NCBI GenBank assembly: GCA_019454105.1 | Contig: CP075364.1 | Location: 1,367,362 to 1,431,361, forward strand | Source of the DNA: Fimbriimonadaceae bacterium | GTDB lineage: Bacteria > Armatimonadota > Fimbriimonadia > Fimbriimonadales > Fimbriimonadaceae | DNA length: 64,000 bases | Direction of reading: 5' to 3' | Shown: piece by piece, positions 1 through 64,000 of the stretch | Numbering within the stretch: the first letter of the stretch is position 1 | Layout of the letters: each line of letters opens with the position of its first letter | The notes under the pieces: generated by a model | Told to the model about the DNA's origin: nothing | The model's input: the letters and a program-made list of their open reading frames with translations, nothing else | Database searches by the model: none | Made by a program: the position numbers and the translations under genes

Positions 1-180
1 AATGTAGGGGCCGTCTGATCCGACCAAGCGACAGGCGGGCGGAAGGCGAAGCAAACGGGACGGAAGAAACAGGGGCTAGGGCACCCCCGCCGAGAAGGCC
101 GAGACCGACCCAATGGCCGCCGCCCACTTCATCGGTCTAGAATCCAACCAAGCGTGCGCTCCGCGCCTGGATTCCAGACC
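1..180. other. Left edge, no gene recognised
   Basis: No reading frame here looks like a real gene. Bases about 20-60 contain the phrase gaccaagcg followed by cggg-rich text. Similar phrases recur just after the GC-rich intergenic elements near 3940 and 4283. The stretch may therefore be the tail of another element copy lying left of the window. That rests on short similarity only. Confidence 0.3.
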
Positions 181-1233
181 ATGAACCTCAATCTTCAGAC
201 CATCCTCGCTTCCGTCACCGCCAGTGCCGTCACTTCGGGCGTCGTCCTCGCCGGGTTCGTCAACCTTCAAGAGGCCACTCCTGGCACGCCCCAAACCGGC
301 CATATCAACGTCACCGGCACCGTCCGCGCCGGGGCCGTCGGCATCGGCGCCGCCCCAGGGACGAACAAGCTCCAGGTCACAGGCACCGGAGCCACAGGCG
401 GGGTCCGCGTCAACACCCAAAACGGCACCGGATTCTTCGTCTCCAGCAACCTCACAGGAGCCAACTTCATCACCACAGGCCCCGCGGGCAGGGGTGTCGT
501 CGGAGACTCCCAAGCCACCACTGGCAACGGCTATGGCGGGGTTTTCGCCACCCGCACCACCGGCGGAGGGGCCGGTGCCTTCGCCCGCGCCATCGGGGCC
601 AACAACACCAGCACCGGGCTCATCGCCGAGAACACCTCAACCACAGGCATCGCCCTGGTCGCCAGCAACTCGGGCAACAACAACGGCCTCGAGTCCGGCA
701 CCGGCAGCGACTCCCTCCTCACCAAAGGGGCCATCCCCCGCCACGCCTACGTCCCATCTACCCCCGCCGCCCTCGCCCCGCTCGCCTATGGATCTGTCGG
801 CACGTCGGGAGCCATCGCATCAGGGAGCGGCAACTTCACCGTCGCCCGGGTTTCCAACGGCCGTTACGACATCGACGTCCAGGGCGTCTCGACCATCGGA
901 ACGTCCGTCGCCATCGTCGCCATGCCCTTTGAAACGACCGGCGACGAGGTCTGCACGCTCGGCACGCCGACTACCGGGGACTTCAGGATCCAGGTCTACA
1001 ACATCACCGGGGCCGCCTTGACCGACAGCAACTTCTCCTTCATCGTCTTCAAGCCCACCGGCCTCCTCTCGCCACCGGCCGGCCTGATCACGCCCGACAT
1101 GGGCTCAGCCAGCGACATGGAGGATTGGCAAAGGCGCGATCCGGCCGCTTTCGAGCGCTATCGGCGCTCCTTCCAACAGTGGGAGGCGCGCGCGATGGCC
1201 TCGGCCCCGCGAACTCTCCCGCTGGCTCCCTAA
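181..1233 (+). CDS. Secreted repeat-rich hypothetical protein
   Basis: A 350-residue protein of unknown function. The N-terminus (about residues 1-27) is a hydrophobic signal-like segment ending near VVLAGFV. The middle is rich in Gly, Thr, Ala and Asn, with short repeated phrases of the VGIGAAPG and GNGYGGVFA kind, as seen in beta-structured surface or fibre-like proteins. The last third (from about residue 190) looks like a small beta-rich globular domain, followed by a charged tail. I chose ATG 181 rather than GTG 154 because it starts the signal-like segment directly. The composition suggests export to the cell surface; no enzyme motif is seen. A hairpin covers the stop codon. Confidence 0.7.
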   Translation: MNLNLQTILASVTASAVTSGVVLAGFVNLQEATPGTPQTGHINVTGTVRAGAVGIGAAPGTNKLQVTGTGATGGVRVNTQNGTGFFVSSNLTGANFITTGPAGRGVVGDSQATTGNGYGGVFATRTTGGGAGAFARAIGANNTSTGLIAENTSTTGIALVASNSGNNNGLESGTGSDSLLTKGAIPRHAYVPSTPAALAPLAYGSVGTSGAIASGSGNFTVARVSNGRYDIDVQGVSTIGTSVAIVAMPFETTGDEVCTLGTPTTGDFRIQVYNITGAALTDSNFSFIVFKPTGLLSPPAGLITPDMGSASDMEDWQRRDPAAFERYRRSFQQWEARAMASAPRTLPLAP

Positions 1234-1242
1234 GCCAGCGGG
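1218..1242 (+). terminator. Hairpin over the stop codon
   Basis: Ten-base inverted arms (CCCGCTGGCT and AGCCAGCGGG) enclose a 5-nt loop that contains most of the TAA stop of the preceding gene. No T-tract follows, so it may be a Rho-dependent or mRNA-end-stabilising hairpin rather than a classical intrinsic terminator. Confidence 0.45.
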
Positions 1243-1323
1243 CGGCCCTCCAGCCCTGTCCCGCACGGTCAGGAGGCCCGAATGGGCAGGTCTAAGGCCA
1301 GAAGCTGACGGTAGGCGACGGGC

Positions 1324-1520
1324 GCCCCCTCCCCTGGACTGGCCCGAAAGGGCAGGTCTGGGGGAGGGGGTTGCGGGTGGGGGAAGTCCGCTCGACGCCG
1401 CTAAGCGGCGACCCAGAGACCCCGCTCCGGGCAATTCCCGTTCTTCCCGGGCGACCCGCCCCCGGATCCTTCCATCTTCTCCCCCCTTCCCCCCTCCCCT
1501 TGACCCAAGGGAAGGGGGGT
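1324..1520. repeat. 197-bp GC-rich intergenic element, copy 1
   Basis: This block aligns with 4079-4275 in the same orientation with no net length change (constant offset 2755). In order it has: a long imperfect hairpin whose loop is GAAA (about 1325-1370); a G-rich strand with runs GGGGG-A-GGGGG-TTGC-GGG-T-GGGGG; a short hairpin CGCCGC-TAA-GCGGCG; a variable middle; and a terminal C-run/G-run hairpin around 1490-1519. The outer modules are conserved and the middle diverges. Compared with copy 2, the first stem carries an extra mismatch. The element looks like a dispersed REP-like repeat. No coding function is supported. Confidence 0.75.
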
Positions 1521-1601
1521 GGCGCGAGCCGCCAGCCAGGGTGAAACGAGGTTCGACCAAGCTGTGACCCTGGGGTGGTCATGGGGTGGCCCTGGGGTGG
1601 C

Positions 1602-1619
1602 CCTGGGGTCGACCCCAGG
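1602..1619. repeat. 18-bp perfect palindrome with G-rich tandem repeats
   Basis: CCTGGGGTCGACCCCAGG is a perfect 18-bp palindrome, 64 bp upstream of the following start codon. It closes a run of short repeats of the phrase CCTGGGGTGG (1567-1609) that contains four GGGG runs. It could be an operator or a DNA/RNA structural element for the downstream gene. No binding protein can be assigned. Confidence 0.5.
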
Positions 1620-1683
1620 AACAACCCGCACTGGGGGCAGGCCGACCCTGGGGAGACCAGGGGTTTCTCCCGAAAATCCCCTT

Positions 1684-2346
1684 ATGGCCAAGATCCGTAC
1701 CGGCATCATTGCCCCGGGGCTCGCCGGTTCGGCGGGCAACGTGACCTTTGTGCGCACCCGCGAGGGCGTCTCCGTCCGATCGCGCGACGTGCCCTTTGAC
1801 CCCCGGACGCCCACCCAGGCCAACGCCAGGGATCGGATGCGGCGCGTGGGCTTGGCCTGGAGGGCCCTCTCGCTCGAACAGGCCGCGGCCTGGCGCCGGT
1901 ACGCGCTCGACCTGCACGAGGCGGGCGGAGGCCTCATGGTCGGGCCGTGCCCGACTGGACAAGAGGTCTTTACAAGATATGGGCTGAAAGTTTTACAGAT
2001 CGATCAGACCGCGGTGGTGCCGACCGATCCCCCGGCTTCGCCATTCCCTGGCGACCGGGTGCGGCTCGCGGTGGCGGGGGTGAGCGGGGCCGTGCGCTTC
2101 ACGGCAGACTCGGCCAACGCCCCGGGTGTGCTCATGGAGCTCTTGCTCCAGCCACTCGCCTCGATCCACCGCTCGCCCTATGCCCGCCGATATCGGAGCC
2201 AGCGGTTCGCCGCCTTCTTGGGCGCGGGCGACTCGGTGGACGCGCCCCGCCTGCCCGGCGTCTACGCTGCGGCCACGCGGGCGGTGCTCGCCGCGACCGG
2301 AGAGGCCGGGCCTTTGTTGCCCTTAGGGCTCGCGACGGTCGGTTGA
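1684..2346 (+). CDS. DUF6266-like hypothetical protein
   Basis: A 220-residue protein. Its N-terminal third has the pattern G-x-x-x-P-G-x-x-G-S-A-G-N-V-x-F, then R-x-G-V-x-V-R-S-R, then P-x-T-P-x-Q-x-x-A-R-x-x-x-R and W residues. This resembles DUF6266-type proteins, whose function is unknown. The frame stays open upstream to 1519, but that part translates GC-rich repeat DNA. ATG 1684 (MAKIRTG) begins the conserved text. No clear ribosome-binding site precedes it. The gene lies between the intergenic repeat elements and ends 16 bp from the oppositely oriented nuoI. The family call is from memory of the motif and is tentative. Confidence 0.6.
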   Translation: MAKIRTGIIAPGLAGSAGNVTFVRTREGVSVRSRDVPFDPRTPTQANARDRMRRVGLAWRALSLEQAAAWRRYALDLHEAGGGLMVGPCPTGQEVFTRYGLKVLQIDQTAVVPTDPPASPFPGDRVRLAVAGVSGAVRFTADSANAPGVLMELLLQPLASIHRSPYARRYRSQRFAAFLGAGDSVDAPRLPGVYAAATRAVLAATGEAGPLLPLGLATVG

Positions 2347-2362
2347 GGGCTTGGCGGCGTCC

Positions 2363-2812
2363 TTATCGCCGGATGGGTTCGAGCAGCATTTCCTTCGTAT
2401 AGATGAAGTCTTCCCGCTCATAGTTGGCCAATTCGAAGTCCTTGCGAAGGACGATCGCCCCGGTCGGGCAGGCCTCTTGGCAATAGCCGCAGAAGATGCA
2501 CCGGAGCATGTTGATCTCGTACCGGACGGCATAGCGCTCGCCAGGAGAGTAGCGTTCGTCGTCTGTGTTCTCGGCAGCTTCGACGTAGATGCAGCGGGCC
2601 GGGCAGGCGCCGGCGCAGAGCGAGCAGCCGATGCACCGTTCGAGCCCCGAGTCATAGCGGGTGAGGACGTGGCGCCAGCGGGTTCGGTCGAACTGCTCGC
2701 GCCTCTCGTCGGGGTATTGGACGGTGACCTTCTGCTCGGCGAGTCGGCGGGCGGTGATGCCGAATCCGGCCACGATCGGCTTGACGACGTCTCGGAAGAC
2801 CTCGAAGCTCAC
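2363..2812 (-). CDS. nuoI: NADH-quinone oxidoreductase subunit I
   Basis: NuoI, the 2x[4Fe-4S] ferredoxin-like subunit of respiratory complex I. It carries clusters N6a and N6b, which pass electrons toward NuoB and quinone on the cytoplasmic side of the membrane. Both cysteine sets are visible: C60-x2-C63-x2-C66-x3-C70 and C105-x2-C108-x2-C111-x3-C115. The protein is 149 residues, a normal core length. I chose GTG 2812, which overlaps the nuoB stop by 4 bp (GTGA), as expected for translational coupling; the frame is open further upstream inside nuoB but that text is nonsense. Only nuoB and nuoI of the complex are present here. Confidence 0.93.
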
Positions 2813-3384
2813 GCCGGTTCCTCCAGGGTGCGGGGCTTGAGCTCGATGAGGCTGAGCTGCTTCGTGGTGGCCATACTCTGCCTCTTGATCTTTTGTTGGA
2901 GCTTCATGACGCCATAGATGAGGGCGTCTGGCGAGGGCGGACACCCAGGGACATAGACGTCGACGGGCACGACTTGGTCGGCTCCTTGGACGATGGCGTA
3001 GTTGTTGTAGACCCCTCCGGACGAGGCGCAGGCCCCCATGGAAATGACCCACTTCGGTTCCGGCATCTGGTCATAGATCTGTCGAAGAACGGGGGCCATC
3101 TTTTTACTCAACCGGCCAGCGATGATCATGACGTCGGCTTGGCGGGGGGTGGCGCGGAAGGCCTCGGATCCGAACCGGGCGAGATCAAAGCGCGCCGCGA
3201 CCGTGGACATCATCTCGATGGCGCAACAGGCGAGGCCGAAGGTGAGGGGCCACAGGGCGTTGGCCCGGGCTTGGTTGAGGAGCGTGTCGAGGGTGGTCAC
3301 GACGACCGACCCGCCTTTCTGGACGTCCCCGATGACGGGGGTCGAGCTGTCATGGAGCACCAGGGTCTCGATCCGCTTGGGCAT
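2809..3384 (-). CDS. nuoB: NADH-quinone oxidoreductase subunit B
   Basis: NuoB, the subunit that holds the terminal [4Fe-4S] cluster N2 next to the quinone site of complex I. The protein is 191 residues. The four cluster ligands are visible: adjacent C53-C54 in [11 protein letters not shown]119 in GACASSGG and C148 in PGCPP. It begins with ATG preceded by GAGG about 8 bases upstream. It is the first gene of a two-gene unit with nuoI. Other nuo genes usually lie between and around these two, so the rest of complex I must be elsewhere. Confidence 0.95.
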
Positions 3385-3638
3385 GGCTTGGCCTCAAGGA
3401 TACTCTACGCGGGCTCCGCGCGGTCGGCGCAGTGCTGGGGGACTGTTCCCGCCCTTCCCGGAAAGGGTGTGGGCTTGCGTCGAGAGAGTGTCGGGCCTCT
3501 TTCGGGAAGGTTTGCGGCCTTGCGAGGAATCGGTTCGAGCCTTTGGCGCCAACGCTGTGCGTCTGTTTCGGTATGAGCGAGGGCCGGGGCTTCGCCTCTC
3601 CTTTTGCGAAGGAAAGGAGGCTGGGGAGCGAGGAAGGC

Positions 3639-3658
3639 CGCCGGACTGCAGTCCGGCG
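3639..3658. repeat. 20-bp perfect palindrome
   Basis: CGCCGGACTGCAGTCCGGCG reads the same on both strands. It lies about 255 bp upstream of nuoB and just before the 44-bp tandem array. It may be a protein-binding site or part of the intergenic repeat system. Confidence 0.6.
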
Positions 3659-3673
3659 AACGGCGGAACGTGC

Positions 3674-3936
3674 CCCCACCCCCTGCCCCCTCCCCCGTAA
3701 CGGGGGAGGGGGGAGCCCTGGTCGGCAACGTCCGTCCCCCATGACCGGGGAGGGGGGAGCCCTGGTCGGCAACGTCCGTCCCCCATGACCGGGGAGGGGG
3801 GAGACCTGGTCGGCAACGTCTGTCCCCCGTAACGGGGGAGGGGGGCGCCCTGGTCGGCAACGTCTGTCCCCCATGACGGGGGAGGGGGACGCCCTGGTCG
3901 GCAACGTCCGTCCCCCATGACCGGGGAGGGGGGAGC
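3674..3936. repeat. 44-bp tandem repeat array (about 5 copies)
   Basis: Unit starts marked by CCTGGTCGGCAACGTC fall at 3717, 3761, 3805, 3849 and 3893, an exact 44-bp period. Each unit is an invariant linker, then a small hairpin (cccccgtaacggggg or a cccccatgac variant), then a G-run tail. The array starts with four C-runs (3674-3698), i.e. a G-quadruplex motif on the minus strand, running into a 13-bp-arm palindrome. Unit sequences differ mainly in the hairpin loops. The spacing and lack of variable spacers do not fit CRISPR. Confidence 0.8.
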
Positions 3937-4078
3937 CTCTCAGACCAAGCGGCGGGCCGACGAACGACGGGCTCCAGCGCGGCTCGGAAGCGAAGGACGT
4001 CCGTCCGACGCATGGCGCCACCTGCCCCCACCCTCGACTTCTCCTTCTTGAGCGACGCTCTTAGAGAGAAGAAGGAGA

Positions 4079-4275
4079 GCCCCCTCCCCTGGACTTGCCC
4101 GAAAGGGCAGGTCTGGGGGAGGGGGTTGGGGGTGGGGGAAGTCCGCTCGCCGCCGCGAACCGGCGACCCAGAGACCCCGATCCGGGTACGCCCCGCACTT
4201 CCAAAGCCTTCCGATTCCAAGGGCCTCCACCCTCTCCTCCCTCCCCCCCTCCCCTTGATCCAAGGGGAGGGGGGC
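4079..4275. repeat. 197-bp GC-rich intergenic element, copy 2
   Basis: This is the direct repeat of 1324-1520. The first module can fold into a 21-bp stem with three G-U type wobbles, closed by TGCCC-GAAA-GGGCA, a GNRA tetraloop. The 3' arm continues into GGGGG-A-GGGGG-TT-GGGGG-T-GGGGG (about 4114-4137), a very strong G-quadruplex motif. A second hairpin is CGCCG-CGAAC-CGGCG, whose arms are preserved relative to copy 1 while the loop differs. The end is a near-perfect hairpin CCCCCCTCCCCTTG / CAAGGGGAGGGGGG (about 4245-4274). Confidence 0.75.
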
Positions 4276-4384
4276 GCCCGACCGTCCAAGCGCCGGGCGA
4301 CAAAGGGACGGGCTTTTCCCTGCCTTAGAGCGCCCGCACCCCCATCCCCGACACCGTGAGGGCGGCTTCTCGAGGAATGTTGAC

Positions 4385-4528
4385 AAAGCCCCCACCCCCT
4401 ACCCCCTCCCCCGTAACGGGGGAGGGGGACAGCAGGGTCGACAACGTCTGTCCCCACTATCGGGGGAGGGGGACGCCCTGGTCGGCAACGTCCCTTCCCC
4501 GGTACGGGGGAGGGGGCGCCCTAGTCAA
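4385..4528. repeat. 44-bp repeat, second cluster (about 2.5 copies)
   Basis: The unit seen at 3717-3936 recurs here in the same orientation: CCTGGTCGGCAACGTC at 4468 and a degenerate version 44 bp earlier. As in the first cluster, it is led by four C-runs (CCCCCACCCCCTACCCCCTC) and a cccccgtaacggggg hairpin. The cluster ends about 35 bp before the chosen mfd start, so it probably lies in the mfd promoter or leader. Confidence 0.7.
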
Positions 4529-4562
4529 GAGGGCCGCGGGGCGGATACTATGCGGCTCAGGC

Positions 4563-7500
4563 GTGCGCCTCCAGGAGTTTCCCGATTGGCTCTTGGCCCA
4601 AGAGGGATTTCGTGACTCGGTCGCAGCCCTTGGGCCCGGTTCCAGGTGCTTCGGGCTCGCAGCGGAGGCAAGGCCGCTTTGGGCGGCGGCTCTCTACCGC
4701 CACTCGCCGTGCAAGCTCCTTGTCGTGGCATCCAGCTATGAGCGGGCCCTCCATTGGCAGGCGCGTTTGACGCTTTGCGGGGTGCCTGGCGACCAGGTGA
4801 GGCTGCTCCCGAGCGGCCAGAGCGCCCTTTTCGAGGACGCCGCCCCGGAGACGGTGGCCCTAAGCGACCGGATCGGCGCCGTGAAGAGCCTTACTGAGCC
4901 GGAGCCGGGGATCGTGGTGGCGACGGCGGCCTCGGCCCTTGAGCGCACCCTTCCCGCCGAGCTCTTGGAATCGGCATTCCTCTCGGTGAGGGTGGGCGAC
5001 CAGGCCGATCCGCTGGAGGTGGTGCGCAGGCTCCAGGTCTTGGGCTACGAGCTGGCCGAGCCGGTGCGCGTGCCAGGGCAGGTGTCGAGGCGTGGCGGGA
5101 TCCTTGACGTCTTCCCAATGGGGCGGGGGCTGCCGGTGCGGCTGGAGTGGTTCGACGACCTGGTGGAGAGCGCGAGAGAGTTCGACCCCATGACCCAGCG
5201 CTCGGTGGGCCCGGCGTCAGGGCTTTTTGTCAGCCCCAGCCGGGAGACGCTCTATTCGGGGCCGCCCGGGGAGATCGCGGATCTGGTGGAGGGGTCGCTG
5301 GAGGCGGAGGCGGACAGGCTGGGGAGCGAGGCAGGGGCGCGGCTGAGGGAGCTTGTTTCAGGGGACGTGACGGCCCTGCGGCAGGGCGTCTTTTTCGATC
5401 GACTTGACCTTTATCGGCCCTTGTTGCACCCGGAATCGGGAAGCGCGGTGGACCTCTTGCCGGACGACGGCTGGCTGGTGCTGGACGAGCCTTTGGAGCT
5501 GGAGGCGGTGGCGAACCGGGCCGAGGAGGAGCTTGCCCAGGCCCTGGAGCACCGGGCCGCTCGGGGTGAGATCCTTCATTCGACCGCGCTCGACTTCATG
5601 CTCCCTGCAGCGCATCTGGGCCGGGGAGCGCGCACGCTGGCCCTGAGCGCGATGGACGCGGTGCCGGACTGGACGCCGCCGGGCGCGGCCCACCAGCTCG
5701 GGGTGAAGTCGCTCGAGCCCTATCGGGGCCAGGCGGCGGCCTTGGGCCAGGCCCTCACTAACTGGATTCGGGAGGGGGGCCTCAAGGTGGCTGTCTCCAC
5801 CGACCAGCCGAACCGGGCGAAGGCGATGCTCCAGCAGATCGAGCTCTTCCCTCTCGACGCTCCGCCCGAGGACGGGTCAGGGCTGTGGATCGTGGACGGG
5901 AACCTGGCGGGCGGGTTCGTGTGCCCGGAGCAAGGGTGGGGGGTCGTCACCGACCACGAGCTGTTTGGGGTCGGGCGGCTCAAGCTTCCCCAGCGGAAGT
6001 TCAGCGAAGGGGTGCCGGTCTCGACGGTGTTGGACCTGAAGCCAGGCGACTTCGTGGTGCACATCAACTTCGGGATCGGGGTGTACCAGGGGCTGGTGCG
6101 GCGAACGGACCAGACCGGGATCGAGAAGGAGTATCTCGTGATCGACTACAAGGCGCCCGACCGGTTGTTCGTGCCTGCCGACCAGCTCGACCGGATTCAG
6201 AAATATCTCGCCCCTGAGGACGCCCCGCCCAAGATCCATCGGCTGACGGGGGGTGAGTGGCAGAAAGCCGTGGGAAAGGCCCGCGAGGAAGCGCGTGAGT
6301 TCGCGCGCGACCTCATCCGCCTTTATGCCGAGCGCCGGAAGGTGACGCGGCCGGGCTTCGGGCCCGACTCTCCATGGCAGGCCGAGATGGAGCACACCTT
6401 CCCTTGGGTGGAGACCCCGAGCCAGCACACGGCGATTGTGGAGGTGAAGCAAGACCTTCAGACCGACTATCCGATGGACCGGTTGGTGTGCGGAGACGTG
6501 GGGTTTGGGAAGACGGAGGTGGCGGTTCGGGCCGCGTTCAAGGTGGCACAGGCCGGGAGGCAGGTGGCGGTGCTCTGTCCCACGACGATCCTGAGCGAGC
6601 AGCACTATCGGAACTTTGCCGAGAGGATGGCTGGGTTCCCGACCCGGGTGGCCCTGCTGAACCGGTTTACGGGGCCCGGGGAGCGGCGGGCGGTGAAGGA
6701 AGGCCTGGCGAGCGGCGAGGTCGACATCGTCATTGGCACCCATGCGTTGCTGAACGAATCGCTGGAGTTCCGCGACCTCGGGCTGCTCGTGATCGATGAG
6801 GAGCAAAAGTTCGGGGTGAAGCACAAGGAGGCCCTGAAGAAGATCAGGGCCTCGGTGGACGTCCTGACGCTCAGCGCGACGCCGATCCCACGGACGCTGA
6901 GCATGGCGTTGATGGACATTCGACCGATGAGCCTGATCAACGACCCGCCGCCAGGACGGCTGCCGATCCGGACGTTCGTGCGTCCCTTCGGCAAGGAAGT
7001 GGTGCGGGAGGCCCTGCTTCGCGAACTGGCTCGGGGCGGGCAGGTGTTCTATGTCTCGAACCGGGTGGAGGGGATCTATCACATCGCCGAGCGGGTGCGG
7101 CAGTTGGTGCCGACGGCGCGGGTGGCGGTCGGGCACGGGCAGATGGGCGAGAAGGAACTGGAGCCAGTGATGCTGGGGTTCATCAAAGGGGAGATCGACG
7201 TGCTGGTGAGCACCACGATTGTGGAGAGTGGGCTCGATATCCCGAACGCCAACACCCTCATTGTGGAGAACGCCGACCGCTTCGGACTGGCGCAGCTTTA
7301 TCAGCTTCGGGGACGGGTGGGGCGGAGCGACCGGCAGGCTTACGCTTACTTTCTCTACTCGAGCTCAAAGGAGCTGACGGAGGGGGCGTGGTCAAGGCTC
7401 AAGGCGCTGCAAGAGTTCTCGTCGCTAGGGTCGGGGTATTCGCTCGCTTTCCGGGACTTGCAGATCCGGGGGGCGGGGGACTTGCTTGGAGCAAAGCAGA

Positions 7501-8090
7501 GCGGCCAGATGACGGCGGTGGGCTTTGACCTCTATTCCCAGCTGATCGATAGTGAGGTGAAGTTCCTCAAGACCTATGCGGACGGTGAGCGGCCAGAGGC
7601 GTACGACGACCCGTTGGCCGGGCTGGAGCCGTTGCCTTCGTTGGACTTGCCGGTCAAGGCACTCATTCCGGCGGACTTTATCGAGGACGAGGGGCAGAGG
7701 CTGTACTACTACAAGCAACTGATGGCGGTGCGGGAGGTCTCGGCCCTGGGGCCGCTGGCACAGGAGATCGAAGACCGGTATGGGACGGTGCCGCGCGAGG
7801 TGAAGTCGGCGTTCGACGTGATGGCGTGCCGGCTCGGGTGCGTGGAGCTCCAGATCGAGAAGGTGGACGGGAACGGAGGTCGGTTGGCGGTGACCTTCAG
7901 GCAGACCGCCGAACATTCGCCCCGGGTGTTCAGTATCTTGCAGCGGGCGCGGCGGGAAGCGTACTTGTCGCAGGACGTCTTGGTCTGGCCGTTCACGGGG
8001 GACCCGGTGGCGGCTGTGAGGGAGATGCTCGACGCGCTGCGCTCGGCCATCGTCGCCGTCGAAGAGCAGCGGGCGATGCTACGGAGCTAG
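4563..8090 (+). CDS. mfd: Transcription-repair coupling factor Mfd
   Basis: Mfd removes RNA polymerase stalled at DNA lesions and recruits UvrA for nucleotide excision repair. With GTG 4563 the protein is 1175 residues, close to the usual 1150. Visible domains in order: a UvrB-like N-terminal module; the RNA-polymerase interaction domain near residues 490-555 (GDFVVHINFGIGVYQG); a superfamily 2 translocase with Walker A GDVGFGKTE at 644-652, the DEEQ box near 743 and LSATPIPRTL; and a C-terminal TRCF domain. The frame is open to 4356, but that extension translates repeat DNA. The stop codon overlaps the stop of the convergent GH130 gene (CTAG). Confidence 0.95.
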   Translation: MRLQEFPDWLLAQEGFRDSVAALGPGSRCFGLAAEARPLWAAALYRHSPCKLLVVASSYERALHWQARLTLCGVPGDQVRLLPSGQSALFEDAAPETVALSDRIGAVKSLTEPEPGIVVATAASALERTLPAELLESAFLSVRVGDQADPLEVVRRLQVLGYELAEPVRVPGQVSRRGGILDVFPMGRGLPVRLEWFDDLVESAREFDPMTQRSVGPASGLFVSPSRETLYSGPPGEIADLVEGSLEAEADRLGSEAGARLRELVSGDVTALRQGVFFDRLDLYRPLLHPESGSAVDLLPDDGWLVLDEPLELEAVANRAEEELAQALEHRAARGEILHSTALDFMLPAAHLGRGARTLALSAMDAVPDWTPPGAAHQLGVKSLEPYRGQAAALGQALTNWIREGGLKVAVSTDQPNRAKAMLQQIELFPLDAPPEDGSGLWIVDGNLAGGFVCPEQGWGVVTDHELFGVGRLKLPQRKFSEGVPVSTVLDLKPGDFVVHINFGIGVYQGLVRRTDQTGIEKEYLVIDYKAPDRLFVPADQLDRIQKYLAPEDAPPKIHRLTGGEWQKAVGKAREEAREFARDLIRLYAERRKVTRPGFGPDSPWQAEMEHTFPWVETPSQHTAIVEVKQDLQTDYPMDRLVCGDVGFGKTEVAVRAAFKVAQAGRQVAVLCPTTILSEQHYRNFAERMAGFPTRVALLNRFTGPGERRAVKEGLASGEVDIVIGTHALLNESLEFRDLGLLVIDEEQKFGVKHKEALKKIRASVDVLTLSATPIPRTLSMALMDIRPMSLINDPPPGRLPIRTFVRPFGKEVVREALLRELARGGQVFYVSNRVEGIYHIAERVRQLVPTARVAVGHGQMGEKELEPVMLGFIKGEIDVLVSTTIVESGLDIPNANTLIVENADRFGLAQLYQLRGRVGRSDRQAYAYFLYSSSKELTEGAWSRLKALQEFSSLGSGYSLAFRDLQIRGAGDLLGAKQSGQMTAVGFDLYSQLIDSEVKFLKTYADGERPEAYDDPLAGLEPLPSLDLPVKALIPADFIEDEGQRLYYYKQLMAVREVSALGPLAQEIEDRYGTVPREVKSAFDVMACRLGCVELQIEKVDGNGGRLAVTFRQTAEHSPRVFSILQRARREAYLSQDVLVWPFTGDPVAAVREMLDALRSAIVAVEEQRAMLRS

Positions 8091-9058
8091 CCCCGAAGGA
8101 CGAAGTCGACCACCTCGCCGACCTCGGCGAAGGCCAGGGCGGTGACCGTGTCGGCCGCTCCGTAATAGATGGCCAGGCGTCCTGTGTCCCCGTCGGCCAG
8201 GGCCGCGCACGGGAAGACCACGTTCGGCACATCGCCGACCCGCTCATAGGGCTCATGGGGTGCCATGAGGTAGCGCGAGCCGCGGGAGCGGATCCGCCAG
8301 GGCTCGTCCAAGTCAAGCAGGCAAGCCCCCCAGTGGTAGACATAGCCGCTACAGCTGGTCAAGACGCCGTGATAGATCAAGAGCCAACCTTCGGTAGTCT
8401 CGATGGGGGCCGGGCCTGCCCCAATCTTGGTGCTCTCCCAAGGTTGCGTTGGCCCCATCACCCACCGATGACGGCCCCAGTGCACCAAGTCCTCGCTCTG
8501 GGACAGGAAGATCTCGCCGAACGGGGTGTGGCCAGGATCGCTGGGGCGGCTCAGGAGCATGTACCGGCCCTGGACCCGGCGCGGGAAGAGGACTCCGTTC
8601 CGGTTGAAAGGGAGCAGGGCATTCTCGATCAATTCAAAGCGTCGGAAGTCGTCAGTGACACCGAGACCGATGGTCGGGCCGTGCCACCCATTGCACCAGA
8701 CGACATAGTAGCGACCTTCCAGGGGAACAACGCGAGGGTCATAGCCGTAAGCGGGCGCATCGACCCCTTCAGGCAGATCCCATTCGATGGGCTCAGGGTC
8801 GATCCGCCAGGCGACTCCATCGTGAGAGAACCCGGCGTGGAGCCGCATCTCCCGACGTTGGTCGTCACATCGAAAGACTCCGGCGAACCCTTCGCCGTGT
8901 GGCACCACCGCGCTATTAAAGACGGAATTGCTGGTGGGGGTCGCGTCCCTTTGTATCACCGGGTTGTGGGGGTAGCGCCACACGGGGCCAGCGTGCCCCG
9001 CCGGTCGCGGAGCCCAGGGAATGGTGGGCAAGGCGGATCCGACGAGCTTGGCGCCCAT
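8087..9058 (-). CDS. GH130-family glycosidase/phosphorylase
   Basis: A 323-residue protein with the five-bladed beta-propeller pattern of glycoside hydrolase family 130 (beta-mannoside phosphorylases and hydrolases). Supporting features are the N-terminal P-x-x-P-V-I-Q-R, repeated W-x-x-D blade ends, the YGYDPRVV segment, TKIGAGPAPIETTEGWLLIYHG and the late VVFPCAALADGDTGRLAIYYGAADT. Family members cleave or phosphorolyse beta-mannosides; the exact substrate cannot be read from sequence. No signal peptide is evident, so a cytoplasmic role in oligosaccharide use is likely. No sugar transporter is adjacent. The stop overlaps that of mfd by 4 bp. Confidence 0.85.
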   Translation of the reverse strand: MGAKLVGSALPTIPWAPRPAGHAGPVWRYPHNPVIQRDATPTSNSVFNSAVVPHGEGFAGVFRCDDQRREMRLHAGFSHDGVAWRIDPEPIEWDLPEGVDAPAYGYDPRVVPLEGRYYVVWCNGWHGPTIGLGVTDDFRRFELIENALLPFNRNGVLFPRRVQGRYMLLSRPSDPGHTPFGEIFLSQSEDLVHWGRHRWVMGPTQPWESTKIGAGPAPIETTEGWLLIYHGVLTSCSGYVYHWGACLLDLDEPWRIRSRGSRYLMAPHEPYERVGDVPNVVFPCAALADGDTGRLAIYYGAADTVTALAFAEVGEVVDFVLRG

Positions 9059-9244
9059 GGCCCATCTTGGCGCCCGGACAAACGGCCCCGGTGCCTCCCT
9101 AGAAGGTCTGGCTAGGTCTAAAGTTCTAGAAAGTCAGGTCGTTCACCGACGGGTCAAGACGACCTATGGCCCCGAGAAGTCTAATCCGCAAGGGAACCAG
9201 GTTGGCGCCCAATCTGTTGTCTCTACTTGGTAGCGCATTCATCC
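9059..9244. other. Intergenic region before the ECF sigma gene
   Basis: This is the divergent spacer between the GH130 gene and the ECF sigma gene. I see no RNA gene. A possible ECF-type promoter is annotated separately at 9192-9221. Confidence 0.4.
9192..9221 (+). promoter_or_regulatory. Candidate ECF-type promoter
   Basis: GGGAACC (9192-9198) and GTTGTC (9216-9221) are 17 bp apart, resembling the GGAAC / nGTC boxes used by many ECF sigma factors. It precedes an ECF sigma gene, so autoregulation is plausible. This is inference from two short boxes. Confidence 0.3.
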
Positions 9245-9835
9245 GTGTCCGTGCCTCTCTCCCCCATCGATCAGCGCCGCTTCGACGAACTGGCGCGCGA
9301 GTCCTATCGAAAGGTCTACAACTTGGCCTTTCGATTGTCGGGCAATCGGTCGGACGCCGAGGAACTGACCCAAGAGGCGTATTACCGGGCCTATCGGGGT
9401 TTCGCCAAGTTCGAGGGCGACCGTCCCTTCGAGAACTGGATTTATCGGATCGTCACTCGTCTTTTCCTCGACCGGACTCGTCAACGTCGCCGCAGAGTGC
9501 ACGAAGTGAGCTATGACGCACCCGTCCAACCAGACGGCTTCGAAGGGACGGTTCGGCTCGAAACTCCCGAGCGAGGGCCCGACCCGGAGCAGGCGCTACT
9601 CAACGAGTCGTTGAGCGAGGATTTGGAACGGTCGCTGGCGCAATTGACCTCCGAGCAGCGGCGACTCGTCTGGATGGCGGACGTGGAAGGGGTCTCGTAC
9701 CGCGAGATCGCGGAAAGGACCGGTACGCCGATCGGGACGATCCGATCCCGCCTCCACCGCACGCACAAGCAGTTGCGGCAAATCCTGGCGCAGGTTCGGA
9801 TCAGCGACCCGACCCTGCGCCCAAGCTACGGCTAG
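9245..9835 (+). CDS. ECF RNA polymerase sigma factor
   Basis: A sigma-70 family ECF factor of 196 residues that directs RNA polymerase to stress- or envelope-response promoters. Region 2 is visible as YNLAFRLSGNRSDAEELTQ and the following NWIYRIVTRLFLD. Region 4 is a helix-turn-helix, GVSYREIAERTGTPIGTIRSRL. Region 3 is absent, as expected for the class. TTG 9227, GTG 9245 and GTG 9251 are all possible starts; I prefer 9245 because it leaves room for the candidate promoter. No anti-sigma gene is adjacent, so its control is unknown. Confidence 0.88.
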   Translation: MSVPLSPIDQRRFDELARESYRKVYNLAFRLSGNRSDAEELTQEAYYRAYRGFAKFEGDRPFENWIYRIVTRLFLDRTRQRRRRVHEVSYDAPVQPDGFEGTVRLETPERGPDPEQALLNESLSEDLERSLAQLTSEQRRLVWMADVEGVSYREIAERTGTPIGTIRSRLHRTHKQLRQILAQVRISDPTLRPSYG

Positions 9836-9846
9836 GCACAAAAATT

Positions 9847-9881
9847 CGCCAGCCGGCGGAGAGGCTCAAAACCGACTGGCG
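9847..9881. terminator. Possible terminator hairpin
   Basis: CGCCAGCCGG and CCGACTGGCG pair over 9 of 10 positions around a 15-nt loop, directly after the sigma-factor stop. They are followed by a moderately T-rich stretch. The rest of the gap to 10057 shows no gene. It could serve the two convergent genes on either side. Confidence 0.35.
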
Positions 9882-10057
9882 ATCCTTCTTTCGTTGCCTG
9901 TCCAGCTCTTGGAGGCTGGTTCTTCGAATCCTTCGCCCCCGGAGTCCCGAAAGGCTGGCCTTCTGAAATTATCTTCGGCTGGTTCCGGGCAGTCTTGAGC
10001 CCAATGTTTTGCTGGGCCCCGAACGAACTGAGGTCGGCGTCAGTCCCTGTGAGCCGG

Positions 10058-12457
10058 TCAAGGGGAGGGCGAGACCACAAGAGTGCCCGAAGCCAGGCGC
10101 CAGTCCCATCCAAAGATGGCTGCCGCGGCGACGCCAGACGCCCCAGAAGCCAGAGACTCCGGCCGAAGCACGGTGACGTCCGGATAGTGGACTCCTGCCA
10201 TGAAGTACGGCAAGCGCTCCGTCGTCCGGCAACCGCGCAGGTCGGTGCCACCGACGATGCCGACGAGCCCACCGTCCTGCCGCGGCAAAACGGCCAAGAC
10301 CGCGTACGATCCCGCCAAGACTCGACCCCCGAGGGCGACCTGTGCACGAGAGACCGTCAATCGCTCCGCGTCGACAAAGTGGCCCCAAGCCCGGTTCGTG
10401 TCGACGTTCCCATAAAGGACCACGTTCCGCCCTTTGAGCCGGTCGGTTTTGGCCTCCGAATCGTCCATCACCTCGAACGTTCCGTTTCCACGCACCCACC
10501 AGGTCTCAAGGTCATAGCGGGCTTTGGCTCGCGCCCAAGCGTTCTCTGCGGCGGTGCCGCCCGTCGGCAAGACCAGCACCGCCCGGTTGCCAAAGGCCGT
10601 CTTGAAGGGCCCAGCCGCCCCCGGGCGCTTCCTGGGCGAAGGCAGACCTGCGAGAGGCTCGAAGCGCCATTGGCCCTCATGCTTCCTGAGGACGGGATCC
10701 ACCATGGCATCGGGACACCGCAGTTCTTGCCCTTCGATGACGACCTTGGCCCCTGGCGAAGCGGCCAAGCGAGCGATAACGACGTTCTCCGCTTCAACGG
10801 TCAAGTGGTCACCGGTCACCGACCGAACGACACGAAGCCGCGACGGCGCCAATGGACGCTCTTGGGCCAAGACTTCGTGGTCTCCTGTGCTCGTTTCCAC
10901 CCCGACCGAAAGAGTGGACAAGCTCTGGGAGCGCCGCTCCAACGGCCCGGGAGCCCGGCGCTTCGAAAAGAAGTCAAAGATCGGTGGGTAGTCCACACAG
11001 TCCGCCCCCGGATCGGGTGTCAGGTCGTACCAGTGCCCTTGACCAGGCTCCTCGTGCCAATCAAAGTCGCGATGGAACTCGGCCAGCTTCGCCCGCATTG
11101 TCCGGGCTTCGGAGACCGGGACAACGTCGTCCGAGTCCCCATGCAGGATAAAAACGCCGTAGCTCGCTGTGTTAGGCAAGAGAAGAAGCGTGTCGCTGAG
11201 TCCCATCGTCCGCTGGAAAAGCTCTTGAACTGGGTCGGACGTGTCCCACTTCGGCCCACCGATGTAGCTGGCGAACGACACCCAACTCGCGGCCGGGGCA
11301 ATGGCCCCCCATAGCCGGGAGTGGTTCATACCGACTGACCAAGTCCCGTGTCCTCCCATCGAGTGGCCAGTGAGATAGGTCTGGGCTGGATCGCCCCCGT
11401 AGAGCCGTCGCGCTTCGCCAAGGACCTCGAGGGCGTCCTCGCGCCCCCAGTCCTCCCAGTCGAAACCAAAGGGACGGCGGTTGGTCGGGCAGACGACATG
11501 GCACCAGCGGTGCCTTCCATAGGCTTCGGCCTGTCCGGACGCCTCCACACTCGCCCCATGAAGGCTCAGGACGATTGCCTGAGCGTTCGCTTCTGTCGCG
11601 GGCTGGACAGCAAAGTACTGAACGCTTCCGTCGATGGCGCTCGCGAAGGTGTGTAGCCGCGATTGGTCCTGGCGACGGTAGCGCAGTTCGAGACCTGAAG
11701 TTTCGGGCCCACCGCCCGCAACATTGGCAAGCTTGAGCTCGATCTTGGCGGCCTCCTTCCCCGGCTCCCACTCGATGGCTGGTAGGTTGATCGCCGTTTT
11801 GCGGGAGGTCTGACCCAAGACCCGGATGTTCCGGGTCGTCCGGGCGCGGCCCTGATGGGTGGCGGTCACCGACAAAAGAAGCGGCCGAGGATCTGGGTTA
11901 ACAATGACGACGCCCGCCCATTCTGGAGCGGGCATGCCTTCTACAATGTCGGGCAACGTCTTGTCCTCTGGTTGGATGAACGGCTGCGACGGGGCAGGCA
12001 GGAGCCTCGCCCGCAGCCTTCCCCTCCCGACCAAGAACAAGAGATCGTTGCGGCCCTTCTTGAGGGCCACTGGAAGTTTGACCGTGCCCGTCGCGTAGAC
12101 GTCGCCACCCCGAGGCACGCCGTTGACGTACACCATGCCGTGGCCGGCAGCGTCCAACACCGCCGTCTGATCTCGGTCGCTGTCGATCTTCGCATAAAGG
12201 TAGCCACCACCAAGGGAGGGGTCTTCGAACCAGCCGTCCTCCTTGGCTTGTACCGCTCTCCAGACCTTGGAAGAGTCAGTGGGCCAAGCTTCGCCGGGCT
12301 GAGGAGACGTCCAGGTCCCCTTGGCCATCGCATGGGCGACCGCGTCACGGATCAGAGGGGTCCTGACCCTCGCCGAGACAGGGCCGATCGCTAATCCAGA
12401 CGTTATCTCCCAAGCGCTTGGCCCCAAGAGAGCGGCAGCGAGCGCACCAACAACCAT
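10058..12457 (-). CDS. Secreted alpha/beta-hydrolase (prolyl-oligopeptidase-like)
   Basis: A 799-residue protein with a hydrophobic N-terminal segment (MVVGALAAALLGPSAW), so probably exported. The N-terminal half (to about residue 290) is beta-rich, with YVNGVPRGGDVYATG typical of a carbohydrate-binding-like sandwich. The central part is an alpha/beta hydrolase: nucleophile Ser366 in GHSMGGHG, a candidate acid in LHGDSDDVVP and a candidate His in PGQGHWYDL. A further 300-residue C-terminal region has no match I recognise. Such proteins are peptidases or esterases; the substrate is unknown. It starts 28 bp from the divergent mutarotase-like gene. Confidence 0.75.
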   Translation of the reverse strand: MVVGALAAALLGPSAWEITSGLAIGPVSARVRTPLIRDAVAHAMAKGTWTSPQPGEAWPTDSSKVWRAVQAKEDGWFEDPSLGGGYLYAKIDSDRDQTAVLDAAGHGMVYVNGVPRGGDVYATGTVKLPVALKKGRNDLLFLVGRGRLRARLLPAPSQPFIQPEDKTLPDIVEGMPAPEWAGVVIVNPDPRPLLLSVTATHQGRARTTRNIRVLGQTSRKTAINLPAIEWEPGKEAAKIELKLANVAGGGPETSGLELRYRRQDQSRLHTFASAIDGSVQYFAVQPATEANAQAIVLSLHGASVEASGQAEAYGRHRWCHVVCPTNRRPFGFDWEDWGREDALEVLGEARRLYGGDPAQTYLTGHSMGGHGTWSVGMNHSRLWGAIAPAASWVSFASYIGGPKWDTSDPVQELFQRTMGLSDTLLLLPNTASYGVFILHGDSDDVVPVSEARTMRAKLAEFHRDFDWHEEPGQGHWYDLTPDPGADCVDYPPIFDFFSKRRAPGPLERRSQSLSTLSVGVETSTGDHEVLAQERPLAPSRLRVVRSVTGDHLTVEAENVVIARLAASPGAKVVIEGQELRCPDAMVDPVLRKHEGQWRFEPLAGLPSPRKRPGAAGPFKTAFGNRAVLVLPTGGTAAENAWARAKARYDLETWWVRGNGTFEVMDDSEAKTDRLKGRNVVLYGNVDTNRAWGHFVDAERLTVSRAQVALGGRVLAGSYAVLAVLPRQDGGLVGIVGGTDLRGCRTTERLPYFMAGVHYPDVTVLRPESLASGASGVAAAAIFGWDWRLASGTLVVSPSP

Positions 12458-12485
12458 GCAAAGAGTTTAGAATGCAGACCGCGCC

Positions 12486-13589
12486 ATGTCGCTCGTCAAA
12501 GTCCGGGGCCAAGACTCGTGGGTCGTTTCAAACGGCTCAGTCGAGGCGGCTGTCGCGCGTCTGGGCGCCCAGGTTGGGCCTGTCCGATTCAGGATAGGGG
12601 ATCGCTCCATTGAACCACTGGCGGTCGCGCCGTGGGCCGACTCGCCGCCTGACGACCAGCCCGCCGTCATCCGAGCCCTTCGAGGGGACTTTTTCTGTAT
12701 GCCCTTTGGGCACTCGGAAGACCTCTATCTGGGGGAGCGGCACCCCTTGCACGGAGAACCGGCCAATGCGACTTGGGAGCTTGAAAACCGGACTCCCGAG
12801 CGTCTCGACCTCGTGATGGAGTGCCACGTTCGCCATTGTCGGGTGCACAAGACCGTGTTCCTCTTGGACTCGGCCGTCTACCAACGCCACACCGTGCTCG
12901 GACTCGAGGGACCGATGTCCTTTGGCACGCACCTGATGATCCATGCAGAGTCTCCAGGGGCCATAGGCCTTTCCCCCCACCGGTTTGCCCAGGTGTTTCC
13001 AGGGGATTTCGAAGATCCCGCCCGAGGAGGCTATTCGTCGTTACAGCCCGGGGCTCTCATTGAAGACTTGCGGGATGCGCCTCTCGAGCGCGGGGGCACC
13101 ACCAACCTGCTCTCTTTCCCTGACCGCGAGGGCTTCGAAGATCTTGTGATGGTGGGGAGCGACTCGACCCTCGGGTTCGCGTGGAGCTCGATCACCTTCC
13201 CTGACCAAGGCTTCACGCTCTATCAGTTGAAGAACCCTAAGGTGCTCGCATCGACCCTGCTCTGGTTCTCGAACGGCGGCCGGCACTATGCCCCATGGAA
13301 TGGCCGTCACAGGCGTGTGATCGGCCTTGAAGAGGTGACCGCCTATTTCCACCTGGGGCTACGCGGGTGCGTGATGCCGAACTTGGCGCAGGATGCCGGA
13401 ATTCCGACGTACCAGGCTTTCAATTCGGGCGAAACCTTGCAGGTCAATACGGTGTTCGGCGTGGTCGAGACGCCCCCCGAGTTCGACGGTGTCGCTCGGG
13501 TCGTTGAGGCGGGCTCTGGGATCGTCCTCGTCTCCCACTCCGGCGAACACGTGGCGGCAAGAGCCGACGTGGATTTTGTGCGTTACTAG
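12486..13589 (+). CDS. Galactose-mutarotase-like hypothetical protein
   Basis: A 367-residue cytoplasmic protein with no signal peptide. Its beta-rich pattern, including FCMPFGHSEDLYLGERHPLHGEPAN, YQRHTVLGLEGPMSFGTHLM and APWNGRHRRVIGLEEV, resembles the aldose-1-epimerase superfamily of sugar-binding beta sandwiches. The conserved HGEPAN-like stretch is typical of DUF4432-like relatives. A role in sugar metabolism is likely but the substrate is unknown. It is divergent from the secreted hydrolase and is followed by an AT-rich gap. Confidence 0.55.
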   Translation: MSLVKVRGQDSWVVSNGSVEAAVARLGAQVGPVRFRIGDRSIEPLAVAPWADSPPDDQPAVIRALRGDFFCMPFGHSEDLYLGERHPLHGEPANATWELENRTPERLDLVMECHVRHCRVHKTVFLLDSAVYQRHTVLGLEGPMSFGTHLMIHAESPGAIGLSPHRFAQVFPGDFEDPARGGYSSLQPGALIEDLRDAPLERGGTTNLLSFPDREGFEDLVMVGSDSTLGFAWSSITFPDQGFTLYQLKNPKVLASTLLWFSNGGRHYAPWNGRHRRVIGLEEVTAYFHLGLRGCVMPNLAQDAGIPTYQAFNSGETLQVNTVFGVVETPPEFDGVARVVEAGSGIVLVSHSGEHVAARADVDFVRY

Positions 13590-13680
13590 TATTTTTTCTA
13601 GTTTTTGTCTCGAAAAATCGGCGACTTCTTGGGAACCCTTTAGATACAATCCTCGTTATTACTGAGGACTTAAGTCCCAA
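13590..13680. promoter_or_regulatory. AT-rich gap with weak terminator and -10 box
   Basis: Just after the upstream stop, ACTAG and CTAGT arms surround a T-run and are followed by TTTTTG (about 13585-13610), a weak intrinsic terminator. Further on, TACAAT at 13645-13650 is a good -10 hexamer for the kinase gene. I found no convincing -35 at 16-18 bp. The stretch is far more AT-rich than its surroundings, as expected of a promoter. Confidence 0.4.
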
Positions 13681-15003
13681 ATGAAGTTGACGATAGCCGA
13701 ATCCTCGCGACTGCTGGAGGCCCTGCACGGGGCCACCCGCAAGCTTGCCAGCTCCGCCGACCCTGACGCCGTCTTGCGAGACGTCCTCACGCTTTGCGTC
13801 GAAGCGGTCGGGGCCGAGGGCGGCACGATCTACATCCACGACCCGGTGACTCGCACCTTACAGTTCGCCTTCGTCACGCCGGAAGACGTGGCCATGCGCC
13901 TGGAGCGGCTCGACATTCCAGACGATTATGGGGTCGTCGGACGGGTCTTCCAGAGCGGCACGGCCGAAGTGAGCAGCTTTCCCAGGGACGGCGACCCCAA
14001 CAGAATCAGGATCCGAGAAAGAACCGGTCTGATCGTCAGGAACATGATCACGGTGCCGCTCCAGATCAAGGGTTCGACCCCGATCGGGGCGGTTCAAGTC
14101 GTGAACAAGCGCAACGGTAACTTCAACGAGAACGACGAAGCCGTCCTAGAGTCGATCTCGGACGTCTCGACCATGGCGATCACCAACGCCAGACTCTTGG
14201 AACAGCAGACGCGGGTCGCGTCGCTCGAAGGAATGGGGCGCGCCGCCCACGATCTGGCCAACAAGGCGGGCGTCCTCTCGACGATCACCGAGGACTTCCG
14301 TCGCAATCTGGACGGCCTTAAAGAGGCGCTGGGAAAGGGGCCTTCGAACTCTGAGGCCTGCTATTACCTGGAAATGCTTGAGACGTCGCTCCATGACGTT
14401 TTCGTCCCATACGGCGAACGCGTCTACCGGTATGCGCGGTTGATCAACGACCTCGCGGCCGGCAAAGAGCTGAAACCCAAAATGAAGAAGGGCCAGCTCG
14501 TCAGTGCGGTCGAAGGAGGCGTGACCTTCCTGGAGTCGCAAGCGCGCCGGAACCATGTCCGCATCGTTTACGACCTCCAGCAAGACGCGCCAGAACTTGA
14601 GTTCGACGACCTCTTCGTGATGCGGGTCATGGAGAATCTGGTCGGAAACGCGATCAAGGCGGTCAACGACTCGATCCCGAACGAATGGCTCGCCGAGCAC
14701 GCCGACGACGACGACGCCTCGTACGGCACGGTGACTGTCCGATACCGACACGTGGACGGGTGCCACATGATCGAAGTGGCCGACGACGGCCCCGGCATGT
14801 CGCCCGCCACGATCCGATCGATCCTCTCGGGCAAGGCCGTGTCCCAATGGGACCGGAGCCTGGGAACTGGGCTCGGCACCAAGGTTGTCGTCGAACTCGT
14901 CCGCGCCTTGGGAGGCCGGCTGTCCATCCGGTCGAAGCTCGGCGAAGGCTCGACCTTCGTGATCGAGCTCGGCAACTTGCCAGGACTTCCGTCTGCGGTC
15001 TAG
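13681..15003 (+). CDS. GAF-domain sensor histidine kinase
   Basis: A 440-residue signal-transduction protein. Residues about 20-175 form a GAF domain (VGAEGGTIYIHD, DYGVVGRVF, IGAVQVVNKRNG, FNENDEAVLESISDVSTMAITNARL). A dimerisation/phosphorylation region follows with candidate phospho-acceptor His190 in GRAAHDLANKAG. The C-terminal HATPase domain has the N-box MENLVGNAIKAV, the D-box VADDGPGM and the G-box LGTGLGTKVV. No membrane segment is seen, so it senses a cytoplasmic signal or partner. No response regulator is adjacent. The H-box is atypical and could mark a phosphatase or anti-sigma-like kinase. The stop overlaps that of the convergent binding protein (CTAG). Confidence 0.85.
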   Translation: MKLTIAESSRLLEALHGATRKLASSADPDAVLRDVLTLCVEAVGAEGGTIYIHDPVTRTLQFAFVTPEDVAMRLERLDIPDDYGVVGRVFQSGTAEVSSFPRDGDPNRIRIRERTGLIVRNMITVPLQIKGSTPIGAVQVVNKRNGNFNENDEAVLESISDVSTMAITNARLLEQQTRVASLEGMGRAAHDLANKAGVLSTITEDFRRNLDGLKEALGKGPSNSEACYYLEMLETSLHDVFVPYGERVYRYARLINDLAAGKELKPKMKKGQLVSAVEGGVTFLESQARRNHVRIVYDLQQDAPELEFDDLFVMRVMENLVGNAIKAVNDSIPNEWLAEHADDDDASYGTVTVRYRHVDGCHMIEVADDGPGMSPATIRSILSGKAVSQWDRSLGTGLGTKVVVELVRALGGRLSIRSKLGEGSTFVIELGNLPGLPSAV

Positions 15004-16010
15004 TACACCGAATCGGGGAAGTAGTACCGGTCCGCGTTCTCGCTCGTGACAAGTTCCACGTCCATGACCAACCGGCGCGGCATGAACTGGGCGACGCGGT
15101 CTTTGCCTGCAGTCAGGGCCGTGGCCGCGACGTGCATCCCAGCGGCGATCATCGACGGCGGATAGGTGACTGTCGCTGGGAAGACGGGGTCGCCTTCCTT
15201 CACCCTCTTGACGACCGTCTTCATGCCGCCCCCACCGACCATCCAAACGTTCGTTCGGCCCGCCTCCTTCAGAGCTTTTTCGGCCCCGAGAGCCATGTCG
15301 TCGTCGGCAGCCCAAACCGCGTCGACTTCCGCATGCTTCAAGAGCATCGTCTGAGTCACTTTATAGGACTTCTCCTGGTTCCATTCCCCGGCCTGAGCGT
15401 CCAGCAGCTGGATCCCTGGCGTGGCTCTCAGGGCCGAGGTGAACGCCTCGAACCGGGCCGTGTCGACCGTGCTCGGTATCCCTCGAAGGGCGAGGATCTT
15501 GCCGTTACCGCCCAACTTTTTGGCCATGAACTCGGCCGCCTTTCGGCCGAAGGCGGCATTGTCCCCCTCCAGGAACACGTCGGCCACCGGCTCGGTAAAC
15601 CCACGATCGACGTTCACGACATAAACGCCACGCTCGCTCGCTTTCTTGGCGATCGGCGTCAAGGGGGCGCTCTCCATGGCAAGGACGACAAGCCCGTCGA
15701 CTCCGGACGCCAACATCGTCTCGATGTCGCTCACTTGAGATTCTGGTTTGTCGGCGGTGGCGACCACCCACTCGACGTTCGGATAAAGCCCTTTGGTCTG
15801 TTGCACCCACCAAACCACCCCGCCCGTCCAACCATGGGTAGCGGCCGGGATGCTGACCCCGATCTTCACCTTTCTGGCGGGCGTGCCTGAAGGCTCCTGG
15901 GCTGAACCCGAGGAAGAGGCCGTCGGGGCTGTCCCGCACCCGGACAAACCGAGCATCAAAGCGGCGCCAACGGCGAAGGCGAGCATAGATCGGAGCGTCA
16001 TCGGTCGCAT
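15000..16010 (-). CDS. Sugar ABC transporter substrate-binding lipoprotein
   Basis: A 336-residue periplasmic-binding protein of the RbsB/D-ribose type. It has a lipoprotein signal with lipobox LSGC near residue 25 and a Ser/Thr-rich linker. The mature domain has VKIGVSIPAATHGWTGGV, ETMLASGVDGLVVLAMES, VVNVDRGF and WAADDDMALGAEKAL, the typical two-lobe pattern. It would capture a sugar or related ligand outside the membrane. No permease or ATPase gene is next to it, so it is an orphan component here. It is transcribed toward the GAF kinase. Confidence 0.85.
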   Translation of the reverse strand: MRPMTLRSMLAFAVGAALMLGLSGCGTAPTASSSGSAQEPSGTPARKVKIGVSIPAATHGWTGGVVWWVQQTKGLYPNVEWVVATADKPESQVSDIETMLASGVDGLVVLAMESAPLTPIAKKASERGVYVVNVDRGFTEPVADVFLEGDNAAFGRKAAEFMAKKLGGNGKILALRGIPSTVDTARFEAFTSALRATPGIQLLDAQAGEWNQEKSYKVTQTMLLKHAEVDAVWAADDDMALGAEKALKEAGRTNVWMVGGGGMKTVVKRVKEGDPVFPATVTYPPSMIAAGMHVAATALTAGKDRVAQFMPRRLVMDVELVTSENADRYYFPDSVY

Positions 16011-16142
16011 CTTGACACGGTGCGACGATCCTGCGCCACAGTGACGAATGAGCCCTTCGGCGGCGCTTCCCGCTAGCCCGATTGGGCATATTCTTCATAA
16101 TTCAGGCAGGCGCCGCGACGGGGCGGCAGCCGGAGCACCACG
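16011..16142. other. Divergent intergenic region
   Basis: This spacer separates the binding-protein gene (minus) from the E1 dehydrogenase (plus), so both promoters should lie here. TTGACA occurs at 16012-16017 on the plus strand, but no good -10 lies at 16-18 bp. A GGAG motif 7 bases before ATG 16143 is a usable ribosome-binding site. Confidence 0.35.
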
Positions 16143-18110
16143 ATGTCTGTGATCCCAGGAACACCCACCATGAGCAAGCTCGACTTCCTCAAGCTGATGA
16201 TCACCAGCCGGGAAGGCGACCGACGAGAGGGCATTTTGCTCAGGCAGAGCAAAGGATGGTTCCAGGTCAGCGGGATGGGCCACGAAGCCTTGGCAGCGAT
16301 GGTGCTGCACCTGCGGGACGACGACTGGCTCTACCCTTATTATCGCGACCGCGCGATGATGCTGGCCAAGGGGATGACGAACTACGAGTTGGCCCTCGCC
16401 TACTTCGCGAAGCGCGAAAGCAGCAGCGGCGGGCGCCAGATGCCGGGCCACTACAGCAACCGCGAGAAGAACGTCGTCAGCGTCTGCACCCCCACCGGCG
16501 GGGGCCTGATCCCAGCCGCCGGCACAGCCTGGGGAATGAAGCTCCAAGGCAAAGACAGCGTCGTCGTCGCCACAGTCGGCGATGCAGCCATGCGCCAAGG
16601 AGAGTTCTACGAAGCCTGGGCCTTTGCCGTGCAGGAGAAGCTGCCTCTCATCATGGTGATCGAGGACAACAAGTACGGAATTTCGACCCCGACAGAGAAG
16701 TTCATGGCTCTCAACATCGGAGGGATCATCGGCAACGACCATGTCGTCAAAGTGGATTCGCGTCACTTTGAGACGGTCTTCAACTCCAGCGGCGAAATGA
16801 TCGACAAGGCCAGGCGCGGCGGCGGCCCGACCCTCATGTGGGCCGATCTGGATCGTCTCGCCAGCCATACCAGCTCGGACGATCACCGCGTCTACCGCGC
16901 CCAGGACGACATCGACGCGATGATGGAGCGCGACCCGATCAAGCTTCTCGCCGAGGAGTTGATCGCCGACGGTCAGATCACCCGTGAGGATTGGGAACGG
17001 ATCCAGGAAGAGACGATGGTCTCGGTGCGGGACGACTATGACCGGGCGGAACAGGCCGAAGACCCGCGCCCGACGGAACTCTTCTTGCACGTCTGGGCCG
17101 ACGAGCGACCTGCGACGAGGCCACCGATCGAACCCGGAGAGATGACGATGGTGCAATCGATCAACAAGACTTTCCGCAAGGCCTTGGAGAACGACCCTAA
17201 CGTCATCTTCTTCGGAGAGGACATCGAGGACCCCAAAGGCGGCGTCTTCAAGCTGACCGAAGGACTCTCGGACGCCTTCCCGAACCAAGTCTTCAACTCG
17301 CCGCTCGCGGAGGCCACCATCATTGGGGCCGGGGTCGGACTGGCGAGCTATGGGATGAAGCCAGTGTTCGAGCTTCAGTTCATCGATTTCTTCGGTCCCT
17401 GCTTCAACCAGATCATCACAAATCTGTCGACCTTGCGCTGGCGGAGCTTTGGACAATGGAGTTCGGGCATGGTCGTCTATGCTCCCTGCGGCGCATACTT
17501 CGGCGGTGGTTCGCTCTGGCACAGCCAATCGAACGAGGCCTTCCTGGCCCATATGCCCGGGATCAAAGTCGCTATGCCATCGACACCTGAGGACGCGGCT
17601 GGACTCCTCTGGAGTGGGATCCACTGCGACGATCCTTGCTTCGTTTTGATCCCAAAGCATGTGTTTCGGGTCCGGAGAGACGTCACGAGCGTCGAGCCAG
17701 TGCCCTTCGGCAAAGCCAAGGTTGTGCGCGAAGGGACGGACGTGACCGTCGTTGGCTGGGGCAACACAGTGCACTTGTCGGAGGAAGCGGCCGACCAGCT
17801 CGGAGCAGGAGTCAGCGTCGAAGTCATCGATCTGCGCTCGATCGTCCCCTGCGATTACGAGACCATTGTGAAGTCGCTGGAGAAGACCGGCAGGCTGGTC
17901 GTGGTGCAGGAAGACACGAGGACTTGCGGTTTCGGCCAGGCCGTGATCGCTGAAATCACAAGCGACCCCGACCGGTTCAGCCTCCTCTATTCGGCTCCGC
18001 AGTTGGTGAGTCGGCCCGACGTCCACATTGGCTTCCACCCCGCTTACGAGTTCGCCGCCCTCGGCAGCGTTGAGGACATCAAGACGGCCATCCAGAAGGC
18101 GCTCGAATAA
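16143..18110 (+). CDS. Fused 2-oxoacid dehydrogenase E1 (alpha plus beta)
   Basis: A 655-residue single chain combining both E1 subunits of a thiamine-diphosphate 2-oxoacid dehydrogenase, most like the branched-chain/pyruvate type. The alpha half (about 1-320) has the ThDP motif GDAAMRQGEFYEAWAFA...EDNKYGIST. The beta half (about 335-655) has FFGEDIEDPKGGVFKLTEGL, NSPLAEATIIGAGVGLASYG and VIDLRSIVPCD. It would decarboxylate the 2-oxoacid and pass the acyl group to a lipoyl E2. No E2 or E3 gene is adjacent. ATG 16170 is an alternative start. A strong terminator follows. Confidence 0.88.
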   Translation: MSVIPGTPTMSKLDFLKLMITSREGDRREGILLRQSKGWFQVSGMGHEALAAMVLHLRDDDWLYPYYRDRAMMLAKGMTNYELALAYFAKRESSSGGRQMPGHYSNREKNVVSVCTPTGGGLIPAAGTAWGMKLQGKDSVVVATVGDAAMRQGEFYEAWAFAVQEKLPLIMVIEDNKYGISTPTEKFMALNIGGIIGNDHVVKVDSRHFETVFNSSGEMIDKARRGGGPTLMWADLDRLASHTSSDDHRVYRAQDDIDAMMERDPIKLLAEELIADGQITREDWERIQEETMVSVRDDYDRAEQAEDPRPTELFLHVWADERPATRPPIEPGEMTMVQSINKTFRKALENDPNVIFFGEDIEDPKGGVFKLTEGLSDAFPNQVFNSPLAEATIIGAGVGLASYGMKPVFELQFIDFFGPCFNQIITNLSTLRWRSFGQWSSGMVVYAPCGAYFGGGSLWHSQSNEAFLAHMPGIKVAMPSTPEDAAGLLWSGIHCDDPCFVLIPKHVFRVRRDVTSVEPVPFGKAKVVREGTDVTVVGWGNTVHLSEEAADQLGAGVSVEVIDLRSIVPCDYETIVKSLEKTGRLVVVQEDTRTCGFGQAVIAEITSDPDRFSLLYSAPQLVSRPDVHIGFHPAYEFAALGSVEDIKTAIQKALE

Positions 18111-18125
18111 GTTCAAGTTTCTATC

Positions 18126-18190
18126 TGAAAAACCTGAACGCTCCTGAGGCTCCACCAAAGAATCCTTCTTGGTGGGCGGCAGGTTTTTTC
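18126..18190 (+). terminator. Intrinsic terminator
   Basis: An outer stem AAAAACCTG / CAGGTTTTTT encloses an inner hairpin CCACCAA-agaatccttc-TTGGTGG. The 3' arm runs directly into a T-tract. It lies 16 bp after the E1 stop codon and is the clearest intrinsic terminator in the window. Confidence 0.75.
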
Positions 18191-18285
18191 AAAAGTTTTT
18201 CCTCAAACCCTGAGGGGGACTAAAGTCCTGCCCAATGATCCTTCTCAGGGGCTGCCACGGACGCGGCTCCTCAACGGAGGCAAAG

Positions 18286-19413
18286 GTGCAATTCAATGCT
18301 CGGCGCTTCGGCGTCCTCGTCGTTCTGGCCTGCGGGCCCGGTGCGGTCGCACTTGGGTCACAGTCAGAGTTCATCCCGATGGGCTTCCTGCCCGGTGGCG
18401 AGGTCTCCTCGGCCACGGCGGTCAGCCGGGACGGCCAGACCGTGGTCGGTCTCTCTCACGAGTGGAACGGTGACCGGACGGTCTATCGCGGATTCCGTTG
18501 GAACGAAACCGAAGGCATGGAGAGCCTCGGCGCGTTCCGCGGATCGATCTCGCGGAGCGCCGCTTGGGGAGTCTCGGACAACGGACAGTGGGCTTGCGGC
18601 GCCTCGGCAGGCGGAAACCAGTGCGCCACCAGGTTCTCGGACTCGCTGATCGAAGGCATCCCAAAGTCTTATGGAGTCCAAACTTTCGAGTCAATGGCGA
18701 TCTCGGGCGACGGTCAGACCCTGGTCGGATATCAGGGGGTTTCTGACGCACTTTGGAAGGCGTTCCGCTGGACGCCCCACACGGGAACGAAAAGCCTCGA
18801 GTCGTTGGACCGACACCCCTTGGACATGGCGACGGCCGTATCCCGTGATGGTTCCATTGTTGCGGGCTGGAGCAAGTACACGGTCAACTTCGTCGGCTAT
18901 TCCTATGCTGTTTGGTGGGACTCGACCGGCGACGTCCACCCCATCTGGTCGCCGTCAGGGATGGAGTTCGGCTCGCGGGCCGTCGACATCGACGACGATG
19001 GCCGTTATGTCCTGTGCTGGGGAGTCTCGGCCGACGGATCGCGCACCGTCGTGTTTCTACATGACCGGAACTCCGGCACCAACCGCCTCATCCCGACCTT
19101 CTCCCGCACGTGGTTCATTCCAAGCGGCATGTGCCGGTCGGGTGGGATTGTCGCGGGCACGGATTGGTCTGGCACCTTGGGCGAGGCCAGGTTGTCAGTC
19201 TTTGGGCGGGCTCCCGACAGTCTTCACCGACTCTTGACGCGTACAGGCTCCACCGCCCACCTGGAATGGAAGCTAAGCGAGGCCAGGGCCGTGACCGTTG
19301 CCGACGGGAGGGTCGTTGTCGTCGGACACGGGACAGACCCAGAAGGCCGGATTCAATCGTTCATCGCTCGGATACCACTCGTGCGGCTGATGGCCCCGAC
19401 AAGCGGGCCCTGA
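18286..19413 (+). CDS. Secreted HAF-repeat-like protein
   Basis: A 375-residue protein with an N-terminal signal (FGVLVVLACGPGAVALGS). The body consists of repeats of the form A-V-S-x-D-G-x-x-V-V-G followed by F-R-W-x-x-x-x-G (for example TAVSRDGQTVVG, MAISGDGQTLVG, TAVSRDGSIVAG). These are the HAF/probable extracellular repeats that form a beta-propeller, often seen in PEP-CTERM bacteria. I chose GTG 18286 because GGAGG lies five bases upstream; ATC-proximal upstream codons lack such a site. No C-terminal PEP-CTERM motif is seen. The function is unknown, probably extracellular. Confidence 0.7.
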   Translation: MQFNARRFGVLVVLACGPGAVALGSQSEFIPMGFLPGGEVSSATAVSRDGQTVVGLSHEWNGDRTVYRGFRWNETEGMESLGAFRGSISRSAAWGVSDNGQWACGASAGGNQCATRFSDSLIEGIPKSYGVQTFESMAISGDGQTLVGYQGVSDALWKAFRWTPHTGTKSLESLDRHPLDMATAVSRDGSIVAGWSKYTVNFVGYSYAVWWDSTGDVHPIWSPSGMEFGSRAVDIDDDGRYVLCWGVSADGSRTVVFLHDRNSGTNRLIPTFSRTWFIPSGMCRSGGIVAGTDWSGTLGEARLSVFGRAPDSLHRLLTRTGSTAHLEWKLSEARAVTVADGRVVVVGHGTDPEGRIQSFIARIPLVRLMAPTSGP

Positions 19414-19450
19414 GCAAAACTGACTCGGCGTCCGCCTAAACTAGAACTGG

Positions 19451-20026
19451 ATGGCGGACGCTGAGGCCCCGAGAATCGATCTTTCCAAGAGCCGGACACG
19501 CTGGACACCAGGAATGCTGGTCCGGCGCGCGCTCTGGGAGTTCATGTTCATGCCATTGGTCGCTTGGTCGCCCAAGTGGTGCGGGTTCTTCCGCAAAGGG
19601 GTGTTGCGCTTGTTCGGCGCCGAGATCGGGCCCGGGTGCATCGTCTCCTCTGGCGTCAGAGTCTTGATGCCTTGGAACCTGAAGGTAGGCTCCCATAGTT
19701 GGATCGGATGGGACGTGGACATCTACAACTACGCCCCTGTGACGCTTGGGAACAATTGTGTTGTCAGTCAGTACACCTACCTCTGCACGGCGAGCCACGA
19801 CCATACGGCGTCCGATTTCCCATTGATCTACAGCCCGATCTCGGTGGGCGACCAAGCGTGGGTCGCCGCGAAGTGCATCGTCGGGCCGGGAGTGGTGATC
19901 GGCGCCGGGGCCGTCGTCGGGTCTGGGTCGGTCGTTTTCAAGGACGTGCCGGAGTGGATGATATGCGCCGGAAATCCTTGCCGGGCCTTGAAGCCTCGCG
20001 AGCTCAAGGGAGCGAACAACCCATGA
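19451..20026 (+). CDS. WcaF-like sugar O-acetyltransferase
   Basis: A 191-residue left-handed beta-helix acyltransferase of the WcaF/colanic acid acetyltransferase type. It would move acetyl from acetyl-CoA to a sugar during exopolysaccharide or O-antigen assembly. Supporting features are hexapeptide-like turns (IGPGCIVSSGVRVL, VGSHSWIGWDVDIYN), the catalytic-His-containing CTASHDH, and IGAGAVVGSGSVVFKDVPEWMICAGNPCR. It is first in a four-gene unit with rfbC, rfbB and rfbA. All junctions are ATGA overlaps, which suggests one mRNA and a shared job in making a deoxysugar-containing surface glycan. Confidence 0.85.
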   Translation: MADAEAPRIDLSKSRTRWTPGMLVRRALWEFMFMPLVAWSPKWCGFFRKGVLRLFGAEIGPGCIVSSGVRVLMPWNLKVGSHSWIGWDVDIYNYAPVTLGNNCVVSQYTYLCTASHDHTASDFPLIYSPISVGDQAWVAAKCIVGPGVVIGAGAVVGSGSVVFKDVPEWMICAGNPCRALKPRELKGANNP

Positions 20027-20487
20027 TTGGATCCAGCGCGATTCCCGGCGTCGAACTGATCGGCCTCAACCGACGTTCCGACGAGAGAGGCTGGCTCATT
20101 GAGCTCTTTCGCTCTGACGAGCCCCACGGGGGAGTCTTGCCCGCCATGGCCTACATCAGCCAGACAAACCCGGGCGTTGTCAGAGGGCCGCACGAGCACG
20201 AACGACAGACCGATCTATTCGCCTTTCTCGACGGTCGCTTCCGGGTCGTTCTGTGGGAGAATCGTCCGGGATTCCCTCCCGTACGAGAGGAGCACGTCGT
20301 CGGAGCCGAACAACCGACCGCGATCGTCGTGCCTCCAGGCGTCGTCCACGCCTATCAAAACATAGGCCAGGTGCCCGCCACCGTCATCAACTTGCCCGAC
20401 CAGCTCTATGCCGGGCCGGGCCGGAGCCAACCTGTCGACGAAATCCGACATGAAGCGGACCCCGAATCTCCGTTCAAAGTCTTATGA
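20023..20487 (+). CDS. rfbC: dTDP-4-dehydrorhamnose 3,5-epimerase family
   Basis: A 154-residue cupin-fold sugar epimerase of the RmlC/RfbC family. It epimerises dTDP-4-keto-6-deoxyglucose on the route to dTDP-rhamnose or related deoxysugars. Visible features are RRSDERGWLIELFR, the RGPHEHERQTDLF catalytic-His region, and VPPGVVHAYQN. It is shorter than classical RmlC (about 180 residues) and lacks part of the usual C-terminus, so it may be a variant such as a 3-epimerase or isomerase. I chose ATG 20023, which overlaps the preceding stop (ATGA). Confidence 0.82.
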   Translation: MIGSSAIPGVELIGLNRRSDERGWLIELFRSDEPHGGVLPAMAYISQTNPGVVRGPHEHERQTDLFAFLDGRFRVVLWENRPGFPPVREEHVVGAEQPTAIVVPPGVVHAYQNIGQVPATVINLPDQLYAGPGRSQPVDEIRHEADPESPFKVL

Positions 20488-21497
20488 AAGTCCTTGTTTG
20501 CGGTGGAGCCGGATTCATCGGATCCCACTTCGTCAGATCCGCGCCGGATGACGTCGAGATCGTCGTCCTGGACGCTTTGCGCTACTCGGGTCATCTGTCG
20601 ACTCTGGCAGATGTCTGGGACCGCGTCCGTTTCTATCCAGGCCAGGTGCAAGACCGGTGCGTTGTCGAAGGAGTGGTCAAGGCCGAGGGCGTCAGCCACA
20701 TCGTCAACTTCGCGGCAGAAAGCCACAACGACCGTTCACTCTTGAGCCGCAACCAGTTCGTCGAGACCAATGTCTTGGGCGTTAGCACACTGCTGGACGT
20801 CGTCCGCGACTATAGGCTCGAGCGGGTGCTTCATGTCAGCACTGACGAAGTCTACGGGTCGATCGACCAGGGCCAGTTCACCGAGCAAAGTCCGGTCGAA
20901 CCGAACACGCCCTACAGCGCGGCAAAAGCGGGCGGCGACCTGCTGTGCCGGGCCCACTTCAAGTCGTTCGGGACTCCAGTCATTGTGACCCGAGGGGGGA
21001 ACACTTATGGCCCGTTCCAATATCCTGAGAAACTGATCCCTTTCTTTCTCACACGCCTGATCGATGGCAAAAAGGTGCCGCTTTATGGCGAGGGAACGCA
21101 GAGCCGCGAGTGGATCCATGTGTCGGACCATGCGAACGGGATCTGGACCGCCCTGCTGAAGGGTGTTCCCGGCGAAATCTATAACATTGGCGATCATCAT
21201 GAGCGCACTAACTCGACCGTCGTCTCCCACTTGCTTTCTGCGTTGAGTGTCGGCGAAGACTTGGTCAAGCGCATCCCAGACCCGCGCCAAGGCGCCCATG
21301 ACTCCCGCTACTCCATGAGGACGCACAAGATCCAAAGCCTTGGATGGCGACCCAAGATGCCGTTCGAAGAATCTTTGCATGAGACCGCAAAGTGGTACGT
21401 CGGGCGCCAAGATTGGTGGCGCCCCCTCGTCTCCTCAGCGGACTTTATTGATTTCGTCAAACGCTTTTATGGCCCATCACTGGGAGACGACCTATGA
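20484..21497 (+). CDS. rfbB: dTDP-glucose 4,6-dehydratase
   Basis: A 337-residue short-chain dehydrogenase/reductase family enzyme. It converts dTDP-glucose to dTDP-4-keto-6-deoxyglucose with bound NAD. The NAD site is GGAGFIGSH near residue 7. The catalytic Thr-Asp-Glu set is in STDEVYGS, and the YxxxK pair is in YSAAKAGGD. RGGNTYGPFQYPEKLIP and GEGTQSREWIHVSDH are family signatures. It overlaps both neighbours by 4 bp. Together with rfbA and rfbC it covers three of the four dTDP-rhamnose steps; the final reductase RmlD is not in the window. Confidence 0.93.
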   Translation: MKVLVCGGAGFIGSHFVRSAPDDVEIVVLDALRYSGHLSTLADVWDRVRFYPGQVQDRCVVEGVVKAEGVSHIVNFAAESHNDRSLLSRNQFVETNVLGVSTLLDVVRDYRLERVLHVSTDEVYGSIDQGQFTEQSPVEPNTPYSAAKAGGDLLCRAHFKSFGTPVIVTRGGNTYGPFQYPEKLIPFFLTRLIDGKKVPLYGEGTQSREWIHVSDHANGIWTALLKGVPGEIYNIGDHHERTNSTVVSHLLSALSVGEDLVKRIPDPRQGAHDSRYSMRTHKIQSLGWRPKMPFEESLHETAKWYVGRQDWWRPLVSSADFIDFVKRFYGPSLGDDL

Positions 21498-22555
21498 AGG
21501 GTCTCATCCTTGCTGGCGGCAAAGGTTCCCGGTTGCGGCCCATTACCTTTAGCATGGCAAAGCAACTTGTTCCGGTAGCGAACAAACCAGTGATCGAATA
21601 CGGACTGGAAGCAATGGTTGCCGCTGGCATTCGAGAGATCGGAGTCATTACCGGAGACACTGGCGAGGAAGTTAAGTCGGGTTTGGGCGACGGATCCCGA
21701 TGGGACGCGCGCCTGACTTTTATCCCTCAAGAGGCTCCGCTTGGGTTGGCCCATGCGGTGAAGACGGCAAGAGGCTTCCTGGGCGAAAGCGACTTTCTCA
21801 TGTATCTGGGCGACAACTTGATCAAGTCGTCATTGACCGACCTGGTGCAAGAGTTCGAAGAGCACCAACCGGCCGCAACGATCCTCTTGACTCCTGTGCC
21901 AAACCCCAGCGACTTTGGCGTCGCGGAAATGAGAGGGGACCAAGTGGTAGGACTTGAAGAAAAGCCTCAGTCACCCCGGTCGAACCTTGCCTTGGTCGGC
22001 GTGTATCTTTTCACCAAACAGATCCACGATACAATCGAGCAGTTGCGGCCCAGCCGCCGTGGCGAGTTTGAGATCACCGACGCTATCCAATTATTGATCA
22101 ACGGGGGACACACCGTCAGGAGCCATATTGTGCAGGGCTGGTGGAAAGACACAGGAACCGTAGAAGCCATGCTCGAGGCCAATCGTTTGATCCTTGAAGA
22201 CTTGGATCCCCAACAGCACGGCGCACTTGAGGACTCACGAATCGAAGGCCGGGTCGCAATCGGTGAAGGCTCTTCGATCAAGAGTTCGACGATCCGGGGC
22301 CCGGTCGTCATTGGGCAGGGTTGCTTGATTGAGAACGCCTACATCGGCCCATTTACGTCGATCGACTCACAGACACAAGTCGTCAACTCCGAGATCGAAT
22401 ACAGCATTGTGATGAGAGAGTGCGTTCTCAGTGACTTGACAAACCGCATCGAAGGATCGCTCATTGGTCGCGGAGTGACTATCAAGGGTTCAGTGTCCAT
22501 CCCTGGAACGTTAAACCTGGTCATGGGCGACAACAGCTCAGCCGTTATCCCTTAG
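21494..22555 (+). CDS. rfbA: Glucose-1-phosphate thymidylyltransferase, long form
   Basis: Makes dTDP-glucose from glucose-1-phosphate and dTTP. The nucleotidyltransferase signature LILAGGKGSRLRPIT is at residues 4-18, with FLMYLGDN and GWWKDTGT further on. The protein is 353 residues: residues about 240-353 add a left-handed beta-helix (hexapeptide turns such as IGEGSSIKSSTI and IGQGCLIENAYIGPF). Short RmlA enzymes (about 290 residues) lack this, so this is the long form known from deoxysugar clusters of archaea and actinomycetes. The stop overlaps the convergent sdhC stop (TTAG). Confidence 0.92.
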   Translation: MKGLILAGGKGSRLRPITFSMAKQLVPVANKPVIEYGLEAMVAAGIREIGVITGDTGEEVKSGLGDGSRWDARLTFIPQEAPLGLAHAVKTARGFLGESDFLMYLGDNLIKSSLTDLVQEFEEHQPAATILLTPVPNPSDFGVAEMRGDQVVGLEEKPQSPRSNLALVGVYLFTKQIHDTIEQLRPSRRGEFEITDAIQLLINGGHTVRSHIVQGWWKDTGTVEAMLEANRLILEDLDPQQHGALEDSRIEGRVAIGEGSSIKSSTIRGPVVIGQGCLIENAYIGPFTSIDSQTQVVNSEIEYSIVMRECVLSDLTNRIEGSLIGRGVTIKGSVSIPGTLNLVMGDNSSAVIP

Positions 22556-23274
22556 CGCAGGGGCCCTGACACTGGCGTCGTCTGGACGCCTCGGTCGACT
22601 GTGACCTCTCCTTCGGAGCTTTTCAAGATCGGATTGAAGAAACCGACTAATGCGAGCGATCCCAGGAGCGTCAGAGCGACGAATGCGAACTTCGCGAACG
22701 CCGCCGTTCCCTTCTGAGCCGATTCACTCACCGTGATGCCCCAACGGATGCAGAAGTTCCAAATCCCATAGCTCAAGTGGTAAGAGCTTGCAATAATCCC
22801 AATGATGTACACTGCTAAGACCAGATACGGAACACCGAGGACCGGTTCGCTCAACTTGCCTGCCCAGTTTTCGTAATAATTGACTGCTTCCTGACCTTTG
22901 ATCGTCCCAAGTACTGAGGTCGAGGCCATGTGATAGCACAAGAACAAGAACGCCACGACGCCCGAGATCCGCTGCCAGAAGTAGTAGGCGTTCTCTCGGT
23001 ACTTGTAAGTCCCTCCGAGATAGTTCTGCTGTCCTCTTGCGACGATGAAGAGACCGTAAACCGCGTGGAAGATCAAAGGCAGCCAAACGACCCCATACTT
23101 GAGAACCATCAAGACGTGCTGGGGCATAGACTCAAAGAAGTGAATCACGCCGTTGTACGCGCTGGGGCCGGCGAGCGCGAAGGAGTTCAGCAGCAGATGC
23201 TGGACCATGTAAAACCCCACTGGAATGATGCCGGACAGGGAGTGGAGCTTGTGCAGGACGTAGTTCTCGCGCAT
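22552..23274 (-). CDS. sdhC: Succinate dehydrogenase cytochrome b558 subunit
   Basis: A 240-residue membrane protein of the SdhC b558 family. It anchors succinate dehydrogenase/fumarate reductase and binds haem b. About five transmembrane helices are visible, with conserved His residues in the hydrophobic stretches (HKLHSLSGIIPVGFYMVQHLLLN, LIFHAVYGLFI, FLCYHMAST, YHLSYGIWNF). The flavoprotein and iron-sulfur subunit genes (sdhA, sdhB) usually follow sdhC, but here the next gene is the convergent rfbA. The rest of complex II must be encoded elsewhere. Confidence 0.88.
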   Translation of the reverse strand: MRENYVLHKLHSLSGIIPVGFYMVQHLLLNSFALAGPSAYNGVIHFFESMPQHVLMVLKYGVVWLPLIFHAVYGLFIVARGQQNYLGGTYKYRENAYYFWQRISGVVAFLFLCYHMASTSVLGTIKGQEAVNYYENWAGKLSEPVLGVPYLVLAVYIIGIIASSYHLSYGIWNFCIRWGITVSESAQKGTAAFAKFAFVALTLLGSLALVGFFNPILKSSEGEVTVDRGVQTTPVSGPLR

Positions 23275-23345
23275 CCTTTCGCCTGATTCTACTCACGGAA
23301 GATCGAGCCTTCGCCAAAGGCCCGGTGCATTGACCATACTGAGAC

Positions 23346-24785
23346 GTGGACATCGCGCTTTTGGCCCTTGTGGCATTGGTGGGACTCGCGATCGGTGCCG
23401 CCGTGGCCTGGATCTTGGCCGTGCCTCGGGCCAAGAGGCTCGCCGAAGCAGCACAATCTGAACTTGCCGGTGCCAAGGAGGCTCTTGCGGCGGCCCAAGT
23501 TCGAGCCGAGTTCGCTCAAAGAGCAGAGACTGAGCTGGAGCAGAAGTCCAACCGTATCGTGGAGCTTGAAGCGGCCGTGTCCGACTACAGGTCCGAACTT
23601 GCCAGTCTGGATTCGCGCTACGAAGAGCAACGCAAGAACATCGCCGAGCAGCAAGAACTCCTGACAGAAGCGAGGCAACAGCTCGCCGACACCTTTAAGG
23701 CCCTATCGAGCGAAGCCCTGGAAGGAACGACCAAGGCCTTTTTGACCCAAGCCGAGCACCTCCTGAAGCAGTACAAAGACTCGGCCCAGGGCGAATTGGC
23801 GGACCGTGCCAAGGCGATCGAACAGATGATGGCGCCCCTCAAGGACAAGCTGGCCGCCCTCGAAGAGAACAACCAGCAACTGGAACGGAAGCGGGCCCAC
23901 GCCTACGGGGAGATCGGACAACAGCTCAAGGCGTTGGGCGATCAACAAATTGAGTTCAGCACGGCGACATCGAAGCTCACCAAGGCCCTGCAAGACCCTG
24001 GCACAGCCGGCGCCTGGGGAGAACTCGTCTTGGAGAGGGTCCTGGAAAGAGCCGGCCTCCAAAAGGGGACCCACTTCTCGATCCAAGAAGAGCAGTCCAC
24101 CGAAGAAGGCAAGCAGCGGCCAGACGCGGTCGTTCACTTGCCGGGGGGCAGGAAGGTCGTGATCGACGCCAAGGCTCCGACCCGGTCGCACCTCGAGGCG
24201 GACCAGCACGACGGCCCCGCCAAGGAGACCCTGCTCAAAGACCACGCCACTAAGCTCTTTGAGCACGCGCGCGCCCTGCACAAGCGGGACTATGCCAAAC
24301 GATACGATTCGCCCGATTTCGTCATCATGTTCGTGCCGAGCGAAGCGGCCTTTCGCGCCGCCTGCGAAGCCAGGCCGACTTTGGTCGAAGACGTCGTCGC
24401 TCTCAATGTCTTTGTCGCCACACCGATGACGTTGCTCGCCTTCCTCCGGGCCGTGGCCTATGGCTGGAGCCAGGAGACGTTGGCCCAAGAAGCAAAAAAG
24501 GTACAGGCAGAGGGCCAAAAGCTATACGAATCCCTCGCAAAGCTGGCCGTCAACTTCCAGCGGATCGGGACCGCGATCAACCAGGCGGGCAAGGCTTACA
24601 ACGACACGGTCGGCACCTTGGAGGGCAACGTCCTTCCGAAGGCCAGGAAGTTCAAGGAGTTGGGAGTCCAATCAAACGCCGAACTGGCCGTGGTTGAAAA
24701 AGTCGATGTCGGTGTCAGATCCCTGACCAAATTGAATCAGGCTGGCGAAGACGCCAGCCTGTTCGAGAGCGGAACCGAAAGTTAG
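23346..24785 (+). CDS. rmuC: DNA recombination protein RmuC
   Basis: A 479-residue RmuC-family protein. It has an N-terminal membrane anchor (ALLALVALVGLAIGAAVAWILAV), a long coiled coil (about 35-185, rich in Ala, Glu and Gln) and the RmuC nuclease-like domain. That domain includes LTKALQDPGTAGAWGELVLERVLE, GRKVVIDAKAPT, FVIMFVPSEAAF and FLRAVAYGWSQE. RmuC limits inversions at inverted repeats and is thought to act on DNA structures. GTG 23346 starts the membrane anchor directly. It is convergent with the RRM gene and separated from it by a single base. Confidence 0.92.
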   Translation: MDIALLALVALVGLAIGAAVAWILAVPRAKRLAEAAQSELAGAKEALAAAQVRAEFAQRAETELEQKSNRIVELEAAVSDYRSELASLDSRYEEQRKNIAEQQELLTEARQQLADTFKALSSEALEGTTKAFLTQAEHLLKQYKDSAQGELADRAKAIEQMMAPLKDKLAALEENNQQLERKRAHAYGEIGQQLKALGDQQIEFSTATSKLTKALQDPGTAGAWGELVLERVLERAGLQKGTHFSIQEEQSTEEGKQRPDAVVHLPGGRKVVIDAKAPTRSHLEADQHDGPAKETLLKDHATKLFEHARALHKRDYAKRYDSPDFVIMFVPSEAAFRAACEARPTLVEDVVALNVFVATPMTLLAFLRAVAYGWSQETLAQEAKKVQAEGQKLYESLAKLAVNFQRIGTAINQAGKAYNDTVGTLEGNVLPKARKFKELGVQSNAELAVVEKVDVGVRSLTKLNQAGEDASLFESGTES

Positions 24786-24786
24786 G

Positions 24787-25137
24787 CTACCAGCCGCGAC
24801 CGCCGCCACCGCGACCGCCGCCACCGCGACGATCGTTGCCCCGCCGGTCGCCGTAGCCTCCGCCGCCACCGCCTCCGTAGCCACCGCCGCCGCCGCCGCC
24901 ACCAGAGCGGGGCTCACGCGGCCTGGCTTCGTTCACCACGATGCGCCGCCCCATGAACTCCTTCTCGTTCAGGGCTTCGATCGCGGTCTCCGCTTTCTCA
25001 TCGTCAACGTCGACGAAGCCGAAACCTCGGCCTTCGACGACACGCGCGCTCACAGCGCCGTATTCGGAGAACAGATCGATCAAGTGCGCCTCGTTAGCGC
25101 TGTAGGACAGGTTGCCCACAAAGAGTGATTTCGACAT
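24787..25137 (-). CDS. Glycine-rich RRM RNA-binding protein
   Basis: A 116-residue protein with one RNA recognition motif (residues about 1-75). RNP2 is LFVGNL and RNP1 is GRGFGFVDV. A Gly/Arg/Tyr-rich tail (about 82-116) includes two long glycine runs and RGG-like repeats. This architecture matches the cold-inducible bacterial Rbp proteins of cyanobacteria and others, which bind RNA and may act as chaperones. The tail resembles RGG regions that help phase separation; that role here is inferred. A candidate -10 box (TACAAT) lies about 100 bp upstream, giving a long leader. Confidence 0.92.
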   Translation of the reverse strand: MSKSLFVGNLSYSANEAHLIDLFSEYGAVSARVVEGRGFGFVDVDDEKAETAIEALNEKEFMGRRIVVNEARPREPRSGGGGGGGGYGGGGGGGYGDRRGNDRRGGGGRGGGGRGW

Positions 25138-25416
25138 ACCGGTTTTCTGCTGAAGAAGGGAGCCTTGACGATTCTCAGCGGACCATAACCCGGTGCGTGC
25201 TCTTCGAGAAGGGGCCTTTTTGCAGCCTCAGCGATTGTACCATGGACCGCCAAGAAGCCTAAAGGCCACTGGCGGTGAGTCCTCAGTTTCGACTCCTTGT
25301 CGGGGAGACGACCTTCCGCTCAAGGTTGGTCCCAAACATGTGACCTTGATCACGGGCGATGTCCCTAAGGGCGCCGAACAATGCCCCCAGCGGAACCTTC
25401 CGCGGAGGACAAGAGG
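25138..25416. other. Divergent intergenic region with long leader
   Basis: No gene is visible. On the minus strand TACAAT (25239-25234) is a good -10 hexamer, preceded only by a poor -35. It would give the RRM gene a leader of roughly 90 nt. Long leaders are common for cold-regulated RNA-binding protein genes. The plus-strand half shows no clear promoter for the lipoprotein gene. Confidence 0.35.
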
Positions 25417-26118
25417 ATGAAACTAAGAGTTCACATCATCGCTATCGGCGCCGGCGCCCTGATCGGATTGGCAGGCTGTGGCGGGCAAAGCCCCATGGGA
25501 GAGTCGCTCGGCACTGGGGAAGCCCGTCAAGAGTTCTCCGATGCTGACGGGCTCTCGCAACAGGAGATTCAGGAACTGCGACAAATTGAGGCCGATGAGT
25601 CGGATGCACCGGACGAGGCCCCAGAGGCTCTGAAGCCAGACACGTTCCGTGTCACCGCGAGCGGCTACGGCGAAAGCCAGTTCTACATCGGCTGCAACGT
25701 CAGGCGAGACAAGAACCCAGCCCGAGGCTATTTGGTAGTCAGGAACAGGAACAAGCGTGACTTCGACCAAGTTCGGTTCGCACGAGCCGATGGGAACGGC
25801 TACAACCGCAACCTAAGGCTTGTCGTCGACGGCAAGAAGGCGACCGTCAGTGGCCAGGGCTATGTGATCGTCACAGTCGACAACGGACGGGGCTTCAAGA
25901 CTGATCGAAAGATCTATGGCACCTTCGGGGCGATCGAGATGCAAGACCTAGCCCGGAAGAGCCGGGCCGGCGACCGGTTCAAGCTGATGTTTCGACCGAA
26001 CGCGTCAGACCCGAACATCGAAGCGGCGAACCAAATGGGATGGAGCTCCAGTTCCATGAACGAGATCGTCACCGATAGGGTGGTCCGTGGAGTCGGCATC
26101 ACCGTCACCAAAAGCTGA
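25417..26118 (+). CDS. Hypothetical lipoprotein
   Basis: A 233-residue protein with a lipoprotein signal and lipobox LAGC near residue 20, so probably anchored in the membrane. An acidic low-complexity stretch (about 30-70: DADGLSQQEIQELRQIEADESDAPDEAPE) follows. The C-terminal 150 residues are an all-beta domain with no family I recognise. I chose ATG 25417, which has GAGG a few bases upstream and starts the signal, rather than ATG 25381. It is a single gene with a hairpin after it. Confidence 0.7.
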   Translation: MKLRVHIIAIGAGALIGLAGCGGQSPMGESLGTGEARQEFSDADGLSQQEIQELRQIEADESDAPDEAPEALKPDTFRVTASGYGESQFYIGCNVRRDKNPARGYLVVRNRNKRDFDQVRFARADGNGYNRNLRLVVDGKKATVSGQGYVIVTVDNGRGFKTDRKIYGTFGAIEMQDLARKSRAGDRFKLMFRPNASDPNIEAANQMGWSSSSMNEIVTDRVVRGVGITVTKS

Positions 26119-26141
26119 CGCCACCTCTGCAACACGACTGA

Positions 26142-26169
26142 GCGGCCCCCCATTTCATAGGGGGGCCGC
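26142..26169. terminator. Strong GC hairpin after lipoprotein gene
   Basis: GCGGCCCCCC and GGGGGGCCGC form a perfect 10-bp stem around ATTTCATA. No T-tract follows, so termination may be Rho-assisted, or the hairpin may protect the mRNA end. Confidence 0.55.
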
Positions 26170-26249
26170 CGTCGTCATTCCAGACGCCGTCGGCGCAACG
26201 CGATGGCCATGGAGCGAGTAACCATGGTGTCCCAACAAGGGAGGAGACT

Positions 26250-27371
26250 ATGACGAACGAGCACGAGGGGCGACCGGAGACGGCGATAAACTCACATCCC
26301 GGCGCTTCCCACCAGCAGTCCCGAGAAAATCTGAAAGAGTTCAACCGCCTGACCGAAGAGGGCAAGGAAAGGCTGAGGCAACGGCTCGAACAGCTCAAGG
26401 CCGACCGTGAGGAGTCCATGCACGCGGCTTCGACCCACGCCGGCAAACTCGGGTTTGTCTACCGTGCGGAGACCAACGACTACATCCGTATGGTCAGCGG
26501 CGCGGAGGTTCCTGTCGCCCCGCCACGGCCCATCGCTCCGCCCGTTCCTGCCGCCCCACAGCCCCCGCAAGTCAAGCCTCTGGGCGCCAGGTCGAAGTCC
26601 TGGTGGTCTAAAACGATGGACGCCCTTCACTGGCTTTTGGCCGTGCCGGTCGGGGCCTTTATTGGTTACGGTCTGGGCAAACTCGCCGGACTCATCACGG
26701 CACGCGAACCCTATTGGTTCTGGCTGGCGATCGTTCTGGGCGTGTCCCTCATCGTCGGGCTGAAGCTCCTTCTGGGCAAGCTGTGGTACGGATTCGGACA
26801 CAAGAAGTCGATGGAGCGCCTGAAGTGGTACGACGTTCCGCTCGGCCTCTTCGCCACGTTCACATTGATCGGTCTCGAGGCATGGTTGGGCGGCCAAGCG
26901 CTCGCCCTCTACTCGCGCCAGAACGCGATGAACAGCGGCGAGGTTCTCTCCTTCTTCGTCGCCTTCCCCATGGCCATCGCGATCTCGGTCGGGATCCTGC
27001 TTTATTCAGCCGTGAAGGGCTACCAGGACGGTCAGGCGGGCCTGAGCGAGGCCGAGCTCGAAGAGAGAGCCCACCAGAGGGCGGAGAAGATCCACAGGGC
27101 TGAGGCAGAACGGATCGACCGCCAGCACCAAGCAGACTTGGCTGCCTGGAGCGAGGAGAAGCAACGGCACGAGGCGGCCAACGAGGCCGCCAAGCGGCAG
27201 TTCGAAGCCGAGAAGGAAGAGTTCGATTCGGTGCGCAAGTTGCCCGAGTATCAAGCGTTGCTCGGCTATGTCGGTCGAGTGAGCACGCTCAACATCCTCA
27301 TCGAAGAAACGAAACAAGATTTGGACAACTATTCCATCAGCCGGGGCCATGGTCAGAAGAGCGTTCTCTAG
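26250..27371 (+). CDS. Membrane protein with coiled-coil tail, unknown
   Basis: A 373-residue protein. In order: a charged helical N-terminus (about 20-65); a Pro/Ala-rich linker (about 88-108); four transmembrane segments (about 125-262: LLAVPVGAFIGYGLGKLAGLI, FWLAIVLGVSLIVGLKLLL, VPLGLFATFTLIGLEAWL and VLSFFVAFPMAIAISVGILLY); and a cytoplasmic charged coiled coil rich in Glu, Ala, Arg and Gln (about 275-335). I do not recognise the family. GGAGGAG precedes the start. Its end overlaps the next lipoprotein gene by 23 bp, so the two are probably co-expressed. Confidence 0.65.
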   Translation: MTNEHEGRPETAINSHPGASHQQSRENLKEFNRLTEEGKERLRQRLEQLKADREESMHAASTHAGKLGFVYRAETNDYIRMVSGAEVPVAPPRPIAPPVPAAPQPPQVKPLGARSKSWWSKTMDALHWLLAVPVGAFIGYGLGKLAGLITAREPYWFWLAIVLGVSLIVGLKLLLGKLWYGFGHKKSMERLKWYDVPLGLFATFTLIGLEAWLGGQALALYSRQNAMNSGEVLSFFVAFPMAIAISVGILLYSAVKGYQDGQAGLSEAELEERAHQRAEKIHRAEAERIDRQHQADLAAWSEEKQRHEAANEAAKRQFEAEKEEFDSVRKLPEYQALLGYVGRVSTLNILIEETKQDLDNYSISRGHGQKSVL

Positions 27372-27969
27372 CGCGCTCTTGGCCACAGCCCTTCTCGGTG
27401 GTTGCTCCACCCCGGAAGGGTCTGGGTCAACAGCGGATCTGGGCAACGCCTCGAACCTGGTGAAGACTTACTTGGTTGCGGTGGACACCTCAGAGTCGGC
27501 CGCGGTGACCCAGTCAGAGTTCGGAGGCAAGATTCGGGACTCGCTGGCCGCCCTGCCGATGTCGTGCGAGTTGCGGATGTTCCGATTCGATTCCTCCCCG
27601 GCCGAGGTGTATAGCGGCCGCCCTCCCGAAAGAGAGAACGAGGCGGCAATGATGCTCAAGAGCGTGTTCCAGCACAAGTCTCAAACCCCTGGCACCAACA
27701 TGGGCAAACTCGTCAGGCTTCTTGACAAGCACCTCAACGAGGTTCCCACTCCTGTCGAGGTTTGGATCTGCACCGATGCCGGGACCGAGATGACGACGAC
27801 CGCCGAAAGAGCCGAAATCCGCGCGACTACGGCCCGATGGTCGCACGACGTCCGCGTCGCCAAGGTCCGTGTCATCGGGTTGAGAGACGGGGAGCGCGAG
27901 ACGATCCGCGATTTGTTTCGGCTTTCTCCAGAAAAGCTGAACCTCGAAGGCCGGGCGACTGGATCGTGA
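27349..27969 (+). CDS. Lipoprotein with von Willebrand A-like domain
   Basis: A 206-residue protein with a lipoprotein signal and lipobox LLGGC near residue 18. The mature part begins LVAVDTSES, which fits the D-x-S-x-S metal-binding (MIDAS) motif of vWA domains. It continues with the beta-alpha pattern ELRMFRFDS, PGTNMGKLVRLLDKHL and VEVWICTDAGTEMTT. It probably binds a protein partner at the envelope. It overlaps the membrane protein gene upstream and may be its partner (inference). The next gene, parA, begins 39 bp later. Confidence 0.65.
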   Translation: MVRRAFSSALLATALLGGCSTPEGSGSTADLGNASNLVKTYLVAVDTSESAAVTQSEFGGKIRDSLAALPMSCELRMFRFDSSPAEVYSGRPPERENEAAMMLKSVFQHKSQTPGTNMGKLVRLLDKHLNEVPTPVEVWICTDAGTEMTTTAERAEIRATTARWSHDVRVAKVRVIGLRDGERETIRDLFRLSPEKLNLEGRATGS

Positions 27970-28008
27970 ACCCGCCAGCCAGTCCGGCTCTGCCGCCATA
28001 ATGGGGAC

Positions 28009-28788
28009 GTGCCGGTCTGGGGGGTCGTGAACCAAAAAGGGGGAGTGGGCAAGACCACGACCGCGGTCAACCTGGCCGCCGGACTCGCGAACAGTGGGCA
28101 AAGGGTCTTGCTCGTCGACTCAGACCCGCAAGGCAACGCCACCACCGGGCTCGGTATCCAGAAGCGTTCGGTCGCGGCCACGCTGTTCGACGTCTACGCC
28201 GATCTCGCCGACGACCCGGACTTGGCCGAAACGTCGCTGGACAAGGCTCTGATTCGCGAAGTGGCTCCCGGATTGGACGTCGTTCCCGCGACGCTCGACC
28301 TGGCCGGGGCCGAGCCAGTGCTCCTGGGAGCCGTCGGCAAAGAGACCTTCCTCCGCGAGGCCCTCGCAGCCGTCCGACACCAATACGACTGGATCTTGAT
28401 CGACGCTCCACCGAGCCTTGGCTTGCTGACCGTCAATATCCTCGCCGCCAGCGACGGATTGCTCGTCCCGATGCAGTGCGAGTTCTATGCCCTCGAAGGG
28501 CTCAGCCAGTTGCTCAAGACGGTCGACATCGTCCGCAAGCGGATCAACCCCGACCTCCGGGTGGAAAAGGTGATCCTCACCATGTACGATTCTCGAAACC
28601 GACTGACCCAGCAAGTCGCCGACGAAGTCAGCGAGTACTTTCAAGATAAAGTGTCCACCGTGCGCATCCCTCGCAATGTACGACTCAGCGAGGCTCCTGG
28701 CCACGGCGAGCCCGCCATGTCGCTCTTTCCTGACTCGAAGGGCGCAGCCGCATATCGCGAACTGGTCCAAGAGGTGCTGGCCCGATGA
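28009..28788 (+). CDS. parA: Chromosome-partitioning ATPase ParA
   Basis: A 259-residue ParA/Soj ATPase. With ParB it segregates replication origins by ATP-dependent binding to the nucleoid. The deviant Walker A motif KGGVGKTT is at 10-17 (signature Lys10 and Lys15), with DSDPQGNATTGLG at about 38-50, IDAPPSLGLLTVN, and VPMQCEFYALEGLSQLL. GTG 28009 gives the normal N-terminus. The stop overlaps the parB start (ATGA). Chromosomal parAB usually lies near the origin of replication, so this window may be origin-proximal; I see no dnaA or gid genes to support that. Confidence 0.94.
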   Translation: MPVWGVVNQKGGVGKTTTAVNLAAGLANSGQRVLLVDSDPQGNATTGLGIQKRSVAATLFDVYADLADDPDLAETSLDKALIREVAPGLDVVPATLDLAGAEPVLLGAVGKETFLREALAAVRHQYDWILIDAPPSLGLLTVNILAASDGLLVPMQCEFYALEGLSQLLKTVDIVRKRINPDLRVEKVILTMYDSRNRLTQQVADEVSEYFQDKVSTVRIPRNVRLSEAPGHGEPAMSLFPDSKGAAAYRELVQEVLAR

Positions 28789-29636
28789 GACGCGCCCTTG
28801 GCAAGGGGCTCTCGCAGCTACTCGGCGACGAGTCCGAAGTCGCACCGAGCCAGATCGAGATCAATCGGATCGTCGCTAACCCGCGCCAGCCGCGGGCCCA
28901 TATCGAAGACGAGACGCTGTCTGAACTCGCTGCGTCGATCGGGGAGCACGGCGTCATTCAGCCGTTGATCGTCAGGCCTCTCAGTGAGGGGCGATACGAA
29001 CTGATCGCTGGTGAACGACGGCTCAGAGCGGCGAAGATGGCGGGCCTCAAGGCCGTGCCCGTCGTCGTCAGGACAGCGAGCGCCCAGGTGTCGCTAGAAC
29101 TGGCCCTGATCGAGAACGTCCAACGCGAGGACATTTCGGCGGTCGACTGCGCGCGGGCCTATCGGCGCTTGGCCGACGAGTTCGGCTTGACTCAAGAGGA
29201 CATCGCCCTCAAAGTCGGTAAGACCCGGGCATCGGTCTCGAACACCCTGCGCCTGCTCCGGCTTCCTGCCGAGGTTCTTTCCGCCATCGAGGGAGGGCAG
29301 ATCACCGAAGGACACGCCCGGGCCCTGCTCATGGTCGACAGCCCGGCCCGACAAGCGGCGCTCTTCGAAAGGATGCTTCGAGACTCGATCTCGGTCCGCG
29401 AAGCGGAATCGGCGGCGAGGAGGGAGGAACCGGCCCAAAAACGGACCAAGACAGGTGCGGCGAAACACCCGAAAAGCACCGATCCTAACTTGGAAGCGAT
29501 CGAAAGGGGGCTCGGCGAATACTTTGGCGCCACGGTCCGGCTTGAACCGGGCGCGGTCGGGGGCAAGATCTCGATCGACTACTACTCGGACGACGACCTG
29601 GACAGGATCCTCGAAATCCTCGGTTTCAGGATCTGA
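28785..29636 (+). CDS. parB: Chromosome-partitioning protein ParB
   Basis: A 283-residue ParB/Spo0J protein, which binds parS sites and spreads as a CTP-dependent clamp. The N-terminal domain carries NPRQPR, IGEHGVIQPLIVR and the CTP-binding motif AGERRLRAA. The ENVQRED segment follows, then the helix-turn-helix LTQEDIALKVGKTRASVSNTLRLLRLP. A short C-terminal dimerisation domain ends the protein. I looked for a parS-like palindrome near it and found none. It is in one operon with parA. Confidence 0.94.
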   Translation: MRRALGKGLSQLLGDESEVAPSQIEINRIVANPRQPRAHIEDETLSELAASIGEHGVIQPLIVRPLSEGRYELIAGERRLRAAKMAGLKAVPVVVRTASAQVSLELALIENVQREDISAVDCARAYRRLADEFGLTQEDIALKVGKTRASVSNTLRLLRLPAEVLSAIEGGQITEGHARALLMVDSPARQAALFERMLRDSISVREAESAARREEPAQKRTKTGAAKHPKSTDPNLEAIERGLGEYFGATVRLEPGAVGGKISIDYYSDDDLDRILEILGFRI

Positions 29637-29643
29637 GGGGCGG

Positions 29644-30468
29644 TCAGGACTCGGCGGCGGTTCCGGCCCTCATGAGGGTCAGAACGTGCCTAATGTTCCA
29701 GCCATGCGCCGAAAGGAGCCTTTCCGCCTCGGTCTCGCTCACCGTCGTGAGGTCCCGTAGGATCCGGACGCAGCGTTCCCGCAGTTTGTGGTTCGTCGCC
29801 TTGACATCGACCATGAGGTTCTCGATCACCTTGCCGCTCAGCACCATGGCAATCGTGCTGATCTGGTTCAGAACGAGCTTTTGGGCCGTTGCCGCCTTGA
29901 GGCGGGTCGAACCGGTGAGAACCTCCGGCCCGGTGTTGAGATAGATCGAAAGATCGACGACTTCGAACAAAGGGTTCTTCTTGTTGTTCGCGACGCCACA
30001 TGTCCAGATTCCCTTTTGATGAGCATGACGGGCGGCCGCGACCACGTACTGCGTCTTGCCTGATGCCGCTAGTCCGATCACAATGTCGTCACGGTTGAGC
30101 TCGATGCGGTTGAGGTCTTCGATCGCGGCGTGCTCGTCGTCTTCAGCGTCCTCGACCGCGGCCAAGACGGCCCCTTGGCCACCGGCCACGAGAGCCACGA
30201 ACCGACCGGGCTGAAGTCCGAAAGTCGGAGGCATCTCGGCTGCGTCCATCGTGGCCACACGCCCGCTCGTTCCGGCCCCTACATAGATCACTCGTCCGCC
30301 TCGCTGATAGGCCTCGGCGGCCTTCTCTCCGGCCAGAGCGATGTGGCCCTCTTCCGCCGCGACCGCCCGATTGACGGCCATTTCTTCCTCATTCATGAGG
30401 CGCGCGATCTCACGAGCCGACATCTTGGCCAGGCCAATCGATCGAGGGTTTCTGGATTCAGTGCCCAT
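29644..30468 (-). CDS. murQ: N-acetylmuramic acid 6-phosphate etherase
   Basis: MurQ removes the lactyl ether from MurNAc-6-phosphate to give GlcNAc-6-phosphate in peptidoglycan recycling. The SIS-domain features are visible: TESRNPRSIGLAKMS at the N-terminus, GRVIYVGAGTSGRVATMDAAEMPPTFG, and TGSTRLKAATAQKLVLNQIST. I chose ATG 30468, giving 274 residues (family usually about 300, so slightly short). It overlaps the upstream sugar kinase stop by 11 bp. The kinase-etherase pair forms a recycling operon. Confidence 0.93.
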   Translation of the reverse strand: MGTESRNPRSIGLAKMSAREIARLMNEEEMAVNRAVAAEEGHIALAGEKAAEAYQRGGRVIYVGAGTSGRVATMDAAEMPPTFGLQPGRFVALVAGGQGAVLAAVEDAEDDEHAAIEDLNRIELNRDDIVIGLAASGKTQYVVAAARHAHQKGIWTCGVANNKKNPLFEVVDLSIYLNTGPEVLTGSTRLKAATAQKLVLNQISTIAMVLSGKVIENLMVDVKATNHKLRERCVRILRDLTTVSETEAERLLSAHGWNIRHVLTLMRAGTAAES

Positions 30469-31372
30469 TTGAAGTGTGCCGCGCCAAGCGGGCCGCCCCG
30501 AGGTCGGGGAGATCGGCGAGGGGCGCCAATGAATATTGACGCGAATTCGACCACATATTGATCCCATCAAGGCACTTTTGGAAGGCCTTCTGGTAGTTCG
30601 GATGGGCCGTCCAAACTCCTCCCGCCAATTCGAGGCGGTCGCCTTCTGGCGAGTGTTCGGCGATATGCCTCGCAGTCAGGGTCGCCAGGTCGTGAAGGGC
30701 GGCGACGATCTCTCCGAAAGCCCATTCCGCTCCTTCTTCGGCATAGTCGGCGAGTGGGACGGCAAGAGCGGCGATTTGTTCGATGCCGTTGGGTTCTTGG
30801 GCCAATAATGCCGCTTCTCGGGTACGAGCGACCCCCAGCGCTTGGCAAAGCGCCTTGACAGCCTCGTCCGGCGCCCCAGCGGCAAGGGTCAGTCTGACCC
30901 ATCTTCTCCCCATGTCAAAGGCAGAACCAAGATCGCCGATCAAGGGCCCGCCGCCGCCAGACCACACCAATCCACCCTGCCAGGAAACGACCGCCGAACC
31001 CGTCCCCGACAGCACGACTCCGGCTGCCCCAGATCCCGCCGCCCAAGGCAAAGCGGCCAGGTCAGGCCAGGCCGTGCGGGCCGAACCGGGGAAGACTTTG
31101 GCCAAGGCTCCCAGCACCTTTCTCTCGATAGAGGGGCTGACCACCCCTGCCAAGCAGGCCGCCACCGCCGAGGGAGTCTCAAACCCCTGGGTCGCCGCCA
31201 TGAACACAGCCTCCAATTCTTCTCCACTGCTTCGGGCCGCATTGGCCGGGCCAGCCCGTCCTTCGCTGACTGTGGCCCCAGTCTCGTCGATCAGCCGGGC
31301 CCTGAGACCAGAACCGCCGCCGTCGAGGCCCAAGTAGAGAGGCACCCCTGCATTCTGCCCCACCAGGCCCAT
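30458..31372 (-). CDS. BadF/BadG-type N-acetylhexosamine kinase
   Basis: A 304-residue ASKHA-fold kinase. The phosphate-1 motif LGLDGGGSG is near residue 15, adenosine/phosphate-2 text includes VVLSGTGSAVV, and GGGGPLIGDLGSAFDMG is typical of GlcNAc/MurNAc kinases of the BadF/BadG family. With murQ directly downstream, the likely job is phosphorylating recycled MurNAc or GlcNAc (compare MurK). ATG 31372 leaves only 8 bp to the divergent GT9 start; GTG 31345 (VPLYLGLD) is an alternative that leaves a more normal gap. Confidence 0.85.
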   Translation of the reverse strand: MGLVGQNAGVPLYLGLDGGGSGLRARLIDETGATVSEGRAGPANAARSSGEELEAVFMAATQGFETPSAVAACLAGVVSPSIERKVLGALAKVFPGSARTAWPDLAALPWAAGSGAAGVVLSGTGSAVVSWQGGLVWSGGGGPLIGDLGSAFDMGRRWVRLTLAAGAPDEAVKALCQALGVARTREAALLAQEPNGIEQIAALAVPLADYAEEGAEWAFGEIVAALHDLATLTARHIAEHSPEGDRLELAGGVWTAHPNYQKAFQKCLDGINMWSNSRQYSLAPLADLPDLGAARLARHTSNGH

Positions 31373-31380
31373 AATCGCCC

Positions 31381-32397
31381 GTGATCCGATATCAGGGCCA
31401 AGGGCTCCCAGCCGCTCCTCTCGTCGCCATCTTGGCCAACGACGCCCTGGGCAACTTTGCCGCGGCCACACCGCTAGCGCAAGGTCTCAAGCAGGCTCAC
31501 GGCGCGCGGGTCGCCCTCATCAGCGGCCCCAGGATCGCCGAAATGGCGGCCGGGTCCGTCTTTGATGAGTTCGTTCCAGCCCTGAACAGGCCTCCGCGAG
31601 AGGTCGCGCCCGAGCTCGCTGCCCTCGCTCCGGACCTTGTGATCAACATCGAGTCCTCTCTCTGGAGCAAGGCCTATTCGGCGATCCTTTGTGGATCCGA
31701 CGCCTTTGTGTGCGGGCCCTGTCTCGCGGCCGACGGACGCGCCGAGCTGCCGTTTCCCGATGACGACCGAGGGAGCCTTTGGGCCGACTCGCGCTGGATC
31801 GCTCCGGACATCCGCGATCGGTATCCCTTTCTCCAGTCGTCGTTCATCGGTGAGATCTTCTACCGGCTCGCGTATCTGGAGGGCCCTCTGCCGCGTTATT
31901 CCTTCCCGTGCGAAGACCCGGGTTCGGGCTTGCCGGACGTGATTTTCGCGACAGCCGCTAGCCTCCCAGAAAAGCTCTGGCCGGTCGAAAAATGGATTGC
32001 TCTTGCCCGAGGGCTGCAGGACCGAGGGCTCACAGTTGGGCTTGTCGGGGCGAAGCCATCGGACCAGTCCCGGTATTGGCACGGATCGAACGATGAGTCC
32101 CGGTTGGTCGCGGAGGGCGGAGTGGAGGACCTTCGCGGGCAGTTCAAACTCCCCCAGGTCGTCGGGGCCTTGGATCGGGCCAAGCTTGTCGTCAGCCTCG
32201 ACAACGGCATCATGCATTTCGCTTGCGCGACCTCGACGCCGGTCGTGGCCCTGTTCCGCCATGGGATCCATCGGCTTTGGACCCCGCCCGCCCCGAATCT
32301 CACTTCGCTGACCAGCAACGAGGGCGGCTTGGTCGCCGACATTCCCGTGGAGGAGGCCCTTGCGGCGGCTGATGAGCACCTACACACAGAAATATGA
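31381..32397 (+). CDS. Glycosyltransferase family 9 protein
   Basis: A 338-residue GT-B-fold glycosyltransferase of the heptosyltransferase family (GT9). The N-terminal ILANDALGNFAAATPLAQGLKQAHG, ALISGPRIAEM and the C-terminal nucleotide-sugar region VVSLDNGIMHFACATSTPVVALF are typical. GT9 enzymes add heptose or related sugars to lipopolysaccharide cores or other surface glycans. The donor and acceptor cannot be read from sequence. It is divergent from the recycling kinase. No LPS core cluster is nearby. Confidence 0.82.
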   Translation: MIRYQGQGLPAAPLVAILANDALGNFAAATPLAQGLKQAHGARVALISGPRIAEMAAGSVFDEFVPALNRPPREVAPELAALAPDLVINIESSLWSKAYSAILCGSDAFVCGPCLAADGRAELPFPDDDRGSLWADSRWIAPDIRDRYPFLQSSFIGEIFYRLAYLEGPLPRYSFPCEDPGSGLPDVIFATAASLPEKLWPVEKWIALARGLQDRGLTVGLVGAKPSDQSRYWHGSNDESRLVAEGGVEDLRGQFKLPQVVGALDRAKLVVSLDNGIMHFACATSTPVVALFRHGIHRLWTPPAPNLTSLTSNEGGLVADIPVEEALAAADEHLHTEI

Positions 32398-32465
32398 ACT
32401 GGTTTTTTAGGGTTTCAAAGGCCCGGACTTGCAACCCTGTCCGTTTCTAAGCGTAAGATTTGGCT

Positions 32466-32891
32466 ATGAACGGCAGAGGCGCTCCTATGGACGACCGAGA
32501 CCTGCACGACATTCCGACGAAATGCCCGGTGACGGGGGGGCCGCTCTACGTGAGCGAGCTCACTTCCCCGCTCGCCGGGGTCAAAATTCAAGGCAAGTTC
32601 AAGCTCCCGCCGACCGCACGGCTCGACAAGGAGCAACGAGAGTTCCTTGAAGTCTTCCTGCGCGCCCGAGGCGTGATCAGCACCATGGAAAAGGAACTCA
32701 ACTTGAGCTACCCCACCGTGCGGGCTCGGCTCGACTCGATGCTAGAAGCCATGGGGCTCGTGCCGTACAAAGAGTCGGCCCGTCCCAAGGCCAAGAACGC
32801 CGACGACCGGCGCCAAATCCTGGAAGACCTCGAAGCAGGAAAGATTACGCCGGAAGAAGCGAAAGCCCGGCTCCGGGAGAAAGCCTCCTAA
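32466..32891 (+). CDS. DUF2089-family protein
   Basis: A 141-residue protein with the DUF2089 pattern: CPVTGGPLYVSEL (N-terminal, with only one of the usual zinc-type Cys), FKLPPTARLDKEQREFLEVFLRARG, then a helix-turn-helix-like MEKELNLSYPTVRARLDSMLEAMG. A C-terminal ILEDLEAGKITPEEAKARLRE matches the SHOCT-like helix pair seen again at the start of the next gene. It is probably a DNA-binding regulator. The next gene encodes a DUF4097 protein 21 bp downstream, a common pairing. ATG 32487 is an alternative start. Confidence 0.82.
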   Translation: MNGRGAPMDDRDLHDIPTKCPVTGGPLYVSELTSPLAGVKIQGKFKLPPTARLDKEQREFLEVFLRARGVISTMEKELNLSYPTVRARLDSMLEAMGLVPYKESARPKAKNADDRRQILEDLEAGKITPEEAKARLREKAS

Positions 32892-32912
32892 GGCTCGCCC
32901 AAGGCACAAAAA

Positions 32913-34103
32913 ATGAAGGACGACATCAAAAGAATCATGAAGCTGGTCCAAGAGGGCAAAATCAGCCCCGAGGACGCGGCAGAGCTCATCGAAGCCCTGG
33001 GAGAGGCCCGAAGGGACGACGAAGAGCCTAGCCCCGGCGAACCGGAGAAAGAAACCTCGGCCCGAAGCGGAGAAGACCCCTTCTCCAAACTTTTTGGAGC
33101 CCTGGACAAGATCAGTAAGGACGTGTCCAAGAACGTCAACTGGGAAGAGATCTCGGCCCAAGTCCGGCAAGGCGTCGGCAAAGGCGTCGAGGCGATCAAA
33201 CACGCGGCCGAAGAGGCGCGGAAAAGCTCCAGCTTCAGCATCGTGTTCGGAATCGAACACTCGAAGCACGTCGAACTGCCTCTCAACCTGAGTTCAGGTC
33301 AAACCCTTAGGATCGACCTGGCCCACGGAGATGTCAAAGTCGTCGCGACCGAGGGGCCTGCCAAGGTCGTGGTCGACGCGACCATCCGGGCCCACAACGA
33401 CGAGGAGGCCAAGCGGCTCATCGAGGCTTACACTCCTGTGGTGGAAGAGAGCGAATCGGCCATCGTTATGCGCCAACCTGACACACCCCAGCTGGTCACT
33501 GACATGGTGTTCCATGTACCGTCCGGGGTTCCATTGGAGGTCAAAGTCTCGAACGGGGACGTCTCGGTGGAGGGAACCCAATCCTCTTGCCGGATCCAGG
33601 GCTCACGCGGAGACGTGGCTTTGTCCGGGCTCGATGGTCCCGTCGAGGTGGTCATTCAGTCGGGCGACGTCAAGGTCGCTAAGACCAAGGCGACCATCCT
33701 CACAGTCGAGACCAAATCGGGCGACGTGAAGCTCGAAGAGACGAGCGGCATTTTGAACATTAAAACGGCCAGTGGTGACGTGGATCTGGCGCGGTGCGCC
33801 CCTCGGACGCTCTCCGTGGAGGCGGCGTCGAGCGACATACGGGCTGACCTCGTTGAACCGGTGGAAGGCACCATCAACGTGAGGACCGTCTCGGGGGACG
33901 TGCTGATCGAAGTCGTGGACGGAAGCGACTGCCGGGTCAGTCTTTCGAGCCTGCGCGGGTCAGCGAGCACCAAGATCGAACTGGAAGACGCGAACGTCCA
34001 GCCGCAGAAGGTGACGGGCCGGCTTGGCAACGGTTCCGGAACGATCGACGCGAGCACGATCAGCGGCGACGTCCGGCTTCAACTCCGAAATTCGGCCGTA
34101 TAG
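32913..34103 (+). CDS. DUF4097 beta-helix adhesin-like protein
   Basis: A 396-residue protein. The first 35 residues (IKRIMKLVQEGKISPEDAAELIEALGEA) repeat the helix pair found at the end of the DUF2089 protein. From about residue 125 to the end runs a DUF4097/putative-adhesin repeat: strands punctuated by S-G-D-V (NGDVSVEG, RGDVALSG, SGDVKVAK, SGDVKLEE, SGDVDLAR, SGDVLIEV, SGDVRLQL). These build a beta-helix. No signal peptide is seen, so it is likely cytoplasmic or membrane-associated. Bacterial DUF2089-DUF4097 pairs are thought to respond to envelope stress; that is an inference here. Confidence 0.83.
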   Translation: MKDDIKRIMKLVQEGKISPEDAAELIEALGEARRDDEEPSPGEPEKETSARSGEDPFSKLFGALDKISKDVSKNVNWEEISAQVRQGVGKGVEAIKHAAEEARKSSSFSIVFGIEHSKHVELPLNLSSGQTLRIDLAHGDVKVVATEGPAKVVVDATIRAHNDEEAKRLIEAYTPVVEESESAIVMRQPDTPQLVTDMVFHVPSGVPLEVKVSNGDVSVEGTQSSCRIQGSRGDVALSGLDGPVEVVIQSGDVKVAKTKATILTVETKSGDVKLEETSGILNIKTASGDVDLARCAPRTLSVEAASSDIRADLVEPVEGTINVRTVSGDVLIEVVDGSDCRVSLSSLRGSASTKIELEDANVQPQKVTGRLGNGSGTIDASTISGDVRLQLRNSAV

Positions 34104-34124
34104 TCCCAGCGTATACTCGCCGAC

Positions 34125-34967
34125 ATGCGTTGGCAAGGGCGACGACAGAGCTCTCAGATCGAAGACCGCCGGGAGGCCCCCTCCGGCGCTCTCGTTGCTG
34201 GGGGAGGGATCGGAACCGTCATCTTGGCCCTCCTTGTCATGTTGCTCGGGGGCGATCCCTCGGCTGTGCTCGGCCCGACTCCGACCTCGGACGCCGCGCC
34301 GGTCAACTCGCGAAGGATCCAGGAGGAGGAACCACTCCGAGAGTTCGTGGCCGTCACCCTTGCCGACACAGAAGAGGTCTGGGAGAAGCTCTTCGCCGAA
34401 ATGGGGGCCCAGTACCAGAAGCCGAGCCTGATCCTCTTCAGCGGACAAGTGCAGTCGGCCTGTGGCTATGCTTCCGCCCAATCGGGACCATTCTATTGCG
34501 GCCAGGACCAGAACATCTACATCGACCTGTCGTTCTATCAGATGCTACGCGACAAGTTCGGTGCCCCCGGAGACTTCGCCCAGGCTTATGTCATCGCCCA
34601 CGAGGTCGGCCACCATATTCAGAAGCTGCTGGGCACCCTCGACCGCGTGCACGCCATGCGGTCCAAGTTGTCTGAAAGGCAAGGCAACGACCTCTCGGTC
34701 CGGCTGGAGCTTCAAGCCGACTTCTATGCCGGGGTGTGGGCCCACCACGCGCGCAGGATGGCGGAGCTGGACGAGCAGGACATCCGGGAGGCGATCCAAG
34801 CCGCCAGCGCCATCGGCGACGACGCGATCCAGATGCAAGCCCAGGGTTACACCGTGCCCGACGCGTTCACTCACGGAACAAGCGAGCAGCGAGTCAGGTG
34901 GTTCATGCGCGGATGGGAGTCGGGTCGAATTCAGGATGGCGACACCTTCCGGGTCAGACAGTTGTGA
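34125..34967 (+). CDS. YpfJ-type neutral zinc metalloprotease
   Basis: A 280-residue membrane-anchored zinc peptidase-like protein (YpfJ family). The N-terminus MRWQGRRQSSQIEDRR is the family signature, followed by a transmembrane segment (GGGIGTVILALLVMLL) and the catalytic motif HEVGHH at 159-164. CGYASAQSGPFYCGQDQNIYIDLSFY and LELQADFYAGVWAH (third ligand Glu) complete the pattern. The function is poorly known. The ATG has no obvious strong ribosome-binding site. The next gene starts 13 bp later. Confidence 0.9.
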   Translation: MRWQGRRQSSQIEDRREAPSGALVAGGGIGTVILALLVMLLGGDPSAVLGPTPTSDAAPVNSRRIQEEEPLREFVAVTLADTEEVWEKLFAEMGAQYQKPSLILFSGQVQSACGYASAQSGPFYCGQDQNIYIDLSFYQMLRDKFGAPGDFAQAYVIAHEVGHHIQKLLGTLDRVHAMRSKLSERQGNDLSVRLELQADFYAGVWAHHARRMAELDEQDIREAIQAASAIGDDAIQMQAQGYTVPDAFTHGTSEQRVRWFMRGWESGRIQDGDTFRVRQL

Positions 34968-34980
34968 GGATCAAGGGCCG

Positions 34981-35877
34981 ATGACGCTCGCCAACACGGT
35001 CGTCATGGTTCGGCCCGCGTCGTTCGGGCCGGACAGCGAGACTCTCACGACCAACGCGTTTCAGACCAAGTGTTTTTTTGAGGGTTCAAGAGAAGCTGGT
35101 CGCGACGAAGTCGACGCGTTCGCAGAAGCCTTGCGGACGGCAGGGGTCAGGGTTTTCGTCATCGACGAGCCCGAAGACCTGGTCAGGCCGAACGCGGTCT
35201 TCCCGAACAACTGGTTCTCGACACATCCAGACGGAACCGTCGTGCTTTATCCGATGCAGGCCGAAAACCGGCGGCTCGAGAGGCAGATCCCCGTTCTCGC
35301 GACCCTGAAGGAGCACTTTCACATCGAGAAGATCCTGGACATGACCGGTAACGAGGAGCGAGGCCGGTTTCTCGAAGGGACTGGCAGCCTGGTGCTCGAT
35401 CACGACGCCAGGCTGGCTTGGTCGTGCCCTTCACCCCGCACCGACCCCTCTCTGCTCCAGGAATGGTGCGGCCTGATGGGGTTCTCCGCAGTGCCTTTCG
35501 AGGCCCGTGGGCAGGATGGGCGACAGATCTACCACACGAACGTGGTCATGGCCCTGGGAGACGGCTTCGCCGTGGTCGGATCAAGTCTCGTCGAGGGCCC
35601 CGAACGAGTGATCACCGCCCTGGCGGACTCGCGGGTCGTGATCGAGCTTGACTCAGACCAGATCGAAAACTTCGCTGGAAACATGCTGGCCCTTCGAGCC
35701 GAAGATGGTTCCCAAGTGGTGGCTATGTCAGAGCGCGCCTGGAACAGCCTCAAGCCTGATCAACGCGAGATCGTCTCGCAACGAGCCAGAGTCGTCTCCG
35801 CTCAATTGACCACCATCGAACAAAGCGGCGGCTCAGCCCGATGCATGTTGGCCGAGATCTTTCTCCCTCGTCACTGA
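34981..35877 (+). CDS. CtlX-like amidinotransferase-family hydrolase
   Basis: A 298-residue guanidino-modifying-enzyme-fold protein, like CtlX and arginine deiminase relatives. VVMVRPASFGPDSETLTTNAFQ marks the N-terminus. PNNWFSTHPDGTVVLYPM and LEGTGSLVLDHDARLAWSCPSPRTDP hold the Asp/Glu and His region, and YHTNVVMALGDGFAVVGSS follows. The candidate nucleophile is Cys288 in GGSARCMLAEIF near the C-terminus. Homologues act on citrulline or related ureido/guanidino compounds. The frame is open upstream inside the YpfJ gene, but ATG 34981 starts the family match. It overlaps the convergent DUF2237 gene by 7 bp. Confidence 0.85.
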   Translation: MTLANTVVMVRPASFGPDSETLTTNAFQTKCFFEGSREAGRDEVDAFAEALRTAGVRVFVIDEPEDLVRPNAVFPNNWFSTHPDGTVVLYPMQAENRRLERQIPVLATLKEHFHIEKILDMTGNEERGRFLEGTGSLVLDHDARLAWSCPSPRTDPSLLQEWCGLMGFSAVPFEARGQDGRQIYHTNVVMALGDGFAVVGSSLVEGPERVITALADSRVVIELDSDQIENFAGNMLALRAEDGSQVVAMSERAWNSLKPDQREIVSQRARVVSAQLTTIEQSGGSARCMLAEIFLPRH

Positions 35878-36245
35878 CCCTCGACGGCATGGGCCTTCAG
35901 ATTGGCTAGATCGACGAACTCCAAGGCAGCCAAGTGGGTCGCAGCCAGGACGACCAAAGGCGCATGACCGGCTTCCAGGGCTTCAGCCCATCGCTCCACG
36001 CACACGCACCACCTGTCGCCCGGCTGGAGCCCTGGAAAGTTGAACTCCGGGCGTGGCGTCGAAAGATCGTTCCCTCTTGACTTTGAGAAAGCAAGGAAGT
36101 TACCGGTGACGACCACGCAGACCGTGTGCTGACCGTAGTCCGCTGGCCCCGTCTCGCAGCAGCCGTCGCGGAAGAACCCGGTCATCGGATCGACACCACA
36201 CGGGGCCAAGGGTTCACCAAGCACGTTCAGACCTTCCCGCTTCAT
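35871..36245 (-). CDS. DUF2237-family protein
   Basis: A 124-residue protein of family DUF2237, function unknown. NVLGEPLAPCGVDPMTGFFRDGCCETGPADYGQHTVCVVVT and FPGLQPGDRWCVCVERWAEAL are the family hallmarks: conserved Cys residues and the GDRWC-x-C motif. It is a single gene. The family is widespread and usually a stand-alone cytoplasmic protein. Confidence 0.88.
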   Translation of the reverse strand: MKREGLNVLGEPLAPCGVDPMTGFFRDGCCETGPADYGQHTVCVVVTGNFLAFSKSRGNDLSTPRPEFNFPGLQPGDRWCVCVERWAEALEAGHAPLVVLAATHLAALEFVDLANLKAHAVEGQ

Positions 36246-36303
36246 ACGCGTATTCTAACGAGTGCAGGGCGCGGCGCGTGCGCAAGCGCCAGACTGGACA
36301 ACC

Positions 36304-36939
36304 ATGGGTGCCGACTTTTTGGGAAGACGATTGAGCTACGAGGCCGGGAGACTGACCGAAGAAGACTGCGGATCAGACCCGATGGCCTTCCTCAGACTCT
36401 GGATTGATGAGGCCAGCGAGGCAGGGCTGATCGAGCCGACCGCCTGTGCTCTGGCGACCGCCGGTAAGGATGGCCGCCCATCCAACCGGATCGTCCTGCT
36501 TCGCAAGTTGGACGACGGCCTTGTCTTCTTCTCGAACTACGAGAGCCGGAAGGGACAGGAACTCGCGACCAATCCCCTCGCGGCGATGACGTTCTTTTGG
36601 CCCCAGCTTCAGCGCCAGGCGAGGATCGAAGGGACGGTCGCCAAGGTCTCCGCAGCCGAGTCCGACGAGTACTTTGCTGGCCGACCCTACGGGAGCCAGT
36701 TGGCGGCCGCCGCCAGCCCCCAGAGCCAGAAGATCCGAGACCGGGCCGCCCTGACAGCGCGGGCTGAAGAATTGGCCGCCGTGTATCCAGACCAAGTGCC
36801 AAGACCCTCGCACTGGGGCGGCTTCAGGCTGACGCCTGAGGCGATCGAGTTTTGGCAGGGCAGGCCGGGCCGTCTTCACGACCGGATTCTCTTCGAGAGA
36901 GGGCCCGAAGGCTGGGCACGCGCCCGGCTCGCCCCTTAA
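36304..36939 (+). CDS. pdxH: Pyridoxamine 5'-phosphate oxidase
   Basis: PdxH oxidises pyridoxine or pyridoxamine 5'-phosphate to the cofactor pyridoxal 5'-phosphate, using FMN. Signature segments are ACALATAGKDGRPSNRIVLLRKLD, GLVFFSNYESRKGQELATNP, FFWPQLQRQARIEG, and the C-terminal HWGGFRLTPEAIEFWQGRPGRLHDR. ATG 36304 gives 211 residues, the standard length; GTG 36262 would add 14 extra. The stop overlaps the stop of the convergent DUF5658 gene (TTAA). PLP made here serves enzymes such as TrpB and SelA in this window. Confidence 0.93.
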   Translation: MGADFLGRRLSYEAGRLTEEDCGSDPMAFLRLWIDEASEAGLIEPTACALATAGKDGRPSNRIVLLRKLDDGLVFFSNYESRKGQELATNPLAAMTFFWPQLQRQARIEGTVAKVSAAESDEYFAGRPYGSQLAAAASPQSQKIRDRAALTARAEELAAVYPDQVPRPSHWGGFRLTPEAIEFWQGRPGRLHDRILFERGPEGWARARLAP

Positions 36940-37229
36940 GCCTGTCCGGCCCAGAACCAAACGTTCCAGATCGCCAGGTAAGCGCATGACCCGACCAGCG
37001 CCGCCTGTCGAACGAACAACAGGTTGGTCTTCGCATATCGGATCATCGCCCACCAGGCCAAGATCAAGGTCGCGCCTTTGACGATCGCGAAGAGCCACTC
37101 GCTCCGCTCGATCAAAGGCCGCATGAGTGGGTTGAGCTCAATGATGAGTCCGTGCCGATGGAGCACGGCCGTCATGAGGAGGTCGACAAAACCAATGACC
37201 ATCAAGAGTCCGATAGCACGAGTGGGCAT
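36936..37229 (-). CDS. DUF5658-like small membrane protein
   Basis: A 97-residue integral membrane protein with three transmembrane segments (IGLLMVIGFVDLLMTAVL, WLFAIVKGATLILAWWAMI and QAALVGSCAYLAIWNVWFW). The DLLMTAVLHRHGLIIELNPLM pattern matches DUF5658. I chose ATG 37229 because it overlaps the dacB stop as TAATG, a typical coupling signal. ATG 37277 would give a 49-bp overlap. It is co-transcribed with dacB and the HEAT gene. Function unknown. Confidence 0.68.
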   Translation of the reverse strand: MPTRAIGLLMVIGFVDLLMTAVLHRHGLIIELNPLMRPLIERSEWLFAIVKGATLILAWWAMIRYAKTNLLFVRQAALVGSCAYLAIWNVWFWAGQA

Positions 37230-38509
37230 TACCATCCGATAAATCTCTCCGATCCGCCCCGTACTGGTTCGTTCCATCGCTGTTCAAGCCGTCGCACGAA
37301 GTCGTCTTGAACCTTGCGAAGGCTTGGTTGTGGAGCGAGGGCGTTGTTGAAAAGGAGGCTGACGACCACCTTGTCCCCGCTCGGTCCGATGACGATCCCG
37401 CAAAGGCAGGAGACTGCATTGAGCGTGCCAGTCTTCCCAAAGAAGTTGCTAGATTCGAGCCGACCCAGCAAACTTCCTTCGTTGCCCCGGCAGAGAGCCT
37501 CACGAAGGACTCCGCCCCAAGGCTGGCCGTCTGCCCAAAGCATGGCCCGATTGATTGCGTCGGCCGAAACCAGGTTGTGCCGGCTCAAGCCCGAGCCGTC
37601 TTTGGGACGGACGGCACCTTCAGGCAGGCCCACCGTCTGAGTGAGAAAGTCGGCCAGGGCCTGGTTGGCCCGGTCGAATGTCGTCGAAGCGGACGCTTGA
37701 AAGAGAAGTGTCTCTGCGATGAAGTTGTCGCTGGGCTCGAGGCACCGTCGGGCGACCTCGGAGAGCGGCGGGCCCATGACGACATGGTCCGGCTTTCGAT
37801 TTGGCAGTTTCACCCCGACGCGCTGGACCGGGCCGTTCGAAAGGACCCGGGCGGCCGAAAGGTCAGGGTCTGACAGAGCGAGTCGCGCGAGCCGAGTCCT
37901 CGCCTGAGGCAAGTTCCCAGCGACGGTCAGCTCTCGTAAGGCAGGCTTATAGTCCACGCTTACGGCTCCAGATCCACCCCGGTGCGTGACTTTTATCCTC
38001 GATTCGGGCGGTAACGGCACCAAGGCGCCTTTCTCGGCAAAGAGGTCCACTGATCCTTGGTCGAAAGAGAGTGCGGAGATTGGCGCCGCATAGCGGTACG
38101 GAAGATCGTCCCACTCCCATCCGGGTCCCCAACCGGGCCGAAAGGCTTGATGGATATGGACCGGCGGGTCGCCAGTGATCCTCAAGGACCTTCTGGCCTC
38201 GCGCAACTGGGCCAAAGTCAGGGTGGCGTCACCGCCCGCTGAGACGACCACCCGGTCCTTCTCACGCCAAAACCGGGTCTCGGCCCGGAAGTCGGGGCCC
38301 AGCCGATGCAGGGCGAAGATCGCGGTCAAGGTCTTTTGACAGCTGGCCGGCAACAATCGAACCATATCGTTGCGCCCGTAGAGCCTCTCCCCTTGGCCGT
38401 CTAGCACGCTGACGCCCACCGCCGCTCCTTGGAGCACCGATGAGTCCAATAGAGCGTCCAGGTCGGCGACCAGAGTATCAGCAAGGCCGAGAAGAGCCAG
38501 AACCGTCAT
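37229..38509 (-). CDS. dacB: D-Ala-D-Ala carboxypeptidase (PBP4 type)
   Basis: A 426-residue low-molecular-mass penicillin-binding protein of the DacB/PBP4 class. It trims or cleaves D-Ala cross-links in peptidoglycan in the periplasm. The three active-site motifs are present: S56-x-x-K59 in PASCQKTL, the SxN motif as PSDNFIAE, and KTG in FFGKTGTL. PKDGSGLSRHN is also typical. The N-terminal signal is short. The gene starts by overlapping the stop of the HEAT gene (ATGA), and its own stop overlaps the DUF5658 start (TAATG). Confidence 0.92.
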   Translation of the reverse strand: MTVLALLGLADTLVADLDALLDSSVLQGAAVGVSVLDGQGERLYGRNDMVRLLPASCQKTLTAIFALHRLGPDFRAETRFWREKDRVVVSAGGDATLTLAQLREARRSLRITGDPPVHIHQAFRPGWGPGWEWDDLPYRYAAPISALSFDQGSVDLFAEKGALVPLPPESRIKVTHRGGSGAVSVDYKPALRELTVAGNLPQARTRLARLALSDPDLSAARVLSNGPVQRVGVKLPNRKPDHVVMGPPLSEVARRCLEPSDNFIAETLLFQASASTTFDRANQALADFLTQTVGLPEGAVRPKDGSGLSRHNLVSADAINRAMLWADGQPWGGVLREALCRGNEGSLLGRLESSNFFGKTGTLNAVSCLCGIVIGPSGDKVVVSLLFNNALAPQPSLRKVQDDFVRRLEQRWNEPVRGGSERFIGW

Positions 38510-39492
38510 GGTTCGTCGGGAAATACAGGCTCGGTCATATGGTCGTGGGCCCCTGACTCGATATCGGCATGTTGGGAAGCGGCAAAGGAGCGGAGCAGAG
38601 GCTCGTCATCCTCGGTCGCCGCGAGTTCCAGAGCGGCCAAGACGCGCTCTCGGGTCTCGGGCATCCACTCGACCAAGTGGAACACGGCATGGATCGCGGC
38701 CCGCCTGCCGTACCGGCTGGGTGACGAGACGCAATCGATCAGGGCGTCGGCCGCTTCGGGTGTGCAGACATGCCCGCCAAGAACGACCCCAGCCTTGTAG
38801 ACCGTGCGGGCATAGTCATCAGTAGCGTTGGCCATCAAGTCGCGGACAGCACGGACGGCTTCGGCACGCCCTTCTTCCGAAGAGATCAAACTCGGGAGAT
38901 CCTCGAAGAGATCGAGGACGCACCACTGGGCACTACGCCGGTTCGGGTGATATTGGTCGCGAAGGATCGTGACCAAGGCCGGCCCAAAGAGGCCTGTACT
39001 GGCCTGCTTTTCGATCTCGACGCTCGCCTCGTGAGCCACATCCCGATCCGAGCAGTACAGCAGTTTGAGAAGACCGAGCGCGTCTAACGAGCGCACGCTC
39101 TCACGGTACCGACCCGGAATTCCAAGAGTCTTGGCAATCTCGAACTGGCGGCGAAAGTAGGGTTCGGCCCCTTCGAGCAGACCCTGAACGGCTTCTTCCT
39201 CAGTCGTTCCCCGAGACTCGTTCCAAACCCCGACAAGTCTGGCGAAGACGCCTGCTGGCGTCCGAGCCGTCTGCACTTCAAACTCCTCTCCGTAGGCGAT
39301 GAGTCGCGCCGACCCCGTCCAATCGCTTCCGAGCACATGGAAATCGGAACTGACGGGATGGGGGGGCCAATGGAACGGAACCCGATGGGACGGCTTGGTT
39401 GGACTGGGATCACCGCCTGCTTCGGCCAAACACTGGTTTTGGAACGCGACCAGGCTGTCGGCAAGTCCTTGGGAAGTGAGTGAGGCGGCCAT
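38506..39492 (-). CDS. HEAT-repeat-like protein, unknown
   Basis: A 328-residue protein with no signal peptide or membrane segment. The second half has helical repeats of the HEAT/armadillo type (for example GLFGPALVTILRDQYHPNRRSAQWCVLDLFEDLPSL, and VRAVRDLMANATDDYARTVYKAGVVLGGH), suggesting protein-protein binding. The N-terminal half includes WTGSARLIAYGEEFEVQTARTPAGVFARLVGVW, whose family I do not recognise. It is the first gene of the dacB unit, with a 4-bp overlap. The job may be in cell-wall regulation, by context only. Confidence 0.6.
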   Translation of the reverse strand: MAASLTSQGLADSLVAFQNQCLAEAGGDPSPTKPSHRVPFHWPPHPVSSDFHVLGSDWTGSARLIAYGEEFEVQTARTPAGVFARLVGVWNESRGTTEEEAVQGLLEGAEPYFRRQFEIAKTLGIPGRYRESVRSLDALGLLKLLYCSDRDVAHEASVEIEKQASTGLFGPALVTILRDQYHPNRRSAQWCVLDLFEDLPSLISSEEGRAEAVRAVRDLMANATDDYARTVYKAGVVLGGHVCTPEAADALIDCVSSPSRYGRRAAIHAVFHLVEWMPETRERVLAALELAATEDDEPLLRSFAASQHADIESGAHDHMTEPVFPDEP

Positions 39493-39671
39493 AGTCGCTG
39501 GCTAAGGTGCGGGGAGCCGCTGTGCCTCCCGGCCAGTACGTTCAAACATTTCGCCGTTGCCTTGAGATCCCAATCCGGCCAGCACTGTTGCTTGAACTGA
39601 GCGAATCAAGCGCCCATCACCCCTTCGGCACGGAGCCAGCCTCATGGCTTCGCCAAAACCCGGATAACGGC
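39493..39671. other. Short gene-free stretch
   Basis: This lies between the HEAT gene start and tatA stop. No RNA gene or clear promoter was recognised, although the HEAT-dacB operon promoter should be here. Confidence 0.3.
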
Positions 39672-39881
39672 CTAGCCCTTGTTCTCAGGTGTCTCCGCAT
39701 CTCGAAGACCTTGAGCGAACTTGTCTTTCGTCTCGCGGATGCCTTCTTGGAACTCGCTGACACCGCGGCCCAAGCCCCGCATGAGTTGGGGGATCTTGGC
39801 CCCACCAAAGAGCACCAAGACGACGACCAAAATGATGAGCCATTCTTGACCCTGAGGGATGAACGCCAGCGAATGCAGCAT
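39672..39881 (-). CDS. tatA: Sec-independent translocase TatA/E
   Basis: A 69-residue TatA-family protein. It oligomerises to form the twin-arginine translocation pore for folded proteins. A single N-terminal transmembrane helix (about 14-27: [14 protein letters not shown]) is followed by the amphipathic [21 protein letters not shown] and a charged tail. The family FGxxKxP hinge appears as FGGAKIP. It is preceded by AGGA and a good -10 box. No tatC is adjacent, so it is a stand-alone tatA. Confidence 0.93.
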
Positions 39882-39899
39882 TGTTGTGTTCCTTGTTCC

Positions 39900-39905
39900 A
39901 TTATA
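39900..39905 (-). promoter_or_regulatory. Candidate -10 box for tatA
   Basis: TATAAT on the minus strand, 18 bp upstream of the tatA start, would give a leader of about 12 nt. I could not find a good -35 hexamer at 16-18 bp. Confidence 0.45.
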
Positions 39906-39950
39906 CGGCCAAGGAGCCCCAAGCTGTGCAGCCAGGTAGCCGCGCGGGGT

Positions 39951-40643
39951 TCAGTCGCCTTTTGGCTGAGGCCCTTGGTCCGGTTCAAGAGCGTCTTTCG
40001 GATCGATATTGAAGTCCACTTCGGTCGTCGAATCCCGTTCAAAAGGATTCTTGTTCCCTTCCACGTAGTAAACGATCCAATCGCGCTCGTTGTAGAAGAT
40101 CCTCGGAGCGTTGGCCTTTGGCCTTTCTTCGAACTTCTTGCTCTGGCTGACACCGATCGTGTCGGTCTCAAAGAGCAAGACCGCCTTTTCAGGAGTTTCA
40201 ATCTCCTGGACTTTCGCTCCGGCGATCTCCAGGTTATAGGCAATCCCTGTTGACCGGCCCTCCCATTTGCACTGGAGCGGCTCACCCGGAGCGGCCGGCA
40301 AGAAGTCCTTCGGCATGCCCTCGCCCTTGAGCTTTTCGTGCAATCTTGAGTAGTACTTCTCGGTCGATTGCTGCCAGTTGGCGGCCAGGGGTAGCCGGTC
40401 GTCGTTCTCCATCGAGTACGCCAGCATCGCGCCATGGACCGCCTCGAAAGTGCCCATGCAACTGGCAGTCGCCGAGACCTGGCCCCAGACGTTTCGGAAG
40501 AACAGCGCCGACACCAAGATCAAGACCACGCAGAGCCCGAGAACGACGATCCCAGCGATCAGACAGGTCTTACCGGCCCCGGAGCCAGGCCGGGATCCCT
40601 CGCTTGGAGGAGGCGGCATTGTGAAGGGAGGCGGCGTCGCCAT
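39951..40643 (-). CDS. Pseudopilin-like / DUF1559-type membrane protein
   Basis: A 230-residue protein. A Pro/Gly-rich cytoplasmic N-terminus (MATPPPFTMPPPPSEGS) precedes one transmembrane segment (CLIAGIVVLGLCVVLILVSALFF, about 28-50). The outside domain has SCMGTFEAVHGAMLAYSMENDDRLPLAANWQQSTEKYYS, which resembles the alpha-helical start of pseudopilin/DUF1559 proteins of Planctomycetes and Armatimonadota (sequential-residue and LP-x-x-x-W pattern). The tail is charged (DALEPDQGPQPKGD). The function is unknown. It is divergent from selA, with 47 bp between starts. Confidence 0.6.
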   Translation of the reverse strand: MATPPPFTMPPPPSEGSRPGSGAGKTCLIAGIVVLGLCVVLILVSALFFRNVWGQVSATASCMGTFEAVHGAMLAYSMENDDRLPLAANWQQSTEKYYSRLHEKLKGEGMPKDFLPAAPGEPLQCKWEGRSTGIAYNLEIAGAKVQEIETPEKAVLLFETDTIGVSQSKKFEERPKANAPRIFYNERDWIVYYVEGNKNPFERDSTTEVDFNIDPKDALEPDQGPQPKGD

Positions 40644-40690
40644 GACGCTTGATCTTACTATCGTCGGTCATACTCGGTTGCGGACGCACC

Positions 40691-42019
40691 ATGAACCGGT
40701 TGCCCAGCGTGGACCGACTTAGCCGATCGCCTGAATTGGAGAAGTTCTCCCCCCGCACCCGGGTGGCGGCCGCCCGAGCCGCCATTGACGAGTTCAGATC
40801 AGCTGGAGGCCCGGCTCCCGGACCGGAAGATCTCGTGCGGCTGGCGTTGGAATTGGCAGAAGGTTTGGCTAACCCCCTGGTCAGACCCGCTGTCAACCTG
40901 TCCGGGGTTGTGCTCCACACTGGTCTCGGTCGGGCCCGACTCGCTCCGGAAGCCGCCGCCCAAGTCGCGATGGCCGCCGCCCGGTCGGTGACTGTCGAGA
41001 TCGACCCTGAAACAGGGGGCAGGGGTGACCGACAGGAGGCTGTCAGGGGCCTTCTCGTCGAGCTGACTGGGGCCGAAGACGCCATCGTCGTCAACAACTG
41101 CGCTGCGGCCGTGCACCTTGTCCTGCGGTCGCTCACGGCCCAGCGAGGAGTGGCGCTCTCTCGCGGTCAAATGGTGGAGATCGGAGGGTCGTTCCGGATG
41201 CCCGACATCGTTCGTGATTCGGGTTGCGCCTTGGTAGAAGTCGGTTGCACCAATCGGACCAGCCTGGACGACTATCGGGAAGCCTTGGAGTCCGGGTGTT
41301 CGGTCGTCCTCCGTTGCCACCGGTCGAACTTCACGATGACCGGGTTTGTGGGCGAGCCATCGGCAAAGGAAACGGCCGAGTTGGCGCACTCGTACGGGGC
41401 GCTGACGATCGATGACCTGGGAAGTGGGTGCCTGGTGGACACCACCCGGTACGGCCTTCCGAAGGAGCGGACTCTGCATGAAGCCGTGAGCGACGGGGCC
41501 GACGTGGTCATGGGCAGCGGCGACAAGCTGCTGGGCGGCCCTCAGGCAGGACTGATCGTCGGGCGCCGCGACTTGCTCCGGCAGGTCCGAACCCACCCTT
41601 TGGCTCGTGCCTTCCGGATCGACAAGCTGTGTCTAGCCGGCCTCGAGGCGACTCTGCGGATGTACGCCGAAGGTCGCGAGTCAGACGTTCCTTTGTGGCG
41701 ATCTCTAGCCCGCTCTCTGGCGGCTGTCAAGCGCGACGCAAGGCGACTAGCTGACGCCTTTCCGGGAAGGGCTGTGGTCGGACAGGGAACGACTGAACTG
41801 GGCGGAGGATCCTTCCCTGGGGCGGGCGTCCCAACTTGGCGAGCGGGCCTGGAGTCGCGCTCAGCCGTCTCTCTTCTCGCCGCCCTTCGGAACTCGCGCC
41901 CAGCTGTGATCGGGCGGATCGAAAAGGACCTGGTCTGGCTGGACCCAAGGCCTGCGGAAGCCGAAGACATTCAAGAAGCAGTCGCGGTCCTGCGCCGCCT
42001 TGATCCTGAACTCTTATGA
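40691..42019 (+). CDS. selA: L-seryl-tRNA(Sec) selenium transferase
   Basis: SelA is the PLP enzyme that converts Ser-tRNA(Sec) to Sec-tRNA(Sec) with selenophosphate. The protein is 442 residues. The N-terminal RLPSVDRLSRSPELEKFSPRTRVAAARAAI domain (tRNA binding), NLSGVVLHTGLGRARLAPEA, and the PLP lysine Lys279 in GSGDKLLGGPQAGLIVG are all visible. LCLAGLEATLRMY follows and a small C-terminal domain ends the chain. I chose ATG 40691 (standard N-terminus) over TTG 40649. SelB, SelD and tRNA(Sec) genes are not in the window. The next gene overlaps by ATGA, and a selenoprotein gene lies about 0.6 kb further on. Confidence 0.95.
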   Translation: MNRLPSVDRLSRSPELEKFSPRTRVAAARAAIDEFRSAGGPAPGPEDLVRLALELAEGLANPLVRPAVNLSGVVLHTGLGRARLAPEAAAQVAMAAARSVTVEIDPETGGRGDRQEAVRGLLVELTGAEDAIVVNNCAAAVHLVLRSLTAQRGVALSRGQMVEIGGSFRMPDIVRDSGCALVEVGCTNRTSLDDYREALESGCSVVLRCHRSNFTMTGFVGEPSAKETAELAHSYGALTIDDLGSGCLVDTTRYGLPKERTLHEAVSDGADVVMGSGDKLLGGPQAGLIVGRRDLLRQVRTHPLARAFRIDKLCLAGLEATLRMYAEGRESDVPLWRSLARSLAAVKRDARRLADAFPGRAVVGQGTTELGGGSFPGAGVPTWRAGLESRSAVSLLAALRNSRPAVIGRIEKDLVWLDPRPAEAEDIQEAVAVLRRLDPELL

Positions 42020-42606
42020 CAAGTCATGCCACCGAACACCAGAGCGACACCATCCGGGCCTTGGTCAGAGCCCTCGACCTTCATGGGCCTGGCGAGGGTG
42101 GCCACGCCGAGCGTGTCGCGGTCTATGCCGTCGCGACAGGCGAGAAGATGAGGCTGACTTTTGACGAGTTGCTGACCCTCCGTCGGGCCGCTGCCCTCCA
42201 TGACCTTGGTAAGCTCGGGCTCGATCGCGCCCTTTTGAGCCAACCGGGGCCTCTTGACGAGGCCCAATCGAATGAAGTGCGCGCCCACTGCCTCATGGCT
42301 CTCCAAGTCGTCGGGTCGTTCGAGTGGCTGCGCGCCGCCGTGCCGATGATCCGCCACCACCACGAGAGGTGGGACGGCCAAGGCTACCCAGACGGACTGA
42401 CGGGAGAATCTATTCCTCTCGGGGCCCGCATCATAGCGGTAGCCGAATCATTTGATGTTTTGACCTTTGGGGCTCCATGGCGACCGGCCGTGAGCGAAGC
42501 GGAGGCTGTCCGAGAGCTCCAAGCCGGAGCGGGGTCGCAGTTCGACCCAACCGTGGTCGCCGCCTTCCTCGAAGTCCAGCCCCTGATCCAGCCCGTAGCC
42601 GTCTAA
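42016..42606 (+). CDS. HD-GYP domain protein
   Basis: A 196-residue stand-alone HD-GYP-type phosphohydrolase. The HD doublet is in AALHDLGKLGLD, and the extended HHHERWDGQGYPDGLTGESIPLGARIIAVAESFDVL carries the GYP motif and metal ligands. Such proteins often hydrolyse c-di-GMP; substrate not proven here. It has no sensor domain. Its start overlaps selA (ATGA). Its stop overlaps the stop of the convergent selenoprotein gene (CTAA). Co-transcription with selA is likely. Confidence 0.88.
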   Translation: MTSHATEHQSDTIRALVRALDLHGPGEGGHAERVAVYAVATGEKMRLTFDELLTLRRAAALHDLGKLGLDRALLSQPGPLDEAQSNEVRAHCLMALQVVGSFEWLRAAVPMIRHHHERWDGQGYPDGLTGESIPLGARIIAVAESFDVLTFGAPWRPAVSEAEAVRELQAGAGSQFDPTVVAAFLEVQPLIQPVAV

Positions 42607-42893
42607 CGTCCGGAAGTCTTCTGCTCAATGGCTCGGAGCACCTCTCCTGGTTCAGCGTGCCGTCCGACCGCGTGCTTGGAGAACACTGTCGCACCATCGA
42701 CCTTCACGTCGAAGATCCCACCGCCGCCGGGAACAAGCACGACCTTTTCGAGGACATGGGGAGCGCCCATCGAGGCCCGGAACGCTTCAAACAACTCGGC
42801 CGCCAGACCGGCAGCCCGCGGCGTGTAGTTTCACGCCAGACAAAATGTGATCTCGACGACCATCGTGAACTTGAGAGTACCCTTGTCGCTCAT
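42603..42893 (-). CDS. SelW/Rdx-family selenoprotein with in-frame UGA
   Basis: A thioredoxin-like Rdx (SelW/SelT/SelH) protein of 96 residues, with selenocysteine at position 21. Reading from ATG 42893, the minus strand gives MSDKGTLKFTMVVEITFCLA, then TGA at 42833-42831, then NYTPRAAGLAAELFEAF and on to VVLVPGGGGIFDVKVDGATVFSK. This is the Rdx fold, with CxxU (C18, U21) in place of the family's CxxC/CxxU. The downstream PG-GG-x-F and GR-x-x-EPGE text matches the family. The ATG overlaps the upstream membrane-gene stop (ATGA). Without Sec decoding only a headless 63-residue frame from TTG 42794 remains. The protein likely works in redox chemistry; its substrate is unknown. Confidence 0.87.
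42798..42816 (-). promoter_or_regulatory. Bacterial SECIS-like hairpin
   Basis: Starting 15 nt after the UGA, GGCTGCC-GGTCT-GGCGGCC forms a 7-bp stem (one U-G wobble) with a 5-nt loop GGUCU. The first loop G is 22 nt after the UGA. Bacterial SECIS elements sit just 3' of UGA, with a G in the first loop positions, and bind SelB. GGUCU is also the apical loop of the E. coli fdhF SECIS (recalled from the literature). The hairpin lies inside the coding sequence, as expected in bacteria. Confidence 0.75.
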
Positions 42894-43273
42894 TCCCCCT
42901 GGAACCATTCCTTGACTTCCGGACGGAGCCAGGCCTGGAGAAGGAGGAGGCAGAGAGGCGTCAGACAACAACTCGCGATTCCCAAAGAAATGTTCCCCAC
43001 GTGCATGGCCCAGTGACCTGGGCGCCGCTGGACCCGCGAGAGCCAGAGGTTCAACAGGCCAAAGGCGACCGCCGTAGGCAGGAACAGGGCTCCGGCCAAG
43101 AGCCATACAGAGTCGGGCACCCATTCGCTCGCCAGGGCTTCCCTGCGCGCGATCATCCAAACAGAGACGGCGGCCAACAGCAGGTTCAAACCAGCGGACA
43201 CGAAGCAATACACGCGGTAATAGACGACGGCCCGAGGCACGGACTCTAGTTTAGACTCGGGTACACCAAGCAT
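42890..43273 (-). CDS. Small membrane protein upstream of selenoprotein
   Basis: A 127-residue protein with four predicted transmembrane segments (VVYYRVYCFVSAGLNLLLAAVSVWMIA, VWLLAGALFLPTAVAFGLLNL, ISLGIASCCLTPLCLLLL and flanking). I do not recognise the family. Its stop overlaps the selenoprotein ATG (TGA/ATGA), so the two are probably translated together. ATG 43273 shares CATG with the divergent NFACT start; GTG 43240 (VPRAVVYY) is a plausible alternative start that would free the region. Confidence 0.65.
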   Translation of the reverse strand: MLGVPESKLESVPRAVVYYRVYCFVSAGLNLLLAAVSVWMIARREALASEWVPDSVWLLAGALFLPTAVAFGLLNLWLSRVQRRPGHWAMHVGNISLGIASCCLTPLCLLLLQAWLRPEVKEWFQGE

Positions 43274-44864
43274 GAAGGTGCGGATCCCATTCGACAGTCT
43301 GACGATGGCGGCCGTTGTCGCAGAGTTGCAGCCGCTCGTCGGGGCACGTCTTGATAAGATCGTCCAGACCGACGAGGTGACGGTCGTTCTCGGCTTCTAC
43401 AAAGGCAACGAGAGCTATATCTTGCTCTCAGCCGACCCGAACTACTCACGTGCTCACCTCATCGCCCGGCGGCCCGAGGGGATCAAGCCGCCGCCTCGGT
43501 TTTGCGCCGACCTCCGCCGCACCCTCTCCGACGCCACACTCCAGTTCGTCCGCCAGCGGGGGCTCGACAGGGTCATGGAGGTCGGCCTCAGCGCCCCGTC
43601 AGGCGACTATCAACTCGTCGCCGAACTCATGGGCAAACACTCCAACCTGATCTTGGTCCGGCAAGACCGTTCCATCGCGACCGCGATCAAGTACGTTGGG
43701 CCAAGCAAGAGCCGCCGGCCCATCCTCGCGGGAAAACCCTACGAACCACCGCCGTTCGAGCCTCGGCCCAGCTTGCTGGAAGCCAAGCCGGGCGACAATC
43801 TTCGAGAGTTCGACGGCGGATCACCGTTCCTCGCCAAGTTGATCGAGGCCGGAACGCCCCTGGAAGAGGTCCAGTCCAGCGTACGGGAGGGGCGACTGGC
43901 CGCCTTCTATGCCCATGGTCACGGGGCGTATCCGCTCCCGCTCGGTCCACTCGGGTTGCCATTCGTCGTCAGGTCCTCCCTCGGCCTGGCCCTCGAACAA
44001 TCCTTCACGGGTTTGATCGAATCCGACAGGGCCCATGCTCAGAAGCAGGGCCTCCTCAAACAGCTTTCTCGGGTGCTCCTTGCCCGCGAAGTGGCCCTCC
44101 TCGAGGTTCGCGAGTCCGTCGATGCGGCGAAGAACGCAGACAGGCTCCAGCTGTTCGGGCAACTTGTGCTCGCTTATCAAGGCCAGATCAAGCCAGGCGA
44201 CCGGGCTCTCGACGCCTGGGACTACGAGGGCCGACCGCTCGCCGTGCCCCTCCGAGCCGACTTGACACCGCTTGAGAACGCGCAGAGGTACTTCGACAAG
44301 GCCAAACGGGCCAAGTCCCGGGCCGACGAAATGCTGTCCCAAGAAGCGAGGCTCGACAGCGACGCCAGAGAACTCGCGAGGTGGCTGCAGGAAGTCGAAT
44401 CGACCGACGATCCCGAACGGATCAAGACCGCTTTCGAAGAGGCAGAACGGCGCCGCTGGCTCAACCTGACCCCTGCGCCGGCCAGAAGCCGCGAAGAGCG
44501 ACCCTTCGAGGGCCACGCGATCCGCGAGCTCGTTTCGCCAGGAGGCTGGCGCGTCCTTTACGGCGAGAACGCGACCTCGAACGACTATCTGACAACGAAG
44601 TTCGCAAGGCCGAGCGACCTGTGGTTCCATGTCCGGGGTGCCCCCTCGGCCCACGTGGTTCTCGCCACGAACAACCAGCCCGACCGCGTGCAACGCGCCG
44701 ATCTTGAGTTCGCGGCGCGGGTCGCGGTCAGTCGCTCGCCATCCAAGCACTCAGGATATGTTTCGGTGGACTATGTTCAGAAACGCCACGTCCGCAAGCC
44801 GCGCGGGTCGGCCCCGGGGTTCGCGACCTACACCAACGAAAAGACCCTTCATGTGGAGACCTGA
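43272..44864 (+). CDS. rqcH: NFACT family protein (RqcH/FbpA type)
   Basis: A 530-residue NFACT protein. RqcH binds stalled 50S subunits and adds C-terminal alanine tails to mark aborted peptides. Visible are an NFACT-N domain (IPFDSLTMAAVVAELQPLVGARLDKIVQ), helix-rich middle (QARLDSDARELARWLQEVE) forming the coiled-coil arm, and a C-terminal NFACT-R domain (GWRVLYGENATSNDYLTTKFARPSDLWFHVRGAPSAHVVL). The last two segments are the RNA-binding fold. It may also be called a fibronectin-binding-like protein. The ATG overlaps the divergent ATG at CATG 43271-43274. Confidence 0.88.
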   Translation: MKVRIPFDSLTMAAVVAELQPLVGARLDKIVQTDEVTVVLGFYKGNESYILLSADPNYSRAHLIARRPEGIKPPPRFCADLRRTLSDATLQFVRQRGLDRVMEVGLSAPSGDYQLVAELMGKHSNLILVRQDRSIATAIKYVGPSKSRRPILAGKPYEPPPFEPRPSLLEAKPGDNLREFDGGSPFLAKLIEAGTPLEEVQSSVREGRLAAFYAHGHGAYPLPLGPLGLPFVVRSSLGLALEQSFTGLIESDRAHAQKQGLLKQLSRVLLAREVALLEVRESVDAAKNADRLQLFGQLVLAYQGQIKPGDRALDAWDYEGRPLAVPLRADLTPLENAQRYFDKAKRAKSRADEMLSQEARLDSDARELARWLQEVESTDDPERIKTAFEEAERRRWLNLTPAPARSREERPFEGHAIRELVSPGGWRVLYGENATSNDYLTTKFARPSDLWFHVRGAPSAHVVLATNNQPDRVQRADLEFAARVAVSRSPSKHSGYVSVDYVQKRHVRKPRGSAPGFATYTNEKTLHVET

Positions 44865-44891
44865 GGGCCAGACGGGGCAGAATGAGCAAGC

Positions 44892-45587
44892 ATGGCGCCC
44901 CCGCCCCTGTGGGTGATCGATCAAGATCTCTTCCGCCTGATCCACGTGGAACTGAGTCGGCCATGGCTCGACCCGGTCGCCCACGTCGCAAACATGTCGG
45001 GGCTTGGATATCTTCAGGGACTGGCCCTGCTGGTAGCAGGCCTTCGGCAACGCACCGGGCCATGGGGCGAGCGGCTCACGGCCTTGGCCTTAGCGATCGG
45101 GTGCGCCTCAATCGAACGTGACATCTCCGCCGGGCTGGCCCTGGTAGGGGTCTGGTTGATCGTCCGGCAGTTCCAACCGCGAGAGTGTTGGTGGGCGATG
45201 GGGGCGACGGCTCTTAGCGGCCTCGTGCGCTTGGCGATCGTGCCTTTGGCCTCTCGCGAACGGCCCAGCAATTTCGACTTCGCCCAACCGTTTGAGCCGA
45301 TTTTCGGGAGAACTAGCTTGCCCAGCGGCCATGCGACGACCACGTTCGCCGTCTTTTTCATGTTGGCTTGGCTCGCGGGGCCGCGGTGGTCGGTGGTGCT
45401 GGCGGGCCTCTGGGCTGCAGCTGTCGGATTTTCTCGGGTCTACGGGGGCGTGCACTATCCGCTCGACATCGTGGCGGGCGTGGCCCTTGGGCTGATAACC
45501 GCTTCTGCCCTGGCGGCGCTCGACCGTCACCTCACTGCCGCGCGAGACGCTTCTTCGAACGAGCCTGCCTTGCGGAACCTATCATAA
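44892..45587 (+). CDS. PAP2-family membrane phosphatase
   Basis: A 231-residue phosphatidic acid phosphatase type 2 protein with about five transmembrane helices. The phosphatase signature is visible as RERPSNF (first motif), PSGHATTTFAVFF (second motif) and SRVYGGVHYPLDIVAG (third motif with catalytic His). Family members act on lipid phosphates such as undecaprenyl pyrophosphate at the outer face. Its C-terminus overlaps the convergent accA gene by 61 bp. Substrate not known. Confidence 0.86.
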   Translation: MAPPPLWVIDQDLFRLIHVELSRPWLDPVAHVANMSGLGYLQGLALLVAGLRQRTGPWGERLTALALAIGCASIERDISAGLALVGVWLIVRQFQPRECWWAMGATALSGLVRLAIVPLASRERPSNFDFAQPFEPIFGRTSLPSGHATTTFAVFFMLAWLAGPRWSVVLAGLWAAAVGFSRVYGGVHYPLDIVAGVALGLITASALAALDRHLTAARDASSNEPALRNLS

Positions 45588-46519
45588 CGGTGTCGCTTAA
45601 TCTCGTCAGGCGACATCGGGCCAAGCTCGGAAAGGGCCTCAAGGATCCCCGTCTTCACGGTCGCGGCCGCTTCGGCGAAGTTCCGGTGGGCCCCTCCGAA
45701 AGGCTCTGGCAACACCTTATCGACGATCCCAAGCTCCAGTGCCGACGAAGAAGTCAGGCCAAGGGCGGCGGCAGCCTCCGGGCCCTTGCTCGGGTCACGC
45801 CAGAGGATCGCGGCACACCCCTCGGGAGGGATCACCGAGTAGATCGCGTGCTCCAACATCAGCACCTTGTTCGCGACAGCGATGGCGATCGCCCCCCCGC
45901 TGCCGCCCTCGCCGATGAGGACGCTCACGACGGGAACGCGCAAGCCGAACATCGCAAGCATCGAGGCGGCGATGGCCTCTGCGATCCCCCGGCCCTCGCT
46001 CTCGACACCAGGGTCGGCGGCAGGGGTATCGACCAAGGTCACGACCGGCATTCGGAACCGGTCGGCCATCTCGAAAAGACGAATCGCCTTCCGGTACCCC
46101 TCCGGCTTGCTCATGGCAAAGTTGCGGAAGGTCCGCTCTTGGAGGTTCCGGCCCTTTTGTTGGCCGACAATCATGACTGGCCTACCGTCAAGGAAAGCTG
46201 GCCCGCCGACCATGGCCCGATCGCTGCCGTACCGACGGTCGCCCTCAAGCTCGGTAAAGTCCGTGAATACGGTTCCAACATAGTCGAGCAAGTAGGGACG
46301 GGTCTCCGCTCTCGCAAGGAGCACTTCTTCCCAAGGGGTGAGCCGACTGTAACGAAGCTGGACATATGTGTCGCGCCGCTGCTTGAGCTCTTGGACCTTT
46401 TCCTCCGCAGCTCCGCGCTTCGCCGGATCGGTCTCGCGTTGGGCCGCCCTCTCAAGACGCTCGATCATCTGTTCGAGCTCCAGCACCGGCTGTTCCCATT
46501 CCTTCCAAGTCTTGGCCAT
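45527..46519 (-). CDS. accA: Acetyl-CoA carboxylase carboxyltransferase alpha
   Basis: AccA, one of two carboxyltransferase subunits that move CO2 from carboxybiotin to acetyl-CoA, giving malonyl-CoA for fatty acid synthesis. The protein is 330 residues. WEQPVLELEQMIERL is the N-terminal helix, and GGPAFLDGRPVMIVGQQKGR, TLVDTPAADPGVESEGRG and IGEGGSGGAIAIAVANKVLMLEHAIYSVIPPEGCAAILW are conserved. It is last in glmU-prs-accD-accA and starts 5 bp after the accD stop. Confidence 0.95.
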   Translation of the reverse strand: MAKTWKEWEQPVLELEQMIERLERAAQRETDPAKRGAAEEKVQELKQRRDTYVQLRYSRLTPWEEVLLARAETRPYLLDYVGTVFTDFTELEGDRRYGSDRAMVGGPAFLDGRPVMIVGQQKGRNLQERTFRNFAMSKPEGYRKAIRLFEMADRFRMPVVTLVDTPAADPGVESEGRGIAEAIAASMLAMFGLRVPVVSVLIGEGGSGGAIAIAVANKVLMLEHAIYSVIPPEGCAAILWRDPSKGPEAAAALGLTSSSALELGIVDKVLPEPFGGAHRNFAEAAATVKTGILEALSELGPMSPDEIKRHRYDRFRKAGSFEEASRAAVR

Positions 46520-46524
46520 CGTGC

Positions 46525-47349
46525 CTATGCCCCCACCAGGGCCTTGCCTGTCCGCAGGTGGGCCCCGAGGGCCCGGACAAGGGCGATCAAGGTACCGCGC
46601 ATATCCCGCCTCTCAACGATCCGATCGACCATCCCAGACTTGTTCACCCATTCGGCTGTCTGGAAGTCTGAAGGGGCTTTGACGACCTGGGCTTGCTTCG
46701 ACACCCTGGCGCCAGCAAACCCGATCATCGCTTTCGGCTCGGCAAGGATAACGTCGGCCACACTGGCATAGCTGGCGAGAACCCCGGCCATGGTCGGGTC
46801 GGTCATGACCGCGATGAACGGCACGCCTGCTTCCCGGCACCTCTCGACCGCGACAGTCGTCTTCGCCATCTGAACCAGACTCGAAAGTCCTTCTTGCATT
46901 CGGGCCCCGCCGCTGGCGCACACCATGATAACTGGCATACCTTCTTCGGCCCCGCGCTCCAGGCACCGCGTCACCTTTTCTCCTGCGACGACCCCCATAG
47001 ACCCCCCCATGAAGCCGAACTCGGCGACACCCGCGCTCACCGGCATACCGTCAAGCTTGGCCCGGCCGATCATGACGCTGTCGTTCATCCCTGTCTTGGT
47101 CACAGCCTGCTCGTGTTTCGGCATGTAGTCAGGAAACTTGAGGACGTCCACCGTGCGGAGCCCGGCGTCCGTCTCTTCGAAAGATCCTTCGTCAAAGGTG
47201 CAAGCGATCCGGTCCCGAGCGCTCAACCGGTGATGGTGCCCACAAAAGCGGCAGACCCTGAGTTCGTGCTCAAAGTCCGCAGAAAACAGTGTCTTGCGGC
47301 AACTTGTACACTGGACAAATCGGCCAGCGTCGGCCTCTCCAGATGGCAT
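46525..47349 (-). CDS. accD: Acetyl-CoA carboxylase carboxyltransferase beta
   Basis: AccD, the zinc-binding carboxyltransferase subunit that pairs with AccA. The protein is 274 residues from ATG 47349. The Cys4 zinc finger is C-T-S-C ... C-R-F-C near residues 14-36. FGFMGGSMGVVAGEKVTRCLERG and VIMVCASGGARMQEGLSSLVQMAK are typical. An upstream open frame to 47682 translates antisense prs text and was discarded. The gap to prs is 26 bp. Confidence 0.95.
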   Translation of the reverse strand: MPSGEADAGRFVQCTSCRKTLFSADFEHELRVCRFCGHHHRLSARDRIACTFDEGSFEETDAGLRTVDVLKFPDYMPKHEQAVTKTGMNDSVMIGRAKLDGMPVSAGVAEFGFMGGSMGVVAGEKVTRCLERGAEEGMPVIMVCASGGARMQEGLSSLVQMAKTTVAVERCREAGVPFIAVMTDPTMAGVLASYASVADVILAEPKAMIGFAGARVSKQAQVVKAPSDFQTAEWVNKSGMVDRIVERRDMRGTLIALVRALGAHLRTGKALVGA

Positions 47350-47375
47350 CGGTTTCAGGTTACCTCTCCGAACCT

Positions 47376-48320
47376 CTAGCGAAAGTCGTCGAACAGGGTG
47401 CTGATCGACTCGTTCTTGTGGATCCGACGGATCGCCTCGCCGATGAGCGGCGACGCCGGAAGGATCTTGAGTTTGGGGAAATGCTTGACGCTCGGGATCG
47501 GCACGGTGTCCAAGGTCACGACGCTGGTCACGATGCTGTCCTGAAGGCGCTGACTGGCGTTGCCCGAAAACACGGCGTGGGTGGCAGCGGCATGGACTTC
47601 CACGGCCCCACGCTTCAGCAGAGCCTCCGCGCCTTGGATGATCGAACCGCCAGTGTCGATCATATCGTCGATCATCAGGCACCTCTTGCCAGAGACGTCG
47701 CCGATGATCTCGACAATATCGACCTTGTTCGGCTCGGGCCGCCTTTTGGCGATGATGGCGATCGGGGCCCGGAGCATTTCGGCCAAGGCTCGGGCACGGG
47801 TGACGCCTGCGACGTCGGGCGACACGACCACGACGTCGTCGTCCTCTGTGAATCCTAGCTCCACGAAGTGCCGACCCAAGATCGGTCCGCCGTAAAGGTG
47901 GTCGACCGGGATGTCGAAGAATCCTTGGATCTGCTCGGCATGGAGGTCAACGCAGACGACGCGGTGGGCCCCGGCTTCTTCGATCAGGTCTGCGACCAGT
48001 CGGGCGGTGATCGGTTCACGAGGCTTGAGCTTCTTGTCCTGGCGGGCATAACCGTAATACGGGATCACGACGGTGATCCGGCTCGCGCTTGCCCGGCGGA
48101 AAGCGTCCAGCAAGATCAGCAGCTCCATCAGCGAGTCGTTGACCGGCGCGCAGGTGGGCTGGATGATGAAGACGTCGTTGCCCCGAGCGCTCTCGTCCAC
48201 CTGGATCCTGATTTCGCCGTCACTAAACCGCGTCGATGTCATTCTCCCAAGTTCGACCTGAAGATAGTCTGCGACACGCAGCCCCAAGTCTTTGTGGGCG
48301 TTGCCTGCAAAAAGCTTCAT
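47376..48320 (-). CDS. prs: Ribose-phosphate pyrophosphokinase
   Basis: Prs makes PRPP from ribose-5-phosphate and ATP, feeding nucleotide, histidine and tryptophan synthesis. The protein is 314 residues. The PRPP-binding loop is in CLMIDDMIDTGGSIIQGAEAL, and FSDGEIRIQVDESARGNDVFIIQPT, RQDKKLKPREPITARL, and VVVSPDVAGVTRARALA are signatures. ATG 48320 starts KLFAGNAH, as expected; the frame is open upstream but only into glmU text. It is 5 bp after glmU. PRPP is used by upp and hpt in this window. Confidence 0.95.
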   Translation of the reverse strand: MKLFAGNAHKDLGLRVADYLQVELGRMTSTRFSDGEIRIQVDESARGNDVFIIQPTCAPVNDSLMELLILLDAFRRASASRITVVIPYYGYARQDKKLKPREPITARLVADLIEEAGAHRVVCVDLHAEQIQGFFDIPVDHLYGGPILGRHFVELGFTEDDDVVVVSPDVAGVTRARALAEMLRAPIAIIAKRRPEPNKVDIVEIIGDVSGKRCLMIDDMIDTGGSIIQGAEALLKRGAVEVHAAATHAVFSGNASQRLQDSIVTSVVTLDTVPIPSVKHFPKLKILPASPLIGEAIRRIHKNESISTLFDDFR

Positions 48321-48325
48321 GCCCG

Positions 48326-49735
48326 TTAGGTCTTGCTCGGTTCGTGACTTTCCTGCTTGCGTTCCCGCCAACGTGATGCCCACTCCTCTTTGTTCTCCTG
48401 TTTGCTCCTGCCTATCGCCAGGGCGTCGCCTGGCACGTCGATCGTGACGACACTTCCCGCCGCGACGACGGCACCGTCGCCGATCGTGCGGGGGGCAATG
48501 ATCGTCGAATTGGAACCGATGAAGGCTCCTGATCCGATCTCGGTTCGATTCTTCTCAAAACCATCATAGTTGCAGGTGATCGTGCCTGCACCGATGTTCG
48601 TCGACTCTCCGACCATGGCGTCGCCAATGTAACTCAGGTGCGAGACTGCGGTCGAGCCTCCGATCTGGGAGTTCTTGATCTCGACGAAGTTCCCAATCTT
48701 CACGTCGGGGCCGAGCCTCGTACCAGGGCGTAGGTTGCTGAAGGGCCCGCACCGGGATCCGTCCTCCATCACGACCTGATCCACGTGGCTCATAAACACC
48801 TGGCAGTTCGAGCCGATCACCGAGTCTTTCACCCAAGAGTTCGGGCCGACCATGCTTCCGGCCGCGATCCGGGTCTTGCCGCTCACGGTCGTCATCGGCT
48901 GGAGGATCACGTCGGGCTCGATTACGACGTCAGCCCCGACATAGGTACTTGACGGATCCACGATCGTGACGCCGTTGACCGCGTGAGACCGCAAGACTCT
49001 GAGGCGCATGACCCGGGACGCTTCGGCCAACTGCCACCGGTCGTTCACCCCCATGAACTCGTCAGGATCGTCAAAGACGGTGGCGTAGACCTTGCCGCCC
49101 GACTTCCGTATGGCAGACACGACGTCGGTCAAGTAGTATTCGCCCTGCGAGTTGTCGTTCCTCAGCGCTGGAAGGGTCTCGCGCAGAACGCCTGCTTGGA
49201 AACAGTAGACCGCCGGATTGACCTCAAGGATCTTCCGCTGCTCGGGTGTGGCGTCACGGTCCTCCACGATCGCTTCCACCGATCCGTCCGCCCCCCGGAC
49301 GATCCTTCCATATCCTTGGGGTTCGACGGTCACAAAAGTGGCCATGGCGGCTTGGGCCGATTGGGACCGCATGTCATCGATCAGGCGGGCGAGGGTCTCG
49401 CTCGTGATCAAGGGTGCGTCGCCTGGGACGACCAAGACGGGCCCCTCGAACCCGGCAAGCAGAGGCATCGCCATCATCGCGGCATGGCCAGTGCCTTTCT
49501 GATCGGACTGCTCGACAAAGTCGAAGTGCGCGTCACCCAGTGACGCCCTGACGAGGTCGCCCCGGTGACCGACGACGACGATCGGCCTCTCCACCCCGGC
49601 GGCCCGCACGGCTTCGGCAATGAGCCGCACCATCGGCAGGCCCGCCACTTCGTGGAGCCCCTTGGGCAGGTCGCTCTTCATCCGCGTGCCTTTGCCAGCG
49701 GCCAAAATGATTCCGGCAGTAGGAGGTGCGCTCAT
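48326..49735 (-). CDS. glmU: Bifunctional GlmU
   Basis: GlmU converts glucosamine-1-phosphate to UDP-N-acetylglucosamine, for peptidoglycan. The protein is 469 residues. The N-terminal uridylyltransferase half has IILAAGKGTRMKSDLPKGLHEVAGLPM. The C-terminal left-handed beta-helix half has hexapeptide turns and SQIGGSTAVSHLSYIGDAMVGESTNIGAGTITCNYDG. ATG 49735 is preferred over TTG 49741. It is first in an operon with prs, accD and accA. Confidence 0.94.
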   Translation of the reverse strand: MSAPPTAGIILAAGKGTRMKSDLPKGLHEVAGLPMVRLIAEAVRAAGVERPIVVVGHRGDLVRASLGDAHFDFVEQSDQKGTGHAAMMAMPLLAGFEGPVLVVPGDAPLITSETLARLIDDMRSQSAQAAMATFVTVEPQGYGRIVRGADGSVEAIVEDRDATPEQRKILEVNPAVYCFQAGVLRETLPALRNDNSQGEYYLTDVVSAIRKSGGKVYATVFDDPDEFMGVNDRWQLAEASRVMRLRVLRSHAVNGVTIVDPSSTYVGADVVIEPDVILQPMTTVSGKTRIAAGSMVGPNSWVKDSVIGSNCQVFMSHVDQVVMEDGSRCGPFSNLRPGTRLGPDVKIGNFVEIKNSQIGGSTAVSHLSYIGDAMVGESTNIGAGTITCNYDGFEKNRTEIGSGAFIGSNSTIIAPRTIGDGAVVAAGSVVTIDVPGDALAIGRSKQENKEEWASRWRERKQESHEPSKT

Positions 49736-49792
49736 CCGCAAGGATCGTCACGATACCATCCGGGGCCCGGTCTCGTGTAGCATTTCGGCACG

Positions 49793-50410
49793 ATGATCAC
49801 CGTGGTCGACCACCCATTGGCCCAGCACTTGCTCACGAACCTTCGGGACGCGGCCACTCCCCCCCATGAGTTCCGCCAACTGGCAAGGACGCTCTCGACG
49901 CTTGTGGTGCTTGAGGCGACTCGGGGAATATCCCTGGAAGAACGAGAAGTCGCAACGCCGGTGGCTCAGTCCCTTGGCCACAGGCTGGCTGCTCCCTTGG
50001 CCGTCGTGCCCGTGCTCAGGGCCGGGCTTTCGATGCTGGAACCCGTGCTCGAGCTCTTTCCGGACGTCGCGGTCGGGTACATCGGCCTCGAAAGGTCGCA
50101 TGAGACGGCGGTGGCCCACAGCTACTACTGCAAGCTGCCCCGGCTCCAAGGACGGACGACGCTCCTCCTCGATCCGATGCTCGCCACCGGTGGTTCGGCC
50201 TCGCAAGCGGCCCAAGCGCTGCGGAGCCACGGTGCCGAGAGAGTCGTCTTTGTCTCGATCGTCTCAGCCCCCGAGGGCGTCGAGCGGATGCGCCGCGACC
50301 ATCCGGACGTGCCCATCTTTACCGCCGCCGTCGACCAAGGCCTCAACGACCAGAAGTACATCGTGCCGGGGTTAGGCGACTACGGCGACCGGCTCTACGG
50401 CACTCCGTGA
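49793..50410 (+). CDS. upp: Uracil phosphoribosyltransferase
   Basis: Upp makes UMP from uracil and PRPP (pyrimidine salvage). The protein is 205 residues. ITVVDHPLAQHLLTNLRDAATPPHEFRQL, VVPVLRAGLSMLEPVLELFPDVAVGYIGLERS, and the PRPP loop LLLDPMLATGGSASQAAQAL, followed by GDYGDRLYGT, are all typical of Upp. It is divergent from glmU with 57 bp between starts. It is not in an operon with a permease. Confidence 0.95.
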   Translation: MITVVDHPLAQHLLTNLRDAATPPHEFRQLARTLSTLVVLEATRGISLEEREVATPVAQSLGHRLAAPLAVVPVLRAGLSMLEPVLELFPDVAVGYIGLERSHETAVAHSYYCKLPRLQGRTTLLLDPMLATGGSASQAAQALRSHGAERVVFVSIVSAPEGVERMRRDHPDVPIFTAAVDQGLNDQKYIVPGLGDYGDRLYGTP

Positions 50411-50534
50411 CAACAGCAATATTACTGGTATAGAAAGAGGAAGTCGAGCCACTAGTCACAATCAGATACCCTGTCATATATAATGTGTATGGTGATCATC
50501 CTTAACTCGGATTGGTCATCAAGGTGGATTCTCA
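50411..50534. promoter_or_regulatory. AT-rich promoter region of the PEP-CTERM gene
   Basis: TATAAT at 50479-50484 is a consensus -10. GTCACA at 50455-50460 lies 18 bp upstream and matches four of six -35 positions. The start codon of the next gene is 50 bp on, and AAGGTGG at about 50521 is a good ribosome-binding site 7 bases before ATG. The region is markedly more AT-rich than the rest of the window. Confidence 0.55.
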
Positions 50535-51356
50535 ATGAAGCGCTTGTTCTTCCTCGCCATAGGGGCCGCCATGACATGCCCGGCCCTTTGCCAATTGATC
50601 GTCGGTAACGACCAGACTTCGAACAACACGATCTGGTACGTCGACGTTGCCTCGAACACTTCTCGACCGCTTATCTCCAACCTGCCGGCCTTGCGCCGAG
50701 TTTGGGGAATGGCCGCCGACAACCGGAACGAGATCCTTTACTGGAACGACGGTTCGACCCTCAACTGGGCTTCCTACTCCAGCATCTTGAGCGGAGCCCC
50801 CGTGATCAACAGCCTCACAATGAACCTGAACTACGTTGCCCTTGGGTTCAACGTGTCCACAGGAAAGCTCTACGGAACCCGAAACATCGCCACAGAGGCG
50901 GTCTATGAGATTGACCTCGTCACCGGCGCGGGAACACTGGTCTACCAGTACAACTCGGCCTTCGACATGGGAGGTCTGGACTGGGACGATCTGACCGGCA
51001 AGCTCTATGGCCTGTCTGACACGGCCCCGACGAGTCAAGTCCGCGGCCTTTATGAGATCGATCTCGCCGGGCAGTCCACGACCTTTCGGGCGCCGTACCC
51101 GGCAGGAGACACGGACATTGACGGTCTCGCTGTCTACAACGGCGTCGCCTACTATGTGAACGACACGACAGGCCAGCCGCACTACGTGTACGACATCGCG
51201 ACTGGAAACCAGATTGGAACCCTTACGAACCCTCTCACCGGGACAGGAACATTTTCAGGGGCCGCCTGGGCTCCTGCCCTGGTGCCCGAGCCCGGCACTA
51301 TGGTCGCTCTGGGCGCCGGTTTGGCCGCCCTCGCGATAAGGCGTCGCAAAAAGTGA
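50535..51356 (+). CDS. PEP-CTERM sorted secreted protein
   Basis: A 273-residue exported protein. It has an N-terminal signal (KRLFFLAIGAAMTCPALC). The body has beta-propeller-like repeats (LYGTRNIATEAVYEIDLVTGAGTLVYQYNSAFDMGGLDWDDLTGKLYGLSD). The C-terminus is a PEP-CTERM sorting signal: VPEPGTM, a transmembrane stretch (VALGAGLAALAI) and a basic end (RRRKK). Exosortase (EpsH) recognises it and moves the protein to the surface or matrix. No exosortase gene is in the window. It has its own promoter and terminator, suggesting independent control. Confidence 0.9.
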   Translation: MKRLFFLAIGAAMTCPALCQLIVGNDQTSNNTIWYVDVASNTSRPLISNLPALRRVWGMAADNRNEILYWNDGSTLNWASYSSILSGAPVINSLTMNLNYVALGFNVSTGKLYGTRNIATEAVYEIDLVTGAGTLVYQYNSAFDMGGLDWDDLTGKLYGLSDTAPTSQVRGLYEIDLAGQSTTFRAPYPAGDTDIDGLAVYNGVAYYVNDTTGQPHYVYDIATGNQIGTLTNPLTGTGTFSGAAWAPALVPEPGTMVALGAGLAALAIRRRKK

Positions 51357-51381
51357 GGTTCGACACCCTCTGACGCTTGGT

Positions 51382-51412
51382 CTGAGCGGCCCGCACGAGG
51401 CGGGCCGCTCAG
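51382..51412. terminator. Bidirectional hairpin terminator
   Basis: CTGAGCGGCCCGC and GCGGGCCGCTCAG form a perfect 13-bp stem with loop ACGAG. It lies between the convergent PEP-CTERM and asd genes, and its 3' arm overlaps the asd stop codon. No T-tract is seen. Confidence 0.65.
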
Positions 51413-52449
51413 GCGCGGGGCGCAGTCTCGACGACCTTCCGGAGCTCACTCAGTTTCTCAGCGATCTGAACTCCGGTGAGGGCCGCGCCCTTGAGCAACT
51501 GGTCGCCGCTCACCATGAGGCAAATGGCGCTGTCATGGCTCGGGTCTTTCCGCACCCTGCCGACGAGCACATCGTCCTGGCCGCTTGCCTCGAAGGGCAT
51601 AGGGAAGCGGTTGTTCTGCGGCTCGTCCACCAACCGGACGCCAGGAAAGGAACTGACCGCTTCACGAATCGCCTCGACAGAAGGCGCCTTGTCCTTGAAC
51701 TCGACCGTGACCGATTCGGTGTGCGCCCGGAGCACGGGCACGCGCACACAGGTCACGTTCACCTTCAGATCCGGCCGACCCAAGATCTTCCTCGCTTCCG
51801 TCATCACCTTCGACTCCTCCTCGTTGTGACCGTCAGGCCCGATCGGCGTGTTGTGACTGAAGAGGTTGAAGGCATAGGGGTGCGGAGTGGTCTTTGGGGT
51901 TGGAGCCCGACCCTCGAGAGAGTCTCGAGTCTGGTCGAGAAGGTCCTCCATCATCGCCGCCCCGCCGCCGCTGGCGCTTTGATAGGTGCTAACGATCAGT
52001 CGGTCGATCTCGCCGAGTGCGCGCAACGGGGCGACGGCCATGAGCAGGATGATCGCGCTGCAGTTCGGCACCGACACCAACGTGTCGCGGGCGGTCAGCA
52101 CGGAACCGTTCACTTCTGGAACGACGAGCGGCACGTCGGGATCCATCCGAAACGCGCTCGAGTTGTCGATCACAGTCGCACCTGCTTCGCGGGCCACAGG
52201 CGCCCACTCACGCGAACGGGACGCTCCGGCCGAGAAGAAAGCAAAGTCGCAACCGGAGAAAGAGTCAGGCGCGACCGCTTCGATCTCGATGGATCCGCCG
52301 CGCCATGGGACGGGCGTTCCGGCCGATCGGGCGCTCGCCAACAGCTTGAGACGAGTGACCGGGAAAGACCTTTGTTCGAACAGTCGGACAAACTCTCTTC
52401 CGACCGCACCGGACGCCCCGAGGACGGCCACCTGATAGCCCGTGGACAA
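51409..52449 (-). CDS. asd: Aspartate-semialdehyde dehydrogenase
   Basis: Asd reduces aspartyl-4-phosphate to the semialdehyde, the branch point to lysine, diaminopimelate, threonine and methionine. The protein is 346 residues. The NADP loop GASGAVGREFVRLF is at 11-24, and the active-site Cys130 is in SVPNCSAI. STYQSASGGGAAMMEDLLDQT and the C-terminal VGRVRKDPSHDSAICLMVSGDQLLKGAA are characteristic. It is a single gene, divergent from the AraC regulator. Confidence 0.94.
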   Translation of the reverse strand: MSTGYQVAVLGASGAVGREFVRLFEQRSFPVTRLKLLASARSAGTPVPWRGGSIEIEAVAPDSFSGCDFAFFSAGASRSREWAPVAREAGATVIDNSSAFRMDPDVPLVVPEVNGSVLTARDTLVSVPNCSAIILLMAVAPLRALGEIDRLIVSTYQSASGGGAAMMEDLLDQTRDSLEGRAPTPKTTPHPYAFNLFSHNTPIGPDGHNEEESKVMTEARKILGRPDLKVNVTCVRVPVLRAHTESVTVEFKDKAPSVEAIREAVSSFPGVRLVDEPQNNRFPMPFEASGQDDVLVGRVRKDPSHDSAICLMVSGDQLLKGAALTGVQIAEKLSELRKVVETAPRA

Positions 52450-52590
52450 GATGGCTGAGTTTGCGCCCGCGACCGAACTTGGGCCGGGACCCTGATCTGC
52501 CCGGCGTGAGTATCATAAGAGTGATATGTCCGCTCCCCCGTTCGCCAGGCCCCTGCTTGGCCACTGTGGAGGCCGCCACCAGGAGGCGGC
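52450..52590. promoter_or_regulatory. Divergent spacer with hairpin over the RBS
   Basis: GCCGCC (52572-52577) and GGCGGC (52585-52590) can pair around ACCAGGA. The ribosome-binding motif AGGAGG (52581-52586) lies partly inside this hairpin, directly before the TTG start of the AraC gene. Translation of the regulator might therefore be limited by RNA folding. No clear promoters were found. Confidence 0.4.
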
Positions 52591-53451
52591 TTGAAAGGCC
52601 AGCCTGTCGTCCAGCGGGACAAGCAGACAGAGGGCCTCAGCAGGATCCGGCTCGGGGCCTTTAGTTCTTTGGCTCTTTGGGTTTTGAGCGGGACGCTCGT
52701 CGGAACAGAGAAGAGGGAACTGTGCTTGGAAGCGGGCAAAAAGATGCTCGTCTTGAACCGAAGCGGGGCGCTGTTGGCCGAGGACGGGCCCACGTCGGGG
52801 CGACGGCTCTTGAACGGTGGAACCGGAGTGCTGGCCCAAGGCGGCACGCACATTGGGCTCCTCTACGCGAGAGGAAGCCATGAGTGGCTCGAAGTGGAAT
52901 GGGCCGATGAGTCGATGCCTTTCTTGAAGTCCTGGCCCCAGTCCCAGGGCGAAGGACAGAGAGGATACGGACTCGTGACGCTGGTGCGCCACTCCCTGAC
53001 CGGAGAAATCGACTCGGGGTGCCGATCGCCTCTCTGGCTCCAGTCGGAGACCAACCTTTGGGCGGTCATCTACGCCACTCTCGGAATGACGGACGTTTCA
53101 CGCCCCGCCAAGACCAGCCACCCGAACGGGGAACCGACGGATCAAATCCATGTCCTGCTGAGCGAAGTTCGGAGACATCCCGAGCGAGATTGGACGCTCC
53201 GCACGGCGGCCGAAACGGTCGGGTACTCGCAGTTCCACCTGTCCCGCAAGTTTCGAACGATGTTCGACCATGGGTTCCCTCAGTACGTCGAGAGGTGCCG
53301 GGTCGACAAGGCCGTCCGGCAGTTGCTCACCACCAATCTGCTCGTGGACGAGATCGCCCGGTGCTGCGGTTTCGGATCGCCGCAAGGGATGCGCGAGGCC
53401 TTGAGGGACGTCGTCGGGTTCCTGCCGTCCGAACTGCGCTCTCCGGCTTAG
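52591..53451 (+). CDS. AraC-family transcriptional regulator
   Basis: A 286-residue regulator. The C-terminal 100 residues are an AraC/XylS double helix-turn-helix ([84 protein letters not shown]). The N-terminal half is beta-rich, with no ligand-binding domain I recognise. TTG 52591 is preceded by AGGAGG. The target genes are unknown; asd (divergent) and trpB (convergent) are the nearest genes. The stop overlaps the trpB stop (TTAG). Confidence 0.85.
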
Positions 53452-54632
53452 CTTTGCAGTCCCAAAAGGGTCGACGCCCGTTCCATATCCTTGTCGCCCC
53501 GCCCGCTGAGGTTGACTAGAACCCTCGCGCCTGGACTGAGCCCGCCTCGCTCAAACAGGGGCACGAATGCATGGGCCGACTCGAACGCGGCGATCAAGCC
53601 CTCAAGCTGGGCGACCTCTTGAAAGGCCCTCAATGCCTCATCGTCGCTCGCGCTCCGGTAGGTGACCCGGCCACTGTCTTTGAGGTACGAATGCTCTGCT
53701 CCGACCCCTGGGTAGTCAAGACCCGCCGAGACTGAGTGCGTCGGCAAGACTTGGCCGTCTTCGTCCTGCATCATGTAGCTGTAAGAACCATGGAGCACGC
53801 CAGGCGAACCAGCTGTCAAGGGAGCCGCGTGATGGCCGCTCGGGATGCCCAGTCCGCCCGCCTCGATCCCGATCAGATCCATCGGGTCGTTCAAGAACGC
53901 GTGGAAGAACCCAATGGCGTTCGACCCGCCCCCAACGCAGGCGATCCCGACGTCCGGCAGGCGCCCGTGCCGCTCAAGATACTGGGCGCGCGCTTCGCGA
54001 CCAATGACGCTCTGAAACTCGCGGACGATCTCGGGGTAGGGATGCGGCCCTGCAGCCGTACCGATCACGTAGTGGGTCGTCCGGACGTTGGTCACCCAAT
54101 CGCGCATGGCCTCGTTGAGGGCGTCTTTGAGGGTGCGCGTGCCACTCGAGACCGGAATGACCCTGGCCCCTAACAGCCGCATCCGGAAAACGTTCAGCTC
54201 TTGGCGCGAACAGTCCTCCTCCCCCATATAGACTTCGCACTCCAGACCAAGTAGAGCGCAAACCGTGGCAGTAGCGACTCCATGCTGACCCGCCCCGGTC
54301 TCGGCGATGATCCTCGACTTCCCCATCCGCTTGGCAAGCAGGCATTGGCCCAGCGCGTTGTTGATCTTGTGGGCCCCGGTGTGGTTGAGGTCCTCGCGCT
54401 TCACGGTCACTTGCAGGCCTGTCCGTTCTGAGATCCGCCGCGCCTCCGTCAGGGGCGTCGGACGGCCGACGTAGTCCCTCAAGAGCCCCTCGAACTCGGC
54501 TTGAAAACCAGGGTCCGCCCAGGCCCTCCGAAATGACGACTCGAACTCGTCGAGAGCAGGAACAAGGGTCTCGGGAACATAGCGCCCTCCATAGGGCCCG
54601 AACCTGCCAAGACTTGGGGAGACGGCGGCCAT
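53448..54632 (-). CDS. trpB: Tryptophan synthase beta chain
   Basis: TrpB joins indole and serine to give tryptophan, using PLP. The protein is 394 residues. The PLP lysine is K89 in [13 protein letters not shown], and the phosphate-binding loop is in [28 protein letters not shown] and the [27 protein letters not shown] segments are typical of TrpB1. The alpha subunit gene trpA is not adjacent. It is followed, 4 bp upstream in the transcript, by an EI24-type gene, so it may be second in that unit. Confidence 0.95.
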
Positions 54633-54636
54633 CGCT

Positions 54637-55344
54637 CTATTCTACGGTCGAACGGATTGGCGCCGAGGCCGAATTGCTGGCCTCGCTCTCGGCGACCATC
54701 AGGGTGCCGGCCACGACCCAAACCGGCAACAGCAAGACGTTCAACACGGGCAGGAGTGAGGACAGGCCCGCCATCAGCCAAAACCCGGCTGAGCCTCGGC
54801 AGCGCAGCGCGGCAAACGGCTGCCGAGGAAAGTGAAGACCTCGGCGCGCGTAAGCCGGGGCCGTGAAGTCGGACAGTCCCAGCCAACCGCCGATCAACAA
54901 CGCGACCAGACCCAGCCCGAACCATCCGAGCACCAGCACAACGAGCGACAAGAACACGGTGACCATGCCCCGGAGCACCAAGTCAAGAACCACTTGACCG
55001 AGCCGCAGTCTATGGCTCGGAGGGTCGGAATAGACGAGACCCTCGGCCTTCGAACTGAGCTTTTCCCAGACGACGGCGGAGGCGACACTCGCCAACCCGA
55101 CGAACACCGGGCCGGAGACAAAGATCCAAAGGACCAGCACGAGGACGCCGGCTGCGGCCCAAGCGACCGGGGGCTGAATCCCGAGTGACGACGCCGCCCA
55201 ATTCAGAAGGGCCGCAAACAGGAAGTAGCCGCCTATCAGCAAAGCGAGGTAGGCAGTCATGGCGGCGGCAAGCGGCGCGGCGATATAGCCCCAAAGGGAC
55301 TTCTCTCGCGTCACGAGCCGCAAGGCGCGGAAGAACCACGGCAT
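54637..55344 (-). CDS. EI24/CysZ-like membrane protein
   Basis: A 235-residue protein with about five transmembrane segments and an Arg-rich N-terminus ([25 protein letters not shown]). The layout and the [43 protein letters not shown] segment match the EI24 (DUF540) domain family that includes CysZ. It might move sulfate or another solute; the function is not proven. The gap to trpB is 4 bp and to rho 50 bp. Confidence 0.72.
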
Positions 55345-55394
55345 TCAACAGCCCAGGACGAGCCCGGGAGCCCCGGCGTTGCGCCCGAGAGCCT

Positions 55395-56774
55395 TCAGAC
55401 CGTGGCCCTGGTCTTGGCGATCACCGACTCCAAGAACTGGGCGTTCGTCGGCATCCGCTTCAGAAGCTTGATGAGCTGGTCTGTCGCCTCCACGGTGTCC
55501 TTCGAGTTTGCCAAGATCCGGTGAAGGTGGTAGACGGCTTCAAGCTGGTCACGCTCGAACAGCTTCTCCTCGTGCCGGGTCGAAGACGACCGGACGTTGA
55601 GCGCAGGCCAAATTCGGCGCTCGGCAAGGTCGCGGTCCAGCACGATCTCGCTGTTGCCGGTGCCTTTGAGCTCCTCAAAGATGTTGTCGTCCATCTTCGA
55701 TCCAGTCTCGATCAGGACCGTGGCGATGATCGTCAGCGAGCCGCCTTCTTCGATGTTTCGGGCGGCACCGAAGAATCGGCGGGGCCGATAAAGGGCGGCC
55801 GGGTCGAGACCACCTGAGAGGGTGCGTCCGGAGGGAGTGATCGTCAGGTTCGAAGCCCTGGAAAGCCGGGTGATGGAGTCGAGAAGGATCACGACGTCGC
55901 GCCCGGCCTCCACGAGCCGCTTGGCTTGTTCAAGGCAGAGCTCAGTGACCCGCATGTGGTTCTCGGCCGGCTCGTCGAAGGTGCTCGAGATCACCTGCCC
56001 TTTGACGCCGCGCTTCATGTCCGTGACCTCTTCCGGCCGTTCATCGACCAGAAGCACCATCAAGTAAGCCTCCGGATTGTTCCGGGCGATGGCGTTGGCG
56101 ATCGACTTGAGGATCGTCGTCTTGCCGGCTTTGGGCGGGGCCACGATGAGGGCGCGCTGGCCCTTGCCGATCGGCGAGATCAGGTCGATGATGCGGCCGA
56201 TGATGTTGTCCGGCTCGGTCTCTTGGCGCAGGCGCTCTTGGGGGAACAGCGGCGTCAGTTCGTCGAAGTTCCGTCGGACCTGCATCTCGGGCGATTGGGC
56301 CCCGAAGCCGTTCACGCTCTCGACGCGGAGCATCGCGAAATACTTCTCCCCCTCCTTCGGAGGTCGGACTTGACCGAAGACCATGTCGCCACCCTTCAGC
56401 CCGAAACGCTTCACTTGCGATTGGCTGACATAAACGTCGTCCGGGCTCGTGATGTAGTTGGGCTTTCGCAAGAATCCCCAGCCGTCGGGAAGAAGCTCGA
56501 GGATGCCCCGTTTGTAGACCGCCTCGTGCTCTCGGTTGGTCTCTTCGAGGAGCTGCTCGATCACGGTCGTCCGGTCTTGATCGATCGAGATCTTGGCCTT
56601 CTTCGCGACCTTGGCGAGCTCGGTCGCCGACATCTTGTCGAAGTGGGTGAAATCGATTTCAGGAAGGTTCTCAAGGTCGCCGGAGACATCAATGTGCTCG
56701 GGACGCGGGCCGCGCCGACGGTGCCGGTGCTTGCCACCGCCGTCGGACTTTCGGGGTCGAAAGACGTGGGTCAT
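55395..56774 (-). CDS. rho: Transcription termination factor Rho
   Basis: Rho is a hexameric RNA helicase that ends transcription. The protein is 459 residues. A basic, Arg/His-rich N-terminus ([24 protein letters not shown]) precedes the Rho-N domain ([13 protein letters not shown]), the RNA-binding domain ([37 protein letters not shown]) and the ATPase, with Walker [19 protein letters not shown] and [13 protein letters not shown]. The polybasic arm is longer than in E. coli Rho. It has a 69-bp gap to hpt upstream. Confidence 0.95.
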
Positions 56775-56843
56775 GGAGTGATTATTGGGGTCCGCCGCAC
56801 ACGACGGGGCTAGGATTCTGAGAAGCCAGCCAGGATCAAACGC
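56775..56843. other. Leader of rho, nothing clear
   Basis: This gap contains a 14-nt match to the start of 16S rRNA on the minus strand (see rejected items) but no promoter or riboswitch that I can support. Confidence 0.25.
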
Positions 56844-57368
56844 TCAGTCCTTTAACAGAGCGATAAATGGGAGATTGCGGAAGCTCTCCGCGTGATCCAA
56901 TCCGTATCCTACCACGAATTCGTTCGGGATTTCAAACCCTAGGTAGTCGACAAGGGCCTCGTGCCTTCTCGCGGCAGGCTTGCTGAGCATGGAGACGACC
57001 TTGAGGCTGAGCGGCCGACGTGTCCGGAGTAGTTCGCAAAGATGGGCCAGGGTCAATCCTGTGTCGACAATGTCCTCGACGACGAGAACATGTCGGCCCT
57101 CGATGCTGACATCGTGGTCCTTTCGAATCTGAACGATGCCCGAACTCGACTTCTCGTCCCCGTAGCTGCTCACTTGGACAAAATCGATCATGACGGGTGA
57201 ACTCAACCTCTTTGACAAGTCGGCCAAGAACATATAGCTCCCTTTGAGCACAGCAAGAAGCACGAGGCTCTTCCCTGCATAGTCCCGGTCGATCTCGACG
57301 GCCAGTTCGTCACAGCGACGCTGAATCTGCTCCGCGCTGATCAGCTCTTTGAGCCGGGGATCCATCAT
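56844..57368 (-). CDS. hpt: Hypoxanthine phosphoribosyltransferase
   Basis: Hpt makes IMP or GMP from hypoxanthine or guanine with PRPP (purine salvage). The protein is 174 residues from ATG 57368. The PRPP-binding loop is VLVVEDIVDTGLTLAHLCELL, LAVLKGSYMFLADLSKRL is the family lead-in and SYGDEKSSSGIVQIRKD precedes it. VGYGLDHAESFRNLPFIALLKD ends the chain. It is 11 bp after the upstream conserved gene, so one transcript is likely. Confidence 0.94.
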   Translation of the reverse strand: MMDPRLKELISAEQIQRRCDELAVEIDRDYAGKSLVLLAVLKGSYMFLADLSKRLSSPVMIDFVQVSSYGDEKSSSGIVQIRKDHDVSIEGRHVLVVEDIVDTGLTLAHLCELLRTRRPLSLKVVSMLSKPAARRHEALVDYLGFEIPNEFVVGYGLDHAESFRNLPFIALLKD

Positions 57369-57379
57369 GTCCTTCTGCC

Positions 57380-58306
57380 TCAAGCGAGGCTCGCCTCCCG
57401 CAAGGGGTCGAGTGGAATCACCGTAGGCCGCCAACCGATTTTGGACAAGCAATCAATGTAGTCGGCTGGCGACAGGTCTTCGGGCCGTCGGCCCAAAAGG
57501 GCCACGATCACGCCTTCAATGACGTTCGTCGCGAAGGTCTCCCCGCCCATGACGGGAGTCGTGGTCACAAGACGCCCGGCCCCAGTCGAACGAAGCCAGT
57601 CAATGTCGTTCTGTCTCACCGTTTGAGTCAAAATCGTCTTCCCAGTCATGCGCTCAGGGGCGAACCGACGGATGTAGTGCCAATCCCCGCAGACCACGGT
57701 GGCCCAATCGAAAGCCCACGTGTGCTTTGGGGTGCGGCGCTCCTGCTTTTCGCCTGTCGGATAGAACCATTTGAATGGCAACCGGGTCACAACTGGGAGC
57801 AAGAGCGCGGCCAGCGCCTGGACTGCGGAGTAGCGCCGGACGGGCACCGGTAGGCCGAGCCCGAACATGAGGTCGCCAAAGATCATTTGGGGGCAGACCT
57901 CGTGCAGAGCCTGGGCCATTCCAAACCGGTCGACGGCGGAGACCAACAGAACCTTCTCTCTGGCAAAGTCGATCACTCCAGCCTCGTTGAGCCACTTGAC
58001 CGCCTCCCTTTCCAGCGTGTGCTTCAGGCCGCTTCCGTCCACGACCGGGGTCACCTTGGCTCCGGCCACCAGTCTCTGGATCTCCTTGAACGCCCAACGG
58101 CGGTGTCCGGCCACAAGCCAAATGTCGGCTCCGCCAACTCCTAGGGCATCGACCTGGCCGTCGAGCTCCCGGAACAGGCTCGCGAACTTTTCGAGGTCGC
58201 CGTCTGTGCCACGCCTTTCGATCCGGAAAGGTACACCCATGATGTCAGTCTCGTGAACCTTGTCCCGCTTGCTCGAGCCCAACGAAACCGAGACGACCGT
58301 CTTCAA
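57380..58306 (-). CDS. Conserved hypothetical protein
   Basis: A 308-residue protein with no signal or membrane segment. VVSVSLGSSKRDKVHETDIMGVPFRIERRGTDGDLEKF, GVGGADIWLV, VTPVVDGSGLKHTLEREAVKWLNE and VTTTPVMGGETFATNVIEGVIVALLG are conserved-looking. Similar proteins in Thermus/Chloroflexi genomes are sometimes auto-named quinate 5-dehydrogenase; I see no nucleotide-binding motif to support that. It lies between ridA and hpt and is probably co-transcribed with both. Confidence 0.65.
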   Translation of the reverse strand: MKTVVSVSLGSSKRDKVHETDIMGVPFRIERRGTDGDLEKFASLFRELDGQVDALGVGGADIWLVAGHRRWAFKEIQRLVAGAKVTPVVDGSGLKHTLEREAVKWLNEAGVIDFAREKVLLVSAVDRFGMAQALHEVCPQMIFGDLMFGLGLPVPVRRYSAVQALAALLLPVVTRLPFKWFYPTGEKQERRTPKHTWAFDWATVVCGDWHYIRRFAPERMTGKTILTQTVRQNDIDWLRSTGAGRLVTTTPVMGGETFATNVIEGVIVALLGRRPEDLSPADYIDCLSKIGWRPTVIPLDPLREASLA

Positions 58307-58311
58307 GGTTC

Positions 58312-58692
58312 TCAGTAAACCGCGATCGCCTCGATCTCGACGTCGACGCCCTTTGGAAGCCCGGCGACGGCCACGGTCGAGCGGGCTGGAGGATCGGACC
58401 CGAACACCGAACCGTAAACCTCGTTCACAGTCTGAAAGTGGTCCATCGACGAGAGGAAGATCGTTGTCTTCACGACGCTTTCGAAGCCAAGGCCCGCCGA
58501 CTCCAGAACGCCGCGAAGGTTCTTCATCACCTGTTCGGCTTGGGCCCGCACGTCGCCTTCGACGAGGCTCCCGTCAGGTCTCAGGCAGATCTGGCCGCTC
58601 AGAAAAAGGAAGCGCCCCTCGGCCCGAACAGCCTGCGAGTAGGGCCCGATCGCCCCGGGGGCGTCAGTCGTCGAATGGACTTGTCGAAGCAC
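58312..58692 (-). CDS. ridA: RidA-family 2-iminopropanoate deaminase
   Basis: RidA hydrolyses reactive enamine/imine intermediates made by PLP enzymes, protecting the cell. The protein is 126 residues, a normal length. PGAIGPYSQAVRAEGRFLFLSGQI, DVRAQAEQVMKNLRGVLESAG, VVKTTIFL and PPARSTVAVAGLPKGVDVEIEAIAVY include the family's conserved Arg and Glu. It is followed 5 bp later by the conserved hypothetical gene. Confidence 0.94.
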   Translation of the reverse strand: MLRQVHSTTDAPGAIGPYSQAVRAEGRFLFLSGQICLRPDGSLVEGDVRAQAEQVMKNLRGVLESAGLGFESVVKTTIFLSSMDHFQTVNEVYGSVFGSDPPARSTVAVAGLPKGVDVEIEAIAVY

Positions 58693-58712
58693 GGCCCGAC
58701 CTTACCTGAGGC

Positions 58713-59567
58713 CTACCGTTGTCGCCACTGGGAATGGACCGTATAAGTGTCGATCCCATACAAGTCGGACACGCTCCGAAGAATGGCCTTTTCGACCACC
58801 CCAGTGCCAGTCTCGAACCATACCCACATCCGGTCGTCGGCACCTTCGACAAGCGGTGGGAACTTCAGCTCGATTCGGAAGCACTTGACTCCTTGGACTT
58901 CGTCGAGCCCCTTGAAGACGGCTCGCGTCAGCTTGCCGCTTCGGAACGCGTCGAACTCCCAAGAATCGCCTACCTTGACGGGCTTTTCAGGAAACACACC
59001 GTTGAGCCCGTTCGTGAACGGATCAGAAAGGTTTGCGGCCTCGGGGTAGCTGTTACGCTCGGAGAGCTGAATGGAGTCCTTGTAAGCCTCGTTGCCCTTC
59101 ATCATCTCTTTCGCCTGTTCCTTTCCGAACCCTGTCCCAGAAGCTCTTTCGTTCTTGGTCTCGCGCTCGATCTTGAAGTACCCGTCTTTGAACTCGACGA
59201 CCGTCATCACTTGAGTCCCGTCAAGCTCCATCGAGGCGTCCTCCCACTTGCCGTCAGGAATCTTGCTCTTGTCCAACTTGGGCGTCGCGATCGAGGCGGA
59301 TCGGTTTCGAAACTGGTAGCTGACCTTGTCGCCTGGTTTGAGCTTGAGCCGGAGGGTATAGGATTCTCCTCCGTCCGACAGCGGCTTGGCCTCGGGCCCG
59401 ATGCCTTCTGGAACTTTCTGAGACAACTGTTTCGGCTGGTCGTCTGACGGAGATTGACGCTGAGGCGCCGTTGAGGCCGAGTCCTGGCCTTTGGCAGCAG
59501 GGGCAACGGCTGGGCCACAACCCGCGAGGAGAGCGGCGACCAGGATCAGGGCAGGCATGGCATTCAT
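58713..59567 (-). CDS. Hypothetical lipoprotein
   Basis: A 284-residue protein with a lipoprotein signal and lipobox LLAGC near residue 17, followed by an Ala/Gln/Ser-rich linker. The rest is a beta-rich domain: YTLRLKLKPGDKVSYQFRNRS, VMTVVEFKDGYFKIERET, VFPEKPVKVGDSWEFDA and MWVWFETGTGVVEKAILRS. This resembles DUF6263-like surface lipoproteins. Function unknown. It is probably on the same transcript as ridA (20-bp gap). Confidence 0.62.
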   Translation of the reverse strand: MNAMPALILVAALLAGCGPAVAPAAKGQDSASTAPQRQSPSDDQPKQLSQKVPEGIGPEAKPLSDGGESYTLRLKLKPGDKVSYQFRNRSASIATPKLDKSKIPDGKWEDASMELDGTQVMTVVEFKDGYFKIERETKNERASGTGFGKEQAKEMMKGNEAYKDSIQLSERNSYPEAANLSDPFTNGLNGVFPEKPVKVGDSWEFDAFRSGKLTRAVFKGLDEVQGVKCFRIELKFPPLVEGADDRMWVWFETGTGVVEKAILRSVSDLYGIDTYTVHSQWRQR

Positions 59568-59597
59568 CGTCGTTTGACTTTACGCTAAACCGGCGCC

Positions 59598-60398
59598 TCA
59601 CATTCCGACCCCGGTATAGCGGCGCAGGCCCCGCCTGAAGAGCCATGGACCCAAGAGGGCGAACGCCAGGCACCATGCCAGCTGTGCCGCGAATCCTTTG
59701 ACAAGGGCGTCCCCGTCGACTTGTCCAAGAAGGACATCGACAGGAAACCCGATGGTGTACCGGAACGGAGTCGTTTCGGTCAGTCTCGCCAGCCAGTCGG
59801 GAAACGCCCCCAAGGGCAACACCCTTCCCGACAAAAGGGTCTCAGGCAGGTAGTAAAGGTTGAAGACGCTGACGAACTCAGTCGTCCACAGGGCGACAGT
59901 CGCGAGGCAGTACGCCATGAGGTAAGACAGAATATGACCAAGCAAAAGGGCGGTCCAGAAGGTCCATCCAAAGTTGAACTCCACGCCCCACGGCACGCCA
60001 TAGGCGAGCAGCATGAGCCCAGCCAGAGGAGCGAACATCACCACCTTGCCGACCCGCCAAGCCAGGTTGCGGGCCACATTGGTCCAGAAGTGAGAAAAGG
60101 GGCGCACCAAGTAAGAGGTCAGGGCGCCTTCTCGGACGTCCCAACTCATGTCCCAGAGCAAGTGCGAGGTCACGAATTGTGAAGCGACCATCGCTGAGAT
60201 GTAGTAAGCGATGGTCGTCGGGACGTCCATACCCCCCACGCCCCCGATCGTCGTCCATACGAGCGGCAATACGAACGCGTCGACGACGTCGGCCACCACC
60301 CAGATCAGCGAGGCCGCCTGGTATGCGAAGACGTCGGCCGTGAAAAGCCGAAAGAGGGCAAAGAACTTGACAGAGGGCCGGATCAGGTACCCGAGCAC
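59598..60398 (-). CDS. ABC-2 type transport permease
   Basis: A 266-residue membrane protein with about six transmembrane segments. LIWVVADVVDAFVLPLVWTTIGG, FVTSHLLWDMSWDVREGALTSYLVRPFSHFWTNVARNLAWRVGK and RVLPLGAFPDWLARLTETTPFRYTIGFPVDVLLG match the ABC-2 permease subfamily (DUF990/ABC2_membrane_6). No ATPase gene is next to it. Substrate unknown. It overlaps the TrkA-like gene by 16 bp. Confidence 0.8.
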   Translation of the reverse strand: MLGYLIRPSVKFFALFRLFTADVFAYQAASLIWVVADVVDAFVLPLVWTTIGGVGGMDVPTTIAYYISAMVASQFVTSHLLWDMSWDVREGALTSYLVRPFSHFWTNVARNLAWRVGKVVMFAPLAGLMLLAYGVPWGVEFNFGWTFWTALLLGHILSYLMAYCLATVALWTTEFVSVFNLYYLPETLLSGRVLPLGAFPDWLARLTETTPFRYTIGFPVDVLLGQVDGDALVKGFAAQLAWCLAFALLGPWLFRRGLRRYTGVGM

Positions 60399-61048
60399 AT
60401 GACGGTCCTGAGTTCGTCCGCCCGATCGGTGGGCACGAGAGCGACCACCATGTCCCCGTTCTTGAGAACTGTGTCACCGTCCACTGTCTGCCCGACTTGG
60501 TCGCGAAGCAGATAGACGATGTAAGTGCCCTGCGGAAGTTGGATGTCTCTGACTTGCTTGCCGACAATGGGGGAGCGGCCCGTGAGCACCGCCTCGACGA
60601 CCTCGACATGCCCCCGATGGAGGGCTCCCACAGGGACGATCTCGTCTTGTTCCAGCCGCTGGTCGATCAGGCTATAGATGATCCCGGTCGCGCTGACCGT
60701 GTCGTCGATCCCAATCTCTCGAAAAATAGCTTCGTGGCTAGGGTCGTTCACTCGGGCCACCACCCGTTCGACGGCCCAGATGAACTTGGCCAATTGGCAG
60801 ATGACCAGGTTGTCCTCGTCTTCTCCAGTCACTGCGACGACGACATCGGCCCGATTGAAGCCGGCCGCCTTTTGGGTGTGGAGCTCACAGCCATCCCCGT
60901 GCATGACATAGTCCTCCCCAAGGATGTTCGACAGGCGCTGAGCTTGAGACCCTTCCTTTTCGAGGATCAAGACCTCGTGCTCTTTGGCGATGAGCCTGCG
61001 GGCCAATTGCTGACCGACGTTTCCGCCACCGACCAGGATCAAGTACAT
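60383..61048 (-). CDS. trkA: TrkA/KtrA-type potassium regulator
   Basis: A 221-residue RCK protein: N-terminal Rossmann (LILVGGGNVGQQLARRLIAKEHEVLILEKE) that binds NAD(H) or ATP, and a C-terminal TrkA-C domain (VEAVLTGRSPIVGKQVRDIQLPQGTYIVYLLRDQ). It gates a potassium-uptake channel. The second gene downstream, 4 bp apart, encodes only an N domain. Membrane subunits (trkH/ktrB) are not in the window. Confidence 0.88.
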   Translation of the reverse strand: MYLILVGGGNVGQQLARRLIAKEHEVLILEKEGSQAQRLSNILGEDYVMHGDGCELHTQKAAGFNRADVVVAVTGEDEDNLVICQLAKFIWAVERVVARVNDPSHEAIFREIGIDDTVSATGIIYSLIDQRLEQDEIVPVGALHRGHVEVVEAVLTGRSPIVGKQVRDIQLPQGTYIVYLLRDQVGQTVDGDTVLKNGDMVVALVPTDRADELRTVMCSGT

Positions 61049-61052
61049 GGAT

Positions 61053-61505
61053 TCAGAACTCCATCTCCGGCGGGATCGTGTTGTACAGGTCGATCGTTTT
61101 GAAAGGTTCGTCGACCATCCAGTCCCGCATCATTCCTGCGATCAAGGCGCTCGCGTTCAAGCAATAGAGCCCCATCTTTCGGTAAGCGTCCGCCCGGAGG
61201 GGGTCGGCTACTTTGACCCCTACCTTGGCGACCTTGTACCGTTTCTGGACGATCTGGGCCGCCATGATGTTGGTGTTGTCCCCCCGGGTGACGGCGATGA
61301 AGGCGTCGGCCTCTTCTATGCCTGCCTTGACCAGCACCTCGTCCTCAAGTCCGTTGCCAATGACCACGCGACAGGGATAGCTGCGGCCCAATCGGCGCAA
61401 GGCCTCTGGGTTCCGTTCGATGAGGGTCACTTGGTGCCCTTGGGACGATAGCTGGATCGCCAGCATCGCGCCGCTCCTGCCACACCCCAAGACGACGACC
61501 TTCAT
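61053..61505 (-). CDS. TrkA-N domain protein
   Basis: A 150-residue protein with only the Rossmann RCK-N domain (KVVVLGCGRSGAMLAIQLSSQGHQVTLIERN, ADAFIAVTRGDNTNIMAAQI). It lacks the TrkA-C domain, so it probably pairs with the full-length TrkA encoded just after it. I chose ATG 61505, where the Rossmann motif starts; an upstream open frame has no family match. Confidence 0.86.
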   Translation of the reverse strand: MKVVVLGCGRSGAMLAIQLSSQGHQVTLIERNPEALRRLGRSYPCRVVIGNGLEDEVLVKAGIEEADAFIAVTRGDNTNIMAAQIVQKRYKVAKVGVKVADPLRADAYRKMGLYCLNASALIAGMMRDWMVDEPFKTIDLYNTIPPEMEF

Positions 61506-61549
61506 CGAGAGGCCAAATGTTACCCATGGCCTTTGGCGGACCTCTGGTC

Positions 61550-63088
61550 TCATCGGACGAGAGCGTCGTTCGGCTCGCTGAGGAGCCACCTTTCGAACTG
61601 CTGGGCGACTCCCCGGTCGACGGACACACAGACCGGGACGGCCAAGATGGCGAGGAGCGAACCGCCCAGGCCCATGGTGAGTCCTGCTTGTCGGAGCGTA
61701 TGGGGCAGGACGTCTCCGGGCCTGTAGCGCGCGATGAAGCCCCAAAGCGGGGCCGTGGCCACCACGAGCGAGGCGCAGATCAGCGACAAGGCCAACAAGC
61801 GGTCAAAGCCAGGCTGGAAGACCTGATCGATCACGGCCGGGTCGCCGAGCATCGAAGTGACGGGGTTCCGAGAGGCCACCCATGCGGCCAAGGAGAGACC
61901 AGCGATCGACCCTAGCACGCTGACGGTGAACCGGAAGTGGCGGCCCAGGCCCGTGACGGGCGGACTCTTGCACAGGTTCGAATAACCCCCGAACGAGGCG
62001 ACCACGACAGTCGTCCATAGTGCCGCGATCTCCAATCGAAACGCGAAGAACACCGAAAGGCCACAGATCAGCGCGACGAGAGCCACAATCCCGTGCCTGG
62101 AAGTCCGCTGGCCTAGGTCCCAGTGCTCGGAGGCAAGCCCCAAGAGATAGAGCAGCAGACCGACCAAGCCCACCAGAAGCAGGGATCCAGGAACCACAGC
62201 GCAGGCCACCGAAGTTTGGGCAAGAGCGGCCCGACGGGACTCGGTGCCGGCCCTGGGCACGAACGCGAACCACGCATCGTTGGACGCAAAGGCTCGGGAC
62301 ACTGCTTTCAAATCGTCCGTTTGCCCAGCATCGCGAAGCTCGCTCAGCATCTGGTTCCTGGCATCTTGGGACGTTCTTGGACTGGCCGCCTCCAAAGGGA
62401 TGTTGGCTTGTCTCAGGGCAGCCGACTCGATCAGGCGGGCCCCGATCGTCGCGCCGACGATCGAGCGGGCTCCGTCGCGCATGAGCCGACCATTGAGCAC
62501 CGTCTGCACTCGAAGGTGCGTGTCGGACGAATGACGGGCCAAGAGAGCCTGGGCCTGGGAACCGATCCGAGCCGGAACTGCCCAAGACCTTCGGCTCAAC
62601 GCGACGGCGAAATGCCAGCTCATGGTCGCGCCCGAGGAGCTGGCCAAGCTCTGCACCTTGTTCATCAGAGACTGCGTCTGGTGGTCGTTCCAAAACGTGG
62701 CACGGGAGGCTCTGGCCCAGGCCTGGAGCGCGCCCCTCTCCCCTTTTTGGCCATCGGCGAGAGAGCGGGATATCCAAACAGCTTCCATCTGTGGCCAAAA
62801 CGCGTTGTCTGGTTCGCTTTCGGCTCCACGCTGAGCCGTTTCGGCCATCGCCAGGGCCTCGTCGGTCTGCAGCCTCCTGCCCATCGCTTCGCGTTCGGCG
62901 GCCGCTTGCAGAAGCATGGCGGCCGACTGGAGGTCTGTGGGTGCGGGCGCAGTGGTGGCTTTAGCCCCCAGGTCGCCAGCATGGCCGACCAATCCGATCA
63001 AAAGATATGGCCGAGAGGCCGGATGAGCGACCAACGCCACCAAGGCACCGACCAACCCGCCGAGGAGAAGTCGGGCCGCGACCGTCAT
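61550..63088 (-). CDS. Membrane protein in the sigma operon, unknown
   Basis: A 512-residue protein. One N-terminal transmembrane segment (LLLGGLVGALVALVAH) leads a helical, Ala/Gln/Ser-rich periplasmic region (about 45-290). Six or so transmembrane segments follow (VVPGSLLLVGLVGLLLYLLGLA, GIVALVALICGLSVFFAF, LEIAALWTTVVVASFG and others to residue 490). I recognise no family. The start is 4 bp after the putative anti-sigma gene, so it is co-transcribed with the sigma factor and may be part of its sensing system. Confidence 0.62.
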   Translation of the reverse strand: MTVAARLLLGGLVGALVALVAHPASRPYLLIGLVGHAGDLGAKATTAPAPTDLQSAAMLLQAAAEREAMGRRLQTDEALAMAETAQRGAESEPDNAFWPQMEAVWISRSLADGQKGERGALQAWARASRATFWNDHQTQSLMNKVQSLASSSGATMSWHFAVALSRRSWAVPARIGSQAQALLARHSSDTHLRVQTVLNGRLMRDGARSIVGATIGARLIESAALRQANIPLEAASPRTSQDARNQMLSELRDAGQTDDLKAVSRAFASNDAWFAFVPRAGTESRRAALAQTSVACAVVPGSLLLVGLVGLLLYLLGLASEHWDLGQRTSRHGIVALVALICGLSVFFAFRLEIAALWTTVVVASFGGYSNLCKSPPVTGLGRHFRFTVSVLGSIAGLSLAAWVASRNPVTSMLGDPAVIDQVFQPGFDRLLALSLICASLVVATAPLWGFIARYRPGDVLPHTLRQAGLTMGLGGSLLAILAVPVCVSVDRGVAQQFERWLLSEPNDALVR

Positions 63089-63092
63089 GGGA

Positions 63093-63407
63093 TCAACGGA
63101 TCAAGGCTGGCTCGCTAAGATCCGGAAGTTCGCTCGGAGCCGTTCGCATGGCTTCTTGGCCCTTGAGGGGCTCTGGGTCGCGGTCAGGGGCCGCCAAGAC
63201 TTGGACCAGGGCCAAGATCGCGAGGCCGGTCGCGGCCGCGCCGGCCAAAAACGGGGCCCAGAAACGAATCGTTCGGGCGCTCCGCATCAAGCGAACCTCC
63301 CTGACGACCTGGGACGTGAACGCCTCGTCGCCGTCGTCGTCAAAGGCGCCGCCGACCAAGAACTGACGCATGTCCTCCGGCAGGTCGAAATCTTCTCGTT
63401 CCTTCAA
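63093..63407 (-). CDS. Putative anti-sigma factor
   Basis: A 104-residue protein with a cytoplasmic acidic N-terminus (KEREDFDLPEDMRQFLVGGAFDDDGDEAF), one transmembrane segment (IRFWAPFLAGAAATGLAILALVQVLA, about 50-75) and a short periplasmic tail. It directly follows an ECF sigma gene, as anti-sigma factors do. TTG 63407 overlaps the sigma stop (TTGA) and has AGG-rich upstream text; TTG 63428 is an alternative. The assignment is from context and topology, as no zinc motif is present. Confidence 0.6.
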   Translation of the reverse strand: MKEREDFDLPEDMRQFLVGGAFDDDGDEAFTSQVVREVRLMRSARTIRFWAPFLAGAAATGLAILALVQVLAAPDRDPEPLKGQEAMRTAPSELPDLSEPALIR

Positions 63408-63961
63408 CCTGCCATCTCCTCTCGCCAAATCGCCCTGAGCCGCTCCCGGGCCGCGTGAAGGCGGGATCGAACCGTCCCCAAGGGAACGCCCATCACCTTG
63501 GAGACCTCGGCATAGCTCATTTGCTCCAATTCTCGGAGAACCAGGGTCATGCGAAGATCTGGAGACAGCGTCTGGAGAAGCCGCTCGACGAGGACTTTGG
63601 CCTCGACTCCCTGTGCGTCACTGGGTTGGACTTTGTCGACCACGGCCGGCGCCGCCCGACGAGACCGCATCCTGTCCATGCACAGCCGGACGCAGATCTT
63701 GTAGAGGTAGCTCGAGAACGCCCTGTCGTCGCGCAGAGCTCCGATGACCCTGAACGCCTTCAAGAACGTTTCCTGGGCGACGTCTTCGGCCTCATGGCGG
63801 TCGTGCAACATGTTGCCTGCGATCCTGATGAGGCGCCGTCGGTGGTTCTTGATGAGTTCGGCGACAGCCGCCTCGTCGCCCTGGCGGGCCCGAGCCAACG
63901 ACTCCGGGTCAGAGCCCAGTACAGAACCAACCATGGAGACCCGTTTGATCACGCTTTCCAT
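63404..63961 (-). CDS. ECF sigma factor (RpoE-like)
   Basis: A 185-residue ECF sigma factor. Region 2 (ARARQGDEAAVAELIKNHRRRLIRIAGNMLHDRHEAEDVAQETFLKAF) and region 4 (LPSDLRMTLVLRELEQMSYAEVSKVMGVPLGTVRSRLHAARERLRAIW) are both present. It is followed by a putative anti-sigma and a membrane protein in one unit. A candidate ECF-type promoter sits just upstream. Envelope-stress response is a reasonable inference. ATG 63934 is an alternative start. Confidence 0.9.
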   Translation of the reverse strand: MESVIKRVSMVGSVLGSDPESLARARQGDEAAVAELIKNHRRRLIRIAGNMLHDRHEAEDVAQETFLKAFRVIGALRDDRAFSSYLYKICVRLCMDRMRSRRAAPAVVDKVQPSDAQGVEAKVLVERLLQTLSPDLRMTLVLRELEQMSYAEVSKVMGVPLGTVRSRLHAARERLRAIWREEMAG

Positions 63962-63973
63962 TGTACTTCAATA

Positions 63974-64000
63974 ACGACGGGACCTTTGTCCATAAAGTTC
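63974..64000 (-). promoter_or_regulatory. Candidate autoregulatory ECF promoter
   Basis: On the minus strand, GAACTTT (64000-63994) and GTCGTT (63979-63974) lie about 14-15 bp apart, close to typical ECF -35 (GAACTT) and -10 (CGTC/GTCGTT-like) boxes. Its position just before the sigma gene suggests autoregulation. It is at the window edge, so its full context is not visible. Confidence 0.38.

Follow-up and report, generated by a model that had tools for sequence, protein, structure and literature searches.

Bacterial SelW-like selenoproteins carrying a CxxU motif have been described since 2005-2006, and Cys homologues of them are very few or absent in organisms that use Sec (PMC1088965, PMC1794560). 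SelW-like CxxU proteins are predicted with high confidence (PMC13188914), and it is documented that SelW genes are overlooked in annotation (PMC4607533). The route by which Sec is made and inserted, involving SelA, SelD, SelB and a SECIS element, is the established bacterial pathway, and the published bacterial SECIS (bSECIS) has a loop pair N1-N2, a G within the first two positions of the loop, a spacing of 16-37 nt and a minimum free energy (MFE) of at most -7.5 (PMC13188914). Here we analyze a candidate gene of this kind in a member of the Fimbriimonadaceae (Armatimonadota). It lies in a stretch of 64,000 nucleotides, hereafter the window, and the genome is a single contig of 2.74 Mb that is 99% complete.

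Results

On the minus strand of the window, one open frame runs from 42893 to 42603; translation confirms that it is broken solely by the TGA at 42831-42833, which parts two frames of the same phase as the initial annotation had reported, and that it ends at a TAG stop. Under the standard code (table 11) the sole remaining ORF is 63 residues long and starts at TTG (42603-42794, minus strand), the headless frame that the same annotation had expected a standard gene call to leave. When TGA is read as U, positions 42603-42893 encode MSDKGTLKFTMVVEITFCLAUNYTPRAAGLAAELFEAF...IEQKTSGR*, a product of 96 aa with one TGA codon. The features of the locus are as follows.

42603-42863, minus strand: predicted Rdx/SelW-like selenoprotein gene; likeliest start ATG 42861-42863, 86 aa, C8-x-x-U11, stop TAG 42603-42605
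42891-42893, minus strand: alternative start ATG; 96-aa product with Sec at 21
42831-42833, minus strand: UGA codon predicted to be read as Sec; TGA invariant in homologues, Cys in homologue L053
42799-42815, minus strand: putative bacterial SECIS hairpin; 6-bp stem GCUGCC/GGCGGC, loop GGUCU at 42805-42809
42874-42879, minus strand: possible -10 box TACTCT, 16 nt upstream of the ATG at 42863

Which of the two ATG codons starts the protein? In the alignment, the Met matching ATG 42861-42863 is the start in nearly all relatives, and 12 of 32 relatives carry a TANNNT motif between -11 and -19, compared with a mean of 0.9 expected at random places. The upstream ATG overlaps the stop of the preceding ORF. 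Because of the position of the relatives' Met and the -10-like TANNNT box, we favor the downstream start, so that Sec probably stands at position 11 of an 86-aa product. The complete 96-residue protein with Sec at 21 that was first proposed thus holds as an Rdx readthrough product but probably not in its length, since the relatives point to the shorter form. If the transcript starts at the ATG at 42863 and is leaderless or nearly so, TACTCT could be its -10 box. TANNNT often stands 11-16 nt before the Rdx start in relatives from the same order (L018-L042), with little Shine-Dalgarno signal, whereas more distant Armatimonadota (L044-L051) mostly carry Shine-Dalgarno-like motifs near -12; leaderless transcription is thus possible in the Fimbriimonadales. 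We also note, in the neighboring DNA, a divergent pair formed by an RqcH/NFACT-like ORF (43272-44864, plus strand) and a 127-aa ORF (42890-43273, minus strand) whose start codons would overlap; if both predicted starts are right, the overlap is the palindrome CATG at 43271-43274.

The assignment to the Rdx/SelW family is upheld by profile and structure comparisons. The joined product matches Pfam Rdx (PF10262) with 59.1 bits (cut-off 22.6) over profile positions 2-73 of 74, and NCBIfam TIGR02174 (CXXU_selWTH) with 43.2 bits (cut-off 34.2). It also scores 75 bits against NCBIfam NF041051 (SelTWH_Campy), under the equivalog cut-off of 88 bits, and is therefore not that exact equivalog. Its redox motif is CLAU, and both the first Cys and the second Cys/Sec are invariant in 34 aligned sequences. 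The UGA aligns to the second Cys of the CxxC motif in the solved Cys-type Rdx proteins 3dex (E 1.4e-8), 2oka and 2fa8, the active-site position to which it had been assigned initially. Given this similarity to solved Rdx chains, the product probably adopts a thioredoxin-like fold.

The in-frame TGA is conserved far beyond this genome. Among the 291 Armatimonadota genomes of our phylum set, 39 contain Rdx, 38 with one in-frame TGA and a single one (G174) without. TGA occupies the second redox position in 33 of 33 aligned TGA-type genes of the phylum; the gene of G174 (L053), the single Cys-type control in the phylum, has Cys in the TGA column, within the motif CVPC. We then have a blind scan whose query comprised only the 75 residues after the TGA and whose target was 84,980 species genomes. 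Among the best 80 loci, 77 matches reach the first residues of the query, and the preceding codon is TGA in all 77. These relatives come from more than ten phyla, including Bacillota, Gemmatimonadota, Chloroflexota, Actinomycetota, Planctomycetota, and Delta- and Gammaproteobacteria; a plasmid search gave no match. Since TGA stands at the same column in every aligned gene of the phylum and before the query in 77 of 77 relatives, chance is excluded. The upstream CxxC/U region, on whose presence in relatives the initial annotation had staked its reading, is kept, with Sec (TGA) or, once, Cys at the exact position.

Downstream of the UGA, the hairpin begins 15 nt and its loop 21 nt after the codon, and it lies within the published bSECIS limits on loop G, loop size, spacing and MFE (PMC13188914). 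We assessed covariation in 33 gap-free aligned sequences, in which the stem comprises columns 19-24 with 30-35 and the loop columns 25-29. The stem is paired in 90.5% of cells, and both sides have changed in 26 cells versus 7.7 in shuffles, a value reached by 0 of 500 shuffles; controls with slid partners gave at most 5 such changes. At column 26, the loop G does not vary in any of 102 sequences, which comprise these 33 and 69 further ones from outside the Armatimonadota. Loop columns 25 and 28 covary (A-U in 16 sequences, G-C in 12, C-G in 2), a pair that resembles the N1-N2 loop pair of the published consensus. Most sequences have a Leu codon that starts at column 28, and there the choice is between the synonymous codons TTG and CTG. 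This codon tracks the first base of the one before it: AGN is followed by TTG in 16 of 18 cases and GGT by CTG in 12 of 12 (p 1e-6, an optimistic value since the sequences are taken as independent). Because the choice between TTG and CTG is synonymous, the covariation does not come from protein selection.

When this gene was left out and a covariance model was built from the remaining 32 sequences, the model recovered the site both in the window (50.2 bits, E 3.3e-11; next best 8.6 bits) and as the top match in the genome (E 1.4e-9; next best E 0.4). With this Rdx-based model, which is tuned to Rdx, we found no second significant SECIS site in the genome. Scanning the window against Rfam with gathering thresholds returned no matches, and the SECIS claim therefore rests on the alignment made here. 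The MFE of -16.1 for 43 nt (z -0.62) is ordinary for a sequence so GC-rich; the structural case for the putative SECIS is one of covariation, single-sequence folding energy being uninformative. In the Cys homologue L053, this hairpin is not formed. Finally, several SelW genes of Actinomycetota/Actinomarina (L161, L168, L172, L176, L186, L189, L192, L194 and L196) have the loop GGCAYG and lack the column 25/28 pair, which suggests a variant SECIS loop in these genes.

The initial annotation had made its reading depend on selB, selD and tRNA(Sec) in the genome. All three were found, together with selA in the window, a gene that the initial annotation had left unmentioned.

C1:2364416-2364506, minus strand: tRNA-Sec (selC); full-length match, 74.6 bits, anticodon UCA by ARAGORN
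C1:2034294-2036120: selB, 323 bits
G000:C1:1687052-1687978: selD (L016), 341 bits, with an in-frame TGA
40691-42019, plus strand: selA, L-seryl-tRNA(Sec) selenium transferase; ORF from TTG 40649, first ATG 40691; Pfam SelA 386 bits, TIGR00474 440 bits (cut-off 268)
42016-42606, plus strand: HD_5-domain protein (Pfam HD_5, 108.6 bits), between selA and the Rdx gene, its end overlapping the Rdx stop

The in-frame TGA of selD lies in the N-terminal Cys/Sec loop (...VSCAGUASKLG...), and SelD of this genome is very probably a selenoprotein as well. We found no in-frame TGA in the genome's molybdopterin oxidoreductase, AhpC/TSA, CMD or DsbA families. selA and the Rdx gene are convergent and 0.6 kb apart; as far as is known, the intervening HD_5 gene stands outside the Sec system. 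This linkage is not conserved in relatives, where, judged by coordinates, the two genes are for example ~6 kb apart (G073), ~61 kb apart (G040) or on different contigs. We have therefore not counted the adjacency as evidence, and it is probably incidental.

Across the Armatimonadota, tRNA-Sec is present in 142 of 291 genomes and selA above its cut-off in 138 of 291. We observe that the Sec trait is widespread in the phylum yet patchy, with presence and absence even inside one genus (g5). tRNA-Sec occurs in 34 of 39 genomes with Rdx versus 108 of 252 others (one-sided Fisher p 1e-7, again optimistic since genomes are taken as independent). The five Rdx genomes without a tRNA-Sec match (G005, G039, G118, G170 and G209) are all assemblies of 72-88% completeness. 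The initial impression that selenoproteins are poorly documented in this lineage is borne out insofar as our search of the open-access literature turned up no description of Armatimonadota selenoproteins; it needs qualifying in view of this wide occurrence of tRNA-Sec and of the long-known SelW-like CxxU proteins.

Discussion

How is the UGA at 42831-42833 decoded? We propose, with high confidence, that the product of the gene is a selenoprotein of the bacterial SelW-like type, within the Rdx (SelT/SelW/SelH) family, and that this UGA is decoded as Sec. Gene, family, UGA at the redox position, SECIS and machinery can be read from the sequence, and from them we infer Sec insertion in the cell. 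The hidden SelW/Rdx selenoprotein of the initial annotation thereby gains the support of TGA conservation, a covarying SECIS and a full set of machinery genes. SelA and SelD of the same genome would make Sec-tRNA(Sec). SelB, together with Sec-tRNA(Sec), would bind the SECIS through the loop 21 nt downstream, and Sec would be delivered at the UGA in place of termination. The product would be a small redox protein with the CxxU pair as its active site, probably forming a selenenylsulfide in thiol redox chemistry; motif and family point to a role as a thiol oxidoreductase. We are not aware of any established substrate of bacterial SelW-like/Rdx proteins.

That the frame is broken under table 11 might also mean that the gene was once a Cys-type Rdx gene and that the TGA is a lesion in it, whether a nonsense mutation or a sequencing error. 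Dozens of independent genomes from many phyla nevertheless carry the same TGA, and the SECIS hairpin has been conserved through compensatory changes; we reject a pseudogene or an error on the conservation of the TGA and consider either scarcely credible. Nor does it seem at all probable that translation stops at the UGA and that the 63-residue protein is made separately from the TTG at 42794. Its ORF is present, but such a protein would have neither the active-site motif nor the N-terminal portion of the Rdx domain. Protein conservation crosses the UGA in all relatives, and there is RNA-level constraint just 3' of the codon.

A different possibility is that the code is reassigned, or that a suppressor tRNA such as a Cys-charged one with a UCA anticodon acts at the UGA, so that the codon specifies an ordinary amino acid. 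Sec and Cys are indistinguishable by sequence conservation alone, and one relative (L053) accepts Cys at the TGA position. However, of 50 long non-overlapping ORFs in the window, 28, including selA, terminate at TGA; since it is the commonest ordinary stop there, we conclude that the code is not reassigned. In addition, the UCA tRNA that was found is a full-length match to tRNA-Sec, and reassignment would leave the SECIS hairpin with no role. We judge decoding as an ordinary amino acid very unlikely, and decoding as Sec remains our reading.

The locus matters in several respects. Default gene calling cuts this well-supported selenoprotein to a 63-residue fragment. About half of the searched Armatimonadota genomes have Sec machinery, judged by tRNA-Sec, and annotation of the phylum should therefore allow for Sec. 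The gene is also a clear case of RNA-level selection within a coding region, in which synonymous Leu codons keep the SECIS loop pair. More tentatively, and with somewhat less than even confidence, we suggest that the close Rdx clade around this gene may be essentially Sec-obligate, ancient and spread over many phyla, and that the SelW-like protein may be one reason why the Sec trait has been kept. If this is true, the clade would represent an undescribed, phylum-wide use of Sec in the Armatimonadota.

Finally, how does the gene compare with known systems? With the described bacterial SelW-like selenoproteins (PF10262) it shares family, size, CxxU motif, in-frame UGA, downstream bSECIS and genomic Sec machinery; it differs in its host lineage, here the Fimbriimonadaceae within the Armatimonadota. 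Like SelW of Epsilonproteobacteria (PMC4607533, NF041051), it belongs with the small SelW genes missed by annotation, and it likewise has the apical SECIS hairpin of 5/6 bp with an invariant loop G described there (PMC4607533). The solved Cys-type Rdx proteins (3dex, 2oka, 2fa8, 2ojl, 2obk and 2p0g) are homologous to its product across the domain, with the CxxC/U site and both the PRAA-LA-EL and the PG-GG-F-V segments included, but they have Cys where this gene would have Sec, and a SECIS is unnecessary for them.

Follow-up and report, generated by a model that had tools for sequence, protein, structure and literature searches.

Known SELENOW-like selenoproteins and bacterial SECIS elements

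In the Sargasso Sea selenoproteome, SELENOW-like proteins were the most abundant selenoprotein family, with 48 genes that carried SECIS elements (2005, PMC1088965). The family is listed with pfam10262 and a CxxU motif in PMC9312934, and bacterial selenoprotein mRNAs are decoded through the SelB pathway (PMC1794560, PMC9312934). The published model of the bacterial SECIS (PMC13188914) has an apical loop of 3-9 nt on an upper stem of 4-16 bp, with a G in the first two loop positions. The loop mostly reads NG[G/U]NN, with N1 and N2 able to pair, the UGA lies 16-37 nt from the apical loop and the MFE is -7.5 kcal/mol or lower. Our literature search under Armatimonadetes and Armatimonadota found no description of a SELENOW-like selenoprotein for the lineage.

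Here we describe such a gene, rdx, and the hairpin behind its UGA in a Fimbriimonadaceae genome. Coordinates refer to the window, the 64,000-nt stretch of DNA that was analysed, unless another sequence is named. We put at about 97% the probability that the hairpin is the bacterial SECIS of a SELENOW-like (Rdx) selenoprotein, to which SelB-GTP with Sec-tRNA(Sec) binds so that selenocysteine is inserted at the UGA and a CxxU redox centre results.

A SELENOW-like gene with an in-frame UGA

The rdx gene lies on the minus strand (42603..42893) and has 96 codons and a TAG stop. Its translation contains a CxxU motif (FCLAU), the U of which is an in-frame TGA at codon 21 (42831..42833, read from 42833 to 42831), in the peptide context FCLAUNYTPRAAGLAAEL. 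The product matches Rdx in Pfam (PF10262; E 5.2e-16, 59 bits against a gathering threshold of 22.6) and scores above the cut-off of the NCBIfam model SelT/SelW/SelH (TIGR02174). Solved bacterial Rdx proteins also match it in sequence, among them 3dex (E 1.4e-8) and 2fa8. The CxxU motif, together with homologues that have Cys at the U position, places the protein in the SELENOW-like family. Downstream of the TGA the frame remains open and family-like. This gene would be cut short or overlooked by standard gene callers, and its annotation is corrected here.

The start codon of rdx shares an ATGA with the stop codon of the gene directly upstream. That gene (42890-43273, minus strand) encodes a small hydrophobic protein of 127 aa with no match in Pfam or NCBIfam, and 2 nt of its start are shared with the start of a divergent NFACT/RqcH-like gene (43272-44864).

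The genome encodes the selenocysteine machinery

On the strand opposite to rdx, some 0.6 kb past its end, lies selA, the gene for L-seryl-tRNA(Sec) selenium transferase (40649..42019, plus strand; TIGR00474 440 bits against a cut-off of 268, Pfam SelA E 2.6e-115). Its ORF opens at an upstream TTG; translation probably starts slightly further downstream. Elsewhere, the 2.74-Mb genome, a single contig, has a tRNA-Sec with anticodon UCA, a full-length SelB (323 bits against a cut-off of 242) and a SelD (341 bits) with one in-frame TGA. All four genes that define the Sec-decoding trait, selA, selB, selC and selD, are thus encoded. Among relatives at least 90% complete, tRNA-Sec was present in 23/23 genomes with an Rdx gene as against 82/152 overall (hypergeometric P 1.3e-7). 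Six Rdx-bearing genomes gave no tRNA-Sec match, and each of these is less than 90% complete.

An HD-domain (HD_5) gene (42016-42606, plus strand) fills the interval, with a 4-nt ATGA overlap at the end of selA and a tail-to-tail overlap with the 3' end of rdx. Neither selA nor the HD_5 gene was found beside rdx in the short flanks of phylum relatives. Because selA was not found there, its linkage to rdx may be peculiar to this genome.

The in-frame TGA of selD (C1:1687052-1687978; region L016 1498-1580) falls at the active-site position, SCAGUASK (L016 1531-1533). A downstream hairpin is predicted 14 nt from this UGA (AGCUGGG/CCCAGUU with loop GCCAG), and its agreement with the standard SECIS model is poorer. 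Judged from its sequence, SelD of this genome is probably a selenoprotein too.

The hairpin downstream of the UGA

On the minus strand the TGA is followed by a 14-nt spacer (AACTACACGCCGCG, 42817..42830), then the 5' arm of a stem (GGCUGCC, 42810..42816), an apical loop (GGUCU, 42805..42809) and the 3' arm (GGCGGCC, 42798..42804). The arms form seven pairs, including one U-G wobble. This is exactly the spacer, stem and loop that the initial annotation had described, with the strand omitted. Applied by script, the published criteria all four agreed with the hairpin: the loop has 5 nt and the stem 7 bp, N1 and N2 of GGUCU can form G-U, 21 nt separate the UGA from the apical loop and the energy is -14.3 kcal/mol. 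The annotation was right to place a bacterial SECIS with a G at the start of its loop just 3' of the UGA, and UGA, spacing, stem and loop are all kept in homologues (see below).

The isolated 21-nt hairpin was unusually stable at this energy (z -2.8; 0/200 shuffles as stable), and the stability of the whole 64-nt region was not unusual (z -0.4). A fold of the 60 nt after the TGA, proposed as a check together with the annotation, returned the hairpin as the minimum-energy structure, as did nt 1-36 and 1-45; for nt 1-51 and 1-80 the minimum was a shifted register instead. In longer context an alternative fold is predicted to compete and the hairpin fold is not unique. When folding began at nt 15, leaving out the spacer, the hairpin had P 0.98-1.0 in every context tested. 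The 14-nt spacer is expected to be covered by the ribosome.

A second hairpin, which encloses the UGA (GGCGUG/CACGCC), was set aside; by eye it is not conserved in homologues. A scan of the window against Rfam at the gathering threshold gave no match.

With the UGA in the ribosomal A site, the hairpin would sit near the mRNA entry, where SelB-GTP carrying Sec-tRNA(Sec) would bind it. Insertion of selenocysteine at the UGA would then yield the CxxU redox centre. Lacking the hairpin, translation would be expected to end at the UGA after 20 residues. From established knowledge of bacterial selenoproteins it is to be expected that SelB binds, that Sec is inserted and that the protein has a redox role.

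Coding constraint accounts for part of the single-sequence signal

The initial annotation had held that a chance coincidence of spacing, stem and loop was unlikely. Among 600 random TGAs in the window, which is GC-rich, only 0.5% had an equally stable downstream hairpin, but 19.5% had one that fits the loose SECIS model. Synonymous recodings of the same peptide fitted this model in 81% of cases and were as stable in 14.5%. Measured against such recodings, the fixed 7-bp frame gave P 0.034 for energy and P 0.07 for pair count. The lone hairpin is a weaker argument than the initial annotation assumed. The single-sequence evidence for a SECIS is no more than moderate, since pairing is already favoured by the encoded peptide Ala-Ala-Gly-Leu-Ala-Ala.

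Taken by itself, the hairpin depends in part on the coding sequence. It had been taken as independent support for Sec decoding; the SECIS is indeed supported by homologues, but the conserved peptide already favours the hairpin. That synonymous recodings so often yield a hairpin fitting the loose model also speaks for an alternative, in which the TGA would be a genuine stop codon or a mutation in a pseudogene and the hairpin would simply follow from the conserved Ala-Ala-Gly-Leu-Ala-Ala codons. Comparison with homologues decides against it.

UGA and stem are conserved together and covary

In the phylum survey, 39/291 genomes had an Rdx gene; 38 of these 39 genes carry one TGA and the remaining one has Cys. 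The TGA was found at the same codon in all 26 relatives from outside the phylum, which belong to the Pseudomonadota, Planctomycetota, Bacillota, former Deltaproteobacteria and Cloacimonadota. Removal of duplicates left 57 distinct UGA genes including this one, and 46 of these, diverged in sequence, align without gaps, so that the spacer has the same length throughout. The register of the stem is kept in the 57 UGA genes, even in the eight that fall outside the loose SECIS model, mainly by its energy cut-off.

The compensating changes that the initial annotation had suggested looking for were found. In the 46 sequences the 7-bp stem scored 0.366 for covariation and shuffled alignments 0.132 (0/500 shuffles), with 83.9% of cells paired against 72.3% and two-sided changes in 37 cells against 11.9; the shuffles ignore relatedness and these numbers are not strict probabilities. 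Controls in which the 3' arm was slid by 1-3 columns keep relatedness and point in the same direction, the score dropping to 0.039-0.117. Conservation through compensatory changes lies outside the published SECIS model and is added support.

Three of the stem pairs join third codon positions. At pair 18-30, where the sites are synonymous, 56/57 sequences are paired, where shuffling of bases within the same amino acid gives an expectation of 39.4 (P < 0.0002), and the pair occurs as C-G, U-A, G-U, U-G and G-C. Pair 21-27 is likewise formed in 56/57, with one C-G to G-C exchange (P 0.02). The outer pairs are only loosely kept, 15-33 in 22/46 (not above chance) and 16-32 in 27/46 (broken in 19/46), and the conserved core is therefore about 5 bp. 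RNAalifold, run without a given structure, returned a 5-bp stem in the same register.

A covariance model of the aligned sequences, this one included, found only the rdx site in the whole genome (50.7 bits) and no further sites, the selD hairpin included. The model is specific to the SECIS of the SELENOW-like/Rdx family. As far as sequences can tell, it is the comparison across homologues, not the lone hairpin, that settles the identity of the element as a SECIS.

Loop codons and Cys homologues

The loop reads NG[U/G]NU in every one of the 57 UGA genes (AGUUU 16, GGUCU 13, CGUGU 10, AGUCU 9, CGGGU 6, AGGUU 2, AGUAU 1). In a set thinned to below 75% identity, all 24 Ser codons at the loop are AGT, which makes up 6% of Ser codons in the background, and all 13 Gly codons are GGT (background 17%); the lineages are not independent, and the pattern spans phyla. 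The reading of the TGA as a true stop with a by-product hairpin is contradicted by this restriction to AGT and GGT and by the covariation at synonymous sites. A UGA at the same codon in 57 genes of several phyla, the open and family-like frame beyond it and the complete Sec machinery of the genome stand against it as well. We rejected the true stop on UGA conservation and covariation, and consider it very improbable.

Within the SECIS reading, the residues at codons 8-9 after Sec (Gly/Ser/Arg by NG[U/G], then Leu/Val/Met) might have been chosen by the loop and not by protein function. The C-starting loops (CGUGU, CGGGU) would form a second class, unable to make the N1-N2 pair, so that SelB may read a slightly different loop in the lineages that have them. 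We offer this proposal tentatively, as one that could well prove wrong.

Nine Cys homologues from bacteria and haloarchaea (L043, L103, L104, L106-L111) served as controls. They formed 1-3 of the 7 frame pairs, and none had an NG[U/G]NU loop paired in register. Other hairpins fitting the loose criteria occurred in 3/9, which shows how permissive these criteria are. Being distant and different in peptide, these controls carry less weight than the covariation test. A plasmid search with the Sec protein as query gave no match; the search with a Cys homologue as query supplied control sequences.

That the hairpin is a general translation element (a pause or frameshift stimulator) or a transcription attenuator unrelated to Sec is the least probable reading: stable stem-loops 3' of a codon are generally known to stimulate other kinds of recoding, but this hairpin is tied to the UGA and missing from Cys homologues, its loop fits the SECIS rule NG[G/U]NN, and every well-assembled relative with an Rdx gene also has tRNA-Sec.

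Two further genes are of note. The genome with the sole Cys form of Rdx in the phylum (L043, G136:C22:51752-51976) retains tRNA-Sec, and a Sec-to-Cys change without loss of Sec decoding is possible there. On plasmid NC_011961.1 of Thermomicrobium roseum, an in-frame TGA (L105 225-227; motif CTSU) precedes the annotated start of the Rdx CDS (WP_012642931.1) and is followed by a SECIS-like hairpin with loop CGUGC. The record WP_012642931.1 probably truncates a selenoprotein.

Comparison with known systems

Taken together, our results point to a lineage that decodes Sec, with a SECIS that is compact and deeply conserved. The 57 aligned SELENOW-like SECIS sequences, with their clean covariation test at synonymous sites, are useful as a yardstick for other predicted SECIS elements because they demonstrate that one hairpin by itself proves little.

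Like the SECIS of E. coli fdhF, the rdx hairpin lies 3' of a UGA and presents GGUCU at its apex. Over the 5' arm and loop, 10/12 nt are identical (GGCUGCCGGUCU here and GGUUGCAGGUCU in fdhF, the latter verified against E. coli genomes). The stem of the fdhF element, however, contains a bulged U, and an A-U pair closes its GGUC loop, whereas the corresponding U of the rdx hairpin is in a U-G pair. The rdx stem is a continuous 7 bp, and fdhF also has a longer lower stem. Identity of the two loops, as asserted in the initial annotation, thus reduces to the shared GGUCU string, a common loop motif only.

The bacterial SELENOW-like selenoproteins (SelW-like, Rdx, PF10262) agree with rdx in family, CxxU motif and UGA position and in having a SECIS immediately downstream, and here the only difference is the host lineage. 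SECIS elements of this kind have been known since at least 2005, and the rdx hairpin is ordinary in kind.
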